Shown piece after piece: positions 1-64,000 of a stretch of DNA of 64,000 nucleotides. This stretch comes from Sulfitobacter aestuariivivens (GTDB taxonomy: Bacteria; Pseudomonadota; Alphaproteobacteria; Rhodobacterales; Rhodobacteraceae). The notes below the pieces were generated by a model, which ran no database searches, was not told the origin of the DNA, and saw only the letters and a list, made by a program, of their open reading frames with translations. How positions within the stretch are numbered: the first letter of the stretch is position 1; every line of letters begins with the position of its first letter. The DNA lies in the NCBI RefSeq assembly GCF_014763045.1, contig NZ_JACTAG010000001.1, forward strand, positions 1,426,001 through 1,490,000. Reading direction: 5' to 3'. Both the position numbers and the translations under genes were made by a program.

Positions 1-309
1 GTAATCCATGCACTTGGCGGCGGGCGGGACGCCCTGCCACCGGGGCTGCTGGACGGCGAAATCTCTTGTCATTACCGCCTGTTGCCGCTGCTTTATGCAC
101 GCGAAAGCGACAGAGTGGTCGAGGTGCTGGAAGAGGTAACCGCCCCCAACAAACTGAAAAAGGTGCTTAAAGGACACGACGCGATCAAGAGGATGATCTA
201 TCAGGGGCGCGGACATAAGGCGCGCGCCCTATTTGACCGCGAGAACCTGCCGCGCAAGGAACAGGCGATCCGAAACCGGATCAAGAAAAACGGGTATTGG
301 ATGCGATAA
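1..309 (+). CDS. C-terminal fragment of an unrecognised protein (5' end outside window)
   Basis: The reading frame is open from base 1 and ends with TAA at 307-309, giving the last 102 residues of a longer protein. The visible part starts with a Gly-rich stretch (HALGGGRD), has one acidic helix-like segment, and ends in a very basic tail (RNRIKKNGYWMR). There is no signal peptide, membrane segment or motif I can tie to a family, so I give no function. A TTG at 82 could start a shorter ORF, but the uninterrupted frame upstream favours a truncated gene. The next gene, metY, begins about 190 bp downstream with its own ribosome binding site. Confidence 0.6.
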   Translation, partial: VIHALGGGRDALPPGLLDGEISCHYRLLPLLYARESDRVVEVLEEVTAPNKLKKVLKGHDAIKRMIYQGRGHKARALFDRENLPRKEQAIRNRIKKNGYWMR

Positions 310-501
310 AGCGCGAGCGCGACCAATGCCGCGCGATCCTGAAACCTTCGCCTCGAGATCGGATCAGTCACGGGTGCACCGGCAAGATGTTCCTAGCTAG
401 GTTGTCCTTTGGGCAATAACGTCCACCTCCCTGCCGGATCACTTGTGTGCCGCAATTCAATCCCCTAACCATGTGCCAAATCCAATCCAGGGAGATACAC
501 G

Positions 502-1794
502 ATGAACGACGGCCCCACCTACGGCTTTGACACGCTGCAAATCCACGCCGGTGCCCACCCTGACCCGGCCACGGGCGCACGGCAGACACCGATTTACCAG
601 ACCACCGCCTATGTGTTCCGGGACGCCGAACATGCCGCCGCACTCTTTAACCTGCAGGAAGTCGGCTTCATCTACTCTCGCCTGACAAACCCGACCGTTG
701 CCGTATTGCAAGAACGCATTGCGACGCTTGAGGGTGGCGTTGGCGCGGTGTGCTGTTCTTCGGGACACGCGGCCCAAATCATGGCGCTGTTTCCGCTGAT
801 GGGGCCGGGCAAGAACATCGTTGCGTCCACAAGGCTTTATGGCGGTACGGTGACGCAGTTCAGCCACACGATCAAGCGCTTCGGATGGGAGTGCAAGTTC
901 GTGGATTTTGACGATCTCGACGCGGTCAAAGCCGCCATTGACGATGACACGCGCGCCGTCTTTGGCGAAGCGATTGCGAACCCCGGCGGCTATATCATGG
1001 ACGTGCGTGCCATTGCCGACGTCGCAGATGACGCAGGAATTCCGCTTATCATCGACAATACGTCGGCCACCCCCTTCCTTTGCCGCCCGATTGAACTGGG
1101 CGCGACCTTGGTGGTGCACTCCACTACCAAGTATCTCACTGGCAACGGCACTGTGACAGGGGGCTGCGTTGTGGATTCAGGCACCTTCGACTGGTCCGCA
1201 AACGACAAATTCCCCTCGCTCAGCCAGCCAGAACCTGCCTATCACGGGCTCAAATTCCACGAGACGTTCGGCAATCTGGCCTTCACCTTTCACGGCATCG
1301 CTATCGGCCTGCGCGATCTCGGCATGACCATGAACCCGCAAGCGGCGCATTATACATTGATGGGCACCGAAACCCTCAGCCTGCGGATGGAGCGGCACGT
1401 GGAAAACGCCGAGAAAATCGCGGCCTGGCTGGAAAAGCACGACGCGGTTGAGGAAGTCACCTATGCTGGCCTGAAATCCTCACCCTATTTCAAGCGGGTC
1501 AAGAAAGTGTGCCCCAGAGGGGCGGGTGCGCTTTTCACCGTCCGCCTGAAAGGGGGCTATGACGCCTGCGTGAAAATGGTCAATGCGCTGGAGATTTTCA
1601 GCCACGTCGCCAACCTTGGGGATGCGCGTAGCCTGATCATTCACTCGGCCTCTACCACGCACCGCCAGCTGACGGCAGAACAACAAGAGGCAGCCGGCGC
1701 AGGCCCGTCTGTTGTGCGCCTGTCTATCGGCACGGAAGATGCGGACGATCTGATTGAAGATTTGGATCAGGCTTTGAACAAGGCCGGCAAGTAA
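502..1794 (+). CDS. metY: O-acetylhomoserine aminocarboxypropyltransferase (sulfhydrylase), Cys/Met metabolism PLP family
   Basis: A 430-residue cytosolic PLP enzyme that makes homocysteine from O-acetyl-L-homoserine and sulfide, in methionine synthesis. The fold-type I signature is complete: the N-terminal GFDTLQIHAG start typical of MetY, the phosphate-binding YSRLTNPTV region near residue 58, IIDNTSATPF near 183, and the Schiff-base lysine K210 in VHSTTKYLTG. Length matches MetY (about 430) rather than the shorter MetB/MetZ. The start is supported by AGGGAG just upstream. It appears monocistronic. The stop faces the stop of the opposite-strand SIMPL gene across a GC-rich imperfect hairpin (about 1807-1835) without a T-run. 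Substrate (acetyl versus succinyl ester) is inferred from family resemblance. Confidence 0.9.
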   Translation: MNDGPTYGFDTLQIHAGAHPDPATGARQTPIYQTTAYVFRDAEHAAALFNLQEVGFIYSRLTNPTVAVLQERIATLEGGVGAVCCSSGHAAQIMALFPLMGPGKNIVASTRLYGGTVTQFSHTIKRFGWECKFVDFDDLDAVKAAIDDDTRAVFGEAIANPGGYIMDVRAIADVADDAGIPLIIDNTSATPFLCRPIELGATLVVHSTTKYLTGNGTVTGGCVVDSGTFDWSANDKFPSLSQPEPAYHGLKFHETFGNLAFTFHGIAIGLRDLGMTMNPQAAHYTLMGTETLSLRMERHVENAEKIAAWLEKHDAVEEVTYAGLKSSPYFKRVKKVCPRGAGALFTVRLKGGYDACVKMVNALEIFSHVANLGDARSLIIHSASTTHRQLTAEQQEAAGAGPSVVRLSIGTEDADDLIEDLDQALNKAGK

Positions 1795-1818
1795 GTCCGG
1801 CACGCGCCGGGGCGGCTG

Positions 1819-2526
1819 TTATGGCAGCCCCGGGGCGATGGCAAATACCATCGTGACCTGCGCGGTCACGTCCACTTCACCCGTTGCGATCGCATCGCCC
1901 ATGCTGCCACGTGGGGCCGACATCTCCATCATGGGCGCGGGGCGCGATACATTGCTGTGTTCTGTCATCCGCAGCACTGTCCCAAGTGCCAACCCAGCGG
2001 CATCAGCCAGTTCACCTGCGCGTTCCATTGCATCGGCGACGGCAGCGGCACGTGCGCGGGCCTTGGCAGGGGCTGGGTTCTGCAGTCCGAAGCTCAACCC
2101 GTTGAAGTCATTGGCACCTGTTTCTATGACACCGTCCAGCATGGCGCCCAGCTTTGCCAGATCGCGCACACGCACCTTGACGGTGTTGCCCGCGCGATAG
2201 CCAACAATCTGAGGCGGCTGGTCGGAAGAGACCGATCGGTTGTTCTGCACCGGATGCAGAAAAAATCCGTCGGTCTGGCGGTCGCGTGCCGCGACCCCAA
2301 GCGCGTCAAGCCGGTCGATGATCACAGCGACCTCTTGAGAAACATTGTCCATTGCCTCTTTCGCCGTTGCTGCGGTTTTTTGCACCCCCAAGGAAATCTG
2401 CGCCATGTCTGGTGCCATTGAAATGCGGCCTTCCCCGGTGACGATGATGCCCTGCTCGGGTTCTTGCGCAGCCGCCGCTGCGGCCCACACCAACCATGAA
2501 ATTGCAATGATACTCAGAACTCGCAT
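1819..2526 (-). CDS. SIMPL (DUF541) domain periplasmic protein
   Basis: A 235-residue secreted protein. A Sec signal peptide is visible (hydrophobic core after MRVLS, Ala-rich c-region, likely cleavage after AAAAAA-Q). The mature part carries the SIMPL/DUF541 pattern: IIVTGEGRISMAPDMAQISLG at the start and an Ala-rich helix before a final beta strand. Family members are periplasmic or envelope-associated, and oxidative-stress roles have been proposed, but no enzymatic activity is established. The start ATG follows an excellent AAGGGAG at 5-nt spacing. It is divergent from the large membrane protein at 2697 across a 170-bp gap that must hold both promoters. Confidence 0.85.
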   Translation of the reverse strand: MRVLSIIAISWLVWAAAAAAQEPEQGIIVTGEGRISMAPDMAQISLGVQKTAATAKEAMDNVSQEVAVIIDRLDALGVAARDRQTDGFFLHPVQNNRSVSSDQPPQIVGYRAGNTVKVRVRDLAKLGAMLDGVIETGANDFNGLSFGLQNPAPAKARARAAAVADAMERAGELADAAGLALGTVLRMTEHSNVSRPAPMMEMSAPRGSMGDAIATGEVDVTAQVTMVFAIAPGLP

Positions 2527-2696
2527 CGCTCTCCCTTTCGTTTCAGCGCTGACTTACCAAACTAGCACAGTTTGAAGACGCTTCCACAAGGCGAACAATG
2601 GCGTGCGACCCTTTCCCTGAGCAAAGGTTCGCGCTATTCTTTCTGAGACTGACGCCAATCTGTTAACCCATTTCACCCCATGGTAAACTGAGCGCG

Positions 2697-5261
2697 ATGA
2701 AGCCAAACTTTACTCTGTCTCTGTCCTTTGAAGGTATCCGGCTTCTGCATCGCGCAGCCGGTGGCTGGCGCATTGTCGGTGAAGTGGCGCTTGATGCGAC
2801 AGACATGGGCGCGGAACTGGCCGTTTTGCGTCGCACCGCCACTGCGCTGGAACCCGGCGGCCTGCGTACCAAGCTGTTGTTACCGGACGGACAAATCAAA
2901 TACCTGACCATCGATACGAAAGGGATGGACGAACAGGCCCGCGTCAGCGCTGCAAGAGCGGCACTTGAAGGCGCGACGCCCTATGACGTCGATGATCTGG
3001 TGTTTGACCTGTCTGCAGACGGTGACCAAAGCCACATCGCAGCCGTTGCCCGCGAAACCCTGACCGAAGCAGAAGCCTTTGCCGTCGAAAATCGGTTCTA
3101 TCCGGTTTGTTTTGCCGCAGCGCCGGAAAACAGCGCCTATCTGGGAGAGCCGTTCTTTGGCCCGACCCGCAGCGCATCGCAATTGCTGGATACCGGGGAA
3201 GAGGTCGAACCTGACGGGATCGCCGTTGTGGTGATTGGTGACGTGGAAGACGTAGCAGACGCATCTGAGATCGAGACCGCGGACACTGCAGTTACCGGGC
3301 TGGATCAGACGCCTGAGCCTGTAAACGATGCTGTGGACACCCCGGCACTTGAAGAACGCGTGACCTCCGTTGATTATGGCAACGCGGCACCAGAGCAAGA
3401 ACAGGACGGCCAGATATCGCCTTTGGACGCGGCCGCCCAGCGACAGCCAGACGTTCCGGTCAAGCCTAAATTGGGCGCCGCGACCCGTATCACGGCACCC
3501 AGCCCCGCGACGTCGCCCCCCGCCCCGACACCGGGCTTTTCAAGCCGACGAGGCACAATTCCCGACGCCCCGGGGCGGCAAGAGCCCCTCGTTGCAGCAC
3601 CAACCCTGCAAACAGAAACCGACGTCGCGGCGGCGCCAACAACTCAGGCGGACGCACCGCCATCACCCGATAGCTCGTCTTTGCGCGCTGAACCGATCGT
3701 GGCAGCAGTTGCAAGTGCCGGGGCACCAGTGGCTGGCTTTCTCAGCCGTCGCCGGGCGCAGGCAGGCGCGGCGATCCAGCGGCGGTTGAATTTCCAAAGA
3801 CCGGCGATTGCAGGTACGGCTCCGGTCGTTGCAGAACCGCGCACAGAAGCAGAGCGGATGACCGTCTTTGGCGCGCGTCATGAGGATGATATCGGGGGCA
3901 AGCCCCGTTATTTGGGGTTGATCCTGATTACGGCCCTGCTGGTATTCCTGGCCGGGGTTGCAGCCTGGGCTTCTGTCTTTTTGGACGACGGGCTCAACCT
4001 GTCGCGTTTGCTCGGCAATCGTGAAACTGTTGCCGCCACCACACCTTCGCCTGTCGCCTCCGAAACCGAGACCCCGATGATCGTCGAGGTGGAAGATGAC
4101 GTGGAACCGGTCGTCACGGCCTCTCTCAGTCCCGCCTTGACCGAAGAAGACACAGCCGTTCTGGATGCACTTAGTACCCCGGTCGTGCCACGCGACATCG
4201 CCCTCTCGCCTGAGGAACAGGAAGCGAAATACGCGGCTACCGGGATCTGGCCCGTGGCCCCGCAGGTGCCACCCGATCCCGCCGGTCTGATTGATATCGA
4301 TGACCTTTACATGACCAGCATTGATCCCGTCAGCACGTCCAACGATGCCATCGCCCTGCCCGCTGTCAGCGGTTTTGCCACTGACACAGCCCTGAGCAAC
4401 GTGCCGGCACCGCTTGCCGCGGGAACCTTGTTTGCGTTGGACGACAGCGGCCTTGTTGTGCCGACTGCGCAAGGGGCCATTAGTCCCGATGGCATTACGG
4501 TTTATCTGGGCAGACCGCCCGCCGTGCCGCCCACGACACCAACCCGGTTTCGCGCGATACCCACCGATGATCGCATCCGCGAGGCACTGGCGGCCTTCCG
4601 TCCGCAAACACGCCCTGACGATCTGGCAGAGACTACAGAGCGGGCACAACTGGATGGTCTGACCCGGACCGAACTGTCAGAACTCCGGCCGCAGCTGCGC
4701 CCCCGGTCGGTTCAAGAGCTGGCCCAAGCGAACGCGCTGGCGGAAGCAGAAGCCGCGGCAGCGACAGCCGCCGCCGCTGTTGCGGTCACGCCGCAAGACA
4801 CGGAACAGGCGGTGCAGGCTGCCATTCAGGCCAGCGCTTTTCAGAACCCTACGCGCCTTGCCATCAAAGCCTCAACGCGCCCCGATGTGCGCCCCAGAAA
4901 CTTTGCCCGCATCGTGCGGCGCGCGCAGCGCACGCCCCAGCCCCAGGCCGACCGCGAAACCCGCGTTGCAGCGGCGGCAACCATCGCACCGCGCACGGTA
5001 TCGCCTAAGATCCCTTCCAAGACATCCGTTGCCAAACAAGCCACGGTGCGCAACGCGATCAACCTGCGAAAGGTCAATCTGATCGGCGTCTACGGCAAAC
5101 CGTCGAGCCGGCGCGCGTTGGTACGGTTGGGCAATGGACGGTACAAGAAAGTCGTGGTCGGCGACCGCATCGACGGTGGCCGGGTGTCTGCGATCGGAGA
5201 CAGCGAGCTGCGGTACACCAAAGGGGGCCGCAATCTGGTGTTGAAAATGCCAAGTGGGTGA
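2697..5261 (+). CDS. Large single-pass membrane protein with GspL/PilM-like N-terminus and GspC/PilP-like C-terminus
   Basis: An 854-residue protein. Residues 1-190 form a cytoplasmic-type domain whose beginning (LSLSFEGIRLLHRA, LLLPDGQIKYLTI) resembles the actin-like part of GspL/PilM proteins. Residues about 190-400 are a low-complexity Pro/Ala/Glu linker. One transmembrane helix lies at about 403-427 (LGLILITALLVFLAGVAAW). A second Ala/Thr/Pro-rich stretch fills 430-780. Residues about 785-854 (VNLIGVYGKPSSRRALVRLG, VVVGDRIDGG, LRYTKGGRNLVLKMP) look like the beta-rich homology region of GspC/PilP. No other secretion or pilus gene is nearby. Database pipelines may mislabel such low-complexity proteins as translation factors. 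Domain assignments are by eye and moderate; the single-pass topology is secure. Ends just before a cluster of hairpins. Confidence 0.7.
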   Translation: MKPNFTLSLSFEGIRLLHRAAGGWRIVGEVALDATDMGAELAVLRRTATALEPGGLRTKLLLPDGQIKYLTIDTKGMDEQARVSAARAALEGATPYDVDDLVFDLSADGDQSHIAAVARETLTEAEAFAVENRFYPVCFAAAPENSAYLGEPFFGPTRSASQLLDTGEEVEPDGIAVVVIGDVEDVADASEIETADTAVTGLDQTPEPVNDAVDTPALEERVTSVDYGNAAPEQEQDGQISPLDAAAQRQPDVPVKPKLGAATRITAPSPATSPPAPTPGFSSRRGTIPDAPGRQEPLVAAPTLQTETDVAAAPTTQADAPPSPDSSSLRAEPIVAAVASAGAPVAGFLSRRRAQAGAAIQRRLNFQRPAIAGTAPVVAEPRTEAERMTVFGARHEDDIGGKPRYLGLILITALLVFLAGVAAWASVFLDDGLNLSRLLGNRETVAATTPSPVASETETPMIVEVEDDVEPVVTASLSPALTEEDTAVLDALSTPVVPRDIALSPEEQEAKYAATGIWPVAPQVPPDPAGLIDIDDLYMTSIDPVSTSNDAIALPAVSGFATDTALSNVPAPLAAGTLFALDDSGLVVPTAQGAISPDGITVYLGRPPAVPPTTPTRFRAIPTDDRIREALAAFRPQTRPDDLAETTERAQLDGLTRTELSELRPQLRPRSVQELAQANALAEAEAAAATAAAAVAVTPQDTEQAVQAAIQASAFQNPTRLAIKASTRPDVRPRNFARIVRRAQRTPQPQADRETRVAAAATIAPRTVSPKIPSKTSVAKQATVRNAINLRKVNLIGVYGKPSSRRALVRLGNGRYKKVVVGDRIDGGRVSAIGDSELRYTKGGRNLVLKMPSG

Positions 5262-5269
5262 TGTGCCGA

Positions 5270-5335
5270 AGACCGCCCAAGACGGTCTATGGGAGACGCT
5301 GTCTCCCAAACCCTCTGGGAATATTCTGGCCAGAG
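5270..5335. repeat. Three consecutive perfect-stem hairpins between convergent genes
   Basis: Three inverted repeats follow one another: AGACCG/CGGTCT (5270-5275 and 5283-5288), GGGAGAC/GTCTCCC with a 3-nt loop (5291-5297 and 5301-5307), and CTCTGG/CCAGAG (5313-5318 and 5330-5335). None is followed by a T-run; the canonical terminator comes after them. They could protect the mRNA 3' end or act as bidirectional terminator helpers. Confidence 0.6.
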
Positions 5336-5341
5336 AAAGCA

Positions 5342-5370
5342 GGCGACCCGGATCAGGGATCGCCTTTTTT
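5342..5370 (+). terminator. Rho-independent terminator of the 2697-5261 gene
   Basis: An imperfect 8-bp stem (GGCGACCC paired with GGGATCGCC around loop GGATCA, one mismatch) is followed directly by six T residues at 5365-5370. Orientation fits the rightward large membrane-protein gene. The leftward hppD gene ends at 5388, so the structure sits between convergent stops. Three further hairpins lie just upstream (5270-5288, 5291-5307, 5313-5335). Confidence 0.75.
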
Positions 5371-5387
5371 GTTGACATAGAAGATGG

Positions 5388-6485
5388 TTAGCCGACTTCC
5401 TTCAGATCACCGCTGTCGATCTGCTCTTGTTCGATGCTTTCGAACAGGGCTTTGAAGTTGCCTTCGCCAAAGCCGTCGTCACCTTTACGTTCAATGAACT
5501 CAAAGAAGATCGGGCCGATCACAGTTTTGGAGAATATCTGGAGCAGTATCCGTGTTTCTCCGCCGTCCACCACCCCTTCGCCATCGATCAGAATGCCGTG
5601 TTTTGCCATCCGGTCCAGCGGTTCCTGATGACCGACGACCCGGTCTTTGCTGAGCGTGTAGTAGGTCTCGGGCGGACCAGGCATAAACTTCAAACCATTG
5701 TCTGCAATGGCATCCGTTGAATTGTAGATGTCGCGCGCGCCCACCGCGATGTGCTGGATGCCTTCGCCGTTATACTTCTTAAGGTAGGCCACGATCTGAC
5801 CCTTCTCGTCGCGGTCCTCGTTGATCGGGATCCGGATGCGACCGCAGGGCGAGGTCAGAGCGCGCGACGTCAAGCCGGTATATTTCCCTTCGATGTCGAA
5901 GAAACGGATCTCACGAAAGTTAAAGAGATCGCCGTAAAACTTGAACCAGACATCCATGTTGCCCTTGAACACATTATGCGTGAGGTGATCGAGGTAGTAA
6001 AAGCCAACGCCCTCGGGCTTGGATTGCGCGATCCAGTCGTATTCCCAGTTGTAGGGTGACGTGTCGTAATACTGATCCACGAAATAGATCAGCGACCCAC
6101 CGATGCCCTTGATCGCGGGCACATCCAACACCTTGCCGGTGCCGGTGTACTCTTCCGCCCCTTTTGCCACGGCATGCTTCAAGGCGGCCTGCGCATCCAC
6201 GACCCGCCAGCCCATTGAGGGCGCGCAGGGGCCGTGTTCTTCGACGAACCTGGCGGCGAAACTGGCAGGCTCTGCGTTCAGCACATAGGTGATGTCGCCC
6301 TGCTGCCAAAGTTCGATGTTCTGTGTTTTGTGATTCGCCACATGGGCATATCCCATCTTTCGAAAGACCACGCGCAGCTCTTCCCGGTCGGCGTGGGCAA
6401 ACTCAACAAATTCAAACCCATCGGTGCCGGCAGGGTTGTCGGATGTGATTTGCGATTTCGGGGCGTCGTGCGGGAAAGGGCCCAT
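5388..6485 (-). CDS. hppD: 4-hydroxyphenylpyruvate dioxygenase
   Basis: A 365-residue Fe(II) dioxygenase that converts 4-hydroxyphenylpyruvate to homogentisate in tyrosine catabolism. The vicinal-oxygen-chelate fold is evident, with the expected 2-His-1-Glu ligands in YLDHLTHNV, IQHIAVGARD and FFEFIERKG. Length agrees with bacterial HppD (about 350-370). An in-frame GTG/ATG extension exists upstream to 6560, but the start at 6485 is chosen because AAGGAG lies 8 nt before ATG and the protein then begins MGPFPHDAPK, as in relatives. It is divergent from an Lrp/AsnC regulator at 6634, the usual arrangement for a locally regulated aromatic amino acid gene. No other homogentisate-pathway gene is in the window. 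Confidence 0.95.
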   Translation of the reverse strand: MGPFPHDAPKSQITSDNPAGTDGFEFVEFAHADREELRVVFRKMGYAHVANHKTQNIELWQQGDITYVLNAEPASFAARFVEEHGPCAPSMGWRVVDAQAALKHAVAKGAEEYTGTGKVLDVPAIKGIGGSLIYFVDQYYDTSPYNWEYDWIAQSKPEGVGFYYLDHLTHNVFKGNMDVWFKFYGDLFNFREIRFFDIEGKYTGLTSRALTSPCGRIRIPINEDRDEKGQIVAYLKKYNGEGIQHIAVGARDIYNSTDAIADNGLKFMPGPPETYYTLSKDRVVGHQEPLDRMAKHGILIDGEGVVDGGETRILLQIFSKTVIGPIFFEFIERKGDDGFGEGNFKALFESIEQEQIDSGDLKEVG

Positions 6486-6633
6486 GCGAATGTCTCCTTG
6501 AAGGCATGAAACTGTTGTTAATCCTGTAAATAGAGCAGTACGGGTGCAATTTCTGCGCAATCTTACGCGCCCATATGGACATTAGTGCGGCAATTATTCA
6601 TGATCGGGCGTGAACATGCGCAAAGGACGCATC

Positions 6634-7089
6634 ATGCTGGACAACACAGACATTCGCCTGCTGGCCGCGCTGCAAAAGGACGCGCATTTGACCGCACAGG
6701 ATCTGGGCGCCACGCTGAACCTGTCGCCCAGCCAGGCCGGACGCCGCCGTCAGCGGCTTGAGACGGAAGGATACATTGAAGGCTATACCGCACGTCTGGA
6801 TGCGGTAAAGCTAGGCCTGAATGTACAAGGCTTTGTTCAAGTGCACCTGGGCGAGCACGGCCCGGAAAATTCGCGCAGTTTCGCGCGCCTGCTTGCGACC
6901 CGGGCAGAGATCGTCAGCGCATGGACCATGACAGGGGATGCGGATTATCTGCTCAGGGTCTATTGTGGGGATCTGCCCAGCCTGAACCGCCTGATCCACG
7001 AGGTTTTGTTGGCCCATCCTGCTGTAAGCCGTGTCCACAGTCAGATCGTGATGGACCAGTTAAAGCGGGATGCGCCACTACCGACGTGA
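6634..7089 (+). CDS. Lrp/AsnC family transcriptional regulator, divergent from hppD
   Basis: A 151-residue regulator: an N-terminal winged helix-turn-helix (residues 1-60, LDNTDIRLLAALQKDAHLTA then the recognition helix in LNLSPSQAGRRRQRLE) and a C-terminal RAM/AsnC ligand-binding domain (GFVQVHLGEH to IVSAWTMTGDADYLLRVYCG). Start 6634 is preferred over upstream GTG 6610 or ATG 6616 because AAAGGA lies 6 nt upstream. Its position back-to-back with hppD suggests it senses tyrosine, phenylalanine or a related compound and controls hppD; this is inference. The intergenic DNA contains several CAAT-containing short repeats (6541-6600) that could be its site. Confidence 0.85.
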   Translation: MLDNTDIRLLAALQKDAHLTAQDLGATLNLSPSQAGRRRQRLETEGYIEGYTARLDAVKLGLNVQGFVQVHLGEHGPENSRSFARLLATRAEIVSAWTMTGDADYLLRVYCGDLPSLNRLIHEVLLAHPAVSRVHSQIVMDQLKRDAPLPT

Positions 7090-7157
7090 GGGGGTGCTTG
7101 CGCCTGCGTTAAATAAACACATAGATGGGGACACACACCCATCCGACGGAGACCCCG

Positions 7158-9086
7158 ATGGAAGGATTTCTCTTTCAAGCGACCATTTATCTGGCCACGG
7201 CTGTCATCGCCGTGCCCATTGCCGCGCGCTTAGGTCTTGGGTCGGTCCTGGGATATCTTGCGGCTGGTATCCTGATCGGGCCAGTCACCGGACTTGTGGG
7301 ATCAGAAACCAAAGATTTACAACATTTTGCCGAATTCGGCGTTGTGATGATGCTGTTCCTCATCGGGCTTGAGCTTGAACCACGCGCACTGTGGGACATG
7401 CGGCACAAATTGCTGGGGTTGGGCGGCGCGCAGGTCGTCCTGTCCACAGCTGCGCTGATGGCGATTGCGATGGCCTATGATGTGCCGTGGGGCACGGCGA
7501 TGGCGATCGGTCTGGCGCTTTCGCTGTCCTCTACCGCTATCGTGTTACAAACCCTGTCCGAAAAGGGGCTGATGCAAACGGGCGGCGGGCGATCTGTCTT
7601 TTCGGTGCTGTTGACGCAAGACATCGCGGTGATTCCCATCCTCGCCTTCCTGCCGCTGCTGGCGGTGGCGCTGCCCCTGCCCGTGGCGGTGATGCCTGAC
7701 GGCTCTCTGACGCTGGACACCGAAGAAGCGCAGGAAAGCCACGACGGTGGCCATGGCGGCGAAGAAAGTCATGGAGCAGAGGCGGCGAATGCTGCCATCG
7801 ATCTTGTGCAAAGCCTGCCCGCATGGGGCATCACGCTGGTCACGATCGGGGCCATTGCCGCGATCATCATCGTCGGTGTGTTCTTTACGCGTCCGGTCTT
7901 CCGGTTCATTCATTCGGCCAACCTGCGTGAAATGTATACCGCCCTTGCCTTGCTGATCGTGGTCGGGATTTCGTTCTTGATGACGGTCGTGGGCCTGTCC
8001 CCGGCGCTTGGTGCCTTTCTGGCGGGCGTGGTGCTGGCGTCTTCCGAATTCCGCCACGAGCTTGAGACCGATCTGGAGCCCTTCAAGGGGCTGCTGCTGG
8101 GCCTCTTCTTCATCACAGTTGGTGCGGGGATCAACTTTGAGCTTTTGTTCGAAAACTGGGCCGCGATCATTGCGATGGCTTTCCTGGTGATTTCAGTCAA
8201 ATGGGTGATCCTCTACGGGCTTGCACTGGCCTTTCGCATCAAGGGCCGCGACCGCTGGCTGTTTTCGCTGGGGCTGGCACAAGCGGGTGAGTTTGGTTTT
8301 GTCCTCGTCAGCTTCTCTGTCGCCACCAGCGTCATGCCCACCGACATTGCCGAGACCCTGTTGCTGGTCATTGCCCTGTCGATGCTGATCACACCGCTGC
8401 TGTTCATCCTGTACGAAGTGATGAGCCGCCGCTTGGAAGAGGCAGGCACCCTGCCCCACGACGAGATCGACGAAGAAGGCCCGGTCATCATCGCGGGTGT
8501 GGGTCGCTTTGGTCAGATTGTGAACCGGCTGGTACAGGCAAGCGGGTTTCAGACAGTCGTACTGGACCATAACCCTGAAACCATCGCGGTCATGCGCCGC
8601 TTTGGGTACAAGGCGTTTCTGGGTGATCCATCGCGCCCGGATATCCTGCGAAAGGCTGGGCTGAGCGAGGCCAGAGTTCTGGTTGTCGCACTTGATGACA
8701 AAGAGGCGGCCTTGCGGCTCATTCAATACGCGCGCAAACAGCGGCCCAACATTCATATCGTGTCGCGGGCGTTTGACCGCACATCTGTCTATCAACAATA
8801 TCAAGCCGGTGCCGATAGCATTGTGCGCGAGCTGTTCGACAGTTCCCTGCGCGCGGGGCGCTATGCGCTGGAAAACCTCGGACTCACCGAATTTGAAGCC
8901 TCAGAAGCCGAGCAGACCTTCTATGCCCACGATCGCGCCGCCCTGAAGGAACTGGCGGCACTGTGGAAACCGGATGTGCCGCCAAGCCAGAACAAAGAAT
9001 ACATCGCGCGCTCAAAAGAGCTTGAAAAAGACCTCGAAGCGGCGATCCAATCCAGCAGCGCCGAAAGCGAACCCAAGCGGGCCTAA
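7158..9086 (+). CDS. Kef-type monovalent cation:proton antiporter (CPA2) with RCK/TrkA-N domain
   Basis: About 642 residues. Residues 1-400 hold roughly a dozen membrane helices of the Na+/H+ exchanger fold ([51 protein letters not shown]). A His/Glu-rich loop ([12 protein letters not shown]) separates helices near residue 200. A TrkA-N/RCK Rossmann domain starts at about 443 ([17 protein letters not shown]). The family exports K+ in exchange for H+ under NAD(H) or glutathione-adduct control. Start 7158 is chosen over 7125 because GGAG sits 6 nt upstream. The last 4 bases overlap the end of convergent cobT. No KefG/KefF partner gene is adjacent. Confidence 0.88.
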
Positions 9087-10096
9087 CTGTCGCTGACACC
9101 CGCTTGCGCAAATGTCGCCATGCCCGCATGGCAGGCCATCGCAACCTTAAGGATCGCAATTGCCGTCGCTGCCCCCGAGGCCTCACCAAGGCGCATCCCC
9201 AATTGCAAGAGCGGCTCTTTTCCCAATGCGTCCAGCACCTTGCCATGCGCGCCTTCCGCGCTCAGGTGGCCCGCCACAGCATGATCAAGGGCACCAGATT
9301 GGGCTTTTTCCAAACATAGCGCCGCCGCGGAGCAGATAAAGCCATCAAGGATGACAGGGATGCGTTCCTGCCGCGCCCGTGCGATGGCCCCTGCCATGGC
9401 CGCCAATTCGCGCCCGCCCAATCGCTGCAAGGTGTCCAGGCCGTCGCCTTGCCCGCCATGCAGGGCGACACCTTCGGCGACAACCTTTGTCTTCAGGGCC
9501 AGACCTGCGTCATCCACGCCTGTGCCGCGACCAGTCCAGTCGGCAGCGTCCCCGCCAAGGATCGCACAGGCCAGCGCGGCGGCGGACGTGGTATTGGCAA
9601 TTCCCATTTCCCCGACCACCAGCACGTCCGCATCCGGGTTTACCTGGTCCCATCCAGCCCTGAGCGCCTTGACGAATGCGGCCTCATCCATCGCTGGCGC
9701 GGTGGTGAAGTCTGCGGTCGGCTGATCAAGGTCAAGCGCCACCACATCCAGCGTTGCCCCATTGGCGCGCGCGATCTGATTGATCGCCGCGCCGCCGTGC
9801 TGGAAATTCAGCACCATCTGTTCGGTGACTTCGGCTGGAAAGGCAGAGACACCACGTGCGGCCACACCGTGGTTTCCCGCAAAGACAATAACCTGAGGCG
9901 TCGTGATCTCTGCATTTTCACCGCCGCGCCAACTGCGATACCATATCGCCAGATCTTCCAGACGGCCCAAAGCGCCGGGTGGTTTTGTCAACTGAGCGTT
10001 GTGATCTGATGCGGCGGCTTGGGCTGCGGCATCGATTGTCTCTTGCGCCGCAAGCACAGCGCGAAATTCAGAAAGGGTTGCAAAGGTATCGCTCAT
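9083..10096 (-). CDS. cobT: Nicotinate-nucleotide--dimethylbenzimidazole phosphoribosyltransferase
   Basis: A 337-residue enzyme of cobalamin lower-ligand assembly, making alpha-ribazole 5'-phosphate from dimethylbenzimidazole and nicotinate mononucleotide. Diagnostic segments are [48 protein letters not shown] and the C-terminal [13 protein letters not shown], whose Glu (about E305) corresponds to the catalytic base of CobT. Length is close to the usual 340-356. AGGG precedes ATG at 10096. It is divergent from cobS with only 83 bp between starts, too short for a cobalamin riboswitch; the pair likely shares a promoter region. Confidence 0.95.
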
Positions 10097-10179
10097 GAGA
10101 GGCCCTGTTTTTGGAGATTGTCTTTCCGCCCTCTCTAGCCGTAGCGTGGCCCCGGCGAAAGAGCCGGAGGGGCAGATAA

Positions 10180-10965
10180 ATGCGCGTTACCGACATCGGC
10201 GAATGGACAAAGATTTTTCGGCCCGGAGACATGGTGCTGGCCTTGGCGTTGCTGACCCGTTTGCCCTTTCCGCACACACCTTCTGCTGCCCGGGCCCCTG
10301 CTGCTGCAGCCTGGGCGTACCCACTGGTCGGGGTGGTGGTGGGCCTGCTGGCGCTCGCCGTCGGATGGGCGGTGCAATGGCTGGGCGCGACGGCACCAAT
10401 CACCGCAATGGTCGTCTTGGCGACAGGCATCGTGGTGACCGGGGCCATGCACGAGGACGGGCTGGCCGACTGCGCCGATGGGTTCTGGGGCGGCTGGACT
10501 GTGGCAAGGCGGCTGGAGATCATGAAAGACAGTCAGATCGGCACCTATGGTGTGATCGCACTGGTAATGTCGCTGCTCACCCGCTGGTATGTGCTGACAA
10601 TGCTCATCGACAAGGGCGCGCTGGTGGGCGCGGTGCTGGTGTCTGCAGTCATAAGCCGTGCTGCAATGGTGGGCGTGATGCATTGGCTGCCCAACGCGCG
10701 CAAGATCGGGCTTTCGGCGCAGACCGGGCGGCCAGCGGGGGCGCCAACGGTTATGGCGCTGGGGATTGCGGTGGTGGCGGCTGTGGCCGCCCCTACGGTG
10801 TCGATGTTTTGGCTGCTGATCTTTGCAGCGCTGGTGACGGTGGCCGCTGGGCGCGTCGCGCGGCGCAAGATTGGGGGTCAGACGGGGGATGTGCTGGGGG
10901 CAACACAGCAGGTGGTGGAGATCACCGTGCTGGTGGCCTTTGATGTGATGATTTCAAGCTGGTGA
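10180..10965 (+). CDS. cobS: Adenosylcobinamide-GDP ribazoletransferase (cobalamin synthase)
   Basis: A 261-residue polytopic inner-membrane enzyme that joins adenosylcobinamide-GDP with alpha-ribazole, the last step of cobalamin assembly. The family hallmark is intact: [15 protein letters not shown] followed by [15 protein letters not shown], the acidic metal-binding region. Five to six hydrophobic helices are visible. GGAGGGG lies upstream of ATG 10180. It works with CobT, encoded divergently next door. The protein ends where a degraded integrase begins on the other strand. Confidence 0.95.
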
Positions 10966-11430
10966 TTTGAGAAGAACTGCTTTGCGGGAATGTGCTGCCG
11001 TCATAAAGCAAGCGTCAATGACAGCTTTCTCGGCGCCAAACAGGGTCCGTAAAGGACGGCGGAAAACCCGTTCTGGCACTGCCTTAAGGATTTTGCGCAT
11101 TACGGCGGCGATCGAGACATCGGAGAGTGGCCTGCCGCGAGGTGCCCAAACAACAGCGGGTTGCCTGTCGCACGCGGCAACCCTGCGAGAATGTCCAACG
11201 ACCAGATGGATAACGGAACGCGGTGAGGTTTCCCGGATGATGGGATTTTCGACGGCTGCCGCCCGGGCTGGATCGTCCACAAGCCCTTTTCGACATCTAT
11301 CTCGTCCCAGATCGCAAACCTTACGGCACCGGTACGTGACGCCATCAACGCTTGGAACTCAACGGCTCGCGCGCTTGTCCCTTGGCGGGACTGCAATTCT
11401 TGGTACCAGGGTGCTGCGTCACTGAGTTGC
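10966..11430 (-). pseudogene. Degraded tyrosine recombinase (P4-type integrase) fragment
   Basis: Reading leftward from about 11430, one frame gives QLSDAAPWYQELQSRQG, then ARAVEFQALMASRTGAVRFA and IWDEIDVEKGLWTIQPGR, then HRVPLSIWSLDILAGL. This matches the central catalytic part of P4-like integrases, where the usual pattern is AARTGEVRxAxWDEID...HRVPLS. The frame breaks near 11240 and a second frame continues with RGRPLSDVSIAAVMRKIL, the next conserved block. The N-terminal DNA-binding part and the C-terminal His/Tyr box are missing. It is a relic of an element once integrated beside cobS. No tRNA or attachment repeat was found. Confidence 0.75.
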
Positions 11431-11724
11431 TATGCCGGGTAGTTTTGAGCGCCTGTCAGCTATGTTGGTACAGACTGTCATTTGGACGCTGTCATGTAAT
11501 TGATAAGAAGGGAGCCACCCCTAGCATATCGATAAGACATCAAAGATGGACCGGAACCAGAAGCCAGGCTGAGTGACATTTAATTTGCTCAAGCAAACGA
11601 AGACCAAAAGGACTGTCCATAGACAGTAAATATGAAGGCACGTCAGAGGACGGCAAGCCGCAGTCGTCGGTCGTCAGAGCTACATTCTCTCCCTCACCAT
11701 AAGCGGCATCTTCCGGTCTTGCCC
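11431..11724. other. Gene-free stretch between integrase relic and EamA transporter
   Basis: No convincing ORF. The only visible structure is a short perfect hairpin, ACTGTC-CATA-GACAGT, near 11614-11629. Base composition is more A+T-rich than flanking genes, consistent with remnant mobile DNA. Confidence 0.4.
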
Positions 11725-12564
11725 CTACGCGCTGAGACCGATCAAAGCGATGCCGAACACCATGATCACGGCCGCTCCCACGCGCCGCTTCCAATTACCC
11801 TCTTTCAGGAGAAAATAACCGATCAGCGTTGCAAAGATTACGGATGTTTCGCGCAGGGCCGATACAGCGCCCAAAGGAGCGAAGTTCTTGGCGTAGAGGA
11901 CAAGACCGTAGGCCGTCATGGAAACCATACCTCCGGCGATTCCCACGATCCAGATGCGCAGCGGCAAGGCGCTCAATGTCTGCCGCCTGCGATAGCCGGC
12001 AAACGCGGCGATAAAGACATGCAGGAACGCGCCCCACGCCCAATAGCTCAGCGTGTTGCCCGACAGGCGCACACCGACACCATCAACCAGCGAATAGACG
12101 GAAATGCAGAAACCGGTTCCCAACGATAATGACATGGCCGTGGCGCCAACGCCTGATCGCAGCGCTTTCCAATTGCTCAGCACTATGCCGACACTGATCA
12201 AACCTATTCCGGTCCAGACCAGAGGCGGCAAGACCTCACCCAGCAGCAACCAGGCCCAAAGGGACACAAGGGCCGGTACGCTGCCCCGCGCGATGGGATA
12301 GACGACGCCAAGATCCCCGTGATGATAAGCACGTCCCAACAGATAGAAATATGCAAAGTGCACAAGCGTGGAGAGGCCGATGTAGACAAAGCTTTCAGCG
12401 CTCGGCAGCGGGAGCACGACAATCATCACCGTGCCGGGCAAAACGTGACCCAGGGCGACAAGACCCAGGGTTGCGGTGCGGTCCGCTGCGGTTTTGATAA
12501 TTGTGTTCCAGACGGCATGCAGCAAGGCTGCCGACAGGATAAGAGCCACGATGAACGGGGTCAT
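11725..12564 (-). CDS. EamA/DMT-superfamily transporter
   Basis: About 279 residues with ten predicted transmembrane helices in two EamA repeats. The family pattern is visible in LSAALLHAVWNTIIK, YPIARGSVPALVSLWAWLLL, LRETSVIFATLIGYFLLKEG and the final VGAAVIMVFGIALI. Members export amino acids, nucleotides or other metabolites; substrate cannot be read from sequence. The start at 12564 is preferred to an upstream in-frame codon at 12675 because AAGGA lies before it and the protein then begins directly with helix 1. It lies 185 bp downstream of the M81 peptidase on the same strand and could be the last gene of that operon. Confidence 0.85.
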   Translation of the reverse strand: MTPFIVALILSAALLHAVWNTIIKTAADRTATLGLVALGHVLPGTVMIVVLPLPSAESFVYIGLSTLVHFAYFYLLGRAYHHGDLGVVYPIARGSVPALVSLWAWLLLGEVLPPLVWTGIGLISVGIVLSNWKALRSGVGATAMSLSLGTGFCISVYSLVDGVGVRLSGNTLSYWAWGAFLHVFIAAFAGYRRRQTLSALPLRIWIVGIAGGMVSMTAYGLVLYAKNFAPLGAVSALRETSVIFATLIGYFLLKEGNWKRRVGAAVIMVFGIALIGLSA

Positions 12565-12749
12565 TGTATTCCTTATAGGATTCGAATCCAAAGTATCGGA
12601 CTTCGTTTCGGTCACCAGCCTTAAAAGCAGCTTGTGCAAATTCAGCGCTCGGGGGTGCAGCCGACCTTGCGCCAAGGATCTGCGGCCGATCCCGTATGAT
12701 CAACAGCACAACCCGCCACGCGTCTTTAGGCTGCCAGCGGGAAGTCGGG

Positions 12750-14222
12750 TCACGCGTCCAGCGGAAACATCGGGCGCGGCACAACCATGTAATCCAGTGA
12801 TCCGTAGTTGAGCGTGCACAGCGCACCGCTGTCGCAAACGATGATCCGCCCGGCAATCGGAGCGAAAGCCGCCCGAAAATGCTGCATGGACTTGAGCACA
12901 ACGACCGCTTTGCGTGCCGGATCAATGCCGAAAGTTTCGAATTGTTTGAGATCCAGCATCTGATGCGGAATCGTCACGATCAGGATATCGATCCCGGCCA
13001 CGTGCAACACCGCGGTCGGGCCAAAGCTGCGTTCCAAGCCGCCAAGGATCGGACCACTGCCAACGACACGCCCATCGCCGGTCCATTTCACGATGCCGGT
13101 GACGGTCAACGGCCCCCCGCCAAACTCTGGCGCGGTTTTTCCACCGATGGACAATGTGACCTCGACACCCAAAGTTTGCGCATTCAGATACGCCGCTGCC
13201 GCCGGATCGATCAGGGGGCCAAAGCACGCGTTGTCCACGCCCGCCTCTATCAACGCAGACAACAGGCCCGTTGCATCGCCGTAAGCGCCGGAACCGGGGT
13301 TGTCCGCATAATCTGCCACGATCAATGGCCCAGCGGTGGCATTCCACTTCCGGGCCTCCTCCGCCGCTTGGGCACTGTCCATATAGGTATTGAGCACCTC
13401 AAAGCGTCGCGCCCATATGTCATCGGCCAGCGTGTTTCCGATCTTTTGATGCGCCGCGCAATCTCCGTCGCATGTAACCAGAACCGTTGGGCCCACTTCG
13501 GCAATATCTGCACAGGGGAACGCGCCATTGATGCTGATGGCATAGACGCCCTTTCGGGTCTCAAAGGCGCGGGCCAGAGCGTGCCGTTCGATCATCGGGC
13601 CAAGGTCGGTACGCCCGCCATTTGCCTCCTCCAACATGGGTTGGTGAAAGCGCAAAGTGCAGGGGTGGATGTCACCCGTCATGGTGCGGTTCAACAGCTC
13701 GGCTGCACGCCGCCCCGTGGCACGGACGTCGACATGAGGGTAGGTCGTGAAGGACACCAGGATTTGCGCCAGATCACACATCTGCGTCGTGACATTGGCA
13801 TGCGGGTCCAGCGTGACGGCAATGGGCACATCCGGGCCGAGTATCGCGCGCATACGCCGCAAAATCTCTCCCTCGCCATCCTCACAAAAGTCAGTGACCA
13901 TTGCGCCATGCAGCATCAGAAACACGCCGTCCCACTGCGCGTTGGCCGCGGCAATCAGCGGTTCTGTCAGCACATCAAACGCGGCGCGCGTTACCTTGCC
14001 CCCCGGCCCCGCAGCGGCACTGATGACATGGTGCACCTCCCAATCGTAGTCACGCCCGACATCAAGCAGCCCGGCCAGCTCCGTGTTCTTGTCGCCCCGT
14101 CTTGCAATCGCCTGATCGCCTTGCAGAAGATATCGATCCTCAAAGCTGCGCACCGTTGTGGGATACACATTGAACGTATTGGTTTCATGGGACATTTCAG
14201 CGCTCAAAACTTTGAAGCTCAA
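12750..14222 (-). CDS. M81 family metallopeptidase (MlrC / microcystinase C-like)
   Basis: A 490-residue protein of the MlrC (DUF1485/M81) family, named after the enzyme that cleaves linear microcystin fragments. Diagnostic segments: EMSHETNTFNVYP at the N-terminus, VFLMLHGAMVTDFCEDGEGE, VTLDPHANV (putative zinc ligands), and EANGGRTD before the second half. The start is a TTG whose last two bases and following A overlap the TGA of the upstream RpiR gene, so translation is probably coupled. Rhodobacterales carry many MlrC paralogues beside peptide ABC transporters, which fits the divergent transporter here; the natural substrate is probably a modified peptide or amide rather than microcystin (inference). 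Confidence 0.85.
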   Translation of the reverse strand: MSFKVLSAEMSHETNTFNVYPTTVRSFEDRYLLQGDQAIARRGDKNTELAGLLDVGRDYDWEVHHVISAAAGPGGKVTRAAFDVLTEPLIAAANAQWDGVFLMLHGAMVTDFCEDGEGEILRRMRAILGPDVPIAVTLDPHANVTTQMCDLAQILVSFTTYPHVDVRATGRRAAELLNRTMTGDIHPCTLRFHQPMLEEANGGRTDLGPMIERHALARAFETRKGVYAISINGAFPCADIAEVGPTVLVTCDGDCAAHQKIGNTLADDIWARRFEVLNTYMDSAQAAEEARKWNATAGPLIVADYADNPGSGAYGDATGLLSALIEAGVDNACFGPLIDPAAAAYLNAQTLGVEVTLSIGGKTAPEFGGGPLTVTGIVKWTGDGRVVGSGPILGGLERSFGPTAVLHVAGIDILIVTIPHQMLDLKQFETFGIDPARKAVVVLKSMQHFRAAFAPIAGRIIVCDSGALCTLNYGSLDYMVVPRPMFPLDA

Positions 14223-15118
14223 GATCGTTTTCCCTTGGTCTTTGGTTTGTAAGGCGCGGTTTGAGCTACATGGCCCGTAAATTTTCCGTAAAGCTGGGCA
14301 ATCCTGTTCATGCGGGCCTCGACCTCTGGACCAAGTTCCATGAAAACACCGTTAACGAGAAGGTTCGCAAGGCTGGCCATCTGAGCGGTGGATTCCCAGA
14401 ACAGGTTGAACGAGGTCGGCACCACGAAAATCTCATCGGCAACGCTATGGCCCCAATCGCAATAGGGATCGGTGATCAGGGTCACCGGAATACCTGCCGC
14501 CTTTGCCTCTGCAGCCAGCAGCGGCGCGTTCTTGGAATAGCGGCGCGCCTCGAACATCACGAGGGCGGTGTCCGTGTTATCTGTCGCCAGCAGATCGGCA
14601 AAATTGCCGCTGGCAAGATCAAGCAACTGCACCTTGTCCCGGAGGTATTGCAACTGATGCGCAAACACTTCGGCGATGCCGCGCTCGGTCTGAAATCCGA
14701 CGACGAAAACCGACGGTGCTGTGGCCAGTCGCTTGACCACGCGCTTCCATTCCGGCGTGTAGGCTGCCTCATAGACCGCAACGAGGGCCGCCATTTCCAG
14801 TTCCAGACCGCGGGTCAATTGATCTTCTCCGGCCAGCGTCCGTTCTTGAAGGTCGCGCAGCCGGTCCTTGATCAGCCAAGGTTGGTCGCCCATGTCGCTG
14901 CGCAGGTTCAACTTGAGGTCCTTGAACCCATCATAGCCAATTGCGCGGCAAAAACGCCCGACCGTTGGCTCACTGACCTTGACCTTGGCCGCGAGGCTGG
15001 CGGCTGTTTCAAAAGGCAAGGTCCCGAATTCCGCCAGCATATAGGTCGCTAGGGCCCGATCCGCCTTGGATGTGGACAAGACCGCATCGCTCAGACGTTC
15101 ACGCAGCGTTTTTGTCAT
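14219..15118 (-). CDS. RpiR/MurR family transcriptional regulator (HTH + SIS)
   Basis: A 299-residue regulator. Residues 1-80 form the HTH_6 domain (LRERLSDAVLSTSKADRALA, then ETAASLAAKVKVSEPTVGRF as the recognition region). Residues about 125-265 form a SIS domain (SVFVVGFQTERGIAEVFAHQ, DTALVMFEARRYSKN) that in this family binds a phosphosugar or other small effector. GGGAGGGG precedes ATG. It sits between the FAD oxidase and the M81 peptidase in one leftward unit and probably regulates this unit and the divergent ABC operon. A palindrome at 16370-16389 is the candidate operator. Confidence 0.9.
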   Translation of the reverse strand: MTKTLRERLSDAVLSTSKADRALATYMLAEFGTLPFETAASLAAKVKVSEPTVGRFCRAIGYDGFKDLKLNLRSDMGDQPWLIKDRLRDLQERTLAGEDQLTRGLELEMAALVAVYEAAYTPEWKRVVKRLATAPSVFVVGFQTERGIAEVFAHQLQYLRDKVQLLDLASGNFADLLATDNTDTALVMFEARRYSKNAPLLAAEAKAAGIPVTLITDPYCDWGHSVADEIFVVPTSFNLFWESTAQMASLANLLVNGVFMELGPEVEARMNRIAQLYGKFTGHVAQTAPYKPKTKGKRS

Positions 15119-15156
15119 GACCCCCTCCCTATTCGCTCATTTGATCGGTGCAATTT

Positions 15157-16266
15157 TCACAAAAGTCTCGCCGGTGACAAGGCAGGTGCAAAATCCTGCG
15201 ATTGCGTGCCGGGGCGCCCCGTAGCGATCAATTCGGTGGTCAGTACAGCCAAAGCGGGTGCCATCATGATCCCGAAACCACCCTGCCCCGCCAGCCAGAA
15301 GAAATCCGGGACCGCAGTGTCATAACCGACCACCGGCGTTTCATCCGCCACAAAGCTGCGCAGGCCGGCCCAACTGTGTTCGATCTTGGTGATTTTGAGT
15401 GTCGTCTCCCGCTCGATCCAATCGGCAAGTTCTGCGATGTCCATATCGTCAGGCCAGGCGTCGTGGGGGTCCGTCGGGGTGGCATCGCCGGGGGAGGCCA
15501 TGAGCATGCCGCCTTCAGGCTTGATGTAGGCACCTGAGACGGCGAAATCGACGGCTGGCAGGGCCGCGCATGTGATATCCGCCGGCGGCTTGATGATAAT
15601 CGCGGTACGCCGCTTTGGCACAAGCCCGATTGACCGTGCACCGGCCATTGCCCCGATCTGATCCGCCCAGGCACCTGCAGCATTGATCACGATGCCAGCT
15701 AAGAAACTGGTCCGGACCGTCTGAACAGTCCAGATCCCGTCTGCCCGTGTCATCGCCGTGACAGCCTGCCTTGTCTCAACCAGGGCGCCGCGCGCCTTTG
15801 CCCCCTTGAGGTAAGACGAATGCAAGCTCGACACGTCGATATCGGCCACGTTGGCCTCGAAAACCGCCTGTTCCACCCGGTCGGGCCGCAAGAATGGGAC
15901 CATGGCGCAGGCATCGGCGACGCTCATGCTGGAAACTTCCTCTCCCGGTTCCGAAAGGCCCAGCAGGGCGTCAAGCGCGCGTGCGTCACCCCCCTGCGCC
16001 ACCGTCAGACATCCACGCGGCGTCAAAAGCGGCGTTTCACAGAATCCATCAGGTGGTACACGGAAGAAGGCAGCACTTGCGATATTCACCTGTCGCACAA
16101 CCGAGTTGCCATAGTTTCTGGTAAAGAGTGCCGCCGATCGTCCTGTCGCATGGAATCCCGGGGCGTCTTCTTTCTCCAGCAGCAGCACCTTGCCGTAGGG
16201 CGCAAGCTCATGGGCTGCCGAGGCACCCGCGATCCCCCCTCCAATGATCAGAAAATCGTAGATCAC
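15157..16266 (-). CDS. FAD-dependent oxidoreductase of the DAO (glycine/D-amino acid oxidase) family
   Basis: About 369 residues. The N-terminal Rossmann motif is clear (FLIIGGGIAGASAAHELAPY, then LLLEKEDAPGFHATGRSAAL). A C-terminal DAO segment reads HSWAGLRSFVADETPVVGYD and FWLAGQGGFGIMMAPALAV. Relatives oxidise secondary or tertiary amines such as glycine, sarcosine, proline or D-amino acids. An ORF extension runs to 16395, but the GTG at 16266 is chosen because the protein then starts two residues before the dinucleotide-binding strand, with AGG upstream. It is first in a leftward operon with rpiR and the M81 peptidase, so an amine or amino acid released from an imported peptide is a reasonable substrate (inference). 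Confidence 0.85.
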   Translation of the reverse strand: MIYDFLIIGGGIAGASAAHELAPYGKVLLLEKEDAPGFHATGRSAALFTRNYGNSVVRQVNIASAAFFRVPPDGFCETPLLTPRGCLTVAQGGDARALDALLGLSEPGEEVSSMSVADACAMVPFLRPDRVEQAVFEANVADIDVSSLHSSYLKGAKARGALVETRQAVTAMTRADGIWTVQTVRTSFLAGIVINAAGAWADQIGAMAGARSIGLVPKRRTAIIIKPPADITCAALPAVDFAVSGAYIKPEGGMLMASPGDATPTDPHDAWPDDMDIAELADWIERETTLKITKIEHSWAGLRSFVADETPVVGYDTAVPDFFWLAGQGGFGIMMAPALAVLTTELIATGRPGTQSQDFAPALSPARLL

Positions 16267-16679
16267 CGAACCTGCCTTTCGGACAGCACATTGACGAAAC
16301 GGGTTGCCGGGCCCAAAGGACACCCCTTTGATCCACATTGCAAGAAAAACTAAAATAGTTGACTCTCTGAAAGTAATATTTCTTACTTTGGCCAACTCGT
16401 GGGAAGTTCCAATTTCAAATTCACCGGCCGTGCTGTTGCGGCATTCAGCATACGCGGATCCTCGGTTTGGCTGTCAGCCGAGGTCTGTACATGGCCACAA
16501 AGGAAGTCTGCTGCTCGCTCCCCACTCCAAAGTAACTGGCACATCGGCCCTGTAACTTCAGGCATATGCCCGACCGCAATCGCGGCGACGTATGACCTGA
16601 GACGATACTGAAAAATGGGCAAGAACGCCCGCGCGGTCCCCGCTTGGATACGCACCGAACAACCAACAAGGAGACACCA
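16267..16679. other. Divergent regulatory region between FAD-oxidase and ABC-transporter operons
   Basis: This 413-bp stretch has no credible gene. It must contain promoters for the leftward oxidase/rpiR/M81 operon and the rightward transporter operon. The clearest element is the palindrome at 16370-16389. A TTGACT hexamer at 16359-16364 could be a rightward -35 box, but no convincing -10 is spaced from it. The remainder up to the GGAG before 16680 shows nothing recognisable. Confidence 0.55.
16370..16389. promoter_or_regulatory. Perfect palindrome, candidate RpiR operator
   Basis: AAAGTAA (16370-16376) and TTACTTT (16383-16389) form a perfect 7-bp inverted repeat with a 6-bp spacer. The overlapping GAAA-N6-TTTC (16369-16382) has the shape of known RpiR-family sites. 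It is located between two divergent operons, one encoding an RpiR protein. Binding is inferred, not shown. Confidence 0.5.
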
Positions 16680-18719
16680 ATGAAGAAAATTCTGTTATCA
16701 AGCGCGGCACTTTCTGCCTTTGCAGGGGCCGCGATGGCTGCCTGCCCGGCTGTGACTGTGTCGGACCCCATGGGCATCGCCGCCGGGGCATTCCCGCAGC
16801 AATACGAACTGACTGAATTCCAGGGACTTGCTGATTGTTCGATGGATATGTCTGAAAACCCTGATATCGGCGCGATGAACGCCCGTATCCGCGGCAACCC
16901 CGAGATGCCTGCATTGGCGATGCGTCTTCCATCCGAACCGCTGGTCGTTGCCCCCTATGACACGATCGGCAGCTACGGCGGCATGTTCAATGCGCTGTCA
17001 AACGCGACCGAAGCAGGCACGTCCGACTTTATGTCGGTGCGCCACGTGAACCTTGTCCGCTTTTCCGACGATCTGACGACGATCGTGCCGCACGTCGCAA
17101 AAAGCTGGGCGTGGAACGATGACTACACACAACTGACGTTTGTTCTGCGTGAGGGTCACAAATGGTCGGACGGCCAACCGTTCACCGCCGAAGATGTCGC
17201 GTTCTGGTACGAAAATCTGAACATGGACACAAACGTGATCGAGGTTCCCAAAGCATGGTTGCTGGCGGGCGGCGAGAAGATGACGGTCGACGTTGTCGAT
17301 CCGCTGACCGTGCGGTTCAATATGCCAGCGCCAAAACTGGGCTTCCTCGCACACTTTGCAAACCACTACGGGCAGGGCTTCCAGCCCAAGCATTTCCTTG
17401 GCCAGTTCCACCCGGACATCAACGCGGACGCCGACTCGCTGGCGCAATCGTTCGGCTTTGAAAATGGCTATGACGCGATCAAGGCCTATTACGGCAGTTC
17501 CGACTGGATGGACACACCGACACCGATGCTGGCGCACCCCGACAAGGTCGCCAATCTGCCATTGGATGCGGCACCTACCCTTGAGAGCCACATCGTGATT
17601 GGCGAGACCACCGAGGGACGCCAGTTCGTTGCGAACCCTTACTTTTTCCAGGTCGATACGGCGGGCAATCAGCTTCCTTACATCAACGAGATGGACGAAA
17701 TCTTTGTTGGCGAAAGCGAAGTGCGGCTGCTGAAGCTGGTCAACGGTGAGGTTGATTACAAGGCCCAGGCGCTGCAAACCGATTATGTGCCTCTGCTGAT
17801 GGAAAGTCAGGAGAAAGGCGGCTTTGTCGTCGATCTGAAACCTGACATCACCATGCCGACCTTCGCCTTCAACGTCACTTCGGAAGACCCGGAAAAACGC
17901 AAGGTGTTTGGTGATCTGAAGTTCCGCCAAGCGATGTCTGTCGCGATGAACCGCGATGAGATCAACGAAGTTGCGATGTTCGGTCTTGGGACGCCGCAGC
18001 AATATGTCGGGTTCTCGCCTTCCCCTGATTTCATCACAGCGGAATGGACCGAGTATTTTACCCAGTATGATCCGGCGATGGCAAAGACCCTGCTGGACGA
18101 AATCGGCGTTGTGGACACGGACGGCGATGGCATGCGCGAACTGCCAAACGGGGACGCGTTGACGCTGAACCTGCAGGTTGCCACCCAAGGCATGTCAATC
18201 AAGATCGTTGAACTGGTTGGTCAAAGCTGGCGTGAGGTCGGCATCAACAACACGGTCAAAGAGGTCACGACGGACGAATATCGGTCGGCCCAATCCTCGA
18301 ACCAGCTTGATGTCACCATGTGGGAAAAAAGCGTTCCGCTGACCACTGTTCTTGGCAACCCGGAAATCTTCATTCCGCCATTCGACAACTACTTCAACAT
18401 GCGCACTGCGATGTTGTGGGGCGAATGGGTCGAATCCGATGGCACAGCGGGTGTGGAACCCCCCGCCTATGTGCTGACGATGATGGAAGATATCAACGCA
18501 TTCCAGGCAGCCGCCGTGGGCTCGCCTGAATCGGATGCCTTAGGTCTCAAGCTGGTCGAGAACATGACCGGGAACCTGCTGTTCATCGGCACGGTGAAAG
18601 AGCAAAAACCGATCTATCGCGCGGCAGCGCTCAAGAACGTCCCACCATTCAAGACGGCCTCGTATGCCTACTACAGGACATACCCCTACCGTCCCTCGCA
18701 GTGGTTCCTGGACGAATAG
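16680..18719 (+). CDS. ABC transporter substrate-binding protein, family 5 (peptide/opine)
   Basis: A 679-residue periplasmic solute receptor. The first 21-22 residues are a Sec signal peptide (MKKILLSSAALSAFAGAAMA). The family-5 core begins late, near residue 95 (SYGGMFNALS, then WAWNDDYTQLTFVLREGHKW and SDGQPFTAEDVAFWYEN). It is longer than the common 530 residues because of an extra N-terminal segment of about 70 residues. Start 16680 has GGAG upstream and begins exactly at the signal peptide. It is the first gene of a five-gene transporter operon and is separated from the permeases by a GC-rich hairpin. Substrate is probably a peptide or peptide-like compound. Confidence 0.9.
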   Translation: MKKILLSSAALSAFAGAAMAACPAVTVSDPMGIAAGAFPQQYELTEFQGLADCSMDMSENPDIGAMNARIRGNPEMPALAMRLPSEPLVVAPYDTIGSYGGMFNALSNATEAGTSDFMSVRHVNLVRFSDDLTTIVPHVAKSWAWNDDYTQLTFVLREGHKWSDGQPFTAEDVAFWYENLNMDTNVIEVPKAWLLAGGEKMTVDVVDPLTVRFNMPAPKLGFLAHFANHYGQGFQPKHFLGQFHPDINADADSLAQSFGFENGYDAIKAYYGSSDWMDTPTPMLAHPDKVANLPLDAAPTLESHIVIGETTEGRQFVANPYFFQVDTAGNQLPYINEMDEIFVGESEVRLLKLVNGEVDYKAQALQTDYVPLLMESQEKGGFVVDLKPDITMPTFAFNVTSEDPEKRKVFGDLKFRQAMSVAMNRDEINEVAMFGLGTPQQYVGFSPSPDFITAEWTEYFTQYDPAMAKTLLDEIGVVDTDGDGMRELPNGDALTLNLQVATQGMSIKIVELVGQSWREVGINNTVKEVTTDEYRSAQSSNQLDVTMWEKSVPLTTVLGNPEIFIPPFDNYFNMRTAMLWGEWVESDGTAGVEPPAYVLTMMEDINAFQAAAVGSPESDALGLKLVENMTGNLLFIGTVKEQKPIYRAAALKNVPPFKTASYAYYRTYPYRPSQWFLDE

Positions 18720-18739
18720 ACGATCCACACAATGAAACT

Positions 18740-18767
18740 GTCGCGGGCTGCAAAGCCGGCCCGCGAC
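18740..18767 (+). repeat. Intercistronic hairpin after the substrate-binding protein gene
   Basis: GTCGCGGG (18740-18747) pairs perfectly with CCCGCGAC (18760-18767), with extra GGC/GCC pairing in the loop region. No T-run follows, so it is unlikely to stop transcription fully. Such hairpins between receptor and permease genes commonly stabilise the receptor mRNA and lower permease expression. Confidence 0.55.
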
Positions 18768-18820
18768 GCTGACAAGACAAACCCGCGCGGTCTGTCTTTG
18801 GTGCGGGGGCACGCAATCTG

Positions 18821-19825
18821 ATGGTTCAATTTCTACGATTTGCGGGCATCCGTGCGGCCCTTGCCTTTGTGACACTCTGCCTTGTGTCGTTCGTCGTGTT
18901 TTCCCTGATGGAACTGGTGCCCGGCGATTGCGCTGAACGCTACCTTGCCTTCAAAAACAGCCAGGGCGCGCAAATTTCCATTGCCGATATCGAAGCCGAA
19001 CGAGTGCGGCTGGGTCTGGACCGGCCATTCTTTGAGCGATGGGTCAAATGGATCTTCAACGCCTTTCAGGGAGAGTTCGGCGATAGCTGCATTCTGCGCC
19101 TGAACATCAACCAGCTGTTGGGTCAGAAGGTCTGGTTGAGCATCGGCATCTGCCTCGGCTCCCTTTTTCTGGCCTATGCCATCGCGATTCCGGTGGGTAT
19201 TGTTGCCGCCACATCGCGCAATCCGTTTCTGAACAACGGCCTGCGTCTGGTCAGCTACCTTGGCCTTGCCTTGCCGAACTTTCTGCTGGCGCTGATGATC
19301 ATGCTGTTTGCGACGGTCATGTTTGGCAACAGCCTGACGGGCCTCTTTTCTCCCGAATACCGCGACGCGCCTTGGGATGCGGCCAAGATCAAGGATTTCT
19401 TGGGTCACGTCTGGCTGCCCGTGTTCATTCTTGGCTGGTCTGCCACGGCCTTTGCCATCCAGACGGTGCGTGCCCTGATGTCGGACGAGATCAGCAAGCT
19501 TTACGTCACGGCGGCTTCGGCCCGCGGTGTCACCGGGCGCAGGCTGCTGATGCGATACCCTGCGCGTCATGCGCTTAGCCCAATCATCAACTCGCTCGGC
19601 TTCGATCTGAACCGCATCTTTAACGAATTGCCCATCGTCGCCCTGATCCTGACCCTGACCGAAGCAGGCTCGCTTCTGATCGAGGCGCTGGCCCGTTCGA
19701 ACGACCAGCAGTTAGCCGGAGCAATCATCTTTTTCCTCACGGGAAGCATCATCGCCATCAACTTCATCACCGATATCGCGTTGGCCATCTTCGATCCGCG
19801 CATTCGCCGCAGCATATTGGGATAA
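18821..19825 (+). CDS. ABC transporter permease, DppB type
   Basis: A 334-residue inner-membrane permease. An N-terminal helix (AFVTLCLVSFVVFSLMELVP) is followed by a periplasmic domain and five further helices. The EAA-like coupling loop is visible in the C-terminal half (YVTAASARGVTGRRLLMRYP). Typical DppB proteins continue with the NxLGFD region seen here as IINSLGFDLNRIF. It forms a heterodimer with the DppC-like protein encoded 5 bp downstream. No strong ribosome binding site immediately precedes ATG. Confidence 0.9.
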   Translation: MVQFLRFAGIRAALAFVTLCLVSFVVFSLMELVPGDCAERYLAFKNSQGAQISIADIEAERVRLGLDRPFFERWVKWIFNAFQGEFGDSCILRLNINQLLGQKVWLSIGICLGSLFLAYAIAIPVGIVAATSRNPFLNNGLRLVSYLGLALPNFLLALMIMLFATVMFGNSLTGLFSPEYRDAPWDAAKIKDFLGHVWLPVFILGWSATAFAIQTVRALMSDEISKLYVTAASARGVTGRRLLMRYPARHALSPIINSLGFDLNRIFNELPIVALILTLTEAGSLLIEALARSNDQQLAGAIIFFLTGSIIAINFITDIALAIFDPRIRRSILG

Positions 19826-19830
19826 CAGAA

Positions 19831-20973
19831 ATGACTGAAGCCAACATCTACGATGCCGCAGTGGATCAATCCGCCAAAGATGCCTATTTCACCGCCTCCC
19901 AAGGGCAATTGATCTGGACCCGGTTCAAAAAACAGAAGGCCGCGATGGTCGGCGCATGGGTGCTGGTGGCCTTGATCCTGTCGGGCCTCTTTGCGCCTTT
20001 CCTGACGCCCTATGACCCCACCATCGCAGGCCGCGACAAAGACTATCTGAACGGCGCGCCCACCATCCCGCAGTTCTGCGACGACAACGGCTGCTCATTC
20101 CGCCCCTTCGTCTACGCGCTTGAGCGCGAACGCTCTGCCGCGACGAACTTCAGGTGGGTCACCACGATCAACACTGATGAACGCAAGTATGTGCAGTTCT
20201 TTGTCGAAGGCTCTGAGTACACGTTGTTTTTCATGACCTTCGACACGCATCTTTTTGGCATCGAAGACGGATACGTCCACCTCTTTGGAACAGACTCGAC
20301 CGGCAAAGACATTTTCTCGCGGACGTTTCACGCCATCAATACGTCGCTGGCGGTCGGCACCATCGGCGTTCTGATCGCCTTTGTGCTCGCACTTGTCATT
20401 GGCGGGATATCGGGTTTTTACGGCGGCTGGGTGGATAGCATCATCCAGATGGTGACGGACGCGGTGCGCACCATCCCCGCCATCCCCCTGTTCATGGCGT
20501 TGGCGGCGTTCATCCCCGACACTTGGAGCGCGGAAGAGAGGTTTTTCTTTATCTCGATCATCCTCGGCTTCATCGGCTGGCCGACACTGGCGCGACGTGT
20601 GCGGACGCATCTGTTGACCGAACGCAATCAGGAATACGTGCTGGCAGCCCAGCTGTGCGGCGCGTCCTCGGGCCATGTGATCCGCAAGCACCTGCTGCCC
20701 AGCTTCACCAGCTATATCATCGTCGATCTGGTGATTTCCTTTCCCTACATGGTGCTCTCTGAGACCGCGCTCAGCTTTATCGGGCTGGGGCTCAAAGACC
20801 CTGTAAACTCGCTTGGCGTGATGCTTCAGAATGTCACCAGCGCGGATGTCCTGCTGAACTACCAATGGTATTTCATCCCCGTCATTTTCTTCATCATCCT
20901 CGTGATGGCCTTCGTTTTTGTCGGTGACGGTCTGCGTGACGCGGCAGACCCCTACGGAGACACCAAGAAATGA
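19831..20973 (+). CDS. ABC transporter permease, DppC type
   Basis: A 380-residue permease. The N-terminus has the usual OppC/DppC cytoplasmic stretch and first helix (AMVGAWVLVALILSGLFAPF). An insertion of about 100 residues follows before the family motif HLFGTDSTGKDIFSR, making this longer than the common 300 residues. The coupling loop reads YVLAAQLCGASSGHVIRKHL. The stop overlaps the next ATG by four bases (ATGA), indicating translational coupling with the ATPase gene. Confidence 0.9.
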   Translation: MTEANIYDAAVDQSAKDAYFTASQGQLIWTRFKKQKAAMVGAWVLVALILSGLFAPFLTPYDPTIAGRDKDYLNGAPTIPQFCDDNGCSFRPFVYALERERSAATNFRWVTTINTDERKYVQFFVEGSEYTLFFMTFDTHLFGIEDGYVHLFGTDSTGKDIFSRTFHAINTSLAVGTIGVLIAFVLALVIGGISGFYGGWVDSIIQMVTDAVRTIPAIPLFMALAAFIPDTWSAEERFFFISIILGFIGWPTLARRVRTHLLTERNQEYVLAAQLCGASSGHVIRKHLLPSFTSYIIVDLVISFPYMVLSETALSFIGLGLKDPVNSLGVMLQNVTSADVLLNYQWYFIPVIFFIILVMAFVFVGDGLRDAADPYGDTKK

Positions 20974-21971
20974 GCCGCCTGATCGATGTCGAGAACCTGA
21001 CCCTGCAATTCGATACCGACGAAGGCCGCATCACGGCGGTCGACAATGTATCGTTCAGTCTCGAGGCGGGCGAAGTCATGGGGCTGGTCGGTGAAAGCGG
21101 ATCGGGCAAATCCGTGACGGCAAAATCGCTAATGAAGCTGAACCCGCGCAACGCCATCTACGGCCCCGACACCAAGATCACCTTGCATCTGGAAGACGGA
21201 CCCGTTGACGTGATGTCCCTGCAAACCGACGCTGAAATGAAGATCGTGCGGGGCGGGTCGATTTCTCTGATTTTTCAGGAACCAATGGCCAGTTTCGCCC
21301 CCGCCATCTCCATTGGCGACCAGATGGTCGAACAACTGATGATCCACACGGATTTCTCCAAGGCGCAGTCCAGGGAGCTGTCTGTCGAAATGCTCGACCG
21401 GGTCGGCATCTCCGATCCCGGCACGCGGTTCGGCCAATACGCCTTTGAACTGTCTGGCGGCATGCGCCAGCGTGCGATGATCGCCATGGCGCTGTCGACC
21501 AAGCCAAAACTGCTGATCGCTGATGAACCGACCACCGCGCTTGACGTGACCATTCAGGCGCAGGTGATTGATCTCATGAAAGACCTCGTGACCGAGTTCG
21601 GCATGGGGATCATTTTCATCACCCATGATCTGGGTGTGATTGCCCAGACCGCCGACAAGGTCGCGGTGATGTATCTGGGCAAGCTGGTCGAACAGGGCAG
21701 CGTCCGCGATGTGATCCGCCGCCCGGCGCATCCCTACACGCGCGGCCTACTGGCGGCCTTGCCTACGCTGGACGACATCGACGCCCCCCTGACACCGATC
21801 CCCGGCGACATCCCATCACCCTTGGAACGGCCCTCAGGCTGTGTCTATCACACCCGCTGCCAGGAGGTTATCGGCGCGCGCTGTTCTGTCGAGGCACCGC
21901 AGTTCATGACAGTCGATACGAACCACGCCGCGGCCTGTCATATCCATGATGCAAATGAGGGTGCCGCATGA
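20970..21971 (+). CDS. ABC transporter ATP-binding protein, DppD type
   Basis: A 333-residue cytoplasmic ATPase. Walker A GESGSGKS is at about residue 35, the signature LSGGMRQRAMIAMAL and Walker B LLIADEPTTALD follow, and the C-terminal oligopeptide-transporter extension (HPYTRGLLAALPTL, SGCVYHTRCQ) is complete. Extension cysteines are present as in OppD/DppD. Overlaps neighbours by four bases at both ends, so the transporter genes are tightly coupled. Confidence 0.93.
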   Translation: MSRLIDVENLTLQFDTDEGRITAVDNVSFSLEAGEVMGLVGESGSGKSVTAKSLMKLNPRNAIYGPDTKITLHLEDGPVDVMSLQTDAEMKIVRGGSISLIFQEPMASFAPAISIGDQMVEQLMIHTDFSKAQSRELSVEMLDRVGISDPGTRFGQYAFELSGGMRQRAMIAMALSTKPKLLIADEPTTALDVTIQAQVIDLMKDLVTEFGMGIIFITHDLGVIAQTADKVAVMYLGKLVEQGSVRDVIRRPAHPYTRGLLAALPTLDDIDAPLTPIPGDIPSPLERPSGCVYHTRCQEVIGARCSVEAPQFMTVDTNHAAACHIHDANEGAA

Positions 21972-22972
21972 GCCAGCCTACCTTGATAAGCGCGCAGGGC
22001 CTGTCGGTCCATTATGCGCTGCGCGGCGGCCTCATTGGCCCCAAACCTTATGTGGGTGCCGTCGAGAACGTCGATATCGAGATCGCGGCAGGCAGTTTTT
22101 TCGGCCTGGTCGGCGAATCCGGTTCGGGCAAGACCACGCTGGGCCGTGCCATGCTGCGCGCGGCGCCGATCAGCAGGGGCGATGTGCATTTTGATGATGG
22201 TGAGGTGTCTTATTCCCTCAAGGACTTGGGCAAACAGGACCTCAAAGACTACCGCAAACGCGCCCAGCTGATCTTTCAGGACCCCTATGCGGCGCTCAGC
22301 CCCCGGATGACCGTGCGCGACATCATTGCAGAACCTCTCGAAGTGATGGGTCTGACCAGTTCACGTACTGAGACGGACGAACGCGTGCGCGAAATCGCCG
22401 CCAAATGCCGTCTGAACGTCGAGCACCTGCGCCGATTCCCACACGCTTTTTCAGGCGGACAGCGCCAGCGCATCTCGATCGCGCGCGCGCTGGTGTCGGG
22501 CCCGAAATTCATTGTGGCCGACGAAAGCGTGGCGGCCCTTGATGTGTCTATCCAGGCCGACGTTCTGAACCTGCTCAAGGCAATCCAGGAAGACATGGGG
22601 CTGACGTTTCTGTTCATCAGTCACGATCTCAGCGTGGTGGCGCATGTCTGTGACCATGTTGCCGTGATGTATCTGGGCCGAATCGTCGAAACCGCCCCGA
22701 CCCGCACGCTCTTCTCGACCCCACGCCATCCCTATACGACTGCCCTGTTGTCGGCGATCCCATCGCTCGACCCCGATGACCGTGGCAAGGTTCAAAAGCT
22801 CGAAGGCGAAATCCCATCGCCCACCAACCCACCGCCGGGCTGCAAATTTCAAACCCGGTGCCCCCACGCAATCGATCTGTGCCGCACTCAGGAACCATCG
22901 CTTGAACATGCAGGAACAGAGCATCGCGTTGCATGCCACCGGTGGCAGGAAGTCGGTGGCGAGGCCAACTAG
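21968..22972 (+). CDS. ABC transporter ATP-binding protein, DppF type
   Basis: A 334-residue ATPase partner of the DppD-like protein. Walker A GESGSGKTT, signature FSGGQRQRISIARAL and the C-terminal HPYTTALLSAIPSL and GCKFQTRCPHA blocks are all present. Walker B reads FIVADESVAALD, with Ser replacing the usual Pro after the catalytic Glu; the Glu itself is retained, so activity is expected. Last gene of the transporter operon; no clear terminator follows. Confidence 0.93.
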   Translation: MSQPTLISAQGLSVHYALRGGLIGPKPYVGAVENVDIEIAAGSFFGLVGESGSGKTTLGRAMLRAAPISRGDVHFDDGEVSYSLKDLGKQDLKDYRKRAQLIFQDPYAALSPRMTVRDIIAEPLEVMGLTSSRTETDERVREIAAKCRLNVEHLRRFPHAFSGGQRQRISIARALVSGPKFIVADESVAALDVSIQADVLNLLKAIQEDMGLTFLFISHDLSVVAHVCDHVAVMYLGRIVETAPTRTLFSTPRHPYTTALLSAIPSLDPDDRGKVQKLEGEIPSPTNPPPGCKFQTRCPHAIDLCRTQEPSLEHAGTEHRVACHRWQEVGGEAN

Positions 22973-23467
22973 CGTATCGCAGGCTCGAAGAAGAGAAAAA
23001 GGGCTCAGAGCTGTCTTCGGAGCGCGTGCAACATCAAAACCCATAAGATCTGGTCGACCATCCCGATCAGAGAATTAGCCAGCAATGCAAACCGGTGCAG
23101 CTCAGTCGATCCGCATAGTATTTCAAATCAGTCGGCATCGACGCAGACAAGCCTGCGCTGAATGTCGCGTTCCTCGTTAATTATGAACATTTCCTGCACC
23201 ACAAATTTGGGCGTCAAAGGAAGTGTCCCGTGAGTCCGTAAAAATCCAACGTCCGCAATTGTCGCTCATCCACAAATCGGATGTTTCGGCGCCCCATCGG
23301 TTCACACCGGCCGCAACGATGGCATAGTTTGAGCCCCAGATCGACACGTTGGATCGCGACGACGTGATCGTGCCTAAGCCCCTGATCGCACAGGCTTCTA
23401 ATTGATTATTTCAATTTTTTACGACCACTTAACGTCCAACAAAAAATCCCCCAAAACGGGTCTGGTC
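22973..23467. other. Gene-free stretch between transporter operon and phytochrome gene
   Basis: A 495-bp interval between convergent units. No ORF with a credible start or family resemblance is seen. A 19-codon open stretch ending at about 23405 (LDRDDVIVPKPLIAQASN) could be the tail of a lost gene but is too short to identify. Just beyond the phytochrome stop, on its strand, a weak CCC/GGG hairpin is followed by a T-run (about 23443-23465), which may serve as its terminator. Confidence 0.4.
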
Positions 23468-26050
23468 CTACTTTCTGATATGGTCTTGGATGCATTTGGA
23501 AAGGGTGCCGTCATCAATCGGCTTGGTCAGGATCGGCGTGCTACGCAACTCGACGGGAAGTTCGACCTGTGATCCGTAGCCGGTCGCAAATGCGAAGGGG
23601 ATTCCGCGTTTTTTAAGCAACAACGCAATCTCGAAGGAAACGGTGCCGCGTAGATTCATGTCAAGAACAGCAAAGTCATAGTCGGTTTTCTGAGCCAATG
23701 CCAAACCTTGTGAAAGCGACGAGGCGGTCTCGACTGTCTCAGCCCCCAGGCGCGATATGCTTTCGACCATGTCCATCGCAAGCACGACGTTGTCTTCGAC
23801 CAAAAGAATGGATTTACCGCTTGCTGCTCTGTCTATGGTGGCCACTGTTCCCACAAGTTTTGAGGATGTTTCCTCATGAAGTTCGACCAGTACGTCAGAA
23901 GGCAGTCCAAAGGAAAACTTCAGGCCCGCCTCATCGAACTCAAGCTGCGCGTCGCCGTCCATCTCATAGGGAATAGCCTTTTCGATAAGTGATCGACCAA
24001 AGCCGTGCCGCGTGGGCTCCGCGACCCTGGGGCCATTGATTTCCTGCCAGTTGAACCGAAGTCGATCACCCTCCAGCGACCACTTCGCACGCACCACGCC
24101 GTCATCAACTGACAAGGCGCCATACTTTACGGCATTTGACACAACTTCATGGAGGACCAGCGCAATGATGGGTGCTACGTCGGCGCGCAACCCAACCAAG
24201 GGTCCCGCCAGCAATACCTGTGAGTTATCGGCGCTGAGGTACGGGGCGAGCTCTGTTTTCAGGATGCCGCGCAGTGATACGCCCTTCATGGTGTTTGACA
24301 CCGCGAGGTCGTGCGCTGCCGCGAGCGCCGCGATGCGCTGCTCAAGGGCCAGCGCGTAGCTTTCAAGCGATGCGGACGACGCCTTGGCCTGGCGCGACAG
24401 GGACCGGATCAGGGCGAGGATATTTTTGACGCGATGGTTAAGCTCCGCAATCATCAAATCCTGTTGCCGCTGATGGGTGACAAGATCCTTGTGGCGCATT
24501 AACTGCAGGCGTTCACCCTTGGCAGAGATCTGCGTCAGCAGGATTTGCACCTCCTGTGCCGCCGCCAGATCTGGCTCTTCCCACGGGTCGCTGGTGCCTC
24601 TGTGCTCTTCGACATAGGCATCGAAGGACCCACGCGGTGTAATTCGGGGGCCAAGAGGACCCGGCTCCATGGTCTTTTCCGGTTTTCCGGCCCAATCCAC
24701 ACTTCTGATCTTTTCGTCCCGGAAGAAGAACAGCTGCAACGGATAGGCGGCCGTCGCCCGCACCAGCAGTGCGCCCGCCGAATGCCCCAAATCCTCGCCG
24801 TTGATTAGGTTACACTGCGCAAGGTTAGACCAGGCGTTTACAACGTCTTCGTTGTCGATGTCGTGTTTGCTGATCGCATTGATGGCGTCGTCAGACGGGG
24901 TGCTGCCATGTGTGAGTGTCTTGCCGTCATACTTGATCGCAAGACCGTCGCAAGCGATCACGCTCATCAGGATTGGCGCGAGATTTGGGAACGAATTCAA
25001 CAGGTCGGTTGTCGCATCGGTCTCGGCCACAATCCGCTTACTTGCATCGGCAGCTTGATGGCGTCGCATCGATTTCTCGAGATCGATCCGTTGCTTGATC
25101 AGTAGCGAGATAATCAGACCGAACAATTCGGCTGCGATGCGAATGTCCGAAGAAACGATCTTTGGGCTTTCATGATGGCACGAGAACATCCCCCACAGCC
25201 GCCCCTCAACGACAAGACCGATCGTCATGGTTGCGGCCACGCCCATATTACTGAGGTACTCGACATGAATGGGTGAAATGCCGCGCAAATGGGCAAGAGA
25301 AATATCAAGCGGTGCGGCGTCTTTTTCATGAGAAAGGATCGCAATGGGCGTCTGGTTCACATCGACCAGCATCCGTACCGGGCACTTGACCTGCAGGGCG
25401 CGCGCTTGTTCGGGGACATCCCATGCTGGATAGCGCAGCCCCAGAAAGCTGGTGACATCTGGGCCGCGGCTCTCTGCCACGATCTGCCCGTCGCCGTTTG
25501 GCTCATACCGGTACGCCATGACACGGTCGAAACCGGTGAGTGCTGCCAATCCGACCACACACCTGTCCAATAACTTTGGAATGTCCTGGTTGGGATCTGT
25601 CGCCGCCAGGTATTTTTGCATCTCGTCGATGGCGGACTGTCCCGACCTGGGGTCATGGTCTTTCGCAGGTTCCAGCTCAACGACCGCCATGTGCTCAGGA
25701 TTGACATGCAGGTAAACTTCGAACGATCCCTGATCAATCGTATACAAACCGGCCCTTTGCCGCTGCTTCTTGATTGTGGACATGCTGGCGAGATTACGCA
25801 GATCGTGGACAAGTTGATGGCCAAGAATCTGTTTAAAGCTGTTCCCCAAAATGCCCTTGGGATCGGTATTCAGGTACTCTGTCGTGTTCTCGCTGCAATG
25901 GCTTATCGTCGATAGATTGGCTGGCCCGGCAAGAAGCACGCCAAAGGGCTGGATGCGACCCGGCGTATGGATCGGTTCAAGATCGCATGTGTTGAGATCA
26001 AAGTAGGTATCAGAATGGTTGGGAAAGTCTTCCATCAGAAGTGTATGCAC
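23468..26050 (-). CDS. bphP: Bacteriophytochrome hybrid sensor: PAS-GAF-PHY, HWE-type histidine kinase, receiver
   Basis: An 860-residue red/far-red photoreceptor kinase. Domains: PAS 18-125 with the biliverdin-attachment C22 in NTCDLEPIHTPGRIQPFG; GAF about 150-320 with the PAWDVPEQAR motif (D211) and conserved H262; PHY 330-510 with the tongue PRGSF at 472-476; HWE/HisKA_2 kinase with H539 in ELNHRVKNILAL and N-box HEVVSNAVKYGAL at 634-646; receiver 745-858 with D797 and K843. All key residues are present, so it should be functional. Start is uncertain between GTG 26050 and ATG 26035; neither has a strong ribosome binding site. No haem oxygenase gene is adjacent, so biliverdin must come from elsewhere. 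Confidence 0.93.
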   Translation of the reverse strand: MHTLLMEDFPNHSDTYFDLNTCDLEPIHTPGRIQPFGVLLAGPANLSTISHCSENTTEYLNTDPKGILGNSFKQILGHQLVHDLRNLASMSTIKKQRQRAGLYTIDQGSFEVYLHVNPEHMAVVELEPAKDHDPRSGQSAIDEMQKYLAATDPNQDIPKLLDRCVVGLAALTGFDRVMAYRYEPNGDGQIVAESRGPDVTSFLGLRYPAWDVPEQARALQVKCPVRMLVDVNQTPIAILSHEKDAAPLDISLAHLRGISPIHVEYLSNMGVAATMTIGLVVEGRLWGMFSCHHESPKIVSSDIRIAAELFGLIISLLIKQRIDLEKSMRRHQAADASKRIVAETDATTDLLNSFPNLAPILMSVIACDGLAIKYDGKTLTHGSTPSDDAINAISKHDIDNEDVVNAWSNLAQCNLINGEDLGHSAGALLVRATAAYPLQLFFFRDEKIRSVDWAGKPEKTMEPGPLGPRITPRGSFDAYVEEHRGTSDPWEEPDLAAAQEVQILLTQISAKGERLQLMRHKDLVTHQRQQDLMIAELNHRVKNILALIRSLSRQAKASSASLESYALALEQRIAALAAAHDLAVSNTMKGVSLRGILKTELAPYLSADNSQVLLAGPLVGLRADVAPIIALVLHEVVSNAVKYGALSVDDGVVRAKWSLEGDRLRFNWQEINGPRVAEPTRHGFGRSLIEKAIPYEMDGDAQLEFDEAGLKFSFGLPSDVLVELHEETSSKLVGTVATIDRAASGKSILLVEDNVVLAMDMVESISRLGAETVETASSLSQGLALAQKTDYDFAVLDMNLRGTVSFEIALLLKKRGIPFAFATGYGSQVELPVELRSTPILTKPIDDGTLSKCIQDHIRK

Positions 26051-26273
26051 CAGCTCAGTCTACTGTGTATCGAACGCGAGAGCCTGAGCAGACTACTCCC
26101 ATTGGGCGATAACGGGCCAGTGTTTGAACCAAAAAAATCTGCAAGCATCCGGTTTGCAGGCGCACCCGTGCGCTATTATCGACGGGCAATGGACACGCGT
26201 CATTAACCTATGACATGTTTTTAGTCTTACTTCGCAATTTTACTCGACGTAACACAGGTCGCGCGGCCAGTTC

Positions 26274-26726
26274 TTAGTCCCCGGCAACAGCATGGATTGC
26301 TTCCAGTAATTGTGCAGGTTCATAAGGTTTTGCAAGTGAGACGGCATTCACCCCTTCGGGCATACCTCTGACAATACTGGACAGGATCACGACCCCCGGT
26401 TTCCGTGCATTTTTGGCAACAATGTTTTGGCTGATTTCCACAACGGTATGTTGAAGCATATGCACATCAATAATGATGCAATCAGGTGGGTTTGCGTCCT
26501 TCTTCTCCAAGGCCGAATAAAGCGAAAATTCGTCCCTGTAGGTCGACACGTCGATGTTCCAAGACTGCAAGATTGCAGCGATCGAACGGCAAGTATGCAT
26601 TTCCTTGGCAACCACAGCGACACACTTTACTGCGGCTTGATCTCTTGTTGACTTGGCGATGGAACCGCTCTTCTCTTGTATTTCCAGACAAGGCCACAAG
26701 GCCTCTGGATCACGGTACAACGCCAC
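26274..26726 (-). CDS. Stand-alone response-regulator receiver-like protein
   Basis: A 150-residue protein with an N-terminal extension of about 30 residues and a single receiver-like domain. The phospho-acceptor Asp is probably in CIIIDVHM, the Thr/Ser switch strand is GVVILSSI, and the Lys is in SLAKPYEP. The acidic pair normally found after beta-1 is replaced (CVAVVAKEM), so phosphorylation may be weak or absent. There is no output domain. Lying between a phytochrome kinase and a FixJ-like regulator, it may shuttle phosphate or act as a sink. Start is a GTG without a strong ribosome binding site, so the N-terminus is uncertain. Confidence 0.7.
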   Translation of the reverse strand: MALYRDPEALWPCLEIQEKSGSIAKSTRDQAAVKCVAVVAKEMHTCRSIAAILQSWNIDVSTYRDEFSLYSALEKKDANPPDCIIIDVHMLQHTVVEISQNIVAKNARKPGVVILSSIVRGMPEGVNAVSLAKPYEPAQLLEAIHAVAGD

Positions 26727-26771
26727 GTAGCCCGTTCATATAAGTGAAGAATGCTTAGATGGCAGAGGCAG

Positions 26772-27377
26772 TTAGCCAGACGCTTGCTTGAGCCTGATAA
26801 GGTCTGCCAACCGATCTGCGCCCAGTTTTTCCCGCAACTTCTTGCGATGCACATCGACCGTTCTTGGGCTGATTTCAAGTTCACGCCCGATCGTTTTGTT
26901 TGTCTCACCCAAGACAACCAGTTCGAACACCTCGCGTTCGCGTTTGGTCAGCCGGTCAAGTCTTTCGTTTGCGGCGTCTCGGGTCATGCTGTTAGGGCCC
27001 GAAAACGGCCTGTACCGCAGCGAAAATTCGATGGATTCGGTCAGTTCGCCTTGCGTAAATGGCTTCTCGATCATGTCCGCAGCACCCGCCCTGATCGCTT
27101 TGACCGCCATCGGGATATCACCGTGCGCTGTGATGAAAACAATCGGGATAGAGATATCCCGATCAGACAGCTCTTTTTGAAGCTCAAGACCGCTGATGCC
27201 AGGCATACGGACATCCAGAACCAGACAGTCAATCCGGTCCAGGTCCGCCTCCTCCAGAAAGTGTTCTCCGGAAGGGTGCTGAGATGTTGCGTAACCGAGT
27301 GCTGAAAGCAGCACGGATGTCGACGCCAGCACGGATCTATCGTCATCGACGATTGCCACACATTTTCTAGTGCTCAT
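26772..27377 (-). CDS. FixJ/NarL-type response regulator (receiver + LuxR HTH)
   Basis: A 201-residue regulator. The receiver spans 1-120 with VAIVDDDRSV (acidic pair), phospho-Asp in CLVLDVRMPG, Thr in VFITAHGD and Lys in MIEKPFT. The LuxR-type HTH spans 140-200 (LTKREREVFELVVLGETNKT, then LEISPRTVDVHRKKLREKLG). This is the FixJ/TodT pattern. An ORF extension runs to 27596, but ATG 27377 is clearly the start: it overlaps the kinase stop by 11 bases and begins the receiver immediately. It is the natural partner of the FixL-like phytochrome kinase encoded directly upstream, which is now interrupted. Confidence 0.92.
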   Translation of the reverse strand: MSTRKCVAIVDDDRSVLASTSVLLSALGYATSQHPSGEHFLEEADLDRIDCLVLDVRMPGISGLELQKELSDRDISIPIVFITAHGDIPMAVKAIRAGAADMIEKPFTQGELTESIEFSLRYRPFSGPNSMTRDAANERLDRLTKREREVFELVVLGETNKTIGRELEISPRTVDVHRKKLREKLGADRLADLIRLKQASG

Positions 27378-29613
27378 TGCCCCCCTCCGTCTGACCAAGT
27401 GGGATAGCAAACGTGAAACGCGTGCCGTCGCCAATTTCTGCGGCCCAGATGCGACCGTGGTGATCTTCAATTGTCGATCGACAGAGTGACAGACCGATCC
27501 CCATGCCGTCCGACTTGCTGGTTCGGAAAGGCTCAAACAGGTAGGGTAGGATATTCGGGTCGATCCCGGCCCCGGTGTCCTCGATTGAAACCTCAAAATT
27601 CTCGTCGTCGGTAATCTTTGATGTCACTGCAAGTCGCCGCTCCTCCATCCCTTCCATCGCTTCGACGGCGTTTCTGACCAGGTTGAACACCACCTGTTCG
27701 ATCTGAACCTTGTCGGCATAGACCGACGGGGCGTCAGGGCTCAGATGAAGATCAAGGTGAACGCCACCTTGCCTGCTGCTGGTCAGCGCGAGCCTGACGG
27801 CCTGCTCAAGCATATCGTTGCCGTCAAATTCCAGCTTTCGTTCAAAGCCGGGTTTCATCAGGTTTCTAAGGTGGTGGACAATCTGACCCGCGCGTTGGGC
27901 TTCCGTCACAGCACTTTCCATCAGCTCAATCACGCTGTTCTTCTGATCCTCGTCAGGATTCTTGAGCAGAAGTTGAGACGCAGACACATAGTTGCTGATA
28001 GACGTCAGCGGCTGGTTGAGCTCGTGCGCGATTGCTGCCGCGAGCTCCCCAAGCGATGCAGACCGCGCCGTATTAAGAAGTTGGTTCCTGAGGTCCGTTT
28101 GCGCCCGTTCCATCAGGGACGCCGTATCCGCAAGCCGCTGCGCTTTTTTCGACGCAAGCAACGCTCTCAGAGACGGCAGCACAACCGAAAGCGCAAGGTG
28201 GTCGGTTTGGCTGAACGGCTTGCTTTTGGATGCGACGGTCTGTTCCCAACGGCTGAAAGAGGCACGCGGCTCCAGGATCGGCAGTCCGTCCTTGTCAAAT
28301 CCTACGGCCTTTTTTGGCGCGCCCGCCCAGGACACCACATTGTTGAAGCGTTTGCGCCCAAGCACCAGATAGTCATTGCGTTGTGCGTCAAGCGACAGGA
28401 AGGCGCATCCAACCAGGTCATCCCCCATGTTCTGACCAACAACCGCGCTGATATCATCGGTGATAAACACATCGTCATGCGTCTTTTGATGGAGCATCGA
28501 AAGATCGACCTCATCACCTGTCCAGTTGTCAAGCGAATGCCACACCCCGTCGATAAAGGCAGCCAAGGCATCAACCGCAAAATGGTGCGCCAGCTTGGCG
28601 GCCATATCCTGAAGCTCAAATGTTGGCGTTTCGGTATGCGCAAAGGAATAGGCCAGTTCCTGCGTGCGGATGATCTGCCGGTCGCGTTCAGCGCGCAGGA
28701 TGTTTTCCAGCAGAAGCTCTAGAACTTGCGAAGAAAGTTCTGCCGAATGCAGTTCTGTCGCGCTCAGCAGCTTCGGCGTGCTGTGGTGACATACCATCAG
28801 CCCCCAAAGCGTGTCGTCGACAACCAAGGGCAAAACAAGCGTTGCTGCCACCCCCATGTTGCGCAAGTACGTCAGATGTATCGGAGAGACCGCCCGCAGT
28901 TTTGAATAACTCAGATCAAGAGCGGCGCTTGGGACAAGTTGACTGATCGGTGCGTCCACATCTGCAATGATGCGAATGCGATTGAGAAGAAACTGCTTTC
29001 TTGCCGGTTCCGGAATATCAGACGCCGGGTAGTGCAGCCCGAGATAGCGGTCGGACAATTCGGTCTCTTCCGCGATCACTTCGCCGTGCCCGTCCGCGTG
29101 AAACCGATAACACATCACGCGGTCATAGCCTGTCTAACGCCGCAACATCCGCGTCGCGGCCGCCACAAATTCATCGACACTCTCAAGGGTCCGCAGTTCG
29201 CTGATGACATCCCGGCGGGCCTCTATCACGGAGTTCTGGGCTTCAAGATCGTGCAGAAAGAGCTCTACGAAGAATTGTCCATCATCCCGATAGATCTGCG
29301 AGAAAAGCTTTGAGGTTTTGCCGTCAGATCGTTTCACAACAAGTGAGGTCGGTCGCGCCAGTATCTCGCCGGGCCGTTCGGGCGCGTCAACAAGAGCGCT
29401 GTCTATCGATTGCTGTTGGATCAGTATGTCAATCGGTTGTCCAAGCAGGGCATCGATCTGCCATCCAAGTGCCGCGTCCACGTTGTCACTGACGTGCGTG
29501 ATCTTCCGCGTTGCACTGTTCATCACAATCAGTCAACCGAAGGTCTGTATCGCGCCAATCAGGTGCAATTGCTCTTTGTCACAGTTTGTTCTGTCGGGTG
29601 GCGAGTACGTCAT
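27367..29613 (-). pseudogene. Bacteriophytochrome with FixL-like histidine kinase, interrupted by two in-frame stops
   Basis: Read from ATG 29613, a single frame of 748 codons encodes PAS (C11 in TNCDKEQLHLIGAIQTFG), GAF (TGYDRVMCYRFHADG; PASDIPEPAR), PHY with tongue PRASF, then a HisKA/HATPase kinase (H about 530 in AAAIAHELNQPLTSISNY, ATP-lid GMGIGLSLCRS). The frame holds TGA at codon 27 (29533-29535) and TAG at codon 160 (29134-29136), the latter between RMLRR and TGYDRV where relatives have a sense codon. No frameshift is needed. The PAS attachment motif has also drifted from the usual PIHIPG. Internal starts could make a truncated PHY-kinase, but chromophore binding is lost. A sequencing error is possible at one stop, less so at both. 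Confidence 0.85.
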
Positions 29614-29647
29614 GGTCCACGTCGTATGGCAGGGTCAGTGCGTCTTA

Positions 29648-29662
29648 ACCTATCATATAGGT
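29648..29662. promoter_or_regulatory. Inverted repeat upstream of the interrupted phytochrome gene
   Basis: ACCTAT (29648-29653) and ATAGGT (29657-29662) form a perfect 6-bp inverted repeat around CAT, 35-49 bp upstream of the phytochrome ATG. A half-site ACCTAT recurs at 26206-26211 upstream of the intact phytochrome. Could be an operator for a local regulator such as the Crp/Fnr protein; that is inference. Confidence 0.4.
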
Positions 29663-29875
29663 AATAAACACTTAGTCCCGAGAAAGCCATCCGCAACGAG
29701 AAAATGGGTTATTGAGCGACGGGTTGAGTGAATAAGCGTTTATTATCAGACGGTACAGTCATTTCCGAACCTCTGCCGGCGTTATGAGGATCAAAGAACA
29801 GCACGCACATTTCGACGGTTCGTTAGGTACTCGACGCCAATCGCCGGGCCGCCTTGCTTCTCGTAAATTAGGGTC

Positions 29876-30646
29876 ATGAAAAGGCATATCGAGGCCCCAG
29901 TGACGCCCGGACCAGAAACATCTCGTGAGACCCGCCAAGCGCCGGGCGCGGAAGATATCGTGATCACAAGGGGGCCGCGCGCAAGGCAGACGCCCGATGT
30001 TTCGCCGCTGTACCGCTTGGCGCAAAAGGACCGGGACTGGCTTCTGAGCCAGCAGCACGTCCGGCGCATCCTGATCGATGGCGAAAACCTGAACACCATC
30101 CAGAATGCGTCGGGGATGGTTTATCTGATCGAAACCGGCTGGCTGGCAGAATGCGAGTTCCTGCGGAATGGCCGCCGGCAGATCCTTGATTTCTACCTGC
30201 CGGGCGATCTGATCGTGTCCTCGGACAAATTCTCCGATCTGCGGGGAAGATGCATCGAATCCATCGGGCCCGCCTCCGTTCTGGTGTTTGATGTCTCTGC
30301 GGCGCAGCCTGACCCGCGACTGGAGAACATCGAAAAGCAGGTTTTGACCTTGCGGGCAGAGGCGTTTGGCAACCTCCTCGTCAACGTCGGGCGCAGAAGT
30401 GCAATGTCACGTCTGGCCCATTTCCTGCTGCGCACTGACGCAAAACTGCGCGTGCGACCTGATGGAGATGAGAGCATCACCGTACCCTCTTTCGTGACCC
30501 AATCGGACATTGCTGATCACCTTGGCATCTCAACCGTTCACACCAACAAAACACTGGCCAAACTCCGGCAAGCGGGCTTCGTCTCTCAACCTGGTCAGGC
30601 GATAGCGCTCCTCTCTCGCGAGCGCTTGGAACAACTGCGCGAATGA
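29876..30646 (+). CDS. Crp/Fnr family transcriptional regulator
   Basis: A 256-residue regulator. A non-conserved N-terminal extension of about 40 residues precedes a cyclic-nucleotide-binding-type beta barrel (NASGMVYLIETGWLAECEFL, RQILDFYLPGDLIVSS). The C-terminal winged HTH is clear (VPSFVTQSDIADHLGISTVH, NKTLAKLRQAGFV). The four-cysteine [4Fe-4S] ligand set of Fnr is absent, and the cAMP-binding Arg/Ser pair of Crp is not evident, so the signal is unknown. It is divergent from the phytochrome pseudogene, with 262 bp between starts. Such Crp-like proteins are frequent neighbours of alphaproteobacterial phytochromes. Confidence 0.88.
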   Translation: MKRHIEAPVTPGPETSRETRQAPGAEDIVITRGPRARQTPDVSPLYRLAQKDRDWLLSQQHVRRILIDGENLNTIQNASGMVYLIETGWLAECEFLRNGRRQILDFYLPGDLIVSSDKFSDLRGRCIESIGPASVLVFDVSAAQPDPRLENIEKQVLTLRAEAFGNLLVNVGRRSAMSRLAHFLLRTDAKLRVRPDGDESITVPSFVTQSDIADHLGISTVHTNKTLAKLRQAGFVSQPGQAIALLSRERLEQLRE

Positions 30647-30900
30647 CTTGAACGCATCTTCACTCAGGTGCGACCAAGGCCGCTATTTGGACGCGTCTGC
30701 CTTGTGGGGAATTCTTCACTCTGTCGTCTTGTACGACAAAACGCCGCGACGTTAACCTGACGAGCACGCCAATCGACATCCAGTCCGTCACCCCGAGACC
30801 CCATTTCCCTAACCTATCATGCCAAGCGCCCGACCGTTCTGCATCGCGCCAATGAACAGAAAACAGCTGTGACGGGCCCACCGTCAGGCTGGTCGAAAAT

Positions 30901-31695
30901 TCAGCGTAGTTGGCGCTCATAGATCAGCTCGCTCAGATCATTCAGGATCCGGTATAGGATCGGCCTGAGCCGGGCGGCCTTATCCTCTCGGTAGATCCAC
31001 GGCGGAGTTTCATCCAGGTAGGTTGACTGGGCCAGTTCCATTTGAATGGCGTGAATGTTTTCTTCAGGTCGCCCGTAGTGGCGGGTCGTGAAGCCACCCT
31101 TGAAACGTCCGTTCAGAACGCAGGAATAGGATGTGGCCGCGCGGCACCTTGTGTGCACAGATTTTTCCACAGACGCCGCGCAGCTTCTGGATGAATTGGT
31201 GCCTATGTTGAAGTCCGGCAGGGTATCGTCAAAGAGATAGGGTATAACCGACCGAATGGAGTGGCAATCGTACAAGATCGCGACACCATATTTGTCCCGC
31301 ACGCGCTCCAGCTCGGCGGCTAGGGCGGCATGATAGGGTTGATGATAAAGCGCCTTGCGCCGGGCGATTTCGCGGTCATCCGGTTCCTTGCCATCGTGAT
31401 AGATCGCATCTCCGTCGAAATCCGTCAGCGGACAAAGCCCGGTTGTGTTCAATCCAGGATAAAGGCTGACATCATCCGGTGCCCGATTGACGTCGATGAC
31501 ATATCGATGGATAGGTGTTCTGACACGTGTCAGATCAAGCCCCAGATCGCTGTAAAGTTGGTGAATATGCCAGTCGGTGTCCGCCATCGCCCGGCCGGTG
31601 TCGTTCAGACAGGCGCTGACATCAGAGGGAATATCGGTGCCGGTGTGCGGCAGCCCCAGAACAATCGGGCTGTTGCCTTGCGTCACTTCGATCAC
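30901..31695 (-). CDS. hutG: N-formylglutamate amidohydrolase
   Basis: A 264-residue hydrolase that releases glutamate and formate from N-formyl-L-glutamate in histidine degradation. Family features: VLGLPHTGTDIP near the N-terminus, ADTDWHIHQLY, RYVIDVNRAPDD, AILYDCHSIRSV and the C-terminal GGFTTRHYGRP. Length matches HutG deformylases. The start is GTG at 31695 with GGGGAG 8 nt upstream. No other hut gene is nearby, so the function could be in general N-formyl amino acid hydrolysis. The 254-bp region downstream (30647-30900) shows no gene. Confidence 0.9.
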   Translation of the reverse strand: MIEVTQGNSPIVLGLPHTGTDIPSDVSACLNDTGRAMADTDWHIHQLYSDLGLDLTRVRTPIHRYVIDVNRAPDDVSLYPGLNTTGLCPLTDFDGDAIYHDGKEPDDREIARRKALYHQPYHAALAAELERVRDKYGVAILYDCHSIRSVIPYLFDDTLPDFNIGTNSSRSCAASVEKSVHTRCRAATSYSCVLNGRFKGGFTTRHYGRPEENIHAIQMELAQSTYLDETPPWIYREDKAARLRPILYRILNDLSELIYERQLR

Positions 31696-31862
31696 ACGAT
31701 CAGCTCCCCTCTCATCCCTGCACCCCTACGGACGGATCCGCCAGCCACAGCTTGCCATGTTTGCCGAAGCGGCACCAGCAGCCCAGAACCGCACCATCAA
31801 TCCTTGCGCGAACGACAAGTGAAACGCACCTGATCCGCCAGACTAGCCCGCAGCAGACCGGA

Positions 31863-34124
31863 TCAGTTCTGATGTTGCCCACGCACGTAATCCATCACGG
31901 CGCTCCGCACCGACATCTCTCCTCGCTGGCGGGCGTCTTCGATGACCTTGCGCACTTCATCAAGGTTGCAACGGCGCAAAAGGCTTTTCACCGGCCCGAT
32001 GGACGCCGGTCGCATCGAAAGCGAGCGAAAACCCATCGCCGCAAAGCACAGCGCTTCGACAGGCCGCCCTGCATCCTCACCGCAAAACGACAGGTCCGTG
32101 TTCGTCTCAGCGCAGCGGGCCACAATGCCCTCAAGGAAAGTCAGAAAACTGACATTCAGCGTGTCATACCGGCGGCGCACACGTTCATTTTCGCGATCCG
32201 CCGCAAAGAAGAATTGCTTGAGGTCATTGCCCCCCACCGACAGAAACTCGACCTCTTCGAAAAAGACCTGGGGCGCGAACGCAAGGCTCGGTGTTTCCAG
32301 CATCGCCCCGATTTCGATCCGTTCCGGCAGCACATGGCCCAGACGTTCCTCCCGGGCGCGGGTCTTGTCCACCTCTGCCCGCGCGGCGCGAAATTCCTCA
32401 AGCTGGGCGATAAACGGAAACATGATCGTCAAAGGTCGCCCTGCCGCCGCCCGCATCAACGCCTGCAACTGCATCCGCATGATGCCCGGTTTATCTAGCC
32501 CCACGCGGATCGCCCGCCACCCCATTGCAGGGTTGGGTTCATCCGCAGGCTTCATATAGGGCAGCACCTTGTCAGACCCTATATCGAGCGTGCGAAACAC
32601 CACTCTCTTGCCGTCGGCGGCATCCAACACTCGCGCGTAAAGCGCTGAAAGGTCAGACCTTTTAGGCATTTGGTTGCGCACGAGAAACTGCAGTTCCGTC
32701 CGGAAAAGCCCGACACCTTCCGCGCCAGAGCCCTTAAGCGACGGCAGATCAGCCATCAGGCCCGCGTTCATGTGCAACGATACGATGCTGCCGCAGCGCG
32801 CCTGTGCCGGTTCATCCCGGATAGACGCATAGCGTTCCTGAGCAGCGGCATGCATTGCGATCTTGTCGCGAAAGGCCGTGGCCACCGTGTCGTCCGGCCG
32901 CAGGTGTACGATCCCCTGCTCGCCGTCCACCATGATGTGATCGCCATTGAGCGCCTCATTCGTCACGCGCCCCGCATTCACGATCAGCGGTATCGCCAGC
33001 GCACGTGCCACGATTGCGGCATGCGAGCCGACTGATCCACCCTCCAGCACGATCCCCTTCAGGCTGCGCCCGTAATCCAGCAATTCGGCAGGGCCGATAT
33101 TGCGGGCCACCAGGATCGGATCAGAGGGCAGTTCTGCCCCGGTATCCGCCCCCTGCCCTGTCAGGATCCGCAGCAACCGATTTGACAGATCATCAAGATC
33201 TGACAGGCGTTCGCGCAGATATCCGTCTGTCGACTGGCTCATCCGGGCGCGGGCAAGCGATTGTTCCTTTTCAACGGCCGCCTCTGCCGACAAGCCGCTT
33301 TTGATGTCCTCGCACATCCGCCGCATCCAGCCCTTGGAGTTGGCAAACATCCGGTAGGCCTCGATCACCTGCTGCTGGTCCTTGTCGCCCTGCGCCATGG
33401 TCAGCATCTGATCGACAGAGATGCGCAACTGATCCACCGCCTCGGTCAGGCGCTGCTCTTCCACCGCAGGATCGTCCGCAATCGGGTTCGACACGACAAC
33501 TCGGGGCTCATGCAGCCAGACATGGCCCTCGGCCACACCTTCCTGACCCACGACACCGCGCACCAGGACCGGTTGCGAGTGCCGGGCAGACATCGCGGCC
33601 CCCTCACCCACAAACGCCCCAAGCTCAGTCATCTCGGCCACAACCATTGCGACCACTTCCAGCGCATAGATCTCATCGGCTGAGAATTCGCGTGCAGACT
33701 TCGACTGCACCACCAGGACGCCCAGTTTTTCACCCACGCGCTGGATCGGCACGCCCAGAAAGCTGGAAAAAATCTCTTCACCCGTCTCCGGCATATAGCG
33801 AAATCCGGGATACTGCGGCGCATCGGGCGTGTTGATGACCTGCCCGCGCTTGGCGACACGACCCACAAGCCCCTCGCCCATCTTCATCCGGGTCTGGTGC
33901 ACCGCATCCGGGTTCAGGCCCCGCGTTGCACAAAGCTCAAGTGTTTCGTCGTCGCGAAACAGATAGATCGAACAGACCTCGCAGCCCATCGATGTGGCAA
34001 TAAGGTCCGTGATCTTGTCAAGACGGGCCTGACCCGCCTCGTCGTGGGCCATCGCGTCACGCAAACGGCCCAAAAGCTTGCGGCTCTCTGTTTCATAACG
34101 CTCTGCCATGATGGCTGCTGTCAC
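31863..34124 (-). CDS. ptsP: Phosphoenolpyruvate--protein phosphotransferase PtsP (EI-Ntr)
   Basis: A 753-residue cytoplasmic kinase at the head of the nitrogen phosphotransferase chain (PtsP to NPr to EIIA-Ntr). Residues 15-165 are a GAF domain (CEVCSIYLFRDDETLELCAT). The EI part follows: a linker domain, the phospho-His swivel domain with GGSVGSHAAIVARALAIPL (His about 368), and the PEP-binding barrel with LFRTELQFLV and EIGAMLETPSLAF. Start is a GTG (MTAAIMAERYE) with AGGA 5 nt upstream; ATG at 34109 is an alternative. Adjacency to lysC is conserved in Rhodobacterales. Confidence 0.95.
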   Translation of the reverse strand: MTAAIMAERYETESRKLLGRLRDAMAHDEAGQARLDKITDLIATSMGCEVCSIYLFRDDETLELCATRGLNPDAVHQTRMKMGEGLVGRVAKRGQVINTPDAPQYPGFRYMPETGEEIFSSFLGVPIQRVGEKLGVLVVQSKSAREFSADEIYALEVVAMVVAEMTELGAFVGEGAAMSARHSQPVLVRGVVGQEGVAEGHVWLHEPRVVVSNPIADDPAVEEQRLTEAVDQLRISVDQMLTMAQGDKDQQQVIEAYRMFANSKGWMRRMCEDIKSGLSAEAAVEKEQSLARARMSQSTDGYLRERLSDLDDLSNRLLRILTGQGADTGAELPSDPILVARNIGPAELLDYGRSLKGIVLEGGSVGSHAAIVARALAIPLIVNAGRVTNEALNGDHIMVDGEQGIVHLRPDDTVATAFRDKIAMHAAAQERYASIRDEPAQARCGSIVSLHMNAGLMADLPSLKGSGAEGVGLFRTELQFLVRNQMPKRSDLSALYARVLDAADGKRVVFRTLDIGSDKVLPYMKPADEPNPAMGWRAIRVGLDKPGIMRMQLQALMRAAAGRPLTIMFPFIAQLEEFRAARAEVDKTRAREERLGHVLPERIEIGAMLETPSLAFAPQVFFEEVEFLSVGGNDLKQFFFAADRENERVRRRYDTLNVSFLTFLEGIVARCAETNTDLSFCGEDAGRPVEALCFAAMGFRSLSMRPASIGPVKSLLRRCNLDEVRKVIEDARQRGEMSVRSAVMDYVRGQHQN

Positions 34125-34305
34125 TTATCCTGCGATCCCGCCCCGGCGGCGGTCAAAAAACAGCTTAGACCACAAGCTTTGCCGGAACAAAACGTGTATT
34201 GCGCGGACCTGTGATCTTTTCTCCCGTCTTGCGTGTCCCTTGCCTGTTCAGACCCGCATAAGAACGTGAAGGCGATGAGGCTTCCAAGACTGTATTGATC
34301 GGTGC

Positions 34306-35544
34306 CTAGGCCGCCTTGTCGAGCTCGAAAGCATCATGCAGCGCCTGCACGGCCAACTCCATGTACTTGCGGTTGATCAGGACTGATATCTTGATCTCCG
34401 ACGTGGTGATGACCTGAATGTTGATCCCTTCATTCGACAGAACGTCGAACATCTTGGCGGCAACACCGGTGTGGCTGCGCATGCCGATACCCACAACCGA
34501 CACCTTGGCCACATCCTTGTCCGCAATCAGATCGTGGAAGTTGATCGTCCCGTCGGCCTTGGCCTCTGCCATCGCCTTTTCCGCTCGGGCCACCTGATCG
34601 ACAGGGCAGGACCATGTCATGTCCGTACGCCCTTCTTCAGAGATGTTCTGCACGATCATGTCGACGTTCACACCCCCATCGCTGAGCGCGCCGAAAATGG
34701 CCGCGGCGATGCCGGGGCGGTCAGCAACACTGACCAGCGTCATCTTGGCCTCATCGCGTGAAAAGGCCACACCGGCCACGACATTGCTTTCCATGATTTC
34801 CTCCTCATCGCACACCAGCGTGCCCGCATCGTCCGATTGTTCTTCGAAACTCGACAAGACTCGCAGCTTGACCTTATAGCGCATCGCCAGCTCAACCGAA
34901 CGCGTCTGCAACACCTTCGCCCCAAGCGAGGCAAGTTCCAGCATCTCTTCGAACGCAATCTTGTCGAGCTTGCGCGCCTTGGCGCTGACACGCGGGTCGG
35001 TCGTATAAACGCCATCAACATCGGTGTAGATATCGCACCGCTCGGCCTCAAAAGCGGCGGCAAAGGCCACTGCGGTTGTATCAGACCCGCCCCGCCCCAG
35101 CGTCGTGATACGGCCCTCGGGGCTCACGCCCTGAAAACCCGCCACCACAGCCACCTTCATACCTTCGGCAAATTTCGCGTTGATGTTCTGCGGGGGAATA
35201 TCCTCGATCCGCGCCGCCGAATGCGCCGACGTCGTCTGCACCGGCACCTGCCAGCCCTGCCAGCTGCGCGCCGGCACATCCATCTCCTGCAAGGTCAGCG
35301 CCATCAGCCCGGCCGTCACATTCTCTCCTGAGCTGACAACCGCATCATACTCGCGCGCATCATAGAGCGGCGAGGTCTCACCGACCCACCCCACCAACTC
35401 ATTGGTCTTGCCCGACATGGCGGAAACGATGACGATCACGTCATAGCCCTTGGCCACTTCCACGCCCACGCGCTTTGCCGCGCGGCGGATCCGGTCCAAT
35501 GTGGCCACCGACGTGCCACCAAATTTCATTACCAGAATAGGCAT
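34306..35544 (-). CDS. lysC: Aspartate kinase
   Basis: A 412-residue enzyme that phosphorylates aspartate at the entry of the lysine, threonine, methionine and diaminopimelate pathways. The kinase domain starts VMKFGGTSVATLDRI and contains SSGENVTAGLMAL and TLGRGGSDTTAVAFAAAF. Two ACT domains follow (VSVADRPGIAAAIFGALSDG; VSVVGIGMRSHTGVAAKMF), which normally bind lysine or threonine for feedback inhibition. A longer frame reaches 35574, but ATG 35544 (MPILVMKFGG) matches relatives and follows GAGGG. It is upstream of ptsP with a 180-bp gap. Confidence 0.96.
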   Translation of the reverse strand: MPILVMKFGGTSVATLDRIRRAAKRVGVEVAKGYDVIVIVSAMSGKTNELVGWVGETSPLYDAREYDAVVSSGENVTAGLMALTLQEMDVPARSWQGWQVPVQTTSAHSAARIEDIPPQNINAKFAEGMKVAVVAGFQGVSPEGRITTLGRGGSDTTAVAFAAAFEAERCDIYTDVDGVYTTDPRVSAKARKLDKIAFEEMLELASLGAKVLQTRSVELAMRYKVKLRVLSSFEEQSDDAGTLVCDEEEIMESNVVAGVAFSRDEAKMTLVSVADRPGIAAAIFGALSDGGVNVDMIVQNISEEGRTDMTWSCPVDQVARAEKAMAEAKADGTINFHDLIADKDVAKVSVVGIGMRSHTGVAAKMFDVLSNEGINIQVITTSEIKISVLINRKYMELAVQALHDAFELDKAA

Positions 35545-35710
35545 CAACCCTCGCCCTTTGCAGTCCCGGGCCATTTACGCCGCCCCATGGACAAGAACAA
35601 GCCCCGGCATCTTCTGGCCTTAAATATCCCAGAGCGCGAGATTGGTATCGCACCCGACTTGGCGAAGCCAAAATCAATAGAACAGCTTGCGGCAAAGCCG
35701 CTCAATGCTG

Positions 35711-36355
35711 TCAAAACGCGTGTGCGCGCCCGTCCCAGGTCTCGAAACACCCGGTTGTCGCAATCGACAGATGATCAAACCGCGCGACCAACCCGCGCAC
35801 CGCGTCATCAACCGTGATATCTGCAGTCTTTCCGCCCATATCCGTCTGCACCCAGCCGGGATGATAGATGCCAACGGCAATTGCGTCGGTCTTGAGATCG
35901 CTCGCAAGGTTGCGACCCAGATTGAGCACCGCGGCCTTGGACGCCCGATAGATATAGCTGCCTCCCGGCGCATGGGTCGAAGAGGCCATCTGCGACGAAA
36001 TAATGGCGATCTTCGCACCCGGTGCCGCGCGCAAATTCGGCAGCAGCGTCTGGATCGTCAGGAAAACGCCCGTCACGTTGGCCGCAAAGGTCTGTGCCCA
36101 AAGATCCGCACCATAACCATCCTCCAGCGCATGGCCCTTATCAAGGTAAACCCCGGCATTGCAGATCAGCAGATCAATCGCCCGCCCGTCCAGCGCGGCG
36201 GCCATCTTGGCATGGCTGTCAGGGCGGGTCACGTCCAGCTGCACCGGTGCGGCAACCGACCGTCCGGTGCCGATCACCTCTTGCCCGCGCGCACTGTAGG
36301 CGGCGGCAAGTCCCGCCCCGATGCCCCGGCTGGCACCTGTAATCAGGATGGTCAT
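35711..36355 (-). CDS. Short-chain dehydrogenase/reductase (SDR)
   Basis: A 214-residue classical-like SDR. The cofactor motif is TGASRGIGAGLAAAY (TGxxxGIG), followed by NAGVYLD (NNAG-type). The catalytic Ser lies in IIISSQMAS and the YxxxK is YRASKAA, all present. Slightly shorter than the usual 250 residues; it resembles C-factor-like SDRs. Substrate is unknown. AGGGAG precedes ATG 36355. It lies in the same orientation just upstream of lysC but with 166 bp between them. Confidence 0.9.
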   Translation of the reverse strand: MTILITGASRGIGAGLAAAYSARGQEVIGTGRSVAAPVQLDVTRPDSHAKMAAALDGRAIDLLICNAGVYLDKGHALEDGYGADLWAQTFAANVTGVFLTIQTLLPNLRAAPGAKIAIISSQMASSTHAPGGSYIYRASKAAVLNLGRNLASDLKTDAIAVGIYHPGWVQTDMGGKTADITVDDAVRGLVARFDHLSIATTGCFETWDGRAHAF

Positions 36356-36374
36356 GGGGGCTCCCTCGCGTGCC

Positions 36375-36803
36375 TCAGCTCAGTTTCTGTTTGGGTCGAA
36401 ACGGCAGGGGCATCACCGGCACGCCGTCCTCTGCCAGCGCCTTGGCCTGATCCAGCCGCGCCTCGCCATAGATCGATCGTTCGGGCACCGTGCCTTCATG
36501 CATTGCACGCGCCTGCGAGGCGAAATCCTTGCCCACGTAGTCTGAATTCGCTTCGACTTTTTTGCGCAGGGCCTCGACCGCCTTTTCCACATCCGAATGG
36601 GGCTTTGACAAAACGGGGACAGGGGCATCGGCATCATCAGATGTTGCCACGCGGGGGGCCATCAGAGATTTGGCGACCTTGAGTGATCCGCAAACGGCAC
36701 AATTCAGATGTCCCGCCTTTTCCAGCGCTTCAAAGGCAGACGAAGACTGAAACCAGCTGTCAAAGCTGTGCCCTTCGTCGCATTTCAAGGTGTAACTGAT
36801 CAT
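36375..36803 (-). CDS. DUF1178 family protein
   Basis: A 142-residue conserved protein. The start MISYTLKCDEGHSFDSWF and the zinc-ribbon-like CAVCGSLKVAKSLMAP are typical of DUF1178. Cys18-type and CxxC residues suggest metal binding. The C-terminal half is a charged helix ending in a conserved LPFRPKQK tail. Function is not known. It ends 20 bp before the SDR gene start and may be cotranscribed with it. Confidence 0.88.
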   Translation of the reverse strand: MISYTLKCDEGHSFDSWFQSSSAFEALEKAGHLNCAVCGSLKVAKSLMAPRVATSDDADAPVPVLSKPHSDVEKAVEALRKKVEANSDYVGKDFASQARAMHEGTVPERSIYGEARLDQAKALAEDGVPVMPLPFRPKQKLS

Positions 36804-36868
36804 GGCGCGTGTCGCGTCCTGGCTTGCAAAAGTTCGTATGTGTTACATGGGGCGCAGCGCAAGGTGCG

Positions 36869-37339
36869 TCAAGCTTTCTGCGGGCCGCGGCGCGGCTCGA
36901 ATCCCAGGATAAGACGTGCGAGTTCGGGTTCCGCGACCTTCTTTGCAGCAGCCCTGCGCGACATCCATCGGCGCTTGCGCTCAGACTTTTCGGGGTACTT
37001 GCTGGCAAGCGATTTCACCCGCACAGCATAAAGCATCGCAAGACACGGCAGATCATCCATGTCGGAAATCCCCTTGGCATAGGAATAGACGCCCAGGCAG
37101 CCTCCCTCCGGCTTGCCGATCACACCCCCCTCTTCCCAGGCCTCCAGCGCCGCACTTTGCGCAGGTGTTTTGCCGTCCATCGGCCAGCCTTTCGGCACGA
37201 TCCAGCGTTTGGTCCCGCGACTGGTAACCAACAGCACCTGTACCTTGCCCTTCTTGACGCGATAGCACAGGGCCGCAAACTGCGTGCGCACGTCCCCCTT
37301 GCGGGCACCATGCAGCGAAATTGGCAGTTGTTTGATCAT
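36869..37339 (-). CDS. NUDIX hydrolase
   Basis: A 156-residue protein with a NUDIX fold. The box is recognisable but altered: GKTPAQSAALEAWEEGGV replaces the usual GxxxxxEx7REUxEExGU, keeping the EE pair while the first Glu and the Arg are changed. The surrounding RWIVPKGWPMDG and the C-terminal RRWMSRRAAAKKV match the diphosphoinositol-polyphosphate/diadenosine-type NUDIX group. Likely cleaves a nucleoside-diphosphate-linked compound; substrate unknown and activity possibly reduced. It sits upstream of the DUF1178 gene on the same strand. Confidence 0.85.
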   Translation of the reverse strand: MIKQLPISLHGARKGDVRTQFAALCYRVKKGKVQVLLVTSRGTKRWIVPKGWPMDGKTPAQSAALEAWEEGGVIGKPEGGCLGVYSYAKGISDMDDLPCLAMLYAVRVKSLASKYPEKSERKRRWMSRRAAAKKVAEPELARLILGFEPRRGPQKA

Positions 37340-37428
37340 GCAGCGCCTGTCTTCTTGAGGGTCGTTCGCCCCGTTACTCCCAACTTATCGAATTAACTTT
37401 CCAAGCGCCAGTTTCCAAGCTTGGTCTT

Positions 37429-38193
37429 GTGACAACCGCACGCATGACAGATAGTCCCGCCATGCGAAGCTGGGCTGCAATATTGATGTGTCTTTTCAGC
37501 GTTGTGGCATGCGGTGCTGCAGCGGATCAGCGCGTGACAGTCTTTGCCGCAGCGAGCCTTCAGGGCGCGCTTGAAGAGATCGCCGCAAGCTACATCACAC
37601 CCGTTACCCATTCCTTTGCCGGGTCGGGCACCATCGCGCGCCAGATTGCCGCAGGCGCACCGGCAGATGTGGTGGTCCTTGCCAGCCCGGACTGGATGGA
37701 TTGGGTCTCTGATAATGCCCCTGAAACACCGTTGAAAACGGCCAATATCGCCGGAAACACGTTGGTCGTCGTCGCACAGGCCGGGGCAAGCCCGCTGTCA
37801 GATGTCACACAGATCGCATCAAGGCTGGCAGACGGCCGCCTCGCGATGGGTCACCGTGATGCAGTCCCGGCGGGACGCTATGCGCGCGAGTGGCTTCAAA
37901 GTACCGGACAATGGACCCTCTTGCAGGACCGTCTGGCCGAAACCGACAATGTCCGCGCCGCGCTGGCGCTGGTGGCAAAGGCCGAAGCGCCTCTCGGAAT
38001 CGTCTATGCCACCGATGCGCAGGCCGAAGCGCGGGTCGAGGATGTCCTGACAATTCCGACAGCGGGCCATTCCCCCATTCGCTATCCCGCAGCGGCGCTG
38101 ACGCCTGCTGGCCTTGACTATCTTTCCCATCTGCAAAGCGACGCCGCGCGGGATATCCTCGCCCGGCACGGCTTTTCGAAAGGCACCCCATGA
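37429..38193 (+). CDS. modA: Molybdate ABC transporter substrate-binding protein
   Basis: About 250 residues. A signal peptide is evident (hydrophobic core WAAILMCLFSVVACGAAA). The mature protein begins VTVFAAASLQGALEEIA, the standard ModA start, with FAGSGTIARQIAAGAPADV and PAGRYAREWL following. ModA binds molybdate or tungstate in the periplasm. Start is uncertain: GTG 37429, ATG 37444 or ATG 37462 are all in frame, none with a strong ribosome binding site; the last gives the most normal signal peptide. The stop overlaps modB by four bases. No ModE box was seen. Confidence 0.93.
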   Translation: MTTARMTDSPAMRSWAAILMCLFSVVACGAAADQRVTVFAAASLQGALEEIAASYITPVTHSFAGSGTIARQIAAGAPADVVVLASPDWMDWVSDNAPETPLKTANIAGNTLVVVAQAGASPLSDVTQIASRLADGRLAMGHRDAVPAGRYAREWLQSTGQWTLLQDRLAETDNVRAALALVAKAEAPLGIVYATDAQAEARVEDVLTIPTAGHSPIRYPAAALTPAGLDYLSHLQSDAARDILARHGFSKGTP

Positions 38194-38879
38194 CCGTCGA
38201 CGCCGCCGCATGGGACGCCCTGCGCCTGTCGCTTTGGGTCGCCTGCTGGGCGACGATACTTGCCGTGCCCCTTGCGCTGTGGGTCGCCTGGATCCTCGCA
38301 CGGCGCGACTTCTGGGGTAAGACAGCCCTCAATGCCGCCGTGCATCTGCCGCTGGTGCTGCCGCCGGTCGTCACGGGCTATCTGTTGCTCAGCCTCTTTG
38401 GTCGCACTGCTCCGCTGGGTCAGGCGCTGGAGAGCATCGGCCTGCGGCTTGCCTTTCACTGGTCCGGCGCGGTGCTGGCCGCGATCATCATGGGTTTTCC
38501 ACTGATGGTGCGTGCCATGCGGCTGGCCATCGAGGCGGTCGATCCGAAACTGGAAGAGGCCGCACTGACACTGGGCGCACCACGCCGGGATGTGTTCATG
38601 CGCGTCACCCTGCCGCTGATTGTCCCAGGCATTCTGGCCGGGGCGGTCATGGGCTTTGCCAAAGCGGTGGGCGAATTCGGGGCGACGATCACCTTTGTTG
38701 CCAATATCCCCGGCCAGACCCAGACCCTGCCAAGCGCGATCTGGTCCGCGTTGCAGATCCCGGGTGCCGAAGGCCGCGCCGCTGCCATGGTGCTGATGGC
38801 TTGCGTGCTCGCAGTCGGGGCGATTGTCCTGTCTGAGCTTCTTGCGAAACGGGTCGCCCAAAGGATCGCGGGGACATGA
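38190..38879 (+). CDS. modB: Molybdate ABC transporter permease
   Basis: A 229-residue inner-membrane permease with about five helices. The family start AAWDALRLSLWVACWATILA and the motif LPLVLPPVVTGYLLLSLFG are as in ModB. The coupling loop is EEAALTLGAPRRDVFMRVTL. The four-base overlaps with modA and modC indicate one translational unit. Confidence 0.95.
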   Translation: MTVDAAAWDALRLSLWVACWATILAVPLALWVAWILARRDFWGKTALNAAVHLPLVLPPVVTGYLLLSLFGRTAPLGQALESIGLRLAFHWSGAVLAAIIMGFPLMVRAMRLAIEAVDPKLEEAALTLGAPRRDVFMRVTLPLIVPGILAGAVMGFAKAVGEFGATITFVANIPGQTQTLPSAIWSALQIPGAEGRAAAMVLMACVLAVGAIVLSELLAKRVAQRIAGT

Positions 38880-39961
38880 GCCTTATCGTGGATATCCAGC
38901 ACAGGTTTGGCGATTTCGATCTCACCGTCGCGTTTGAGGCAGGTCCAGGCATCACCGCGCTCTTTGGCCGATCAGGCGCTGGGAAGACCACGGTCGTAAA
39001 TGCGGTGGCAGGCTTGCTGACCCCAGATCAGGGCCGTGTTCGTTTTGATGACCAAACCCTTTTTGACAGCACTACGGGGCAAGACCTGCCAGCAGACAAG
39101 CGTCACTTCGGCTATGTCTTTCAGGACGCTCGCCTCTTTCCGCATCTCACTGTGCGTCAGAACCTCGAGTTTGGGGCAAAGTACACCCAGAACGCGCCGG
39201 TCGCCTCGCTTGACGAAACGGCTGACCTGCTGGGTTTGCAGGGCCTGCTCGCGCGCGCGCCCAACACACTGTCGGGGGGCGAAAAACAGCGGGTGGCGCT
39301 GGGGCGGGCCTTGCTGAGCCAGCCGCGCATGCTGTTGATGGATGAACCCCTTGCCAGTCTGGACGGTCCGCGCAAACAGGACATCCTGCCTTTTCTCGAA
39401 CAATTGCGGGACGGCCTGTTCACGATCCCGATTCTCTACGTCAGCCACGCCGTGGACGAGGTCGCGCGCCTTGCCGACCGGCTGGTGTTGCTGCAGGACG
39501 GTCAGGTGCGTGCGCAGGGCCCGCTTTTCGACGTGATGGCAGACCCGGCGGCAGTGCCGCTTTTGGGTGTGCGCGAAGCAGGCGCTGTGCTTGAGGCTGA
39601 GGTCTGCGCCCACGCCGATGACGGGCTATCCACCTTACGTCTGTCAGCAGGCAATCTGGAATTGCCGGGGGTACAGGCCGCGGTGGGCAGCACGGTGCGC
39701 CTGCGGGTTTTGGCGCAGGATGTGATATTGTCCCTGGACAGACCGGACGGTCTGTCGTCAGTCAATATTCTGCCGGTTAAGATTGACCAGGTGCACCCCG
39801 GCGACGGACCGGGCGCGGCCATCGCGCTGTCATCAGGTACCGACCGCCTGCTTGCGCGGGTGACAGCACGTGCAGTCAAGGAAATGCGGCTCCATCAGGG
39901 GATGCATTGCTTTGCGATTATCAAGGCAACAACAGTCGCGCCCGGCAGTATCGGGCGTTAG
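38876..39961 (+). CDS. modC: Molybdate ABC transporter ATP-binding protein
   Basis: A 361-residue ATPase. Walker A GRSGAGKTT near residue 31, Q-loop FGYVFQDARLFPHLTV, signature LSGGEKQRVALGRAL, Walker B MLLMDEPLASLD and the switch His in LYVSHAVDEV are intact. The C-terminal part (about 290-355) is a TOBE/Mop domain that binds oxyanion (SVNILPVKIDQVHPGDG). Ends the modABC operon; its stop overlaps the stop of the convergent EcsC gene by four bases. Confidence 0.96.
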   Translation: MSLIVDIQHRFGDFDLTVAFEAGPGITALFGRSGAGKTTVVNAVAGLLTPDQGRVRFDDQTLFDSTTGQDLPADKRHFGYVFQDARLFPHLTVRQNLEFGAKYTQNAPVASLDETADLLGLQGLLARAPNTLSGGEKQRVALGRALLSQPRMLLMDEPLASLDGPRKQDILPFLEQLRDGLFTIPILYVSHAVDEVARLADRLVLLQDGQVRAQGPLFDVMADPAAVPLLGVREAGAVLEAEVCAHADDGLSTLRLSAGNLELPGVQAAVGSTVRLRVLAQDVILSLDRPDGLSSVNILPVKIDQVHPGDGPGAAIALSSGTDRLLARVTARAVKEMRLHQGMHCFAIIKATTVAPGSIGR

Positions 39962-40728
39962 GCCCGTTTGACAGGAACCCTGGAAATGCGCTGATTGAAC
40001 TGCTTGAGCAGATCCGCATGTTCCACATCCGCATCAATCGCAAGCTTGCGCAGCCCAAAATGCACATGCGCCATATCTTCATAATAGCTGGTATAGGCGT
40101 AATTCGTCGCTGCCCCGGCAACGGCACCCAGCACCGGCACCGCCTGGGCCGCCAGCTTTTGCCCCAGCACAATCGACAACTTGGGCGCGACCCGCGCGAT
40201 CGCCGATTGCATGGCCTTACCGGTCAGCGTCATCCGCGCGGACAGAAAGCCAAGGTCAGACCCGTCATCACCGGATAGAGGCCCGGCGGCGGAAAAGACA
40301 TGAATGCAATCAAACTGCACATTGTCGGCACTGGGGTCAAAGCCGTGCTCAACTGCCACCCCCTGAATGACACGCAACAACAACGTGGTGGTCACGGGCA
40401 ACTCCGCCATTGCAGTCGGCAGGCCGCCTGCCCCCCCGGCAGCCCCCATGGCCGAAGCCACCGTCTGGTTCAGCCAGCTTTTCTGGTCCGGCACCATTGA
40501 CCGGCTTGAATGTGCGGCTTTCATCGCCTGCGTGAGCGCAGCAGAGGTCGCCGCCTCAAGATTGCGCTGAACAGGCTCTGGCAAGCTCTTGAGCAGGCTC
40601 TCGGCACTGCCACCGATAAAATTCAGCACTGAGATGCCCACACCGCCCGCCCCTTTGTAGCGTTTCACCAGTGCTTCAAGCCGCACCTCGACGTCCACGG
40701 TCGCAGGCAGGTCAGTTTCGATGTGCAT
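39958..40728 (-). CDS. EcsC family protein
   Basis: A 256-residue protein of the EcsC family. Features are the Gly-rich VGISVLNFIGGSAESLLKSL, the repeated Ala-rich amphipathic helices and the central GAAGGAGGLPTAMAELPVTT. The C-terminus includes GAVAGAATNYAYTSYYEDMA. The family is named after a Bacillus ABC-transporter-linked protein whose biochemical role is not established. AGAGGA lies 6 nt before ATG. It stands alone between modC and a GNAT gene. Confidence 0.85.
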   Translation of the reverse strand: MHIETDLPATVDVEVRLEALVKRYKGAGGVGISVLNFIGGSAESLLKSLPEPVQRNLEAATSAALTQAMKAAHSSRSMVPDQKSWLNQTVASAMGAAGGAGGLPTAMAELPVTTTLLLRVIQGVAVEHGFDPSADNVQFDCIHVFSAAGPLSGDDGSDLGFLSARMTLTGKAMQSAIARVAPKLSIVLGQKLAAQAVPVLGAVAGAATNYAYTSYYEDMAHVHFGLRKLAIDADVEHADLLKQFNQRISRVPVKRA

Positions 40729-40775
40729 ATGTCATCCTCTCACTTCACCTAACATGGGGCAGAAATTGGCTGATT

Positions 40776-41318
40776 TCAATCAACCCAGCGGCGCACCGTG
40801 CCACTGACACCGTCCCAAGCGCCCGCAAGCAGGCTGCGCCCCAGGACGCGGTCCGGGTTTGTCGGGGGCGGCATGACCACGCCCTTCAACCGCGAAAAAC
40901 CGAACCGGTTGTAATAGGGCGCATCGCCCACCAGCAACACCCGATGCCAGCCCAGCGGGGCGGCATGGCACAGGCTTTCCTCGATCAGCGCGCGACCCAG
41001 TCCCTCCCCTTGACGCGTAGGGTGAACTGCCACCGGCCCCAGCAACAGGGCCTTGTGGACACCAATGCGCACCGGCCAGTACCTTATGGCCCCAGCCAGT
41101 ATGCCCTCACCGTCGCGGGCAACATGGCTCAGCCCCTGCACCGGCACCACATCATCACGCAATCGGTAGGATGACAACGCCGTCCGCCCCGGTGCAAAAC
41201 ACAGGTCATAAAGCGCTTCGACCTCCCAATGGTCTTCGCTGGTTTCCGGGGTGATCTGGTACAAGGATCGGGTCTGTCCGCTTTGAGGTGGCAATGCCCC
41301 TAACATGAGGGTAGCCAT
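40776..41318 (-). CDS. GNAT family N-acetyltransferase (YhbS-like)
   Basis: A 180-residue acetyltransferase. The acetyl-CoA motif A is LLLGPVAVHPTRQGEGLGRALIEESL (core QGEGLGRAL), followed by motif B VLLVGDAPYYNRFGF, the pattern of YhbS-type GNATs. Substrate unknown. AGAGG lies 8 nt before ATG. It is divergent from the flavin reductase with only 29 bp between start codons, so the two probably share regulatory DNA. Confidence 0.9.
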   Translation of the reverse strand: MATLMLGALPPQSGQTRSLYQITPETSEDHWEVEALYDLCFAPGRTALSSYRLRDDVVPVQGLSHVARDGEGILAGAIRYWPVRIGVHKALLLGPVAVHPTRQGEGLGRALIEESLCHAAPLGWHRVLLVGDAPYYNRFGFSRLKGVVMPPPTNPDRVLGRSLLAGAWDGVSGTVRRWVD

Positions 41319-41347
41319 TGGGCAAACCTCTGACTTGGAGAGACCGG

Positions 41348-41953
41348 ATGTATTACCGCCCTCAGGATGGCCACGGCCTGCCGCACAACCCGTTCAACGC
41401 GCTGATCACACCCCGCCCCATCGGCTGGATTTCAACCCGTGACGCGCAGGGCAATGACAACCTGTCGCCCTATTCCTTCTTTAACGGTGCCGCCTATGTC
41501 CCTCCACAGGTGATGTTTTCCTCGACCGGGTCGAAAGAGGACGTGGGCGATACCAAGGACAACGTCGCCAACATTCGCGAAACGGGCGTCTTTTGCGTCA
41601 ATGTCTGTGAGTTGGCCAAGAAAGACGCGATGAACGCGTCATCTGCCACCTTGCCCCGGGGCACCGATGAATTTGTCAAAGCAGGGGTCGACAAGGCCGA
41701 CTGCCACGAGATCGCCTGTGCACGCGTAGCGGATGCACCTGCGTCTCTGGAATGCCGGATGACGCAGATCATCAAGCTTGAGGGCAAAAGCAATTTCGTG
41801 GTCCTGGGCGAGGTCGTCGGCATCCACCTGCGCGATGATTGCATCGTCGATGGCAAGTTTGACGCCACAACCTACATCCCGCTAAGCCGAATGGGATATC
41901 GCGATTACACCGCCGTGCATGAGGTGTTTGAGCTGATCCGCCCTGATGATTGA
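41348..41953 (+). CDS. Flavin reductase family protein (FMN-binding split barrel)
   Basis: A 201-residue protein of the DIM6/NTAB flavin reductase-like family. Characteristic segments are ALITPRPIGWISTRDAQGND, NLSPYSFFNGAAYVPPQVMF and TGVFCVNVCE. It probably binds FMN and reduces it or acts as the reductase partner of a monooxygenase; no partner is adjacent. The in-frame extension to 41318 is rejected because GGAG lies 8 nt before ATG 41348. Confidence 0.9.
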   Translation: MYYRPQDGHGLPHNPFNALITPRPIGWISTRDAQGNDNLSPYSFFNGAAYVPPQVMFSSTGSKEDVGDTKDNVANIRETGVFCVNVCELAKKDAMNASSATLPRGTDEFVKAGVDKADCHEIACARVADAPASLECRMTQIIKLEGKSNFVVLGEVVGIHLRDDCIVDGKFDATTYIPLSRMGYRDYTAVHEVFELIRPDD

Positions 41954-42068
41954 AGGACGGAAGGGTGCGAGCGAGTGCCAGAATCCAGTAGTCGCACCAA
42001 GCCGAACCCTGCGCAGTTTCTAACGCACAGCTCTCATTGCGAATTGGCGCGTCGCCGGTAATCCAAGA

Positions 42069-42644
42069 TCAGTTCTCCACCGCAGCCTTCAGCTCTGCGT
42101 TAAAGGTTTGATACATGGGGAAAAGCTGAGCGACGAAATTCGCAGCATATGGGTTGTCGACAATTTCGTCTGATTGCACAAACAACGTCTGTTCCCCGCA
42201 CATCTCAACGCTGTAGATGTGGTTGTCGCGGCCGCCGCCGACGTCTTGTGGGAACGGGTCGGACCATCCGAACCTTTCGCCTTCATCGTAGATGAGCGTA
42301 TGGGGGATGTTGTTGGAAATCGGCTGACCGTTTTCGTCTTCGCCAAAGATGAATGTGATCATCACGCTGCCGCCATCTTTGATGTCGCCGGTCATGCCTT
42401 GCAGAGAACCAGTGCTCCAACCTGCCATTTTGTCGAAGTCCGTCAGGGTCGCCCAGACATCTGCCGCTTTGGCGTCGATCAGAACCGAGGTGTACACGGT
42501 GGCATGGGTTTCGGTGATCTGCGCGATGCTGCCGTTCGTCATGTTTGCATCACATGACGTTTCTGCCGACACGGGGGCACTAAGCACGACGGCCACAAGG
42601 GGTGCGGCAAGACAAGTCCGGGTAGCAAGGTAAAATCGTTTCAT
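42069..42644 (-). CDS. Secreted SRPBCC-fold protein
   Basis: A 191-residue protein with a signal peptide (core TCLAAPLVAVVLSAPVSAET). The mature part follows the SRPBCC/polyketide-cyclase-like pattern: TSVLIDAKAADVWATLTDFD, then SVMITFIFG and a final amphipathic helix FVAQLFPMYQTFNAELKAAV. Most SRPBCC proteins are cytoplasmic, so the periplasmic location is unusual. Two Cys (SCDANMT and VEMCGEQ) could form a disulfide. Ligand unknown. GGAG precedes ATG at 5 nt. Same strand and just downstream of the aldo/keto reductase gene. Confidence 0.85.
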   Translation of the reverse strand: MKRFYLATRTCLAAPLVAVVLSAPVSAETSCDANMTNGSIAQITETHATVYTSVLIDAKAADVWATLTDFDKMAGWSTGSLQGMTGDIKDGGSVMITFIFGEDENGQPISNNIPHTLIYDEGERFGWSDPFPQDVGGGRDNHIYSVEMCGEQTLFVQSDEIVDNPYAANFVAQLFPMYQTFNAELKAAVEN

Positions 42645-42695
42645 GATCGCTCCTGTTAATGTCAGTTCGTTGAGATTTTTGCGGGACGTGTGCGT

Positions 42696-43604
42696 TTACT
42701 TGCTTGGGTCGCCAGACGCCCAAGCCACGCCATCGCCGCGGTCCATGGTCGCCATTTGCGCCATGTCGGCTTCATCGATGGCAAAGGAGAACAGATCGAT
42801 GTTCTGTCGCATCCGCTCCGGGTTCAGGCTTTTGGGCAGCACGGCATACCCGCTCTGGACACCCCAACGCAGCAAAAGCTGCGCCTCTGACACATTGTAT
42901 TTCTCGGCCATGGTCTGAAAGGCAGTGCCGTCCGCCTTCATGTCGTCGGTCTTGGCACTGTCCTGCCCCGGCTCTGTGCGCCATGTAGAAAGGGGGACAA
43001 GGCTGCTGTACGCAATTGGCGCGATGTCATGATCCGCCATATAGGCAAGCAACTCCGGTTTCTGAGACCAGGGATGCAATTCGATCTGATTGGCGTCCGG
43101 CATTGGCAAGCCAGCGGTTCTAATTTCTTCAAGATGGGTTTGGTTAAAGTTGCTCACCCCGACGGAACGGGCCTTGCCGTTTTCCTTCAGTTCCAGCAAC
43201 GCCCGCCATTGTTCCAGACGCATGTCGCCGCCATAGGGCGCGTGGATCAGATAGAGGTCGACGTAATCAAGCCCCAAACGCGCAAGGCTTGCGTCGCATT
43301 CTTCCAGCGCTTGCGCTCCGGTTTTGGGCGCGTCGCCCCATGCCGGGTTCCCGGGCCAAAGCTTGGCCGTCACAAAGAGGTCTGCGCGCGCGACGCCTTC
43401 GTTTTGCAGGCCCGTCCTGATCCCTGCGCCGACCGTTTCTTCGTTATGGTAGCCGGACGCGGTGTCGATGTGCCTGTAGCTCGCCGCAATCGCAGAGCTG
43501 ATTGCCGTCTCCGCATCATCGTTTGAGATCAGATATGTGCCAAAGCCGACGGCCGGAATGGCCGTGTCTGCGTTCAAGGGGAAGGTAACTGGTGTTGCAG
43601 GCAT
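42696..43604 (-). CDS. Aldo/keto reductase
   Basis: A 302-residue NADPH-dependent carbonyl reductase. The AKR tetrad is visible: Asp in RHIDTASGYHNEETVG with the Tyr after Gly, Lys in FVTAKLWPGN, and His in YLIHAPYG. The cofactor-binding C-terminal part includes LPKSLNPERMRQN. Substrate is a small aldehyde or ketone, not identifiable. ATG 43604 with GGAG 7 nt upstream is chosen over an extension to 43670. It is divergent from an AraC regulator 160 bp away, which probably controls it and the SRPBCC gene downstream. Confidence 0.92.
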   Translation of the reverse strand: MPATPVTFPLNADTAIPAVGFGTYLISNDDAETAISSAIAASYRHIDTASGYHNEETVGAGIRTGLQNEGVARADLFVTAKLWPGNPAWGDAPKTGAQALEECDASLARLGLDYVDLYLIHAPYGGDMRLEQWRALLELKENGKARSVGVSNFNQTHLEEIRTAGLPMPDANQIELHPWSQKPELLAYMADHDIAPIAYSSLVPLSTWRTEPGQDSAKTDDMKADGTAFQTMAEKYNVSEAQLLLRWGVQSGYAVLPKSLNPERMRQNIDLFSFAIDEADMAQMATMDRGDGVAWASGDPSK

Positions 43605-43763
43605 GACGCGCTCCGTTCGTTGGCTTGATTGGATCGACGCTAGGCGCAGGCGCCGGTCACGTCCTGCCAATTACTCCAACATTTTTGCCAATTCCTCCGA
43701 ACGACGGGCATAATGCGTGATTTTTCTGAGCGAGTTTGTTAGGGATGAGGCAAGGAGAACGCG

Positions 43764-44636
43764 ATGTCTTTTAGGAAACTTCAGCATCTGGCCAAAGAGC
43801 TTAGTCTGCGCGAATCCGAGAATTCCGGAAGAATTCTGCCCGCGGCACAGGTTTTCCAACGAGATGCCGCCAGCGCGTTCGAGGCCGTCGTCTATGATCC
43901 TGTCATCTGCCTAATACTACAAGGCAAGAAAGAAATGCATATCGGCGACAGGTGCATCTCTCTTTCCGAAGGGCACGCATTGGTGGTCAGTCATGACCTG
44001 CCGGTGACGTCAAGGATTACCGAAGCCAGCCCCGAGGCCCCCTATCGTGCGCTGATCTTTTCCATCGATGTGGGTGTCCTGCGCGGCCTTTACCAACAGG
44101 TAGGCGAGGCCGTGTCAGACGGCCATCCCGCCACGTCGCTTTCGGCAAGTGCGGCCGATCCTGCGTGGGTCGATCCGATGGTGCGGTATCTCGCATTGAT
44201 GGATGCACCGCTGGAAGCTCAGGTCCTGGGGCCGATGATACTGACAGAAATTCACTTTCGCCTCCTTCTGTCGCCAATCGGGGGCATGTTGCGCAATCTG
44301 CTGTCGGTGGATAGCCATGCCAGCCGTATCGCCAAATCGATCCGGAAGATCAGAGCTGACTTTCGCGAACCATTGGTGGTGGGTGACCTTGCGCAGGTGG
44401 CAGGCATGAGCCCGTCATCCTTTCACGAACACTTCAAATCAGTGACCGGCACCACGCCGCTGCAATATCAAAAAGACCTGCGCATGATCGAAGCGCGCGC
44501 CCTTCTGGCAAAAGGCGTCCCTTCGGTATCGGTGGCGGGGTTTGAAGTTGGCTATGAGAGCCTCACCCATTTCAGCCGCGACTATTCCCGCAAATTCGGA
44601 TGTTCGCCAAAACACCACCTTGCCCGGGCATCCTAG
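43764..44636 (+). CDS. AraC family transcriptional regulator
   Basis: A 290-residue regulator. The N-terminal half is the AraC_N-type cupin domain (VYDPVICLILQGKKEMHIGD, GHALVVSHDLPVTSRI). The C-terminal half has two HTHs (PLVVGDLAQVAGMSPSSFHE; GFEVGYESLTHFSRDYSRKF). AAGGAG sits 6 nt before ATG. The TAG stop at 44634-44636 is part of the CTAG duplication flanking a MITE that begins at 44637. Likely regulates the divergent aldo/keto reductase. Confidence 0.93.
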   Translation: MSFRKLQHLAKELSLRESENSGRILPAAQVFQRDAASAFEAVVYDPVICLILQGKKEMHIGDRCISLSEGHALVVSHDLPVTSRITEASPEAPYRALIFSIDVGVLRGLYQQVGEAVSDGHPATSLSASAADPAWVDPMVRYLALMDAPLEAQVLGPMILTEIHFRLLLSPIGGMLRNLLSVDSHASRIAKSIRKIRADFREPLVVGDLAQVAGMSPSSFHEHFKSVTGTTPLQYQKDLRMIEARALLAKGVPSVSVAGFEVGYESLTHFSRDYSRKFGCSPKHHLARAS

Positions 44637-44666
44637 GGTCAGGACCCATTAATCTTGCACCGCTGG
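44637..44666 (+). repeat. Left terminal inverted repeat of the MITE
   Basis: Thirty bases beginning GGTCAGGACCC and ending CCGCTGG. It matches the complement of 44867-44896 at 29 of 30 positions, the difference being A versus G at position 23. Confidence 0.85.
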
Positions 44667-44866
44667 TTTGACAGATTTTGCTCGTGACAAGAAGCATCTG
44701 CGCAGGAACTCTCGTTGAATTTCAAGCAGATACGCCGCAGCTCACGGGGAAAATCTGTCAAATCCGAAGGACGACAAAACCGCTTCATTTCAACGGCTTG
44801 AGCCATTTGCAGTTAACCCGTTAGTCGCTGCATGTCTCAAACCGCTGAACTTTCGCGGTTTTGACG

Positions 44867-44896
44867 CCAGCGGCGCAAGATTAATGGGTCCTGACC
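44867..44896 (-). repeat. Right terminal inverted repeat of the MITE
   Basis: Complement of the left repeat with one mismatch. It is followed directly by CTAG, the second copy of the target sequence. Confidence 0.85.
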
Positions 44897-45133
44897 CTAG
44901 GCTACAGCTTTCTCCCAATCGGACGTCCCAGCCCTGTTTTGGTACAGCACCTTCTCCGGCGCAGATGCCAATCTACGAACCGCGACGAAGGGTCGGTCAA
45001 GCGGGATGAACTTGCTGTTCGCATATTGTCCTAATCGTTTTGAATCGCGATCTAGAACGTTCTGAATCATGTCTTCGGGCGAGCCCACAGTCAAAGCTGG
45101 GGTTGATGAGGACCATGGTCGCAACCGCGGCAC
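44897..45133 (-). CDS. Small ORF next to the MITE, uncertain
   Basis: A 78-codon frame starting GTG (alternative ATG at 45070) and ending in the TAG provided by the right-hand CTAG copy. The residues (KRLGQYANSKFIPLDRPFVA, VRRLASAPEKVLYQ) look protein-like but match no family I know. No clear ribosome binding site. It may be a remnant of a longer gene or spurious. Before the MITE inserted, its stop would have overlapped the AraC stop in the palindromic CTAG. Confidence 0.3.
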   Translation of the reverse strand: MPRLRPWSSSTPALTVGSPEDMIQNVLDRDSKRLGQYANSKFIPLDRPFVAVRRLASAPEKVLYQNRAGTSDWEKAVA

Positions 45134-45160
45134 GTGAGAAACTCATCAAAGGATACGACG

Positions 45161-45724
45161 ATGTCGAACTCATCATCTTTTCAGTCGCACTTGGCTGTTA
45201 TCTTTGTCGGCGCATTGATTGTCAGTGCAGCGCAAGCTGAAACCCAGCGCAATACCGATGCCATTGCCACGCGGGTAGAGGTGCCCACCAGTGCCGGACA
45301 GAATATACCAGTGGGCGCCTTCGGATTTCTGCTCGTCGAACGACCTCGAGAAGTGAACCTTCTCGCTCTGCGCGGTTTGGCTGGAAGCGGGAAAGTAGTC
45401 CTGCGCACCGATCAACCGGGATTGTGCCTGAGCATACCTATTCGGTTCATCGCAGGAGACTTCGGCGGAGAGGCAATATCCGGACACCTGGCGGAGCCCA
45501 TCCACTTTACGATCACAAGCAGAAAGGCCGCAAGAGCGTTGGCAACAGGTCGGGATGTGGTCAGCGACCAGTACAGAGTCGGCGATCAGTTCAAGTCAGA
45601 TGCTGACATTGTGCTCCAATCAGGACTGGACGAGGGCGTTGGTTTTGTCATCAACCCGGGCCGCAACATCCTTGGTGACATCTTTGGTGTCAGTACGAAA
45701 CCAGTCTCCTGCCAACGCGTCTAG
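45161..45724 (+). CDS. Secreted hypothetical protein
   Basis: A 187-residue protein of unknown family. A signal peptide is visible (SHLAVIFVGALIVSAAQAET). The mature part is beta-rich and polar with two Cys residues near residues 92 and 184 (GLCLSIP and VSCQRV) that could pair. The start at 45161 is fixed by AAAGGA 7 nt upstream; the frame extends to 45134 but without a signal. It is convergent with the membrane AraC regulator 28 bp beyond its end. No function can be assigned. Confidence 0.65.
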   Translation: MSNSSSFQSHLAVIFVGALIVSAAQAETQRNTDAIATRVEVPTSAGQNIPVGAFGFLLVERPREVNLLALRGLAGSGKVVLRTDQPGLCLSIPIRFIAGDFGGEAISGHLAEPIHFTITSRKAARALATGRDVVSDQYRVGDQFKSDADIVLQSGLDEGVGFVINPGRNILGDIFGVSTKPVSCQRV

Positions 45725-45751
45725 CCTCCAAAAAAGGGGCGCAGGCGAATA

Positions 45752-46774
45752 TTATCCGTCTGCGCCCCTGATTCTGAATTGCGAGGGCGTTAGACCGGTC
45801 ATGCGTCTGAATTCGGTGTTGAAACTCGACTTTGACAAAAAACCGGCCTCGAACATGACCTCCGTTATCGGCAGATCAGTTTCCAGCAAAGCGCCTTTCG
45901 CATAGGCAATGCGGTACCCGTTGATGAAGCGCGAAAAATTCTGTGTAGTGGTGCGGTTGATCGCGCCAGACAAGTCCCGGGCCGGAACCGAAAGGCGTTT
46001 CGCAAGCCGTGCCAGTGTGAGGTTGCTGTCGCGAAAAAGCTCTTTGTCTTTCATGATCTCGTTGAGAGCCTGCATCAATGCGTGGTCCGCGTCAGATGCC
46101 TCAGCGCGCGCGGGGACGTTTCGTTGCGATGCACGTAGGATCAGCGGCACGCCAATCAAAGCGACGACAAAGACGAACCCGGCGAACAAACCCGATACCC
46201 CCGTCAAAAGCGTCAAAAGCTGAGGATCATTTGCGACAAGGCTGATAGCAAATACCAGCCCGTCAGCGACGACCATCAGACCGATCAACGCAAGTGTTGC
46301 ATAAATCGCCGCCCGCCACAGTCCGGTTGAATGCGGCGGCACGGAAAGGAAGTCATCAGGGCTATAGCTCAACAGGCTGGCTATGCGCACAATATAGATG
46401 CAGTTGACAGCCAAGATGAACAAATCTGCAGAAACCGGTATGGGTGATAGCAGGCCAACCAACGCGACAGCGACAAACCCACCGTTGCGATACAGCATGC
46501 TGTTCCAGCGTTTGCCCCTATCAAGGGTCAGTGAGGCAAATCCAATATACGCTAGAGGCGCCGCCAGTATAGCGACAAAAGGCTGAACGCGTGCGGGCCA
46601 GGACCAGTCCAACGAGACGCGCATCCCCAGTAAAACCGTTACAAACACCAGACACAACAAAAAGCCACAGAGAAAAAACCTGGAGCGTCCGGGCACGCGC
46701 GTGTCCCATGCAAGCACATAGGCCGCGATGGTCATCAGAACGCTCACCAGCCAGGTTATTGGGAATGCACTCAT
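45752..46774 (-). CDS. Membrane-anchored AraC family regulator
   Basis: A 340-residue protein with an N-terminal membrane domain of about seven helices (residues 1-215; for example FPITWLVSVLMTIAAYVLAW, VFVVALIGVPLIL) and a C-terminal AraC HTH pair (residues 245-335; RLAKRLSVPARDLSGAINRT, EVMFEAGFLSKSSFNTEFRR). The 7TM-AraC arrangement suggests direct sensing of a membrane or periplasmic signal. Target genes are not indicated by context; the neighbouring secreted hypothetical gene is convergent. Only a weak GAG precedes ATG. Confidence 0.88.
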   Translation of the reverse strand: MSAFPITWLVSVLMTIAAYVLAWDTRVPGRSRFFLCGFLLCLVFVTVLLGMRVSLDWSWPARVQPFVAILAAPLAYIGFASLTLDRGKRWNSMLYRNGGFVAVALVGLLSPIPVSADLFILAVNCIYIVRIASLLSYSPDDFLSVPPHSTGLWRAAIYATLALIGLMVVADGLVFAISLVANDPQLLTLLTGVSGLFAGFVFVVALIGVPLILRASQRNVPARAEASDADHALMQALNEIMKDKELFRDSNLTLARLAKRLSVPARDLSGAINRTTTQNFSRFINGYRIAYAKGALLETDLPITEVMFEAGFLSKSSFNTEFRRMTGLTPSQFRIRGADG

Positions 46775-47095
46775 CGCTCAACATTATTGACAACCATCAT
46801 CCTTTGACCAGACCTTTCACCGGACGGCGGAGTTCCAACTTTCTAATACCGTGGTCGTTGTGGATTCAAACCAGGCATTTGACCGAAACAGACAGTCGAT
46901 TTTGCTTGAAAATGGACTTGGACGGCGGCCGATTGGGACGAAGCGCGCTATCGCCACGACTGCGCGGGTGACTGCGTATGGCGTGAACTCGGGCCATATT
47001 CGCGGAGCGAGCTGTTCTAGGGGAACCGATAACAACCATTGTGTTGCGCGCTGAAACATCTCGGTGGACACGTCCCGAACCATTTTCAGATTTTT
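46775..47095. other. Gene-free stretch upstream of the membrane AraC gene
   Basis: About 320 bp. An 88-codon frame exists on the minus strand (46817-47083), but it lacks a recognisable domain and ribosome binding site and is not called. It should contain the promoter for the 45752-46774 gene. No repeat or hairpin of note was seen. Confidence 0.4.
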
Positions 47096-47377
47096 CTAGA
47101 AATCATCAAATTCCGGGACATTGCCAAGCCGGACGAGGAAGCTGGGTGACCCGACTTCGCCACTATCTGGGTCCTCACTGATCGCATAGGCGTCAGCACC
47201 GGCGCAGTCCTCTGACTGGGCTTCACGTTCGGCTCTGCTCTGTGCTTCTGCTGCTGTAGAATATTGAAATTGCTTGCCAATTTTCATACCAGCCTGCCCG
47301 CCACGCCCGGGCTTTTGTTCCACATATGTCTGACAGATGTAATGAACCTTTGTCGTGCTCTCGCCTGCTTGGGTCAC
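47096..47377 (-). CDS. Hypothetical protein, 93 residues
   Basis: Starts with GTG preceded by AAAGGA at 8-nt spacing, the main reason to accept it. The protein is polar: VHYICQTYVEQKPGR at the start, then a short Ala/Glu-rich helix (STAAEAQSRAEREAQSE) and an acidic C-terminus. Two Cys are present (ICQT, EDCAG). No signal peptide or membrane segment. The central pattern resembles small uncharacterised Rhodobacterales proteins; no function assigned. Confidence 0.55.
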   Translation of the reverse strand: MTQAGESTTKVHYICQTYVEQKPGRGGQAGMKIGKQFQYSTAAEAQSRAEREAQSEDCAGADAYAISEDPDSGEVGSPSFLVRLGNVPEFDDF

Positions 47378-47486
47378 GGAAGCATCCTTTGCGGTTTTTG
47401 TGGCGCCACTGAAGCTTCACGGGGACGAGTAACGGCTATGCTGTCGCTGTGCCGGCGCTTTGGGCGCACCCGTCTCGTCTCATGCA

Positions 47487-47678
47487 CTACCGTGACCGTT
47501 TGCGCGGGGTGTTGGCTTCTCGTTCGAGGCGCGCGTTGCGGAGACGATCGTTTTTGGCCTGTCGCTGCTCGGCTTCTTCCTCAGCCATTTTGCGAACGAT
47601 ACGGGTTGTCTTGTCCAACGGCGTTTCCGCTTTGGGGTACTGCGTTTTGAACACGCTTGTTTTTGTCAGCTTTGCCAA
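47487..47678 (-). CDS. Small basic helical protein, 63 residues, TTG start
   Basis: The start is TTG at 47678, 7 nt after a strong AAGGAG, giving MAKLTKTSVFKTQYPKAETP and then a charged helix rich in Glu, Arg and Lys (RKMAEEEAEQRQAKNDRLRN). A longer frame to 47792 overlaps the racemase gene and lacks a start signal. The helix could dimerise or bind nucleic acid. Family unknown. It lies just downstream of the racemase gene on the same strand. Confidence 0.6.
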   Translation of the reverse strand: MAKLTKTSVFKTQYPKAETPLDKTTRIVRKMAEEEAEQRQAKNDRLRNARLEREANTPRKRSR

Positions 47679-47727
47679 TTGGTATTCTCCTTGTTGATGG
47701 TGTCGGGGCAGGTTGGAGCGACGTCGG

Positions 47728-48849
47728 TCAAACCAATGCCAGATGTCTGCTTGGGTCTTGGACAGCGCGCGCATTTGGCCCTGGCTGGTCATTGTGCAGA
47801 TTTGTCTGCGTATCGGGGGCGGCCATGGCCCGCATCAAAGCGCTATAGTTCATCTCAAACCGCATTTCGGTTCCGACGCTGGGCGACGCATTCTTGGTGC
47901 CGATGACAAGATGATCGCTTGTTGCACCAACAAGACGATCTCCAGGTGCCATGGAAAGCCCCACCGGGTCGATATCCTGATGCCCGATGCCAAGAATGAT
48001 CCGAGTATTGTCAAAAGTGTCAGGGACAAGCTGCATGCGTGCCAAGGTATGATCAGGGGAGTACAAGATCGGACGCACCGGTTTGGTGTCCGTCTCAATC
48101 ACTTCGGCAACAAGCGTAAAGGCATCCTGAAACATGCCACTGATCTGATCTCCTGTAATCGGATCAACGCCAAGCAGTATGGCTTCTCCAAGGCGCAGGT
48201 CGTTGATCCGACCGGTCGCAAATTCTCCAAGAGCCCAAGGCAGGTTTGCAGAGTTGCCGCCAGACACTGTCTGACTGAACGGACCACAACGCCCCTCGAC
48301 CTCATTGGCAAGATCAGACAGCGCCCGCATCTTTGCATCCGTTGGTGCGACGCCACCCAGACACGCGAAATTGGCCCCAATGCCTTTGAGCGCCACACCG
48401 GGCAGATCCAGCACTTGCTGTGCCATGTTGCCAAGGTCTTGTGGCATGATCCCTTCGCGCAGATCACCCATTTCGACCATCAGGATAATGCCGTGCACCC
48501 TATTTTGCCGCAATGCAGCAGCGGCCAGGGCGGTAATCACAGCCATCTCTGTGTTGTAGCTCGCCTCACAGACGTGCACGACGGCGTCCACCTGGCTCAG
48601 CATCGGTGTTCGGATCAAGGTGACCGGGCAAGTCAATCCGGCCTGCCGTAACCGCTGCACATTGCTCAGACGCGCCTCAGCAAGGCCTGACGCGCCGCCG
48701 TCAAGCATGGCCCGGGCGATGGCTGGATGTCCGCAAACGGCTTTGGTCACTGCGGTCACACAGATGCCACGCGCCTTCAGCGGCCCGACAACAGTCTGTG
48801 TGTTGTGGCGGATCTTGCTTATGTCTACCTCAATGCGCGGGGTGCTCAT
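47728..48849 (-). CDS. Alanine/ornithine racemase family PLP-dependent enzyme
   Basis: A 373-residue fold-type III PLP enzyme lacking the C-terminal domain order of biosynthetic Alr. The PLP lysine is K36 in CVTAVTKAVCGHP. Other segments (GLAEARLSNVQRLRQAG, VTLIRTPMLSQ, ILMVEMGDLREGI, VSGGNSANLPWAL) match the ornithine racemase (Orr)/YhfX-like group. It may racemise ornithine or another amino acid. Its start overlaps the stop of the DUF1611 gene by four bases, so the two are coupled. A C-terminal tail of about 25 residues is unconserved. Confidence 0.85.
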   Translation of the reverse strand: MSTPRIEVDISKIRHNTQTVVGPLKARGICVTAVTKAVCGHPAIARAMLDGGASGLAEARLSNVQRLRQAGLTCPVTLIRTPMLSQVDAVVHVCEASYNTEMAVITALAAAALRQNRVHGIILMVEMGDLREGIMPQDLGNMAQQVLDLPGVALKGIGANFACLGGVAPTDAKMRALSDLANEVEGRCGPFSQTVSGGNSANLPWALGEFATGRINDLRLGEAILLGVDPITGDQISGMFQDAFTLVAEVIETDTKPVRPILYSPDHTLARMQLVPDTFDNTRIILGIGHQDIDPVGLSMAPGDRLVGATSDHLVIGTKNASPSVGTEMRFEMNYSALMRAMAAPDTQTNLHNDQPGPNARAVQDPSRHLALV

Positions 48850-50045
48850 ATTGCCGCCACAGGTATCCCATGCTGCAGGCCGGGATAGGCAGCAACGACC
48901 ATAGCCAACAAATGTGCCGCCGGTCTGCTGAGCGCGTCCGTGACGGGCAGTCCAAGAATTTCGCTTTGGGCCGAAATCGTGTTTGTGATCTCGGTTTCGG
49001 ACATGCCCTCGTGGTTGATTGTGACGCCGATGACCTTGGTATCGGAAAACGCTTCGATCAATGCGATTTCACTGGCCGGGGTGGGCATCGGCATGTTGGG
49101 AAAATCGCAGCGATGGGCGCGCTTTGGGGCGTGTTGAAGGATGACGGCGTCCGGTTGACTGCCGCGCAGGATAAAGGCCGAGGTACAGAACGCCGGATGG
49201 CTCAACGCGCCCTGGCCCTCGATCAGAATGACATCGGGTTGCTCTGCTTCTGAGGCCGCGACGATTGCGCCCTCAAGTTCGCCGCAACAGAATTGGGGTG
49301 GAACGGCATCCATGGCCACGCCATATTTTGCACCCTGCATCAGACCCGTCTGGCCTGTCCCAACCAGCACAGTCTTGATGCCCTTTGCGTTCAAGGCGCG
49401 GGCCAGAACTGTCGCAGTGGTTCTCTTCCCAATGGCGCAATCGGTTCCGAGAACGGCTATACGCAGCGCAGCGACAGTTGCGATGCTGCCATCGAACAGA
49501 CGCATGTCTTTGCTTAGCTTGGGTTTGCGGATGTCGCGGATGGTGATCTGTCTTTCCAAGGCCGCTTGTGCAATTTCGATGTCGTCGCTGAGGTACTCAT
49601 GCAGGCCGCTGACGACGTGCATACCGCGCGCGATCGCATCCAGCACAACAACACGATCCGCCGCCGAAAGCCGCCCTGTGGAGGGGGCCATGCCATAGAT
49701 GAATGTATCAGGTTTGACGGCTTCGTTGGCGACAGCGGCGTTCAGGTCTTTGAAAACCGGTATGCCGTTGATCGCGCCATCAAGAACCGTCCCACTGTCT
49801 GCGCCGCTGTGGGTGCTGTCGATGACCGAGGCGATCTTGTAGGCCTCAGAATGACGCACAAGGCCATTGGCGGTCTTACCGTCAATTCTGGCAAAGTTGC
49901 CCTCGCAATAGACAATCGCCGTCGGCTGAGCAGCGATCTGCGAAAGCTTGGACGACTGTGTCGCAGTGTCACGAACCATGGGCGGCGCTTGAGCGCCCCT
50001 GATGGGACGGCGAACGGTATCAACCGTATGAATGTCGGTTTTCAT
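48846..50045 (-). CDS. DUF1611 family protein (DgcN-like)
   Basis: A 399-residue protein. An N-terminal Rossmann-like domain (PTAIVYCEGNFARIDGKTAN, FIYGMAPSTGRLSAADR) is followed by a P-loop domain at about residue 195 (RIAVLGTDCAIGKRTTA) and a conserved EGQGALSHPAF block. The DUF1611 family includes DgcN, described as acting with DgcA in D-glutamate degradation through an N-acetylated intermediate. Here the partner downstream is a PLP racemase rather than enolase-fold DgcA. AAAGGA precedes ATG. The first 30 residues are an extension not expected for the family. Confidence 0.85.
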   Translation of the reverse strand: MKTDIHTVDTVRRPIRGAQAPPMVRDTATQSSKLSQIAAQPTAIVYCEGNFARIDGKTANGLVRHSEAYKIASVIDSTHSGADSGTVLDGAINGIPVFKDLNAAVANEAVKPDTFIYGMAPSTGRLSAADRVVVLDAIARGMHVVSGLHEYLSDDIEIAQAALERQITIRDIRKPKLSKDMRLFDGSIATVAALRIAVLGTDCAIGKRTTATVLARALNAKGIKTVLVGTGQTGLMQGAKYGVAMDAVPPQFCCGELEGAIVAASEAEQPDVILIEGQGALSHPAFCTSAFILRGSQPDAVILQHAPKRAHRCDFPNMPMPTPASEIALIEAFSDTKVIGVTINHEGMSETEITNTISAQSEILGLPVTDALSRPAAHLLAMVVAAYPGLQHGIPVAAI

Positions 50046-50115
50046 CGTATTTTCCTTTTGGTGGCGCGACTGGCGCCCGAATATGTGTTGAAGCAGGCGA
50101 TTTGGTACAACGCTC

Positions 50116-50943
50116 TCAGTTCTTCAGAACGCACTGCCCCTTGGACTTCTGGAAGTTCCGGTTGCAGTCCCAGCGGTTTCCCGACCTGTCGAGATGGGCG
50201 TTTGCGGGAATGACGATCGCGTCGCAGCCTGCACCGGACGCTTCATATCCTCTCAGGCATTTCCATCCCTCGCCGTAGGATGCATCGTCAAGATATGCGA
50301 ACTCCGGAACGACGACGGCCGCGCAAAGACCGTCCTGTTCGAAAAACCCACGCTCGCAGGTCCACGGCTGGCCATAGTGAGAACCGTTCAGATATCCGTT
50401 GGCCGGGACCGCGATTGCGGCGCACGTGTCAGCCACCTTTTCAAACCCGCGGTCACATTCCCACGCGGACCCGTAAGACGCGTCCACCAGATAGCCGTTT
50501 TCAGGCACCACAAACTCTTGGCAGGTATCATCGACTTTGAAAAACCCGCGCGCGCAGTGCCAGCGTTCGCCGGAAGGGTCCAGAAATCCGCCGTCTGGGA
50601 CAACAACCGCAACACAGTCAGATCCATCGACCATGCGAAATCCATGAAAGCATTCCCATCCGGACCCATAGGACCGGTTTGTCTCATATGCATTTTCCGG
50701 GATCACAACGATTGCACAGGTCTCGCCAGTCAGCCGATACCCGATGTCGCATTCCCAACCTTCACCATAGCTCTTTGCACTGGCGTTTTCCGGCATGGTT
50801 TGGGCAAGCACGGGGGATGCCAACAGAAGCATGGCAAGGATAGGCCCCATGAAAATGGCCCAAAGCAATCGTGGGTCCGCCACCTTGCCTGCCAGGCAAG
50901 ATGTCTGGAGCGATTTCAGCGCGGTCCTTGAGTTACGATCCAT
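50116..50943 (-). CDS. Secreted cysteine-rich repeat protein
   Basis: About 275 residues. An N-terminal hydrophobic stretch (MGPILAMLLLASPVLAQT) is a signal peptide preceded by a basic segment. The mature protein is almost entirely seven tandem units of about 32 residues, each beginning W-x-C-x-R/H-G-F/Y, with a second Cys 8-10 residues later and then (A)xxVPxxxYLxxSYG. All 14 repeat Cys are kept, implying one disulfide per unit and export to the periplasm or outside. The start is uncertain: ATG 50943 overlaps the preceding stop by 11 bp; ATG 50850 would give a compact signal peptide. Function unknown; perhaps binding or adhesion. Confidence 0.75.
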   Translation of the reverse strand: MDRNSRTALKSLQTSCLAGKVADPRLLWAIFMGPILAMLLLASPVLAQTMPENASAKSYGEGWECDIGYRLTGETCAIVVIPENAYETNRSYGSGWECFHGFRMVDGSDCVAVVVPDGGFLDPSGERWHCARGFFKVDDTCQEFVVPENGYLVDASYGSAWECDRGFEKVADTCAAIAVPANGYLNGSHYGQPWTCERGFFEQDGLCAAVVVPEFAYLDDASYGEGWKCLRGYEASGAGCDAIVIPANAHLDRSGNRWDCNRNFQKSKGQCVLKN

Positions 50944-51286
50944 CCAACTCAAGCCCCGCGAGGCAGGCGTCCGCAAGATCGCGGTCTGGCGTGTCTGAAC
51001 CGGGGCGGATCGCCCAACCTGTCTCTAACATCGCTTTGCGGCGGCCAAAGCCGGAAAGTTCCTGCAGGTTTGCAAGTTTTTCTGTTCGGGTCGGATCAGC
51101 CGCTGACAGATCAAGGCATACCGGGACCATCGCCAACGTCACTTCGTCCGCCGCCATGTTCTCTGCCATGGTCTGGGCGCTGCCGCCTGTCGTCCAGCCA
51201 CCCCAGGTGAAGCCAATGATAGAAATCGCAACCGCACCACCCAAAGCACCGTAGATGCCGGGTTTCGTCCATTCAGGGAAAGTCAT
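50933..51286 (-). CDS. Single-pass membrane hypothetical protein
   Basis: A 117-residue protein with one N-terminal transmembrane helix (GIYGALGGAVAISIIGFTWG) and a short periplasmic domain containing two Cys (VPVCLDLSA, LADACLAGLE). Start 51286 is supported by AAAGGA 8 nt upstream; an extension to 51340 is rejected. The stop overlaps the start of the Cys-rich repeat gene, so the two exported proteins are probably coexpressed. Similar small proteins are common in Rhodobacterales, but no role is known. Confidence 0.7.
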   Translation of the reverse strand: MTFPEWTKPGIYGALGGAVAISIIGFTWGGWTTGGSAQTMAENMAADEVTLAMVPVCLDLSAADPTRTEKLANLQELSGFGRRKAMLETGWAIRPGSDTPDRDLADACLAGLELDGS

Positions 51287-51881
51287 TTTTTGATCCTTTG
51301 ACGGAGAAAGCGCCGCCTCACTGTTTTGCCGCTGACACAATTTAGTGCCTGGACGGTTCCTAAGTCGTTCTGATCGACAGCGCGCTGATCATCTTCAGCC
51401 GCCATACGTGGGCTTTACCGTCCACCTAAGTGGATGAATCTGGCACATGGGCGATGGGGTCGTGCGCGATACGATCGCCAACCTTCCCACGCATCAGATC
51501 CCTGCCAGGGCATGTGATAGTTGAATTTTGATGATAGAAGATCGTGATCCGCTCCTGCCGGCGATGCGCCTCTGCCGAAGAAGTCCACGACTTTGTACCC
51601 TTCACATAGTCCGATAGCGTCCGAATTACAACGCTGGTTGACCTCACCTCGTTTCCAACGCTTCCCATAGTCCTGATCCGAAGGGCGCGCACGAAACGTT
51701 GATACTGTGTTGGTCTGAGGTCAAACAGTGCCGACGATCGCGGCAACTGCCCAGTTACTCTCTGCTTGGATGGCTCGAACGTGGGCGGAGCTGTTTTTTG
51801 TCTACGGAAACATCAATGGCGGCTCAGCAAGACAGAACTGCCGTGCGGTGCGTGGTGGCGGATGTCCGCTTCTACTAATTT
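51287..51881. other. Gene-poor interval, 595 bp
   Basis: No supported gene. A 106-codon minus-strand frame (51426-51746) begins with TTG, lacks a ribosome binding site and matches nothing known; it could be a decayed gene. The interval should include the promoter for the 51286-50116 operon. Composition is less G+C-rich than the flanking conserved genes. Confidence 0.4.
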
Positions 51882-52847
51882 TCAGAGCGAAGTACCCAAC
51901 TTGGCGGCCTTTACACGGTCAAAAGCTTCTACTGCGATTGCAGTGTCCTGTGCGCCAGTTCCAGTCAAATCGCAGATCGTCACAGCATCGGTCGGGCGCG
52001 AAAACTGTTCTGCTCCTGATATGATCGCACCGATTTCCAATATCGTTCCGCCGCCTTCCCCCAAATTCTGGAGCTCTCCGCCGATGACACACTGATCAAA
52101 TACATCACAAACCACAACGTCTGCACTCTCGAGTATGTTCGAATGCAGTTCTTGTTTGCCCGGCAAGTCCGACCCCATTGCAGTGATGTGCAAATCGGAG
52201 TGGAGCCACTCGGCCATGATGATTGGTTCCGTCGCAGGGGTCGTTGTAACGACAATCTGCGCAAAGGTCACCAACTCCGCGAGAGACTGGCAAGGTTCCA
52301 CCGGAATTCCCAACAAACCCGTCATTTCGGCGCAGTAGCTGGAAACGGACGCCGTGTTACGGCCAAAAACCAAAAGTCGTTCAAACCTACGCACAAGAGC
52401 GAGACTTTCGATTTGATATCGGGCCTGCACGCCCGTGCCGACTACTCCGACGGTTGTGACTCTCTTTGGTGCCAGATGCTTCGCCGCCACTGCACCGGCA
52501 AGTCCGGTGCGTAGGTTCATCAGGTATCCGTTGTCTAGGAATATACAATCAAAGGCACCTGTCTTTGCGTTCATCAAAGCAATGATACTGCTGCAACTGG
52601 GGAGTCCGATCTGCGGGTTCCGAAAGAAGCCGGTGGCGACTTTGACCGCAAGATGCTCAAGGCCATCAACAAATGCACCCTTCGTGTCAACGGCACTACC
52701 ATCGTCAATGTCTATATGCATCACTGGCGGCATCGAAACACGCCCCTCCGAAATCCATGAAAAGGATCGTTCGATTGCTGTAAGCGACCCTTTGTCGATC
52801 GGAAGACAACTTCTTAACTCGGCTTCGGTAACGATCAAAGTGCCCAT
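51882..52847 (-). CDS. Ornithine cyclodeaminase / mu-crystallin family protein
   Basis: A 321-residue NAD(P)-binding enzyme. The conserved Lys69 (LAVKVATGFF), Arg113 in LMNLRTGLAGAVAAKHL and the dinucleotide motif VGVVGTGVQARYQIESL (about 133-148) are present. The family includes ornithine cyclodeaminase, alanine dehydrogenase, ketimine reductase and D-nopaline/opine enzymes. The specificity residues cannot be assigned by eye. AGGAG is 8 nt before ATG. It lies about 1.8 kb upstream of the racemase/DUF1611 pair, on the same strand. Confidence 0.88.
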   Translation of the reverse strand: MGTLIVTEAELRSCLPIDKGSLTAIERSFSWISEGRVSMPPVMHIDIDDGSAVDTKGAFVDGLEHLAVKVATGFFRNPQIGLPSCSSIIALMNAKTGAFDCIFLDNGYLMNLRTGLAGAVAAKHLAPKRVTTVGVVGTGVQARYQIESLALVRRFERLLVFGRNTASVSSYCAEMTGLLGIPVEPCQSLAELVTFAQIVVTTTPATEPIIMAEWLHSDLHITAMGSDLPGKQELHSNILESADVVVCDVFDQCVIGGELQNLGEGGGTILEIGAIISGAEQFSRPTDAVTICDLTGTGAQDTAIAVEAFDRVKAAKLGTSL

Positions 52848-53435
52848 CGCATTAGCTCCTCAATGTGTAGGCGAAGGGTAATGTATAGCAGGCTACAATG
52901 TCATCCGCGAAGTCGGAAAACCCGACATTTGCGGCGGCGCAGAAGTCCGGCAGCAAAGGGCTCTCAGCCGCCATCAGATCGCTCCGAGCCATAGCGGGTC
53001 GGAGGGCGCCCGATCACCAATAGGGACGGCACATTTCCGACAATGGGCACCCCGCAAGGATGCGACAGTCGCGTCCCGCTGTTCGGACTTTCGCTGCAAA
53101 AGGGAAATGCCTCAACTCCGGGATGTCAGGAGCGCGGACGAAAGCGGCCTTCAAAGCGCTAAGTGGCCGGGACCAAGCCACAGACGCAGGGCATGGACCA
53201 CGGGGTTAACGATGAACCTTTAAAGATCCTACACCCCACCGACCGTCCTCTTGATCACCCCCTTTTGCCGACCAAACACCGACGCATTACCGACAGAATA
53301 CCGACGTGATACCGACCCCTCATTTGCCATGAAAACAAAGGTCAATGGGCTGATTCCCTCCCATGCCCCGAATGCCCCCGCCGTCCGTTGCATCCTCCGC
53401 TCGCGCAACGGTGCTGATCGTGGCATTCTGACCCC
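52848..53435. other. Long intergenic region with an 11-bp phased repeat array
   Basis: About 590 bp between divergent genes. The left part (52848-53220) shows no gene; it contains scattered short palindromic patches. The right part holds the repeat array at 53267-53321 described separately. A 180-codon minus-strand frame covering 53229-53771 is antisense to the VOC gene and is not called. Confidence 0.5.
53267..53321. repeat. Five tandem 11-bp units, (A/G)CCGAC-N5
   Basis: The hexamers start at 53267 (GCCGAC), 53278, 53289, 53300 and 53311 (all ACCGAC), exactly 11 bp apart. The five spacer bases vary. A sixth ACCGAC is at 53238. The period is near one DNA helical turn, placing all copies on the same face, and is not a multiple of three. 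It lies 115-170 bp before the VOC gene start. Confidence 0.75.
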
Positions 53436-53810
53436 ATGCATCTCTCTGCCCTGACCCTCATCATCCCCGACTACGACACGGCCATCGCGTACTATTGCGG
53501 CCCCATGGGCTTCATATTGCAGGAAGATATCGACCAGAGCCATAAGCGCTGGGTCCGCGTGGCGCCCCCGGGCGGTGGGGCGGGGTTCATTCTTGCCGAG
53601 CCTGCAAATGACGCCCAGAAAGCGGCCGTTGGTGCCCAGGGTGCCGGACGTGTCTGGCTCTTTCTGCACACGGACGATTTTGCCCGCGACCATGCGCGGC
53701 TTAGCGCAGCTGGCGTCACGTTCGAAGAAGCGCCCCGGCACGAACCCTACGGCACCGTCGCGGTCTTTCAAGACATGTTCGGCAATCGTTGGGATCTGAT
53801 CGGCAGCTGA
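53436..53810 (+). CDS. VOC family protein (glyoxalase/bleomycin-resistance fold)
   Basis: A 124-residue protein with two beta-alpha-beta-beta-beta halves. Typical segments are LSALTLIIPDYDTAIAYYCG and the C-terminal VAVFQDMFGNRWDLIG with a Glu-equivalent ligand position changed to Asp. Putative metal ligands are His2, and His/Glu positions in the second half (FLHTDDFAR, FEEAPRHEPYG). Substrate unknown. No strong ribosome binding site; the ATG immediately follows the unusual repeat-containing upstream region. Confidence 0.85.
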   Translation: MHLSALTLIIPDYDTAIAYYCGPMGFILQEDIDQSHKRWVRVAPPGGGAGFILAEPANDAQKAAVGAQGAGRVWLFLHTDDFARDHARLSAAGVTFEEAPRHEPYGTVAVFQDMFGNRWDLIGS

Positions 53811-53970
53811 TCCTCGATCTGCCCGGAAAGGTGCTCAGGAACGGCAGGCAAGCCCCGCTTAACCCCCTGACTGAAAACACAAAACAGAATTCGACTTGGC
53901 CGCGCATGTTTCCGGCACCCGCGACGCGCCACCGCATTGCCTTTGGCGCCATCACGCTTATTCTTGACCC

Positions 53971-54453
53971 ATGCCCTACGAATGGACAACACCCCCCGAT
54001 GCACCGCAGCAGCAGATGCGCCTCTGGCCCCATCAGTCCCTGCCTGCGAGGGGCTTTGCGGCCTTCGTGCTGACCACATTCACGCTCATCCTGATCCCCA
54101 CAATTCCGCTCTTGGGCACCGTGTTGCTTTGGGGGCTGTTGCCGTTTGTCCTGATGGCCGTTGCCGGCGTGTATTTCGCCCTGCAAATGAACCACAAGGC
54201 CCGGTTGATCGAGGAAGTCCTGACAATCAGCGACGACACGGCGCATCTTGTACACACCACGCAAAAGGGCGACGTCAAGGAATGGGACTGCAACCGCTAC
54301 TGGACCCGCGTCACCAAATACGAGGACGACGGACCCGTCCCCCATTACGTCACCCTGCGCGGAAAGGGCCGCGAAGTCGAAATCGGTGCATTTCTGAGTG
54401 AGGAAGAGCGTATCGCGCTCTACGACGATCTGCAGCGCAGCCTGCAGCGATAA
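53971..54453 (+). CDS. DUF2244 family membrane protein
   Basis: A 160-residue protein. The start PYEWTTPPDAPQQQMRLWPH is characteristic of DUF2244, followed by two closely spaced transmembrane helices (FAAFVLTTFTLILIPTIPL and GLLPFVLMAVAGVYFAL) and a C-terminal beta-rich cytoplasmic domain (VEIGAFLSEEERIALYDDL). Function unknown. In alphaproteobacteria it is often near respiratory oxidase genes, but not here. It is convergent with the YqeY-like gene, leaving only 4 bp between stops. Confidence 0.88.
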   Translation: MPYEWTTPPDAPQQQMRLWPHQSLPARGFAAFVLTTFTLILIPTIPLLGTVLLWGLLPFVLMAVAGVYFALQMNHKARLIEEVLTISDDTAHLVHTTQKGDVKEWDCNRYWTRVTKYEDDGPVPHYVTLRGKGREVEIGAFLSEEERIALYDDLQRSLQR

Positions 54454-54457
54454 CCCG

Positions 54458-54919
54458 CTACATCAGGCGTTCTTTGACCTTGGGCCCAACCGAGCCGAAA
54501 TCCATCTGGCCGGTGTACTTGCCTTTGAGAATGCCCATGACTTTGCCCATGTCCCGGATCGAGCTTGCCCCGATTTCGTCAATTGCGGCATCCACTGCGT
54601 CGGCGGTTTCCTGATCGGTCAGTTGCCGGGGCAGAAATTCTTCGATGACCGTGATTTCTTCGCGCTCGCGTTCCGCCAGATCCAGCCGCCCGCCCTCTTC
54701 GTAGGCGCGCGCTGATTCCTGACGCTGCTTGGCCATCTTGCCCAAGATCGCCAGCACATCGGCGTCTGACACCACCGCCTCGTCATTTCCGCCTGACCGC
54801 GCGGCGATATCGCGGTCTTTGATCGCGGCGTTGATCAGGCGCAGCGTCGACAGACGGTCTGCCGCCTTGTCCTTCATTGCCTGTTTGAGAGCGTCGGTGA
54901 TGCGCGTGCGCAAGGCCAT
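54458..54919 (-). CDS. GatB/YqeY domain-containing protein
   Basis: A 153-residue protein made only of the YqeY/GatB C-terminal helical domain: MALRTRITDALKQAMKDKAA at the start, then LRLINAAIKDRDIAAR and DMGKVMGILKGKYTGQMDFG. This domain binds tRNA in the amidotransferase GatB; the free-standing protein has no firmly established role. It is divergent from carA, with about 200 bp between them, an arrangement that is conserved in many alphaproteobacteria. Confidence 0.92.
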   Translation of the reverse strand: MALRTRITDALKQAMKDKAADRLSTLRLINAAIKDRDIAARSGGNDEAVVSDADVLAILGKMAKQRQESARAYEEGGRLDLAEREREEITVIEEFLPRQLTDQETADAVDAAIDEIGASSIRDMGKVMGILKGKYTGQMDFGSVGPKVKERLM

Positions 54920-55117
54920 GGCGGGGTCCTCGGATTTCGGGTCCTGACTTAGCCTGCGACCTTACTGCGCACACGGACATCACGCAATGGGGAGCGACCC
55001 AAGGTAACCCCATGAATTACAACGAAATCTGTTTTTGACTCGTATCTTGACCCGGGATGGGCGGATGGATAGGTTGCGTCCGTTTACCCAACCCATATTT
55101 GCCCGGAGACCTGCCCC

Positions 55118-56287
55118 ATGTCCGCGCCTGCCCCTGCTCATCCCACCGCCTGTCTTGCCCTGGCGGATGGGTCGCTTTTCTACGGCATCGGCTTTGGCGC
55201 AACGGGGCGAAAAGTGGCCGAGTTGTGCTTTAACACGGCGATGACCGGGTACCAGGAAATCATGACCGATCCTTCCTATGCGGGTCAGATCGTCACCTTC
55301 ACCTTCCCGCATATAGGCAATGTTGGCACCAACCCCGAAGACGATGAAACCGCTGATCCCGTCGCCGCTGGCATGGTGGTCAAATGGATGCCCACGGATC
55401 CTTCGAACTGGCGGAGCGTGCAACCTTTGTCAGACTGGCTGGCCGCCCGGGGTCGCGTCGCTATGGGGGGCGTCGATACCCGTCGCCTGACCCGCGCGAT
55501 CCGCCAACAGGGCGCACCGCACGTCGCGTTGGAGCACAATGCCGATGGTCAGTTTGACATCGAGGCCCTGGTCGCTGCAGCGCGCGGCTTTGCTGGCCTT
55601 GAGGGCATGGACCTGGCCAAGGAAGTGTCATGCAAGCAATCCTACCGCTGGAACGAAATGCGCTGGGCCTGGCCCGACGGATACTCCACTCAGCAGGCAC
55701 CAAAGCACAAGGTCGTCGCGGTGGATTACGGGGCCAAACGGAACATTCTGCGATGCCTTGCCTCAGCGGGATGTGATGTGACGGTCCTGCCCGCCACGGC
55801 CACCTATGATGACGTGATGGCGCATGATCCCGATGGCGTGTTTCTCTCCAATGGTCCCGGCGACCCGGCAGCCACCGGGACCTATGCGGTGCCCATGATC
55901 CGCGACGTGTTGGACAAGACCGAGCTGCCGGTTTTTGGCATTTGTCTTGGGCATCAGATGCTGGCGCTGGCCCTTGGGGCCAACACGATCAAGATGAGCC
56001 ACGGCCATCACGGCGCAAACCATCCCGTCAAGGACCAGGATACCGGTAAGGTGGAGATTACCTCGATGAACCATGGTTTCGCGGTGGATGCGCAAACTCT
56101 GCCGGAGGGCGTCGTCGAAACGCATGTATCACTTTTTGATGGCTCGAACTGTGGTATCCGCATGGATGGCCGACCGGTCTGGTCCGTACAGCATCACCCC
56201 GAAGCATCCCCCGGCCCGCAAGACAGTTATTATCTGTTTGAGCGGTTTGCGAAAGCCATGGCGGACCGGGCTCCAGCACCCGTCTAG
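55118..56287 (+). CDS. carA: Carbamoyl-phosphate synthase small subunit
   Basis: A 389-residue glutaminase subunit that supplies ammonia to CarB for carbamoyl phosphate, used in arginine and pyrimidine synthesis. The N-terminal CPSase_sm domain starts CLALADGSLFYGIGFGATG. The class I glutaminase domain has the nucleophile in FGICLGHQMLALA and the His-Glu pair in SVQHHPEASPGP. GGAG lies upstream of ATG 55118. carB is not adjacent. The region after the stop carries two CtrA-type boxes serving the next gene. Confidence 0.96.
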   Translation: MSAPAPAHPTACLALADGSLFYGIGFGATGRKVAELCFNTAMTGYQEIMTDPSYAGQIVTFTFPHIGNVGTNPEDDETADPVAAGMVVKWMPTDPSNWRSVQPLSDWLAARGRVAMGGVDTRRLTRAIRQQGAPHVALEHNADGQFDIEALVAAARGFAGLEGMDLAKEVSCKQSYRWNEMRWAWPDGYSTQQAPKHKVVAVDYGAKRNILRCLASAGCDVTVLPATATYDDVMAHDPDGVFLSNGPGDPAATGTYAVPMIRDVLDKTELPVFGICLGHQMLALALGANTIKMSHGHHGANHPVKDQDTGKVEITSMNHGFAVDAQTLPEGVVETHVSLFDGSNCGIRMDGRPVWSVQHHPEASPGPQDSYYLFERFAKAMADRAPAPV

Positions 56288-56315
56288 GCGTCGAATTCTT
56301 CAGAAGTTCCAGCAG

Positions 56316-56330
56316 TTAACCTGTTGTTAA
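56316..56330. promoter_or_regulatory. CtrA full site, TTAA-N7-TTAA (box 1)
   Basis: TTAA at 56316-56319, seven bases, TTAA at 56327-56330. This matches exactly the consensus bound by the alphaproteobacterial cell-cycle regulator CtrA. It lies 46-60 bp upstream of the glycosyltransferase ATG. Confidence 0.7.
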
Positions 56331-56337
56331 GAAAATT

Positions 56338-56352
56338 TTAACAATGGGTTAA
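56338..56352. promoter_or_regulatory. CtrA full site, TTAA-N7-TTAA (box 2)
   Basis: TTAA at 56338-56341, seven bases, TTAA at 56349-56352. It is offset 22 bp from box 1, two helical turns, so two CtrA dimers could bind on the same face. It lies 24-38 bp upstream of the glycosyltransferase ATG. Confidence 0.7.
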
Positions 56353-56375
56353 CCAATCATCTTCATGCATGTCGG

Positions 56376-58280
56376 ATGATGACTGCGCAAAGTGTTGCCG
56401 AAATGAGCAATCTGCGCCTGCATTTGCCAACACCGCAGATCGCCGCACCGGCTGCTGCACGCTTGCCGCTCGGGCGGCATCTGGTGAATGAAGGCCATAT
56501 TGACCAGAACGATCTGGTTCACGCATTGGAATTGCAATGCCATGTCGATGCACCTCTTGGCGAAATTCTGATTTCCGAAGGGTTGCTGACACGCGATGGG
56601 TTGCTGGATGCGCTGGCACGCCAGCACGTAGCGGAACGGGTTGATCTGGATGCGGATCTGCCTGACGCGAGCTTGCGCGCCTGCCTGCCCGCCTCCCTTT
56701 GCCTGAAGTACAAAGTGGTCCCATGGATGCCGATGGGCGAAACCATCTTGGTCGCCACAAGTGAACCGCACCGGTTTGACCAGCTCAGGGCCTGCATGGG
56801 ACCGGACGGTCGGCGGCTGTTGCCTGTGGTAGCCAGTGATTTGCAGGTACAGGATCACCTCAGCCGTCTTTATGGCAGTGAGCTTGCCCAGAAGGCGGCC
56901 ACGCGCGTGCCGTCCGTTGAAAGCTGCCGCAGTTGGGAGATCAATTCCAAGCGGCGTCAGCTGTGGGCTGTCGGTATCGCGGCGCTGATCGTACTTGCTT
57001 TGATCCTTGCCCCGCTTTGGACACTTACGATTGCGACGCTCTGGGCCTTTGTCACCCTTGTGATGGCAACCGTGCTCAAGGCTGCGGCCTTTGTATCGCA
57101 TGTGTCCCGGACAGTACCGGATCAGGGGGAAGAAACTGCCCGGATGGCGACAGCATTTCGCATGCCGCGCGTTTCGATCCTTGTGCCGTTGCTCAAGGAA
57201 AAGGAGATTGCAGGCGTGTTGATCAAGCGGCTGTCCCGCCTGACCTACCCCAAATCGCTTTTGAACGTGGTTCTGGTGCTGGAAGAAGGTGACAGCGTCA
57301 CCCGCGACACCATCGCGCGCACCGACATGCCCGACTGGATGGCGGTTATCGAGGTGCCAGCAGCCAATCGGCTGACCACCAAGCCGCGGGCGCTGAACTA
57401 CGCAATGGATTTCTGCAAGGGCAGTATCATCGGCGTCTGGGATGCTGAGGATGCGCCGGAACCTGACCAGATCGAACGTGTGGTGAACCGGTTTCAGCAG
57501 GCCCCGGCAAATGTCGCGTGTCTGCAAGGTGTTCTGGACTATTACAACACGCGGACGAACTGGCTGTCGCGGTGTTTCACGATCGAATATGCGACCTGGT
57601 GGCGCGTTTTGCTGCCAGGTGTCGCGCGGTTGGGGCTGGTCATTCCGCTGGGTGGCACCACATTATTCTTCCGCCGTGATATTCTGGAAAAGCTTTGCGG
57701 CTGGGACGCGCACAACGTGACCGAAGACGCCGATCTGGGCGTGCGGCTGGCACGACATGGCTATGTCACAGAACTGTTGCCAACCGTAACCTACGAAGAG
57801 GCAAATTGCAGGGCGTGGCCCTGGGTGCGGCAAAGGTCGCGTTGGCTCAAGGGGTTTCTGATTACCTGGTGTGTGCACATGCGCGATCCGGCGGCGCTGC
57901 TGAAGGATCTGGGTTGGACGCGGTTTCTTGGTGTGCAGACGATGCTGCTGGCGACCTTCTCGCAATTTGCCTGCGCGCCGCTGTTGTGGTCCTTCTGGCT
58001 GACGCTTCTGGGGGTGCCACACCCGGTTGAGCTGACCCTTGGTGTATCAGTCTTGCAAGTCATGATCGCATTCTTCATCGTCTCGGAGCTTTTGAACCTC
58101 GCCATCTCGGCCACGGCGGTCTCTGGCCCAAAACATCGCCACCTGATGGGATGGGTGCTGACATTGCCGTTTTACTTTCCGATGGGCGCACTGGCAGCAT
58201 ATAAGGCACTGCATGAGTTTATCGTCTCGCCGTTTTATTGGGACAAGACGCAGCACGGCATCGCCGGTGAGACGGGCTAG
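56376..58280 (+). CDS. MshEN-domain glycosyltransferase family 2 membrane protein
   Basis: A 634-residue protein. Residues 30-180 resemble the MshEN/GspE N-terminal domain (LPLGRHLVNEGHIDQNDLVH, LGEILISEGLLTRDGLLDAL), which in other proteins binds cyclic di-GMP. Two helices (about 195-240) precede a GT2 domain with acidic motifs WDAEDAPE (about 354) and TEDADLG (about 448) and QRSRW (about 485), the processive synthase signature. Three or four helices follow (510-610). It probably makes an exopolysaccharide. Two CtrA boxes lie directly upstream. Start is uncertain (ATG 56376, or 56403); neither has a good ribosome binding site. Stop overlaps the GntR stop by four bases. Confidence 0.88.
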   Translation: MMTAQSVAEMSNLRLHLPTPQIAAPAAARLPLGRHLVNEGHIDQNDLVHALELQCHVDAPLGEILISEGLLTRDGLLDALARQHVAERVDLDADLPDASLRACLPASLCLKYKVVPWMPMGETILVATSEPHRFDQLRACMGPDGRRLLPVVASDLQVQDHLSRLYGSELAQKAATRVPSVESCRSWEINSKRRQLWAVGIAALIVLALILAPLWTLTIATLWAFVTLVMATVLKAAAFVSHVSRTVPDQGEETARMATAFRMPRVSILVPLLKEKEIAGVLIKRLSRLTYPKSLLNVVLVLEEGDSVTRDTIARTDMPDWMAVIEVPAANRLTTKPRALNYAMDFCKGSIIGVWDAEDAPEPDQIERVVNRFQQAPANVACLQGVLDYYNTRTNWLSRCFTIEYATWWRVLLPGVARLGLVIPLGGTTLFFRRDILEKLCGWDAHNVTEDADLGVRLARHGYVTELLPTVTYEEANCRAWPWVRQRSRWLKGFLITWCVHMRDPAALLKDLGWTRFLGVQTMLLATFSQFACAPLLWSFWLTLLGVPHPVELTLGVSVLQVMIAFFIVSELLNLAISATAVSGPKHRHLMGWVLTLPFYFPMGALAAYKALHEFIVSPFYWDKTQHGIAGETG

Positions 58281-58930
58281 CCCTCTTCCTCGCGCCGGGC
58301 AGCATCGCGCTTCAGTCGGGTCACGAAGGCCACCGAGATATGGGAACGAAGCGTGTCGTCCGCCGTTTCGGGGTCGCGCGCCTCAATGGCCTTGACGATC
58401 TGGTCGTGTTCAGCCTGCGCGATCTCGCCGCGCCCCTCGACGGCCAGCGATGACGTCGTCATCAGCGCCATGGTCCGGTAGACCAGATCAAGCTGCTGGA
58501 CCAGATACCGGTTGTGCGAGGCGAGATGGATTTGCTTGTGAAAGCGCCGATTGGCCCGTGCCAGGGCAGCGGGCTGATCCACGAGCGCATTGTCCGTTTC
58601 GACCATTTCGCGCAACACGCGCACCTCTTCTTCGGTTGCATGGCGCGCGGCCAACCGGGCGGCAAGGCCTTCGAGCTCACTGCGCACTACATAGAGTTCC
58701 GACAACTGATTATGATCCAGCGAAGCGACGATCAGACTGCGCCCGTCCCGCGCCAAGAGGGATTGCGTCTCGAGCCGTTGCAGAGCCTCGCGCACGGGCG
58801 TGCGGGACATGCCCAGTCGCTCAGCCAGTTCGCTTTCAACCAGCCGATCCCCAGGGCGATAGGTCCCCACGTCAATGGCATCAAGGATCATCGAATAGGC
58901 GTCGGTCGGGTTGCTCTTGGGTGAATTCAT
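58277..58930 (-). CDS. GntR family transcriptional regulator (FadR/FCD subfamily)
   Basis: A 217-residue regulator. The N-terminal winged HTH is YSMILDAIDVGTYRPGDRLV then LAERLGMSRTPVREALQRLE. The C-terminal FCD helical domain carries the metal-site residues (Asp and His in ANRRFHKQIHLASHN and FVTRL-region His in DTLRSHIS). Start 58930 is chosen over 58984 because AAAGGA lies upstream and the product then begins just before the HTH. It is divergent from the HAD phosphatase. Regulated genes are not evident. Confidence 0.9.
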   Translation of the reverse strand: MNSPKSNPTDAYSMILDAIDVGTYRPGDRLVESELAERLGMSRTPVREALQRLETQSLLARDGRSLIVASLDHNQLSELYVVRSELEGLAARLAARHATEEEVRVLREMVETDNALVDQPAALARANRRFHKQIHLASHNRYLVQQLDLVYRTMALMTTSSLAVEGRGEIAQAEHDQIVKAIEARDPETADDTLRSHISVAFVTRLKRDAARREEEG

Positions 58931-59021
58931 GGGCCGTGGTCCTTTCACATCGCGCCACCTTAGCGTCACCGCGCGCTCGCGCAAGCTTGCGCTTGGCAGC
59001 AGCCTTGCCTACCAAGCAGCC

Positions 59022-59669
59022 ATGCCGCGCGAACAGTTCTCACATGTCGATACTTGGGTCTTTGATCTGGACAACACCCTGTACCCCCCCTCTGCGCGGC
59101 TTTTTGATCTGATCGAAGTTCGCATGACCAATTGGGTGATGTCGGCACTTGGCGTGGATCAGGCCGAAGCGGACCGTTTGCGCAAGCACTACTGGGAAAC
59201 CCATGGCACCACGCTGGCTGGTCTGATGCGCGAGCATGACCTGGATCCGGGCCCCTACCTGACGGACGTGCATGACATTTCCATGGACAGTCTGACGCCC
59301 GACCCCGCCCTTGCCGCGCGCATTCGCGCCCTGCCGGGTCGGCGGATCGTCTATACAAATGGTTGCGCACCCTATGCCGAACGGGTGCTGGCCGCGCGCG
59401 GGCTGTCTGGCCTGTTCGATGCGGTCTATGGGGTGGAGCATGCGGATTATCACCCCAAGCCTGACCGCGCCGCGTTTGACCGCGTCTTCGAAATCGATGG
59501 ACTGACACCGGCCAGCGCCGCCATGTTCGAAGACGACGCGCGCAATCTCGCCGCACCCTTCGAGATGGGGATGCGGACCGTGCATGTGGCGGATGCGCGA
59601 CTGGATGCCGCACATATTCACCACCATACCGATGACCTTTGCGGTTTCCTTGCCCGCCTGACGGCTTAG
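59022..59669 (+). CDS. HAD-family pyrimidine 5'-nucleotidase-like phosphatase
   Basis: A 215-residue HAD phosphatase. Motif I WVFDLDNTLYPP, motif II in RRIVYTNGCAPYAERVL, the Lys of motif III in DYHPKPDRAAFDRVF and motif IV ASAAMFEDDARNL are complete. DNTLYPP marks the SDT1-like pyrimidine 5'-nucleotidase group. A longer frame to 58911 overlaps the GntR start and is rejected. No strong ribosome binding site. It is followed 10 bp later by the UbiH-type gene and probably cotranscribed. Confidence 0.9.
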   Translation: MPREQFSHVDTWVFDLDNTLYPPSARLFDLIEVRMTNWVMSALGVDQAEADRLRKHYWETHGTTLAGLMREHDLDPGPYLTDVHDISMDSLTPDPALAARIRALPGRRIVYTNGCAPYAERVLAARGLSGLFDAVYGVEHADYHPKPDRAAFDRVFEIDGLTPASAAMFEDDARNLAAPFEMGMRTVHVADARLDAAHIHHHTDDLCGFLARLTA

Positions 59670-59678
59670 GTTGGATCT

Positions 59679-60902
59679 ATGGCATTTGATTGCGACATTT
59701 TGATTTCGGGCGGCGGTATCGCCGGGCTGACTGCGGCGGCGGCGTTTGGCACCGCCGGGTTCGACGTGATCTGTGTCGATCCCGCTCCGCCTGTGACCGA
59801 TGGCACAGCGGCAGACGCCGACATGCGATCAACCGCCATGCTGCAACCGGCCCGTGCCGTGCTGGAAGGGGCGGGCCTCTGGGCCGGGCTCGCACCGCAT
59901 GCCGCCCCCCTGCAGATCATGCGCATTATCGACGCGGGCGGCAATCAGCCAGAGCCGCGCATCACCCGCGAATTCAATGCCGCAGAAATCTCGGAACGTC
60001 CGTTTGGGTGGAATTTTCCCAACTGGCTGCTGCGGCGGGAAATTCTTGAGCGGTTGCGCAAGCTCTCCAATGTCGAGTTTCGCCCGGGCACCGGTACGAC
60101 CACGCTCTTTACTCGCACTTCTGAGGCGCGTGTTGGCCTGACAGATGGCAGCCGCATTCGATGCAAGATGGTGATCGCCGCCGACGGGCGCACAAGCCCA
60201 ATGCGAGAGGCTGCGGGCATAGGCGTCACCACGCGCCGTTATGGACAAAAAGCACTGGCCTTTGCCGTCACACACCCCATCGCGCACGACAACGTATCGA
60301 CCGAAATACACCGCACGGGCGGGCCTTTCACGCTGGTTCCCCTGCCCGACCGAAACGGTCTGCCCTGTTCGGCCGTGGTCTGGATGGACGATGGTCCGGC
60401 CACGGCTGCACGGGCACAGGCCGATATCACCGCGTTTGAAACTGAGATGTCTGAACGGTCGTGCTATCTTTTTGGTCCGCTTCGACTGGTATCGCCGCGC
60501 GCGGTTTGGCCCATCATCAGCCAGCATGCGGATCGGTTGTCGGGCGAGCGGATCGCCCTTATTGCCGAAGCCGCGCATGTATTGCCGCCTATCGGCGCGC
60601 AGGGGTTGAACATGTCCCTCACCGATCTCGCGACCTTGCTGGAGTTGGCGGAAACCCGGCGAGAGAACCTTGGCGATGCCCAGATGCTGCACGCCTATCA
60701 CAAGGCGCGCTATTCGGATGTGCTGCTGCGCGTGCGCGGCATCGATCTGTTGAACCGCGCCTCACAGGCCAGCAGCCAACCCGCGCGTGACCTGCGTGCG
60801 GCAGGGCTGAATGCGCTGTACGCTATGGGTCCGGTGCGCAAGATGCTGATGCAGATGGGATTGGGTACCGCCCCGCGCAAGGACACCCAAACCCAAGACT
60901 GA
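59679..60902 (+). CDS. UbiH/UbiF-family FAD-dependent monooxygenase
   Basis: A 407-residue flavoprotein of ubiquinone biosynthesis type. The FAD-binding motif is DILISGGGIAGLTAAAAFG, the DG motif is MVIAADGRTSPMREAAGI, and the second FAD motif is IALIAEAAHVLPPIGAQGLN, with Glu replacing the usual Asp of GDAAH. It would hydroxylate the quinone ring; the exact position (UbiH, UbiI, UbiL, UbiM) cannot be told by eye. The C-terminal end (GPVRKMLMQMGLG) is typical. It lies 10 bp after the HAD gene. Confidence 0.9.
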   Translation: MAFDCDILISGGGIAGLTAAAAFGTAGFDVICVDPAPPVTDGTAADADMRSTAMLQPARAVLEGAGLWAGLAPHAAPLQIMRIIDAGGNQPEPRITREFNAAEISERPFGWNFPNWLLRREILERLRKLSNVEFRPGTGTTTLFTRTSEARVGLTDGSRIRCKMVIAADGRTSPMREAAGIGVTTRRYGQKALAFAVTHPIAHDNVSTEIHRTGGPFTLVPLPDRNGLPCSAVVWMDDGPATAARAQADITAFETEMSERSCYLFGPLRLVSPRAVWPIISQHADRLSGERIALIAEAAHVLPPIGAQGLNMSLTDLATLLELAETRRENLGDAQMLHAYHKARYSDVLLRVRGIDLLNRASQASSQPARDLRAAGLNALYAMGPVRKMLMQMGLGTAPRKDTQTQD

Positions 60903-60910
60903 CGATGACC

Positions 60911-62035
60911 CTAAAGCACCTCGTCCAGAACAGCGGTCAAACGGGTCAGGGTCGCATCAACATCGTAGAGCTTATCAAGCCCAAATAGCCCCAGACGAAA
61001 GGTGCTAAAGCCCTCGGGCTCCCCAACCTGCAAGGGCACGCCCGCTGCGATCTGCATGCCGCGTGCGGCGAATGCACGGCCGCTCTGAACCTCCGGGTCG
61101 CTGGTATAGCTGACCACCACACCGGGTGCGCCATACCCTTGGCCTGCCACAGACACGATCCCCTTCTCAGCCAGAAGGGCGCGCACGGCGTCGCCCAGGC
61201 GCCATTGTGCCTCTTTCAGGCGACCAAAGCCGTATCGGGACGTCTCAAGCATGGTATCGCGAAACCCGCGCAGCGAATCGGTGGGCATGGTGGCGTGATA
61301 AGCATGACCGCCATCTTCGTAAGCCTTCATGATGCCGCGCCATTTGCCCAGATCGATGGCAAAGCTATCCGACTGGGTCTCTGCCAGCCGTGCCTCAGCC
61401 CGCGCTGACATCATCACCAGTCCTGCGGAGGGCGAAGCCGACCATCCCTTTTGCGGCGCGGAGATCAGCACGTCGACGCCAAGCGCCTTCATGTCGATCC
61501 AGGCACACCCAGAAGCGATGCAATCCAGTACCATCAGCGCGCCCACCTGATGGGCGGCCTCAGCCATCGATTTTATGTAATCATCGGGCAGGATCATGCC
61601 TGCACTGGTTTCCACGTGCGGTGCAAATACGACAGCGGGTTTGTTGGCGGCGATCGCCTCCACCACATCTTCTATGGGTGCGGGCGCAAAGGGCGCGGGT
61701 GCGTCGTTGCCTTGCATGCGGGCCTTCATCACAGTGGCGTTTGCTGTCAGACCACCCGTCTCGATGATCTGGCTCCACCGATAGGAAAACCATCCGTTGC
61801 GCACGACCAACGCATCACGGTCCCGGGCAAATTGGCGGGCCACCGCCTCCATCGCATAGGTCCCACCGCCAGGGATCAGAGCAACCGCCTCCGCGTTATA
61901 GACGTCACGCAGCATCTGGGAAATGTCGCGCATCACCTGCTGATAGGTCGCCGACATGTGGTTCAGCGAACGGTCCGTGAAAACGACAGAGAATTCGTCC
62001 AGTCCGGTTGGATCAACGGTATCGAGCAGGGCCAT
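60911..62035 (-). CDS. Class V PLP aminotransferase (alanine/serine--glyoxylate type)
   Basis: A 374-residue PLP enzyme. Segments include NAEAVALIPGGGTYAMEAVA, MVLDCIASGCAWIDMKALGV and the Schiff-base lysine in ISAPQKGWSASPSAGLVMMS. The C-terminal domain contains the conserved FSTFRLGLFGLDKL. Probable reaction is transfer from alanine or serine to glyoxylate or a related keto acid. Start 62035 (AAGGA upstream) is preferred over 62092. Divergent from nothing on the left; it lies downstream of the two Lrp genes on the same strand, so they may control it. Confidence 0.88.
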   Translation of the reverse strand: MALLDTVDPTGLDEFSVVFTDRSLNHMSATYQQVMRDISQMLRDVYNAEAVALIPGGGTYAMEAVARQFARDRDALVVRNGWFSYRWSQIIETGGLTANATVMKARMQGNDAPAPFAPAPIEDVVEAIAANKPAVVFAPHVETSAGMILPDDYIKSMAEAAHQVGALMVLDCIASGCAWIDMKALGVDVLISAPQKGWSASPSAGLVMMSARAEARLAETQSDSFAIDLGKWRGIMKAYEDGGHAYHATMPTDSLRGFRDTMLETSRYGFGRLKEAQWRLGDAVRALLAEKGIVSVAGQGYGAPGVVVSYTSDPEVQSGRAFAARGMQIAAGVPLQVGEPEGFSTFRLGLFGLDKLYDVDATLTRLTAVLDEVL

Positions 62036-62115
62036 GGCCGGTTCCTTCTTTAGGGTGTGTCTTCTGATAGGAAACCTTTGGGAAGATGGCAAAGTCTATC
62101 TCGGTATACGGTCGC

Positions 62116-62571
62116 TCAGATCGGCCCCGGTCGCCGTTCTTCGCTCAGCAGCACATTGGCCTCAACTTCCCCGGCGCCAGGAAGCGTCATGATCCGACGC
62201 CGCAACACCCGCTCGAAATCCGGCAAGTCACGCGCCACGACGCGCAAGCGATAATCGTAGAGACCCAACACATGTTCCACGGTCTGAACCTCGGGGATGG
62301 CAACGACCGCGCGTTCAAAATCCTCAAGGCTGACGCGGCCCTTGGTGGCAAGCTTGACACCCAGGAACACTGTGACCCCAAAGCCCAGCTTTTCCGCATC
62401 CAGCCGCAAGCGTCGGCCTTTGATGATGCCCGCTTCCTCGAGCCGTCTGATGCGCCGCCACGTGGCAGGTTGTGACAAGCCCATCCGCCGCCCCAGCGCT
62501 GAGGCGCTTTGCGTGGCATCGCGCACCAGCGCCCGGATCAGGTCCCGGTCAAGATCGTCGAGGTCTGTCAC
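62116..62571 (-). CDS. Lrp/AsnC family transcriptional regulator (second of pair)
   Basis: A 151-residue regulator. HTH: LDDLDRDLIRALVRDATQSA, GLSQPATWRRIRRLEEAGII. The RAM domain follows (GVTVFLGVKLATKGRVSLED, VEHVLGLYDYRLRVVARDL). Its start overlaps the stop of the upstream Lrp gene by four bases. The two proteins have equal length and may form a heteromer. Confidence 0.9.
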   Translation of the reverse strand: MTDLDDLDRDLIRALVRDATQSASALGRRMGLSQPATWRRIRRLEEAGIIKGRRLRLDAEKLGFGVTVFLGVKLATKGRVSLEDFERAVVAIPEVQTVEHVLGLYDYRLRVVARDLPDFERVLRRRIMTLPGAGEVEANVLLSEERRPGPI

Positions 62572-63023
62572 AGCGGCAACGCCTCTTCGGCCTTGATCCG
62601 CGCCACCTGCATGAGTGCTTCGATGTCTGCGATGTGGGGCAGCGTCAGGATACGGTCACGGTAGATTTGCTGGTAGTGCCCCATATCCCGTGCAATGACG
62701 TTAAGCCGCACGTCCACTCGGCCCAAAAAGGTTTGTATCTCAATGACCTCGGGCACCTCGCGCGCCGCAGCCTGAAAGGCATCAAACGCATTGCCTTGCG
62801 TCTTATCAAGTGTGATCCGCAAACTGACTTCGACCGCATAGCCCAACGCAGCCCAGTCGATCACGGCCCCCACCCCTTGCAGAATGCCCGCATCCTGCAT
62901 CCGGGCAATTCGCCGGGCAGCCCGGCCGGCAGTCATGCCGCAATGTGCTGCCAATTCACCGGGCGAAAGCGTCGGCTCCGCCTGCCAATAGCGCAGAAGC
63001 CGCCGATCCTGATCATCAAGCAT
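62568..63023 (-). CDS. Lrp/AsnC family transcriptional regulator (first of pair)
   Basis: A 151-residue regulator. HTH: LDDQDRRLLRYWQAEPTLSP, AAHCGMTAGRAARRIARMQD. RAM domain: VEVSLRITLDKTQGNAFDAF, IEIQTFLGRVDVRLNVIARD. It is divergent from ilvC with 132 bp between starts; that region carries ATTGTGC repeats. Control of ilvC and branched-chain synthesis is a reasonable inference. Confidence 0.9.
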   Translation of the reverse strand: MLDDQDRRLLRYWQAEPTLSPGELAAHCGMTAGRAARRIARMQDAGILQGVGAVIDWAALGYAVEVSLRITLDKTQGNAFDAFQAAAREVPEVIEIQTFLGRVDVRLNVIARDMGHYQQIYRDRILTLPHIADIEALMQVARIKAEEALPL

Positions 63024-63043
63024 GATTTACTCACTTTTTGCGT

Positions 63044-64000
<957 letters not shown>

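Follow-up and report, generated by a model that had tools for sequence, protein, structure and literature searches.

The window analysed here, a stretch of 64,000 nucleotides from contig NZ_JACTAG010000001.1 of Sulfitobacter aestuariivivens, contains a broken gene for a bacteriophytochrome-FixL-type histidine kinase on the minus strand (27367..29613), identified by translation, Pfam and comparison with relatives, with the domain order PAS-GAF-PHY-HisKA-HATPase_c. Translation from 29613 to 27367 gives one frame of 748 codons, which is closed by a terminal TAG and is interrupted at two places only, by TGA at codon 27 (29533..29535, minus strand) and by TAG at codon 160 (29134..29136, minus strand), the latter directly before the GAF segment TGYDRVMCYRF. 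At equal base frequency about 35 stops would be expected at random in 748 codons (3/64, calculated by hand). The stops delimit two open stretches of the ORF list on the minus strand. Between them lie 130 codons from GTG 29526 (29134..29526), whose putative product is a PAS_2 piece, and past the TAG lie 583 codons from a GTG (27367..29118), whose putative product comprises most of GAF, PHY, and the FixL-type kinase. In Pfam searches, PAS_2 was found in 29532-29137 (E 8.7e-5) and GAF, PHY, HisKA, and HATPase_c in 29118-27370 (E 1.5e-8 to 1.9e-24), and the phytochrome likeness of the 26 codons 5' of the TGA was recognised by alignment only. The phytochrome-FixL frame interrupted at codons 27 and 160, which had been proposed from the letters of the stretch, is thus borne out by translation and by Pfam matches on both sides of the TAG.

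The photosensory core is present in the window in pieces (PAS_2, GAF, and PHY) and complete in the orthologue of G229, a genome of the same family but of another genus. Cys11 ahead of the PAS domain, presumably the biliverdin-binding cysteine of bacteriophytochromes, is kept in 6 of 6 aligned sequences. This chromophore cysteine can be seen by eye in the window frame, as in bacteriophytochrome histidine kinases, and so can the DIP and PRxSF segments, which we take to be named phytochrome motifs. An intact receptor of this kind would be expected to bind biliverdin and to be photochromic. A bacteriophytochrome has an uninterrupted whole-receptor reading frame, and in the window this frame is interrupted. 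The original prediction had also taken drift of the biliverdin PAS motif as a sign of loss. This part did not hold: the window reads IQTFG, but the motif of the intact G229 orthologue has drifted as well (IQPIG), and the two other phytochromes found in the genome have IQPFG and VQAYG. Because the intact orthologue and both other phytochromes vary too, the drift says nothing on decay.

Among solved structures, the kinase part best matches chimeras with a FixL kinase (4gcz, E 2.1e-52). Its top NCBIfam match is NF041777 (FixL) with 206.3 bits over residues 341-577, the cut-off for the full-length protein being 850. The haem-binding PAS oxygen sensor is absent from the kinase; since its place is taken by a phytochrome core, the kinase is FixL-like and not a FixL. 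Its end is overlapped by an intact gene for a FixJ-type response regulator of 201 aa (26772..27377, minus strand), which has GGAGG six bases before its ATG. This regulator consists of a receiver and a LuxR/GerE DNA-binding part (Response_reg and GerE in Pfam), has NF006900 (FixJ) as its top NCBIfam match with 199.5 bits, under the curated cut-off of 255, and is 64% identical to the G229 copy over 195 residues. It is followed by a small receiver-like protein (26274..26726, minus strand; with 27.8 bits it narrowly misses the Pfam cut-off of 30.2), whose counterpart in G229 also comes after fixJ (31% identity over 99 residues). Further along lies an intact bacteriophytochrome of 860 aa with PAS-GAF-PHY, an HWE kinase, and a receiver (23468..26050, minus strand; ORF list and Pfam). 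The FixJ-like partner and the intact adjacent phytochrome that had been predicted are therefore both present with intact frames. On the other side of the kinase, a divergent regulator of the Crp/Fnr family (29876..30646, plus strand) is weakly FixK-like (HTH_Crp_2 53.8 bits; NF050806 47.2 bits, cut-off 300) and has a divergent counterpart in G229 with 33% identity over 177 residues. The NCBIfam scores of the FixL-, FixJ-, and FixK-like genes are all below the curated equivalog cut-offs.

The intergenic region that separates the FixK-like gene from the broken kinase contains the perfect palindrome ACCTATCATATAGGT (29648..29662, no strand assigned) 5' of the kinase, which is a possible regulator site. 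The pattern ACCTATCATATAGGT was picked after the site had been seen; with up to two mismatches it matches once in the window, where 0.31 matches are expected, and at least one match occurred in 24 of 100 shuffles. A shorter palindrome core with one mismatch has four matches in the examined G229 stretch, L085 (1.53 expected), two of them 5' of the kinase. The same intergenic region of the window has an inverted repeat of 16 bases at 29662-29745, 88% complementary and 52 bases apart.

In G229, the syntenic frame is free of stops over 782 codons and is 59% identical to the 583-residue part of the window frame. The gene order, with a divergent Crp/Fnr-type gene, the kinase, FixJ, and the small receiver protein, is that of the window. 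Genes resembling pqqB, pqqC, and pqqE by eye lie 3' of the cluster in G229 (L085 11327-14329), where the window has the phytochrome with the HWE kinase. Comparison with the orthologous locus in relatives, which had been proposed as a check, thus found the syntenic G229 locus intact and the FixL-type phytochrome without stops in all five relatives compared (G229, G474, G477, G487, and G558), with open frames of 766-796 codons. In three of the four more distant ones (G474, G477, and G487) a FixJ-type gene follows the FixL-type phytochrome, and in G558 both are on the same examined stretch. As in a pseudogene, the window copy carries disabling mutations relative to intact orthologues, namely two stops. 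Compared with the intact G229 frame, it has protein gaps of just 1-3 residues, the N-terminal end excepted, and no frameshift. Neither stop codon hits a position that is invariant in the alignment with the five relatives: opposite codon 27, G229 has Cys and the four other relatives have Ala, and opposite codon 160, G229 has Thr and the four others have Val.

Within the genus, matches that reach at least E 1e-30 occur in 6 of 62 genomes (the window's own included), and besides the window's own genome only G474 and G477 exceed 200 bits. Such a patchy occurrence makes a loss of the gene unsurprising. Among the matches listed from overlapping draws of 60, 394, 62, 21, 390, and 395 genomes, no relative besides G229 had the same locus; the cut-offs were E 1e-3, 1e-30, or 1e-90 depending on the draw, and in some draws the best 3 to 5 candidates per genome were scored. 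A scan of named genomes gave 11 loci with 27-33% identity, and a plasmid search gave 896 records, all below 60% identity, the 20 listed reaching at most 31%.

These comparisons bear on two explanations in which the strain would still make the full receptor. A sequencing or assembly error in an intact gene would agree with the sound appearance of the remainder of the frame. It would have to produce two stops 399 bases apart without any indel, although the assembly consists of 14 contigs with a completeness rating of 99.99%, and it is regarded as quite improbable. Even harder to credit is a readthrough of both stops with the TGA decoded as selenocysteine. The TGA does stand opposite a cysteine in G229 and in two phytochromes that are more distant, but a further recoding would be required at the TAG, codon 27 corresponds to Ala in four other relatives, and the five relatives have no stop at either place. 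Selenocysteine at the TGA, considered for the sake of the G229 Cys, was rejected as unlikely: when 150 of 559 first-look candidates in the genome were scored, nine tRNA-Sec matches were obtained, all below the cut-off (best 46.4 versus 47 bits), and ARAGORN assigned all nine places to ordinary tRNAs.

The age of the break was approached through the amount of change in the window copy. Relative-rate counts (window versus G229) with four outgroups were 13 and 15, 15 and 17, 17 and 16, and 11 and 22 for the N-terminal part, and 31 and 36, 34 and 33, 32 and 34, and 32 and 33 for the C-terminal part, so that in neither part does the window copy have an excess of substitutions over G229. In a leave-one-out comparison, the window differs at 19 of the 204 sites at which the other five sequences all agree, and G229 at 23 of 208. 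The outgroups differ at 5 to 10 of 190 to 195 such sites, a low count because they are closer kin to each other. The codon-position GC of the broken gene is ordinary and resembles that of the neighbouring phytochrome. Decay of the N-terminal part, considered on account of the identity between window and G229 (37% in the N part versus 60% in the C part), was dropped, as the N part changes faster among the outgroups too. The six outgroup pairs have 58-66% identity in the N part versus 69-75% in the C part, the N part is the less conserved in 15 of 15 pairs compared, and its identity to the outgroups is 28-33% for the window and 26-30% for G229. The lack of excess change indicates either that the break is recent relative to the split from G229 or that the C-terminal part is still under constraint.

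In a neutral simulation, a median of 59 point mutations (5-95%: 13-164) had accumulated when the second stop appeared, with a median of 11 missense changes (5-95%: 2-33) at the 204 invariant sites. The 19 changes observed neither require nor exclude such neutral decay by the second stop. The chance of having no indel by then was 0.12, 0.04, and 0.01 for 5, 10, and 20 indels per 100 substitutions, respectively, in what is a simple simulation whose result depends on the assumed indel rate. The absence of a frameshift is thus mildly unexpected under plain decay and accords with either a recent break or retention of the C-terminal ORF. The two stops are confined to codons 1-160 of 748, the first 21% of the gene, a placement with a chance probability of about 0.046 (calculated by hand); this test and that on frameshifts are post hoc and weak. 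Taken together, stop placement and the missing frameshift lean mildly to a C-terminal part that is still constrained.

This leads to the explanation that an internal restart, for example at 29118 or 29115, yields a GAF-PHY-FixL-type kinase of ~583 residues, blind to light but still acting on FixJ. In addition to the stop placement, it is in keeping with codons past the TAG that are open and without excess change and with two in-frame GTG-ATG pairs, one 3 codons past the TGA and another 6 codons past the TAG. The second pair, however, encodes a Val-Met common to all eight aligned sequences and thus needs no other reason, and the product would lack the first part of GAF as well as the chromophore cysteine. 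When in-frame starts were scanned over the first 900 bases, 29118 and 29115 matched AGGAGG at 3 of 6 positions; the normal start itself matches at only 4 of 6 and is equalled by GTG 29079, TTG 29058, and ATG 28797. Shine-Dalgarno matches do not decide between loss and an internal start. We judge a retained kinase of this type to be unlikely, though the most serious competitor of a loss. Slightly more doubtful still is its full consequence, that the 583-codon ORF is translated as a light-blind, biliverdin-free kinase and that the stops have thereby converted a pair responding to light into a regulator of FixJ that is independent of light.

Reaction-centre genes (PF00124) were found in six of the six genomes searched, which comprise that of the window and the five with an intact FixL-type phytochrome, and given their presence it is reasonable to suppose that the intact system would regulate photosynthesis genes by light. 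In three of the five relatives (L086, L087, and L113; G474 C61, G477 C12, and G558 C8) the reaction-centre genes are on the same contig as the FixL-type phytochrome, about 27-34 kb away, and in the same three a recognised haem oxygenase gene adjoins this phytochrome upstream. A Pfam search for haem oxygenase gave no match in the window's genome, but it exceeded the cut-off in only 3 of 20 genomes, and in G229, G443, and G321 oxygenase-like genes that lie next to phytochromes score below the Pfam cut-off (E 0.59 to 0.82). An argument from missing biliverdin supply was therefore dropped. The third phytochrome of the genome, on contig C7, adjoins a gene for 192 aa (L090 10326-10904) that is 40% identical over 171 residues to the one in G229 and about 40% identical to its counterparts beside phytochromes in G229 and G443. 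Neither Pfam (at E 0.1) nor NCBIfam (at E 0.01) has a model that matches this gene, and the standard models may miss this haem-oxygenase-like group. As the third phytochrome adjoins a gene resembling the oxygenase-like genes beside other phytochromes, biliverdin supply in the window's genome is plausible. Altogether, three bacteriophytochromes were found in the genome, namely the broken one, its neighbour with the HWE kinase, and that on contig C7, and not two red-light inputs as had been assumed.

In the intact receptor, PAS-GAF-PHY would bind biliverdin and sense red/far-red light. The FixL-type kinase part would then phosphorylate FixJ, the product of the gene directly downstream, whose targets may include the divergent FixK-like gene. 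This route from light to FixJ to FixK is drawn from what is known of the FixL, FixJ, and FixK families. In the strain of the window, translation from the normal start would end after 26 residues at the TGA, and the full receptor would not be made. FixJ should still be producible, as its frame is intact and GGAGG precedes its own ATG, and it would be without its cognate light input. A stop so early in the first gene might lower expression of the genes behind it, and other kinases, or the 583-codon ORF, could still act on FixJ.

We consider the locus to be a recently nonsense-inactivated bacteriophytochrome-FixL-type sensor kinase beside an intact FixJ gene, with a probability of roughly 80% as judged from the sequence comparisons. 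Most likely, a photosynthetic bacterium has here undergone an ordinary recent loss of one of the three red-light inputs found in its genome. The original prediction is partly supported: given the intact G229 gene and the lack of stops in the five relatives, a lost red-light input with the FixJ gene left intact, and perhaps functionally orphaned, is the best reading, but the input is one of three and motif drift is no sign of decay. The broken kinase points to no new mechanism. Its presumed recent loss makes the control of the FixJ gene that remains intact a subject for study, and it serves as a warning that an isolate chosen for sequencing may no longer have a given light response, as described for Rhodopseudomonas palustris CGA009 in the excerpts of PMC6899989. 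The excerpts of PMC6199135, PMC5069747, PMC2890560, and PMC6932827 contain no report of a broken phytochrome.

The window shares a FixL-type kinase core, a FixJ-type regulator, and a weakly FixK-like neighbour with the oxygen-sensing FixL-FixJ(-FixK) cascade, but has a phytochrome core in place of the haem-PAS oxygen sensor. With bacteriophytochrome histidine kinases (for example PDB 8u4x and 9eut, compared by sequence) the interrupted kinase gene shares, besides the motifs named above, the order PAS-GAF-PHY-HisKA-HATPase_c. It differs from them in a kinase part that is closest to FixL among solved structures, in the adjacent FixJ-type regulator, and in being broken. A precedent is bphP1 of R. 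palustris CGA009, which according to the excerpts of PMC6899989 is frame-shifted, with an intact copy in another strain and the downstream partner remaining. The output of RpBphP1 is of the PAS9/HOS type, and its target is the repressor PpsR2 (PMC6899989, excerpts). Thus, as far as these excerpts go, both are bacteriophytochrome genes of a phototroph that are broken in one strain and intact elsewhere with the partner kept, but in CGA009 a frameshift affects a route from PAS9/HOS to PpsR2, whereas in the window two stops affect a presumed route from a FixL-type kinase to FixJ. The window case is another example of bacteriophytochrome loss, in a different output class from that of CGA009 bphP1.
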